The notes under the pieces: model-generated
What the model was told of the DNA's origin: nothing
What the model saw: the letters and a program-made list of their open reading frames with translations, nothing else
Database searches by the model: none
From: Clostridia bacterium
Lineage (GTDB): Bacteria > Bacillota > Clostridia > Monoglobales > Firm-18
Direction of reading: 5' to 3'
DNA length: 13,240 nucleotides
NCBI GenBank assembly: GCA_017408205.1
Contig: JAFQVC010000008.1
Coordinates: 1-13,240 of the forward strand
Program-made: the position numbers and the translations under genes
Part shown: piece by piece, positions 1 to 13,240 of the stretch
Layout of the letters: the number at the start of each line of letters is the position of its first letter
How positions within the stretch are numbered: the stretch's first letter is position 1

Positions 1-333
1 GAACTTTCTGTTGACTGCGACGGTCTTTCCAATTACATAGAAGTTGCGGACAAGGTTTTTGAAAGCACCAATGAAAAAGATTTATACAAAGTGGTGTTAA
101 AAGGTACTCCGTCGGGGCATATAAACGCTGAAACCTTAAGTGCAGTTTTACAGGAAAAACTTTTTTATGCAAAAGTTGTTGACAAAACAAAAGCAGGGGT
201 TAACATTGAAGAACTGGCAAAAGAACAAAATCTTATGGGGTACTTCGTAAAAAATGCAATGAACAACCAAAAAGCCCTTGAATACGGACTTAAGGCCCTT
301 AACGGAGAAAGGATATATACCGATGAAGATTAA
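1..333 (+). CDS. C-terminal part of a probable SbcD/YhaO-like DNA repair exonuclease (5' end outside window)
   Basis: The reading frame is open from the first base to the TAA at 331-333, so 110 residues of a longer protein are visible. The visible part has no catalytic motif: the metallophosphoesterase core with its His/Asp metal ligands would lie upstream. What remains is a mixed alpha/beta tail that includes the segment LYKVVLKGTPSG and a helical end, as expected for the capping or C-terminal region of SbcD/YhaO-type nucleases. The main argument is context. The next gene overlaps it by 11 bases and encodes a YhaN/SbcC-like ATPase, and nuclease-ATPase gene pairs of this kind are the rule in Firmicutes (YhaO-YhaN, SbcD-SbcC). 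If so, it cuts DNA ends or hairpins in the cytoplasm. The family call is inferred from the neighbour; the coding status is clear. Confidence 0.6.
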   Translation, partial: ELSVDCDGLSNYIEVADKVFESTNEKDLYKVVLKGTPSGHINAETLSAVLQEKLFYAKVVDKTKAGVNIEELAKEQNLMGYFVKNAMNNQKALEYGLKALNGERIYTDED

Positions 334-1735
334 AAGTATATATATTAAACAATTTGGTTGCTTAAAAGAATACCGCGAAGAATTCGTGGACGGCTTTAAC
401 ATTATAAACAAACAAAACGAGTACGGAAAAACCACCATTGCGGAATTTATTTTTGCAATGCTTTACGGTATGCGGAAAAACGCCAGAAACATAAGGGAAA
501 ACACAAGAAAACGTTATCTGCCCTGGGGCGAAAAGAGTATGGACGGGGAAATCACCGTATCCCACAACAGCAAAAGTTACATTATTACAAGAAAATTCGG
601 TGCAAGAAAAGGTGACGACACCGTTTCTGTTATTGACGAAATTACAGGGGAGAGAATTACTGCATACGAAACAGACCAGCCGATGTTTGAAATAACAGGT
701 GTGGGTGCAGATGCCTTTTTGAAAGCCCTTTATATTAACCATTTTTATATTGATATGGCACAGGGGTCTGACGAAATTATGGACAGACTTATAAATCTTA
801 CCCAGACAGGGGAGGAGGATACCTCCTACAACAGAGCAACAGAAATACTTGACAAGGCAATTAAAGAACTGGGGGGCAGAACGGGTAAAATAAAGCAGTT
901 AAATGACAAACTTGATTTGCTTTATGTAAAAATCAACAACGCGCAGAGGGACTATGCTCAGGCGCAGGAATTAAAGAAAACCGTACAGGAATTAAAGGGA
1001 CAGCAAAAAGAATTAACTGATACAAGTGATAAAAAGGAAAACAGGTTTTTGACGCCTAAACTTATTGTAATTTACTGTCTGCTTGTTTTATGTGCAGTAG
1101 TTTTTGCCTTTATCCACCCTGCACTTATACTTTTACCTGTGGTTTTTGCAGGTGCGGTAATGTTTGGTGTGTCCCGACAAAAAGAGGACAACACCAATAT
1201 TGAACGTCTTATGAGTATAACGGAGCACATTGCACGTTATGAAGAAAAAATAAAGATGCTGGAAAGTTCCGATTTAGGCAATACAAAAGGCGAAATAGAA
1301 TACATTAACGGTGAGATTTCAAAGTACAACGAAAAACTAAAAGATTTAATGTACGCAAAACAATGTCTTGATGACGCCTTTTCACAGTTGCAACAGGGCT
1401 TCGGCACGGAACTTAACAACAATGTTTCTGAAATATTATCAGTTATTACAGACAACAAATATGACGGTGTAAAGGTGTCAGGTCAGTACGAGATGATGGC
1501 ACACAGTACGAATGACGGCTGGCAATCAGCAGAATACTTAAGCGACGGTGCTTTTGACCAGATTTATTTTTCGCTTAAAATGGCACTTGTTAAGATGTTG
1601 TTCCCTGATATGCCGCTTATTTTAGATGATGCCTTTGTAAGATACGACAAAGCACGGCTTAAAAGAGCACTCGAATATCTTACAAATACGGACAACCAGA
1701 TTATTTTATTTTCGTGTAATGAGGTGGTGCAGTGA
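323..1735 (+). CDS. Compact YhaN/SbcC-like ABC-type ATPase with a central transmembrane hairpin
   Basis: The 470-residue protein begins MKIKSIYIKQFG, the usual first strand of RecF/SbcC/YhaN ATPases. I chose ATG 323 because GGAGAAAGG lies about ten bases upstream; the longer frame from 278 adds residues with no family character. The P-loop is at residues 30-38 (KQNEYGKTT), a signature motif at 406-410 (LSDGA) and Walker B at about 431-436 (PLILDD). Charged helical segments at about 170-240 and 290-360 look like coiled coil. Two hydrophobic helices between about 246 and 283 form a membrane hairpin, as in Bacillus YhaN, which is roughly twice as long. Oddities: the first Gly of Walker A is Lys30, and the switch His expected after Walker B appears as Asn466 (ILFSCN). 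It probably works with the upstream nuclease on DNA ends near the membrane. The stop overlaps the next start (GTGA). Confidence 0.8.
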   Translation: MKIKSIYIKQFGCLKEYREEFVDGFNIINKQNEYGKTTIAEFIFAMLYGMRKNARNIRENTRKRYLPWGEKSMDGEITVSHNSKSYIITRKFGARKGDDTVSVIDEITGERITAYETDQPMFEITGVGADAFLKALYINHFYIDMAQGSDEIMDRLINLTQTGEEDTSYNRATEILDKAIKELGGRTGKIKQLNDKLDLLYVKINNAQRDYAQAQELKKTVQELKGQQKELTDTSDKKENRFLTPKLIVIYCLLVLCAVVFAFIHPALILLPVVFAGAVMFGVSRQKEDNTNIERLMSITEHIARYEEKIKMLESSDLGNTKGEIEYINGEISKYNEKLKDLMYAKQCLDDAFSQLQQGFGTELNNNVSEILSVITDNKYDGVKVSGQYEMMAHSTNDGWQSAEYLSDGAFDQIYFSLKMALVKMLFPDMPLILDDAFVRYDKARLKRALEYLTNTDNQIILFSCNEVVQ

Positions 1736-2676
1736 GAAAGATATTACTTATAGTTATGGTTTTGGTCATGCTTTGTTCGTGCAGTAGCAATGAAGCAGTT
1801 ACTGTTAAAATAGCAGAGGGAGAAAGCGTAAGTACCATTGCGGAAACTTTAAAAGAAAGCGGTCTTATAAACAGCAAAATTCTTTTTAAATTAAAAGTTG
1901 ACGACACGGAGGGGTATTTAAAACCGGGGGAATACACCATAAAAAAAGGTACATCCCAAAAAGATATAATCGCCATTTTAAAAGCAGGTGTAAATGAAAA
2001 CATATCTGTTACCATTCCTGAGGGGTATTCCGTTGAAATGATAGCAAAAACTCTTGCCGATGCAGGGGTTTGCGGTGAAAAAGATTTTCTTAAAGCATGT
2101 AACAGAACAGACTACGGTTTTGATTTTTTAGAGGGTATTAACCCAAAAGGCAACTACAAACTTCAGGGTTTTTTGTATCCCAACACATATTATTTTAATT
2201 TGAATATGGAACCGGAACAAGTGGTAAAGATTATGCTTTCGGAGTTCAAAAAGCAAATTACAGATGCAGGGGTAACTACAAACGATTTATATAAAAAGGT
2301 TACAGTTGCCTCACTTTTGCAAAGAGAAGCAAAGGTACAAAGTGAAAAGCCCACAATTGCAGGGGTAATATACAACCGTTTGAAAATTGATATGCTTTTG
2401 CAGATAGATGCTTCCGTTGTCTATGGGGTAACAGACGGAATGTATGACATAACGGCGGTTTACAACAGTCATTTAAAAAGCAACTCACCCTATAATCTTT
2501 ACAAATTTAAAGGTTTGCCTCCGGGACCGATAAGCAATCCCGACATACAGTCCATTGTTGCGGCGCAAAATCCCGAGAGCCACGACTACCTTTATTACAG
2601 GACTGACGAAAACAAAAAAGACGGTACACATATTTTTACAAAGACATTTAACGAGCATTTAAACGCAAACAATTGA
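1732..2676 (+). CDS. mltG: Endolytic murein transglycosylase MltG (YceG-like), probable lipoprotein
   Basis: The 314-residue protein starts at GTG 1732, overlapping the previous stop by four bases, with GAGGTG five bases upstream. MltG cleaves nascent glycan strands outside the membrane and so sets their length. Residues 1-16 are a short hydrophobic signal ending in LCSC, so Cys17 could be lipidated; most MltG proteins use a transmembrane anchor instead. Two LysM-like repeats follow (about 24-45 and 93-113: IAEGESVSTIAETL, IPEGYSVEMIAKTL). The catalytic domain has GFLYPNTYYF (146-155), ASLLQREAKV with the presumed catalytic Glu199, GVIYNRL (211-217), NLYKFKGLPPGPISNP (255-270) and the terminal HIFTKTFNEH (300-309), all in family order. 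The protein is complete, so the call is firm. In Bacillus subtilis the orthologue yrrL also lies close to alaS, as here. Confidence 0.93.
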   Translation: MRKILLIVMVLVMLCSCSSNEAVTVKIAEGESVSTIAETLKESGLINSKILFKLKVDDTEGYLKPGEYTIKKGTSQKDIIAILKAGVNENISVTIPEGYSVEMIAKTLADAGVCGEKDFLKACNRTDYGFDFLEGINPKGNYKLQGFLYPNTYYFNLNMEPEQVVKIMLSEFKKQITDAGVTTNDLYKKVTVASLLQREAKVQSEKPTIAGVIYNRLKIDMLLQIDASVVYGVTDGMYDITAVYNSHLKSNSPYNLYKFKGLPPGPISNPDIQSIVAAQNPESHDYLYYRTDENKKDGTHIFTKTFNEHLNANN

Positions 2677-2683
2677 TAAAACC

Positions 2684-2712
2684 TTGACATTTTGCGAGAA
2701 AAATAATAAAAT
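2684..2712 (+). promoter_or_regulatory. Sigma-A type promoter for alaS-HIT
   Basis: TTGACA at 2684-2689 and TAAAAT at 2707-2712 are separated by exactly 17 bases. The -35 box begins only eight bases after the mltG stop. The predicted transcript starts near 2719, leaving a leader of about 30 bases before the TTG start at 2751. That is too short for a T-box, which often controls aminoacyl-tRNA synthetase genes in Firmicutes. No terminator lies between mltG and this promoter, so read-through from upstream is possible. Confidence 0.8.
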
Positions 2713-2750
2713 ATAATTTGTATATTTATGAGAATTGGGAAGTGAATTAA

Positions 2751-5384
2751 TTGGAAAAATTAGGACTAAATGAAATACGTGAAAAGTTTCTGTCTTTTTT
2801 TGAATCAAAAGGATGCTTAAGATTAGACAGTTTTTCTCTTGTGCCTAAAAATGACGCAAGCCTGCTTTTGATAAATTCAGGTATGGCACCTATGAAAGCG
2901 TGGTTCCAGACCCCTGAAACTGCACCTAAAAGAAGAGTTACAACATGTCAGAAATGTATAAGAACAGGTGACATTGAAAACGTAGGTAAAACTGCACGTC
3001 ACGGTACTTATTTCGAAATGCTTGGAAACTTCTCTTTTGGCGATTACTTTAAAAAAGAAGCTACATCATGGGCTTGGGAGTTCTTTACAAAAGTTATGGA
3101 AATTCCCGAGGACAGACTATGGGTTTCTGTTTATGAAGAAGATGACGAGGCACGTGAAATATGGATTAACCACGTAGGAATAAATCCCGACCACATTGTT
3201 AAACTTGGCAAAGAGGACAACTTCTGGGAACACGGCACAGGTCCATGCGGTCCTTGCTCTGAGATTTACTTTGACAGAGGAGAACAGTACGGCTGCGGAG
3301 ACCCCAACTGCGGAGTAGGTTGCGAGTGCGACAGATTTATGGAAGTGTGGAACCTTGTATTTACACAGTTTGACAAAGACGAGGACGGAAATTACAACCG
3401 CCTTCCAAATCCCAACATTGATACAGGTATGGGACTTGAAAGACTTGCAGTTGTTATGCAGGGTGTTGACAATCTTTTTGAAGTTGACACAGTTCGTGAC
3501 GTTATAAATCACGTTTGCAAAATTGCAGGTATCAATTATAAAGAAGACGAAAAGAAAGATATTTCTCTTCGTGTAATAAGCGACCATATAAGAAGTACCG
3601 TTATGATGGTATCAGACGGCGTAATTCCGTCAAACGAGGGCAGGGGCTATGTATTAAGACGTCTGCTTCGCCGTGCTGCACGTCACGGAAAACTTTTAAA
3701 CATTGACAGACAGTTCTTAAACGAAGTTGCAGACACAGTAATTGAATGTTCAAAATGTGCATACCCGGAACTGGAAGAAAAGAAAGAATATATTAAAAAG
3801 ATTATTAAAAAAGAAGAAGAAAGATTTGACGCCACAATCGACAACGGCATCGTTGTTTTAACTGGCTATATTGAAGATGCAAAAAAAGATGGCAAGGCAT
3901 CACTTTCAGGTGAACAGGCGTTCAAACTTCACGATACTTACGGCTTCCCCCTTGATTTGACAATTGAAATGGCAGGAGAGCAGGGGTTGTCCGTTGATGT
4001 TGACGGTTTTAACAAAGCAATGAAAGAACAAAAAGATGCGGCAAGAAACGCAAGAGAAGACGGCTCAAGTTGGGACGGAGACGTTGTATATGAATTTGAA
4101 CTTGTAAATGAGCCTACAAACTTTGTTGGTTATGATAACCTGATTTCAGACAGTGAAATTTTGGGTATAGTTTGTGACGGCGAAGTTTCTTCTGTAATGG
4201 CAAAAGGTAAAAACGGAATCATTGTTACAAAAGAAACACCCTTTTATGCCGAAATGGGCGGACAGGCAGGAGACATCGGTGAAATTTACACCGCAAAAGC
4301 CAACGCCAAAGTAACATACACCAAAAAAACAGGTGACGGAATTTATCTTCACGAAGTAACAGTTACAGATGGTGAATTTTCACTTAATGACAAAGTTACA
4401 CTTGTTGTTGACCACAAAAACAGAACAGCAATTGCAAGAAACCACAGTGCTACACATCTTTTGCACAAAGCATTAAAGAACGTTCTGGGCACTCACGTTG
4501 CACAGGCGGGTTCACTTGTTACTGCTGACAGATTAAGATTTGACTTTTCGCACTTTGAGGCAATGACACCTGAGGAATTAAAAGCCGTAGAAGAAATAGT
4601 AAATACCGCGATTTTAGATGCACTTGAAATTAAAATTCAGGAACTTCCGATAGAGGAGGCGAAAAAACTTGGTGCTTCGGCACAGTTTGGTGAAAAATAC
4701 GGAGATATTGTCCGTGTTGTATCAATGGGTGATTTCAGTATAGAATTCTGCGGAGGTACGCATCTTACAAACACAGCGAAGTGCGGTCTGTTTAAGATTT
4801 TATCAGAAAACGGTGTTGCTGCAGGTGTAAGACGTATTGAGGCGGTTACAGGCAGAGGCGTACTTGAATACATTGCTAAAAACGACAAGTTGATTGTTGA
4901 TACTGCAATAGCGTTAAAAACAAATCTTATTAACGAGATTGACAAAAAAGCAGAGGCATTAATGACACAGTTAAAAGACCACGAAAAACAAATTGAGGCA
5001 TTTAAGGCAAAGATGGCTGCTGCAAAAGCAAACAACATTATGACAGGTATAAAACACATTGGTGAATTAAACTTATTAACTGCACAACTTGACGGAATGG
5101 CAGTTGATGAAATAAAAACAATGGCTGACAAGGTAAAGGCAGAAGTAGAAAACAGCGTTGTAGTAATCGCATCAAATACTGACGGCAAAATCACTTTTGT
5201 TGCTATGGCATCAAAAGAGGCAGTTGCAAAAGGCGTTCATTGCGGAAACATTATAAGAGAAATAACTGCCATTGCAGGTGGTAAAGGCGGCGGAAAACCC
5301 GATATGGCACAGGGCGGAGGAACAGACGCCTCAAAAATTGACGATGCCCTTGCAAAAGTTGATGACATCATCGGCGCAATATAG
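2751..5384 (+). CDS. alaS: Alanyl-tRNA synthetase
   Basis: The 877-residue protein charges tRNA-Ala with alanine and hydrolyses mischarged Ser/Gly-tRNA-Ala in the cytoplasm; the length is normal for the bacterial enzyme. It starts at TTG 2751 with GGGAAGTG at 2737-2744; the protein then matches the family from its first residues (LNEIREKFLSFFESKG). Class II motif 2 is at about 83-101 (RHGTYFEMLGNFSFGDYF) and motif 3 at 225-231 (TGMGLER). A cysteine cluster at 182-193 within the catalytic domain is common in clostridial AlaRS. The editing domain carries the zinc ligands HSATH (565-569) and CGGTH (667-671). The C-terminal DHHA1/C-Ala region ends with the Gly-rich stretch GGKGGGKPDMAQGGG. It is the first gene after the 2684-2712 promoter, and the HIT gene follows after 11 bases. 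Confidence 0.97.
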   Translation: MEKLGLNEIREKFLSFFESKGCLRLDSFSLVPKNDASLLLINSGMAPMKAWFQTPETAPKRRVTTCQKCIRTGDIENVGKTARHGTYFEMLGNFSFGDYFKKEATSWAWEFFTKVMEIPEDRLWVSVYEEDDEAREIWINHVGINPDHIVKLGKEDNFWEHGTGPCGPCSEIYFDRGEQYGCGDPNCGVGCECDRFMEVWNLVFTQFDKDEDGNYNRLPNPNIDTGMGLERLAVVMQGVDNLFEVDTVRDVINHVCKIAGINYKEDEKKDISLRVISDHIRSTVMMVSDGVIPSNEGRGYVLRRLLRRAARHGKLLNIDRQFLNEVADTVIECSKCAYPELEEKKEYIKKIIKKEEERFDATIDNGIVVLTGYIEDAKKDGKASLSGEQAFKLHDTYGFPLDLTIEMAGEQGLSVDVDGFNKAMKEQKDAARNAREDGSSWDGDVVYEFELVNEPTNFVGYDNLISDSEILGIVCDGEVSSVMAKGKNGIIVTKETPFYAEMGGQAGDIGEIYTAKANAKVTYTKKTGDGIYLHEVTVTDGEFSLNDKVTLVVDHKNRTAIARNHSATHLLHKALKNVLGTHVAQAGSLVTADRLRFDFSHFEAMTPEELKAVEEIVNTAILDALEIKIQELPIEEAKKLGASAQFGEKYGDIVRVVSMGDFSIEFCGGTHLTNTAKCGLFKILSENGVAAGVRRIEAVTGRGVLEYIAKNDKLIVDTAIALKTNLINEIDKKAEALMTQLKDHEKQIEAFKAKMAAAKANNIMTGIKHIGELNLLTAQLDGMAVDEIKTMADKVKAEVENSVVVIASNTDGKITFVAMASKEAVAKGVHCGNIIREITAIAGGKGGGKPDMAQGGGTDASKIDDALAKVDDIIGAI

Positions 5385-5395
5385 GAGGTATATTA

Positions 5396-5737
5396 ATGGA
5401 CTGTTTATTTTGCAAAATTGTAAACGGTGAAATACCAAGTAAAAAAGTTTATGAAGACGATCTGGTATATTCTTTTTATGACATCGAGCCACAGGCACCT
5501 TTTCATATTCTGATTATACCCAAAACACATATCACATCTGCATTGGAAATAAATGACGAAAACAAAGACATTGTAGGTCATATTTTCAAGGTTGCGGCAG
5601 AAATTGCCCGCCAGCACAACATTGCAGAGGACGGTTACAGACTTGTAACCAACGTAGGAAAAGACGGCGGACAAACCGTTTTGCACATGCACTTCCATAT
5701 GCTTGGAGGAAGAAGTTTACAATGGCCTCCGGGTTGA
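5396..5737 (+). CDS. HIT-family (HINT-like) nucleotide hydrolase/transferase
   Basis: The 113-residue cytoplasmic protein hydrolyses or transfers AMP from small nucleotide conjugates; the physiological substrate in bacteria is usually unknown. The triad motif HMHFHM is at 97-102 (His97, His99, His101), and the sequence ends with the HINT-typical LGGRSLQWPPG. The N-terminus DCLFCKIVNGEIPS and the PQAPFHILIIPKTHI segment (32-46) are standard for the family. Cys3, Cys6, His45 and the first triad histidine could form the zinc site present in some bacterial members. The Shine-Dalgarno AGGAGGT (5383-5389) overlaps the alaS stop codon, with seven bases to the ATG, so the gene is co-transcribed and probably translationally coupled to alaS. 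One reported activity of HINT enzymes is hydrolysis of aminoacyl-adenylates, which suits the neighbour, but that link is inference. Confidence 0.93.
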   Translation: MDCLFCKIVNGEIPSKKVYEDDLVYSFYDIEPQAPFHILIIPKTHITSALEINDENKDIVGHIFKVAAEIARQHNIAEDGYRLVTNVGKDGGQTVLHMHFHMLGGRSLQWPPG

Positions 5738-5757
5738 TTAGATTCCTTTAATATATT

Positions 5758-5781
5758 AGGGTGACAGAAGTTGTCCGAACC
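5758..5781 (+). repeat. Left terminal inverted repeat of the element
   Basis: The arm reads AGGGTGACAGAAG onward and ends TCCGAACC. It pairs with 6009-6032 over 24 positions: 21 Watson-Crick pairs and three that become G-U pairs in + strand RNA (5763 with 6027, 5771 with 6019, 5773 with 6017). The outermost A of this arm belongs to the putative TTA duplication. Confidence 0.8.
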
Positions 5782-5827
5782 ACGCCTTAAATCGCGTAAT
5801 TTCGGCGTATTTCGGCTTGTTATCTTT

Positions 5828-5845
5828 GCAAGGCGTCAGCCTTGC
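5828..5845 (+). other. Perfect 7-bp hairpin with GTCA loop inside the element
   Basis: GCAAGGC (5828-5834) and GCCTTGC (5839-5845) enclose the tetraloop GTCA (5835-5838). A second copy of GCAAGGC at 5927-5933 could pair with the same right arm, giving a mutually exclusive alternative fold. There is no following T-run, so it is not a standard terminator. Confidence 0.7.
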
Positions 5846-5942
5846 TGCATCTTCCGCACCAAACTCCTCTCGAAATTCCATCGATTTAAGGTCGAAGAAT
5901 TTTCAAAGAGGAAATTTTAAGACAATGCAAGGCAAAAACGCA

Positions 5943-5962
5943 GGTAATCCTGACGGATTACC
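5943..5962 (+). other. Perfect 8-bp hairpin with TGAC loop inside the element
   Basis: GGTAATCC (5943-5950) and GGATTACC (5955-5962) enclose the tetraloop TGAC (5951-5954). This loop is the exact reverse complement of the GTCA loop of the hairpin at 5828-5845. It lies at the tip of the third helical arm of the predicted fold, and no T-run follows. Confidence 0.7.
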
Positions 5963-6008
5963 GAGTATTTTAACGTGGCAGAGGCCAAAATTAACCTTTG
6001 AAAATCGA

Positions 6009-6032
6009 GGTTCGGATAGCTTCTGTTACCCT
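6009..6032 (+). repeat. Right terminal inverted repeat of the element
   Basis: The arm starts GGTTCGGATAGC and ends TGTTACCCT, pairing with 5758-5781. It ends only a few bases before the ftsK Shine-Dalgarno (GGAGGG at 6037-6042), so forming or melting this helix could affect ribosome access. That effect is inference. Confidence 0.8.
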
Positions 6033-6047
6033 TATCGGAGGGATAAA

Positions 6048-8399
6048 ATGGCTCGTTCAGCAGCAAAAAAGGTAAGAAAATCTTCGGGAAACGCACCGAG
6101 AAGAAAACAAAAGAAGGTGAATTACGAGATAGTATGTCTTGTAATTATTGCTGTGTCCATACTTATGGGACTTAGTTTTTTCACAACTGCTATAGACCCG
6201 CTCGGCTCATACATAAAGGGCTTTTTTATGGGTCTTTTTGGTGCACCTGCATATTTGTTCAGTTTTGTTTTGTTAGGAGCAGGAATTCACTTTTTTGTAA
6301 AAAGAGATACAACCAGATATAAAGGCAAATATGTAATGCTTGGATTATTGCTTGCGTTTATAAGCGCTTTCTGGAACGTTATACAAAACAATTTTGAAGG
6401 CAACTACTGGGCACTTGGAAAAGAAGCGGTTGGCGGCGGAATAATAGGCGGATATCTGTCACAACCTATACACGCGTTATGCAGTTTCTGGGGTGCTATA
6501 ATAGTTTTTGCTACTTTGATTATAATATTTGTAATAGTAATTTTTGAAATTTCAGTTACAAAAGTTGCAAAGACCGTTTACAACGGAATTGCAGAAAAAT
6601 TCTATGAAGACGAAGAAGATTATGACGAGGAAGATGAAAAAGAAATTCCTCAGAAATTACCAAAAGAGATAAAGAAAGAATACAAAGAAATCAAAAAGAA
6701 AATTTTTGACTTTGAAAAAGAACTTGAAGAAGTAGAAAAAATGGCAAAGCAAAATCAAAAAGAGGAAGAAAAGACACCTGTCATTGACGAAGTTATGGTT
6801 ACAAAAGAGCCCGACCAGGTGGCTATTACAGAAGCAATAGACGTTGCTGCAGAAACTTCACTACTTCCAAAAGGCAAAAAGAAAGAGGAAACAGAAGCAG
6901 TTGAAATAGAAGTAAAACACGAAAATATTGATTATGTTTTCCCTGATTTGTCGCTTCTTCGCGAGGGTGAAAAACAGTCTGCTTCTGCACAGGAGGCGTT
7001 AGAGCGTACTGCAAAACGGCTTATTGATACACTTAAGTCTTTCGGCGTAGATGCAAAAATTGTGGATTACAGCAAAGGTCCTACAGTTACAAGATACGAA
7101 CTGCAACCAAGCGCAGGAGTAAAGATTTCAAAAATTACAAACCTTGCAGACGATATTGCTTTAAATCTTGCGGCATCAGGGGTTAGAATTGAGCCAATTG
7201 CGGGAAAATCTGCAATCGGTGTTGAAGTGCCAAACGAGATTTTAAGTGCAGTTTATATAAGAGAGGTACTGGGAACAAAAGAATTTGCGGCGTTTCCAAG
7301 TAAACTTGCATTTGCTCTTGGTAAAGACATTTCGGGCAAACCTGTCATCGGTGATATTGCAAGAATGCCGCATCTTTTGATTGCAGGTTCTACGGGTTCG
7401 GGTAAATCTGTATGTATTAACACACTTATTACAAGCATATTATATAAAGCAACACCGAACGAGGTTAAACTTGTAATGATTGACCCGAAAGTTGTTGAAC
7501 TTGGTGTATATAACGGAATCCCACATCTTTTGATTCCCGTAGTTACCGACCCGAGAAAAGCCGCAGGTGCTTTGCAGTGGGCGGTTAACGAAATGACAAA
7601 CAGATATAAACTGTTTGCGGACAACAATGTAAGGGATTTAAAAGGTTACAACGTTTTTGCAAAAGAAAACAGTATGGAGGAATTACCTCAGATTGTTATT
7701 ATTATAGACGAGTTGGCTGACCTTATGATGGTTGCACCCCACGACGTTGAAGACAGTATCTGCCGACTTGCACAGATGGCACGTGCTGCAGGTATGCATC
7801 TTGTAATTGCAACACAACGTCCGTCGGTTGACGTAATTACAGGTATAATCAAAGCAAACATTCCGTCACGTATTGCATTTGCGGTTTCTTCTTATGTAGA
7901 CAGCAGAACTATCATTGATATGGGTGGTGCAGAAAAACTTTTAGGTCGAGGCGATATGCTTTATAGTCCTATCGGTGCATCAAAACCTGCCAGGGTTCAG
8001 GGTGCATTTGTTACCGATAAAGAGGTAGAATCTATTGTTAACTTTGTTAAAGGACAAGACGAAGTTCAGTACGACGAGGATGTTATTGAACAGATTGAAA
8101 ATGCAGGGGAACGTCCGTCAGCCAAAGAAGAAAGAGGCGGAGACGCAGACGAACTGTTGCCTCAGGCAGTTGAAATGGCGATTGACGCAGGTCAGGCATC
8201 TGTTGCTATGTACCAAAGACGATTAAAAGTCGGCTATCAAAGAGCGGCACGCCTTGTTGACCAGATGGAAGCAAGAGGTATTATTGGTCCCTTTGACGGA
8301 ACTAAAGCAAGAGAAGTTTTAATTACAAAAGCACAATGGTATGAAATGTTTATGAATGTTGATACCGATAAAAATGACGAAGCTGATATTACAGAATAA
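6048..8399 (+). CDS. ftsK: FtsK/SpoIIIE-family DNA translocase
   Basis: The 783-residue membrane-anchored motor pumps chromosomal DNA through the closing division or sporulation septum; the length is close to Bacillus SpoIIIE. I chose ATG 6048 because GGAGGG lies six bases upstream and the protein begins as a basic cytoplasmic tail (MARSAAKKVRKSSG). The open frame from 5817 would add 77 residues read from the upstream repeat element. About four transmembrane helices fall within residues 24-170. A linker of about 175-300 follows, acidic (EDEEDYDEEDEKE) then Lys/Glu-rich. The motor has Walker A GSTGSGKS (447-454) and Walker B VIIIDELADL with Asp554/Glu555. A winged-helix gamma domain (about 701-765, DELLPQAVEMA to REVLI) would recognise DNA orientation sequences. 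FtsK versus SpoIIIE cannot be decided without a sporulation context. pgcA starts 11 bases downstream, indicating co-transcription. Confidence 0.95.
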   Translation: MARSAAKKVRKSSGNAPRRKQKKVNYEIVCLVIIAVSILMGLSFFTTAIDPLGSYIKGFFMGLFGAPAYLFSFVLLGAGIHFFVKRDTTRYKGKYVMLGLLLAFISAFWNVIQNNFEGNYWALGKEAVGGGIIGGYLSQPIHALCSFWGAIIVFATLIIIFVIVIFEISVTKVAKTVYNGIAEKFYEDEEDYDEEDEKEIPQKLPKEIKKEYKEIKKKIFDFEKELEEVEKMAKQNQKEEEKTPVIDEVMVTKEPDQVAITEAIDVAAETSLLPKGKKKEETEAVEIEVKHENIDYVFPDLSLLREGEKQSASAQEALERTAKRLIDTLKSFGVDAKIVDYSKGPTVTRYELQPSAGVKISKITNLADDIALNLAASGVRIEPIAGKSAIGVEVPNEILSAVYIREVLGTKEFAAFPSKLAFALGKDISGKPVIGDIARMPHLLIAGSTGSGKSVCINTLITSILYKATPNEVKLVMIDPKVVELGVYNGIPHLLIPVVTDPRKAAGALQWAVNEMTNRYKLFADNNVRDLKGYNVFAKENSMEELPQIVIIIDELADLMMVAPHDVEDSICRLAQMARAAGMHLVIATQRPSVDVITGIIKANIPSRIAFAVSSYVDSRTIIDMGGAEKLLGRGDMLYSPIGASKPARVQGAFVTDKEVESIVNFVKGQDEVQYDEDVIEQIENAGERPSAKEERGGDADELLPQAVEMAIDAGQASVAMYQRRLKVGYQRAARLVDQMEARGIIGPFDGTKAREVLITKAQWYEMFMNVDTDKNDEADITE

Positions 8400-8410
8400 C
8401 GAGGTGTAAA

Positions 8411-10138
8411 ATGGATTACAAATTGCAGTATGAGAAATGGCTTAATTATGAACAAATGGAGCCGTCATTAAAAAAAGAACTTGTGGATATGAAGGATAAT
8501 GACAGCGAGATAAAAGAACACTTTTACAAAGAACTGGAATTTGGTACTGCAGGTTTAAGGGGAACTCTTGGTGCAGGTATAAACAATATGAATATTTATG
8601 TTGTACGCCGAGCAACTCAGGGTATAGCAAATTATATCTTAAGTCAAAACCCGTCTTATAAAGAAAGAGGTGTTGTTATTGCTTACGATTCAAGAAACTA
8701 CTCTCCTGAATTTGCAATGGAAACAGCACTTACCCTTTGTGCAAACGGCATAAAAGCGTATTTGTTTGACGAACTTCGTCCCGTTCCCGAACTTTCTTTT
8801 GCGGTAAGATATTTAAAAACTATTGCGGGAGTAGTAATTACTGCATCTCACAACCCTAAAGAGTATAACGGTTATAAAGTATATTGGGAAGACGGAAGTC
8901 AGGTACCGCCAAATGTTTCCGATGCAATACTTAGTGACATTAACAAAGCAGATTATTTTAACACAAAATTAATTGATAAAGAAACTGCATTAAAAGAAGG
9001 TCTTCTTAAAATAATCGGAGCAGAGGTTGACGAAGCGTATATCAACGAGGTTTACAAACAGGCAATCAACAAAGACGTTGTAAAATCTGTTGCAGACAAG
9101 TTTAAAATGATATACACACCTCTTCACGGCAGCGGAAACAAACTGGTAAGAAAAATTCTTGACAAAAGCGGTTTTAAAAACGTGCTTATTGTTAAAGAAC
9201 AGGAATTGCCCGACGGTAATTTCTCTACGGTTAAATCTCCAAATCCCGAAAACAAGGAAGCATTTACCATTGCTATAGAACTTGCGAAAAAAGAGAATGT
9301 TGATTTGATTATAGGAACAGACCCCGATTGCGACAGAGTAGGCGTAGTTATAAAAACAAAATCAGGGGACTACATTACTTTATCAGGTAACCAGATTGGC
9401 TCACTTCTTACAAATTATATAATTTCTGCAAAATATAACAATAATTGTCTGCCCAAAAACGGTGCAGTAGTGTCAACAATAGTTTCAACACCACTTGCAA
9501 AAAAAATTGCGGAAAGTTATGGTATGACATACTTTTCAACATTAACGGGCTTTAAGTTTATCGGCGAAAAAATTCACGAATTTGAAACAACAAACAATCA
9601 CGAATTTTTGTTTGGCTTTGAAGAAAGTTTCGGTTACCTTGCAGGAACTCACGCCCGTGACAAAGACGGCGTAGTGTCAAGTATGTTAATTGCTGAAATG
9701 GCGGCAACATACAGTGCAAAGAATATGACACTTTATGACGGTCTTGTTGAAATGTACGAAAAATTCGGCGGTTTTTCAGAAGAAACAGTAAGCATTACTT
9801 TGCCGGGCAGTGACGGTATTGCAAAAATCGGTGAAATTATGGAAAATTTAAGAAACAATACACCGAAAAATTTTGGACAGTTCGAAGTTCTTTCTTTAAA
9901 AGACTTTAAAATTGGCACTGCAACTGATTTTAAAACCGGTGATGTAACAGAACTTTCGTACCCTAAATCAAATGTTTTGTACTTTACCTTGTCGGGCGGT
10001 GTGGATTTCGTTGTAAGACCGTCAGGAACAGAGCCGAAAATCAAATTATATTATCTGGTAAACAGTGAAACGAAAGCCAAATCAGATGAAATTCTGGAAA
10101 ATGCAAAGGCAATAATAGGTGAGTGTATAATTAAATAA
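8411..10138 (+). CDS. pgcA: Phosphoglucomutase/phosphomannomutase, alpha-PGM of the PgcA type
   Basis: The 575-residue cytoplasmic enzyme interconverts glucose-6-phosphate and glucose-1-phosphate (possibly also mannose phosphates), feeding UDP-glucose and wall or polysaccharide synthesis. It begins after a GAGGTG site at 8401-8406. All four family motifs are present in order. TASHNP at 144-149 carries the phosphoserine, Ser146. The metal loop DPDCDR is at 304-309. The sugar-binding loop GFEESFGY is at 402-409, and the phosphate-binding loop RPSGTEPKIK at 536-545. The N-terminus (YEKWLN, then ELEFGTAGLRG at 41-51) and overall length match Bacillus PgcA closely, which favours the alpha-phosphoglucomutase assignment over phosphoglucosamine mutase or a short phosphomannomutase. 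Substrate preference cannot be proven from sequence. The gene follows ftsK by 11 bases; DUF378 follows after 56 bases. Confidence 0.93.
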   Translation: MDYKLQYEKWLNYEQMEPSLKKELVDMKDNDSEIKEHFYKELEFGTAGLRGTLGAGINNMNIYVVRRATQGIANYILSQNPSYKERGVVIAYDSRNYSPEFAMETALTLCANGIKAYLFDELRPVPELSFAVRYLKTIAGVVITASHNPKEYNGYKVYWEDGSQVPPNVSDAILSDINKADYFNTKLIDKETALKEGLLKIIGAEVDEAYINEVYKQAINKDVVKSVADKFKMIYTPLHGSGNKLVRKILDKSGFKNVLIVKEQELPDGNFSTVKSPNPENKEAFTIAIELAKKENVDLIIGTDPDCDRVGVVIKTKSGDYITLSGNQIGSLLTNYIISAKYNNNCLPKNGAVVSTIVSTPLAKKIAESYGMTYFSTLTGFKFIGEKIHEFETTNNHEFLFGFEESFGYLAGTHARDKDGVVSSMLIAEMAATYSAKNMTLYDGLVEMYEKFGGFSEETVSITLPGSDGIAKIGEIMENLRNNTPKNFGQFEVLSLKDFKIGTATDFKTGDVTELSYPKSNVLYFTLSGGVDFVVRPSGTEPKIKLYYLVNSETKAKSDEILENAKAIIGECIIK

Positions 10139-10154
10139 AAATGACAAATAATAA

Positions 10155-10185
10155 CCTTGAAAACAATTTTAAATTATTTTCAAGG
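10155..10185 (+). promoter_or_regulatory. Hairpin covering the DUF378 ribosome binding site
   Basis: CCTTGAAAA (10155-10163) is the exact reverse complement of TTTTCAAGG (10177-10185). Inside the loop, AATT (10165-10168) can pair with AATT (10172-10175) after one mismatch. The right arm contains AAGG, the first half of the Shine-Dalgarno AAGGAGTGA (10182-10190) of the following gene, so folding would hide part of the site. There is no T-run, so it is not an intrinsic terminator; it could instead be an mRNA 3'-end or processing structure for pgcA. Confidence 0.55.
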
Positions 10186-10194
10186 AGTGAGAGT

Positions 10195-10416
10195 ATGATT
10201 GTAGATACAATAGCGTTAATATTAGTAATTATAGGAGCGCTTAACTGGGGTTCTATAGGAATATTCAATGTTGACCTTGTGTCATCTATCTTCGGAGGCA
10301 CAACAGCAGTTGTCAGCAGAATAATATTTACTCTTGTAGGACTTGCAGGGCTATGGTGTATTACACTGTTGTTTAGAGAAACAAACAGTTCACCTGAAAA
10401 ACATCATATCAACTAA
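10195..10416 (+). CDS. DUF378 family small membrane protein
   Basis: The 73-residue protein has two predicted transmembrane helices. The first half (DTIALILVIIGALNWGSIG) and the following FNVDLVSSIFGG are the hallmark of DUF378. A second helix lies at about residues 38-58 (VVSRIIFTLVGLAGLWCITL), and a short hydrophilic tail follows. I chose ATG 10195 because AAGGAGTGA ends four bases upstream. An upstream in-frame ATG at 10141 has no ribosome site, and the 18 extra residues do not resemble the family. The function of DUF378 is unknown. It is the last gene of the + strand block: a hairpin overlaps its ribosome site and a terminator begins one base after the stop codon. Confidence 0.85.
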   Translation: MIVDTIALILVIIGALNWGSIGIFNVDLVSSIFGGTTAVVSRIIFTLVGLAGLWCITLLFRETNSSPEKHHIN

Positions 10417-10417
10417 C

Positions 10418-10450
10418 AAAAAAGTGATGGTCATAAGACCATCACTTTTT
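10418..10450. terminator. Bidirectional intrinsic terminator between convergent operons
   Basis: AAAAAGTGATGGTC (10419-10432) pairs with GACCATCACTTTTT (10437-10450), a 14-bp stem closed by the four-base loop ATAA. The A-run on one side and the T-run on the other let it work in both directions. It ends the + strand ftsK-pgcA-DUF378 block and also the minus-strand operon, whose last stop codon (10449-10451) overlaps its edge. Confidence 0.92.
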
Positions 10451-10697
10451 ATTTTAAATAACCTATTATTACTGCAAAATTTAATACAACCGCCAAGGGA
10501 ATAAGCAATACAAATTTTTGCTTTCTTGTTTTGTGTCGGCAAATAACCATACCCAAAACTGCACCTGCACTTCCCATAAGAAAAGACGCTGTCAAAAGAA
10601 ATTTCTCGCTTATCCGCCACATATCGTTTTTGGCTAAAAACTTGTCAACTGCATAAAACAGAAATACTATTACGTTCCATATTAAAAGATATATCAT
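10449..10697 (-). CDS. DUF1294 family small membrane protein
   Basis: The 82-residue protein carries the DUF1294 pattern. A first helix (LLIWNVIVFLFYAVDKFLA) is followed by Asp18-Lys19, then WRISEKFLL (27-35), a Gly/Ala-rich helix (SFLMGSAGAVLGMVICRH) and HKTRKQKF (55-62). A final hydrophobic helix ends the protein. These charged and aromatic positions are the ones conserved in the family, so the call is good although the molecular function is unknown. The ATG directly abuts the stop of the DUF2344 gene with no gap, and only a weak AAGG lies upstream, so translation probably depends on coupling to that gene. Its stop lies in the arm of the bidirectional terminator. In other Firmicutes the radical SAM pair is often followed by other genes such as ribonuclease G, so this partner may be lineage-specific. 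Confidence 0.87.
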   Translation of the reverse strand: MIYLLIWNVIVFLFYAVDKFLAKNDMWRISEKFLLTASFLMGSAGAVLGMVICRHKTRKQKFVLLIPLAVVLNFAVIIGYLK

Positions 10698-11339
10698 TTA
10701 TTCAAAAATGTACCTTGTTCTGTGAGGCAAAACATAAAGCGGATTTAAATTGTCGCATACATTTGAAAGACCTTCCACAAACAATGCGGGTTTTAAATTG
10801 CTTGTGTTTCCTGCAGAAATAGTAAGATTTAAAAACACTTCTTTTTCGTTTATCACTTCTACGGAACAGTCAAACAGAAAGTCTTTTAAATTTACCTCTT
10901 TTGTTTGCTTTTTGCTTTTTTTCTCGATAAGTATTTCAGGCAGTTCTATGCTTTTTTCAATTTCTTCGGCAGTAATTTTGTTTTCGTTTAAAATTTTCAC
11001 AATATAATTTGCTTTGACGATTGTGGGCATTGGCTCGTCTGTGATTTCGGCACTTACAGCCACGATGGAGTCTTTTTGTGAAACGCTGTTAAAATTTTTG
11101 ATAAATTCTTCTGTGTTAACATTATCTGTGATTCCTACATCAACTATTTCGCAGTCACTTGTTACACCGACACCTGTGGGCAAAATAAATGTCATAACAG
11201 GGTGAGGGTTAAAACCCTCGGAATACTTAAGGGGAAAATCAAAACGTCGTAATACTCTTGAGAACGTGCGAAGTACGTCTAAATGCCCCGTATATCTCAT
11301 ATTTTCGCCTTTTTTAAATGTAACACGAAGTTTACTCAT
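10698..11339 (-). CDS. DUF2344 radical SAM-associated protein (TIGR03936 type)
   Basis: The 213-residue protein opens MSKLRVTFKKGENMRYTGHLD and continues LRTFSRVLRRFDFPLKYSEGFNPHPVMTF, the diagnostic N-terminal block of DUF2344. It occurs next to, or fused with, the TIGR03960 radical SAM protein, and the reaction of the pair is not known. I chose ATG 11339 because GGAGGTG (11346-11352 on this strand) lies six bases upstream. A longer frame from 11411 would run further into the upstream gene's C-terminal coding region and lacks family character. It overlaps the radical SAM gene by eight bases (ATGAGTAA), so translational coupling and a shared function are likely. After a short Lys/Glu-rich stretch (about 139-150) the C-terminal half is less conserved in type, ending at YVLPHRTRYIFE. 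Confidence 0.9.
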   Translation of the reverse strand: MSKLRVTFKKGENMRYTGHLDVLRTFSRVLRRFDFPLKYSEGFNPHPVMTFILPTGVGVTSDCEIVDVGITDNVNTEEFIKNFNSVSQKDSIVAVSAEITDEPMPTIVKANYIVKILNENKITAEEIEKSIELPEILIEKKSKKQTKEVNLKDFLFDCSVEVINEKEVFLNLTISAGNTSNLKPALFVEGLSNVCDNLNPLYVLPHRTRYIFE

Positions 11340-13158
11340 AGCACACACCTCCGCCAAAAGTATTTGCACCGCAGCCTGAACAATGTTCCCCGCATCTGAC
11401 TGTCGTCTCACCTTTTTTTGCCTTTTCGTTTTCGCGTTTTAAGAACTCTTGTGAAACACCTGCGTTAATGTGTCCCCAAGGCAGAATTTCAGTATATTCA
11501 CGTTTTCTGGTTACATAAAAATCAGGGTCAATGCCGCATTTTTCAAATATTTCTTTCCATTTTCCGAGGTTAAAGAACTCACTCCAGCCGTCAAATTCAA
11601 TTCCTGATTTTTGTGCTTCAATAAGCACTTTGCTTAATTTTCTGTCACCTCTGGCAAATACCGCTTCCATATAACTTAAGTCCGCATCGTGCCAGTTGTA
11701 TTTTATAAAACGTCTGTTGATTGAATTTTGAAGTATATGTTGTTTTCGCTCAAGTTCTTCGATACTGTCCATTGGCTCCCACTGGAAAGGAGTGTGTGGC
11801 TTTGGCACGAAACATGAGGTACTTACGGTTATTGTAAGACCTTTGTTTCTGCTTTCTTTCGGGACTTTAAAGTACTGGTCGGCAACCAATGATGCAAGGT
11901 CTGCTATTCCCATTATGTCCTCGTCGGTTTCTGTGGGAAGTCCCATCATAAAGTAAAGTTTTACTCCGTTGTAACCGCCCATAAATGCGGTGTAGGTGGA
12001 GGAGGTAATGTCTTCTTCTGTAATGTTTTTATTAATAACGTCACGAAGCCGCTGTGTTCCTGCCTCGGGAGCAAAAGTCAGTCCCGCTTTCTTTATTTTT
12101 TCCATTATTGAAAGTGAAAAATTATCAATACGAAGTGAGGGCAGAGATAAATTTACGTGTTTTGGTTTTGTCATCTGGAGAAGTCCCTCGAAAGTTTCCC
12201 CAAGTCCTTTGTAGTCCGAGGTTGAAAGTGATGTAAGTGACATTTCCTCGTAACCCGTGTTTTTTATAAGTTTCTCTGCAAGTTCCAAAAGCCGTTTCGG
12301 GCTTTTTTCTCTTACGGGGCGGTATATCATTCCCGCCTGACAGAAACGGCAACCTCTTGTGCACCCTCTGAACACTTCAAGCATAATTCTGTCGTGGACT
12401 ATGTCAATGTTTGGTACTATAAAGTTTTCGGGATAGTACACATTGTCCATATCAAGAATTACTCTTTTTGTAATGGTATCTTTTGCGTTTTCTTCATTTT
12501 TTTCTATGCTTTTTATTGTTCCGTCGCTGTTGTAAGTTATGTCGTAAAACATAGGAACGTATATGCCGTCAAGTTTTGCAATTTCCCTGTAAAACTCTAT
12601 TTTTTTCTGTCCGCTTTTTTTCCACTCGGCATATACGGTCATTACTTCGTCAATTATTTCTTCGCCCTCGCCCATCATAAAAAAGTCAACAATTTCAGCA
12701 AGAGGCTCAGGGTTTGATGCACAGGGTCCTCCTGCACAGATAATGGGGTCAGTTTCCCCACGCTCTTTTGAAGTTAAGGGAATGTTACCCAAATCAAGCA
12801 TGTTTAAAACATTGGTGAAACTCATTTCATACTGCAGGGTAAAGCCCACAAAGTCAAACTGATTAAGGGGAGTTTTTGTTTCCAGAGAAAACAGAGGAAC
12901 ATTATGTTTTCTCATTTGCTGTTCCATATCTACCCAGGGTGCAAAAACCCTTTCGCAGTAGGTATCAGGTCTGTTATTAAGTACTCCGTACAGTATTTTC
13001 ATTCCAAGGTGGCTCATACCCACTTCGTAGGTGTCGGGGAAGCAGAAAGCAAAACGGATGTCAATTTTGTCAGCGTCTTTTTCAACTATGCCCCACTCGC
13101 CCCCTGTGTAACGTCCGGGGTGTTCCACATTGTTTAAAAGTATATTTAAATCAGTCAT
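11332..13158 (-). CDS. Radical SAM protein with B12-binding-like N-terminal domain (TIGR03960 type)
   Basis: The 608-residue protein starts TDLNILLNNVEHPGRYTGGEWG after Met, typical of the TIGR03960 group. I chose ATG 13158, nine bases after AAAGGA. The in-frame GTG at 13176 falls almost at the predicted transcription start, so it is unlikely. The N-terminal third (FCFPDTYEVGMSHLG, then CAGGPCASNPEPLAE and MMGEGEE) resembles the cobalamin-binding-like domain found in many radical SAM enzymes. The iron-sulfur motif CTRGCRFC gives Cys266, Cys270 and Cys273, in a CxxxCxxC spacing. The SAM-fold then contains FAPEAGTQRLRDVINKN. The C-terminus has the family's PWGHINAGVSQEFLKRE followed by a cysteine-rich tail (CGEHCSGCGANTF), which may hold an extra metal site. 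Substrate and product are unknown. It heads an operon with its DUF2344 partner and a DUF1294 gene. Confidence 0.93.
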   Translation of the reverse strand: MTDLNILLNNVEHPGRYTGGEWGIVEKDADKIDIRFAFCFPDTYEVGMSHLGMKILYGVLNNRPDTYCERVFAPWVDMEQQMRKHNVPLFSLETKTPLNQFDFVGFTLQYEMSFTNVLNMLDLGNIPLTSKERGETDPIICAGGPCASNPEPLAEIVDFFMMGEGEEIIDEVMTVYAEWKKSGQKKIEFYREIAKLDGIYVPMFYDITYNSDGTIKSIEKNEENAKDTITKRVILDMDNVYYPENFIVPNIDIVHDRIMLEVFRGCTRGCRFCQAGMIYRPVREKSPKRLLELAEKLIKNTGYEEMSLTSLSTSDYKGLGETFEGLLQMTKPKHVNLSLPSLRIDNFSLSIMEKIKKAGLTFAPEAGTQRLRDVINKNITEEDITSSTYTAFMGGYNGVKLYFMMGLPTETDEDIMGIADLASLVADQYFKVPKESRNKGLTITVSTSCFVPKPHTPFQWEPMDSIEELERKQHILQNSINRRFIKYNWHDADLSYMEAVFARGDRKLSKVLIEAQKSGIEFDGWSEFFNLGKWKEIFEKCGIDPDFYVTRKREYTEILPWGHINAGVSQEFLKRENEKAKKGETTVRCGEHCSGCGANTFGGGVCYE

Positions 13159-13181
13159 AAACTCAAATCCTTTCACAGTGA

Positions 13182-13210
13182 ATTATACACTAAAATTAAC
13201 CTTTTGGCAA
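13182..13210 (-). promoter_or_regulatory. Sigma-A type promoter for the radical SAM operon
   Basis: On the minus strand TTGCCA (13210-13205) and TATAAT (13187-13182) are separated by exactly 17 bases. Transcription should start near 13175, leaving a leader of about 17 bases before ATG 13158. The short leader leaves no room for a riboswitch. The remaining bases to the window edge are AT-rich and show no gene. Confidence 0.82.
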
Positions 13211-13240
13211 CATATTTTAAAGACTTGTCTCATAATTATA

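Follow-up and report, generated by a model that had tools for sequence, protein, structure and literature searches.

What is the palindromic block that separates the gene for a HIT-domain protein from ftsK at this locus, a mobile repeat lodged in an operon spacer or a structured RNA kept for the gene that it precedes? The window analysed here, a stretch of 13,240 nucleotides, is contig C196 of a draft genome (G000) of 1.16 Mb that is 71% complete and divided into 203 contigs. Within it the HIT-domain gene (5396..5737, + strand; Pfam PF01230) and ftsK (6048..8399, + strand; PF01580, PF17854 and PF09397) run in the same direction, and between them lies an element of 273 bp (5759..6031, + strand) whose right end faces ftsK, the orientation of the family's clade A described below. 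A preliminary description had placed a palindromic non-coding block at precisely this position, and its palindromic character is borne out by a predicted single-strand fold of −109.5 kcal/mol against −66.25 ± 4.59 for 200 dinucleotide shuffles, none of which equals it (z −9.42). The ends, proposed as inverted repeats of 24 bases, are inverted-complementary at 20 of the 24; G-T wobbles account for all but one of the mismatches. The single open reading frame of at least 60 amino acids that overlaps the element is one that continues into ftsK, and the element is non-coding. This frame (5817–8399) runs from inside the element and would add 77 codons to ftsK from a TTG. It is mechanical and bears no sign of use, because ftsK has its own ATG and, five bases from the element end, its own Shine-Dalgarno-like GGAGGG (6037..6042, + strand; read from the sequence).

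The element is one of many. A DNA search of the window's own draft genome found five full copies (window, C104, C154, C19 and C79), the other four 92–95% identical to that of the window, together with two copies cut by contig ends (C83, C112), a distant member (C36, 70%) and two short matches, one covering just an element end (C79) and the other the inner part of the right end (C160). The other two species in the genus carry at least 12 full-length copies (G001) and four (G002) plus derivatives, and full copies across these three drafts, which are 71–89% complete, are 92–96% identical. The 17 full copies of G000 and G001 were checked against G002, where both flanks could be placed jointly for eight. 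In six of these eight the G002 site is empty (window, L049, L039, L051, L052 and L055), which amounts to five independent empty sites because L039 is orthologous to L049. The remaining two are filled, by a full-length copy at L056 and, at L058, by a derivative that has a gap of 156 bases. At the empty sites the flanks meet within −4 to +1 bases, and the junctions are inexact at the base level because the flanks are 80–88% identical and small indels blur them. At the window's own site G002 has the HIT gene, a short spacer, GGAGGG and ftsK, which fits the earlier proposal that removal of the block restores a normal spacer. The family has therefore moved: sites that are orthologous in other respects are occupied in one sister species and empty in another. 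The block was correctly taken for a mobile repeat, dispersed and multi-copy rather than a single copy fixed at one locus.

The family extends well beyond the genus. When two conserved core stretches were used as a pattern to scan about 85,000 species, each represented by a single genome, at least 115 stretches were recovered; the 80 listed with titles all bear the name Clostridia, Oscillospiraceae, Ruminococcus, Eubacteriales, Bacillota or Acetivibrio, and nearly all are metagenome bins. The isolate Acetivibrio sp. MSJd-27 carries two copies recognised by pattern. Among relatives, with at most 12 candidates scored per genome, E ≤ 0.001 was reached in 20 of 60 genomes (own included), spread over 10 of 29 genera, though some of these matches are weak. 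A covariance model (R1) built on one arm of the fold, arm A, matched 52 of 391 genomes in a class-wide draw, with several matches in many genomes and at least nine in some, and 3 of 398 in a phylum-wide draw, all three within the class and one of them the window's own genome; both of these draws used stricter filters, under which weak matches are lost. Searches of plasmids, phages and viral contigs with the element gave no match, and no title or abstract opening among the open-licence papers searched describes this family. Contigs end inside copies in many drafts, including G039, G041, G525, G698 and G780, and copy numbers are thus probably underestimates. In G525 a different short repeat with ATATCGC hairpins was seen by eye beside a truncated copy (L409:1370-1490).

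Extraction from the pattern loci yielded 97 elements, with 20 matches too near a locus end set aside. In total 159 copies were recovered in 176 loci, of which 140 are uncut and 122 are left after removal of those with shared flanks. Length is nearly fixed, at 269–275 bp in 108 of these 122. The outer 14–20 bases vary between lineages yet remain largely complementary. A midpoint-rooted tree of 118 of the 122 copies (259–279 bp, with the window element included as a trimmed 263-bp form) divides the family into clade A (78 copies, window included) and clade B (40 copies). One clade B copy, L045, is the distant member on C36, and both clades thus coexist in the window's draft genome. In clade B the terminal repeats read ..GGGAGTCGAACCCC / GGGGTTCGACTCCC.. 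(L207:475-747, L158:3282-3555) and are kept in many copies while the outermost bases vary; they look like a tRNA T-arm and 3' acceptor strand read in reverse complement. Two copies (L155, L138) seemingly join the left end of one clade to the right end of the other and may be mosaics, as read by eye.

What is conserved inside these ends is a Y-shaped fold. The structural alignment (A1) holds 67 divergent full-length elements, 66 of 109 kept at less than 90% identity plus that of the window, and its consensus comprises stem P1 (5759–5784 paired with 6006–6031) and two arms. The left terminal inverted repeat (5759..5784, + strand) forms the 5' side of P1 and the right one (6006..6031, + strand) its 3' side; in this first helix 24 of 25 pairs change on both sides and 90.4% of cells are paired. 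Arm A (5785..5891, + strand; consensus helices 2–5) is a long imperfect hairpin with an inner hairpin at 5828–5845 (+ strand) whose loop is GTCA. A conserved linker of seven bases follows (5892..5898, + strand), TCGAAGA in the window and TCRDAGA in 66 of 67 alignment rows (columns 146–152), and leads into a second long imperfect hairpin, arm B (5899..6005, + strand; helices 7–10), whose apical hairpin (5943..5962, + strand) is terminator-like on both strands. Over the whole consensus 88.9% of cells are paired against 68.9% in shuffled alignments, both sides vary in 84 of 103 pairs, and the covariation score is 0.519 against 0.169 shuffled and 0.077–0.117 for slid versions, the last a comparison in which the consensus has the advantage of having been taken from the scored alignment, although the margin is large. 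Covariation across homologues is therefore present, and the interior is, as had been proposed, more complex than that of a simple hairpin MITE. The three-way junction of the preliminary description stands as a stem plus two arms in the family consensus, whereas the minimum-energy fold of the window sequence alone draws the left side differently. The three bases said to be the only unpaired ones at the joint (5782–5784) did not keep that role, since 5783–5784 pair with 6006–6007 and 5782 is an extra base found in 3 of 67 rows.

Two further ideas about the fold were tried and set aside. Kissing of the apical loops, suggested by GTCA and TGAC in the window, gave a mean complementarity of 2.55 against 2.49 shuffled over the 67 sequences, with 240 of 1000 shuffles as high. 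Descent of arm A from arm B as an inverted copy has at most a weak signal, with a median z of 1.42 against 0.70 for a same-strand control and z exceeding 3 in 21% of 118 copies as opposed to 3%.

A covarying fold of this strength is what would be expected if the element were a cis-acting structured RNA, such as a leader, attenuator or mRNA-stability element, that spread by duplication and was kept for regulating the genes that it precedes. The strand on which the structure is maintained bears on this reading and was addressed with the 118-copy alignment. Counted on the tree, changes from a standard pair in P1 are 49 to G-U and 50 to A-C, as expected if P1 is kept as double-stranded terminal repeats. 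In arm B the ratio is 50:23 (G-U share, 95% interval 0.53–0.81), and selection at the RNA level may act on this arm, whereas arm A leans the other way at 15:27, which is not significant (interval 0.19–0.57). A by-clade count that used another pair set and added the clades gave 54:77 for P1, 29:49 for arm A and 61:26 for arm B; its P1 value is less balanced than 49:50 and counts against the DNA-level reading of the repeats. With the arms leaning to opposite strands and P1 balanced on the tree, the family has no consistent single-strand RNA signature. A search of Rfam with the element returned no match at the gathering threshold and four weak matches far below theirs. For the RNA role proposed earlier, covariation is present and the strand counts differ from part to part, with P1 balanced, arm A leaning to A-C and arm B to G-U.

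The placement of the copies next to genes is a second observation in favour of a regulatory RNA. Both ends were assessed by one rule, which asks for a ribosome-binding motif in the first 22 bases, a start codon 3–13 bases later and an open frame. In clade A such a gene abuts the right end in 34 of 78 copies and the left end in 7 of 78; in clade B it abuts the right end in 2 of 40 and the left end in 17 of 40 (Fisher p = 1.1e-7). Counting either end, such a gene is present at 40 of 78 copies in clade A and 19 of 40 in clade B; for TA sites of G002 that are intergenic or in stop codons the figure is 1360 of 9475 (14.4%). Copies abut a Shine-Dalgarno motif 3–4 times as often as this null, which comes from a single genome and a home-made gene caller. 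These statistics treat insertion sites as independent though the copies are related; shared flanks had been removed. Orientation directly before Shine-Dalgarno motifs is thus specific to each clade, and the terminator-like hairpin in arm B of clade A also speaks for an RNA. Against this reading, the two clades present opposite strands to the gene, and half of the copies (59 of 118) have no such gene at either end under the rule. Moreover, the flanks differ between copies, and at six of the eight comparable sites the orthologous genes of G002, ftsK included, are without the element. We consider it unlikely that a regulatory RNA of this kind accounts for the family.

Other causes of the orientation bias were likewise considered. 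A one-way terminator cannot cover both clades, as clade B has next to none. Under a rule of a perfect stem followed by six T in ten, clade A has terminators on the minus strand in 36 of 78 copies and on the plus strand in 3 of 78, and clade B has 0 and 1 of 40. With six T in eight the clade A counts are 2 of 78 (plus) and 12 of 78 (minus), and under the looser five T in eight they rise to 67 of 78 (plus) and 57 of 78 (minus), with 4 and 5 of 40 in clade B and 11% (+) and 7% (−) in block-shuffled controls. A terminator may play a part in the orientation of clade A. The case for an outward promoter is not convincing: in three of four cases the mean best mismatch does not improve on shuffled sequence, and the exception is the clade B minus strand at 2.92 against 3.20 shuffled. 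Nor does a guide-RNA arrangement, in which CCTCC in arm A would face GGAGG, cover both clades; by eye the motif occurs in both despite their differing orientation.

Shorter deletion derivatives also occur. A 142-bp form is present at two loci of G039 and one each of G041 and G032, always with the same junction at a CAAAAT direct repeat; G002 has a 162-bp copy with a similar junction, and G001 a copy of 174 bp. If the 142-bp form spread rather than arose repeatedly, arm B would be dispensable in cis. In copies of 156 and 158 bp from two genera (L063b, L327) the deletion joins the tips of both arm hairpins, as if both had been extruded at the time. The 158-bp derivative lies in G002 at the site of full-length L058 in G001, and its deletion thus probably arose in place.

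Extrusion of this kind recalls a single-stranded-DNA element, in which a Y1/HUH-type or hairpin-specific enzyme would cut the Y-shaped hairpin once it is extruded on one strand, as for REP or IS200/IS605. The conserved hairpins, the orientation bias and the breakpoints at both tips in two genera would all suit such an enzyme, and Y1 transposases (PF01797) are found in 9 of the 16 genomes with a repeat match. Those 16 all have a match from the relatives draw, a few of them weak. Yet the three drafts of the window's own genus have no Y1 match (0 of 3), and an element whose terminal repeats have TA on both sides is a poor fit to IS200/IS605, which are not known to duplicate their target. Around the transposase loci that were fetched (99,400 bases), terminal-repeat-like matches numbered six, all single, against seven in shuffled sequence. 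A single-stranded-DNA mechanism is decidedly improbable for this family.

The flanks indicate TA as the usual target. The window copy does have TTA on both sides (5756..5758 and 6032..6034), as had been noted; the part common to the family is TA (5757–5758 on the left), and a TTA duplication was not upheld as the family rule. TA lies left of 105 of the 122 de-duplicated copies, at positions +1 and +2 on the right of 102, and on both sides of 89. The window copy, whose right flank begins TT, is among the 20 without TA on the right, and its TTA-TTA arrangement is one variant of the family flank. The base before TA is mostly T (64 of 122) and the base after it mostly A (72 of 122), counts in which the window element was entered trimmed to 263 bp, and the sites accordingly resemble TTAA. 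The flanking TA and the empty sites together indicate a target duplication, at a resolution short of the single base. In 115 of the 118 aligned copies the element begins with a purine, and an insertion at the TA of a TAA or TAG codon hence recreates the stop. Behind open frames of 80 codons or more, such recreated stops number 13 and 8 in the two directions in clade A (78 copies), and 4 and 10 in clade B (40 copies).

These flanks speak against the proposed kinship with IS5/PIF-Harbinger MITEs, which by definition have a 3-bp TNA/TWA duplication; the family flank is TA, though the window copy has TTA on both sides. IS4/IS5-type transposases (PF01609) are found in none of the three own-genus genomes and in 2 of the 16 repeat-matching genomes, and around the transposase loci that were fetched no ends match beyond chance. 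TA flanks with terminal inverted repeats are what an ordinary IS630/Tc1-type MITE would have, and on that reading the IS630 partner, of the kind proposed for the pneumococcal RUP repeat discussed below, would be absent from the drafts because these are incomplete; the genus drafts are 71–89% complete, and many contigs end inside copies. IS630 transposases (PF13358) are nonetheless found in 0 of the 16 genomes, which span eight genera and include four with completeness of 90% or more and contamination of 5% or less, and near-constant length and a conserved interior also sit poorly with such an origin. We regard it as unlikely.

The search for a partner was wider than these families. IS110 (PF02371), the transposase family of bridge-RNA elements, occurs in 1 of the 16 genomes, which speaks against the guide-RNA idea as well, and rve (PF00665) in 8 of 14, seven of them above the cut-off and one, in the window's own genus, below it; the 14 were partly chosen from the class-wide covariance draw. 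An autonomous copy was sought by terminal-repeat patterns in 60 genomes and also in G525. The inverted pairs seen were about 270–280 bp apart or belonged to shorter derivatives, and the remaining ends are solitary, many of them where a contig stops. A solitary end in G525 adjoins a gene that reads by eye as a radical-SAM protein rather than a transposase. The transposase with matching terminal repeats anticipated by the preliminary description, and any autonomous element, were thus not found with these transposase families and patterns in these drafts, which are incomplete and have many contigs ending inside repeats.

Taken together, our results make it very likely that the element at 5759–6031 belongs to a family of non-autonomous, MITE-like mobile repeats in Clostridia. 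It has the traits of a MITE in the broad sense, being short, non-coding and multi-copy, with terminal inverted repeats, TA flanks and empty sites. It is ordinary in kind and unusual in form, with a conserved interior, near-fixed length, a Y-shaped covarying fold, lineage-specific ends, clade-specific orientation and no visible partner. A typical MITE retains its ends while its interior is lost; in this family it is the interior that is conserved more widely, which counts against the MITE-like reading.

A mechanism can be proposed for such a repeat. A transposase supplied in trans would recognise the lineage-specific terminal repeats as double-stranded DNA and join the element to TA dinucleotides, while both folded arms would be under selection, either for mobility or for making a transcribed element tolerable. 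Where the TA of a TAA or TAG stop is hit, the purine first base would restore the stop codon, and a TA-AGGAGG junction would spare the ribosome-binding site of the next gene. Insertion between stop and Shine-Dalgarno should consequently cost little, as the stop is rebuilt and the ribosome-binding site stays intact. More speculatively, the family may represent a class of mobile element whose mobility needs the two folded arms, whose enzyme lies outside the main known transposase families and which inserts in fixed orientation against the translation-start signals of operons. We hold this to be improbable, but if true it would describe an element able to spread through compact genomes almost cost-free.

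The MITE-like family, found in operon spacers and with many draft contigs ending inside it, adds a widespread mobile repeat to those of gut Clostridia. It raises the questions of which enzyme moves an element whose interior, not its ends, is widely conserved, and why two clades turn opposite ends to the ribosome-binding site. Both questions can be tested with the covariance model and the end sequences specific to each lineage.

Among known systems, RUP of Streptococcus pneumoniae, a MITE of 107 bp linked to IS630-Spn1 with terminal repeats that match the resident IS630, is likewise non-coding and intergenic, with terminal inverted repeats, TA at the insertion site and ends paired in the fold (PMC2229807, PMC3049150). 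In contrast to RUP as presented in those passages, the Y-shaped family is 273 bp long with a three-way fold and no IS630 match. The bcr1 repeats of the Bacillus cereus group are also multi-copy, structured and intergenic, but are described at a shorter 147–167 bp and in another taxon (PMC2267715). BOX elements of S. pneumoniae share structure, terminal repeats, target duplications and paired ends, and are reported to range from 67 to 637 bp with module number (PMC3049150), unlike the Y-shaped copies, 108 of 122 of which fall at 269–275 bp. The ERIC/IRU (127 bp) and Correia/NEMIS (about 107–155 bp) repeats of enterobacteria and Neisseria are long stem-loops that resemble the family in their TA at the termini and their terminal repeats; they give structured transcripts, and for ERIC orientation is crucial for the effect on mRNA (PMC2229807). 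What sets the Clostridia family apart from these repeats, as they are described there, is a Y-shaped fold with two conserved arms.
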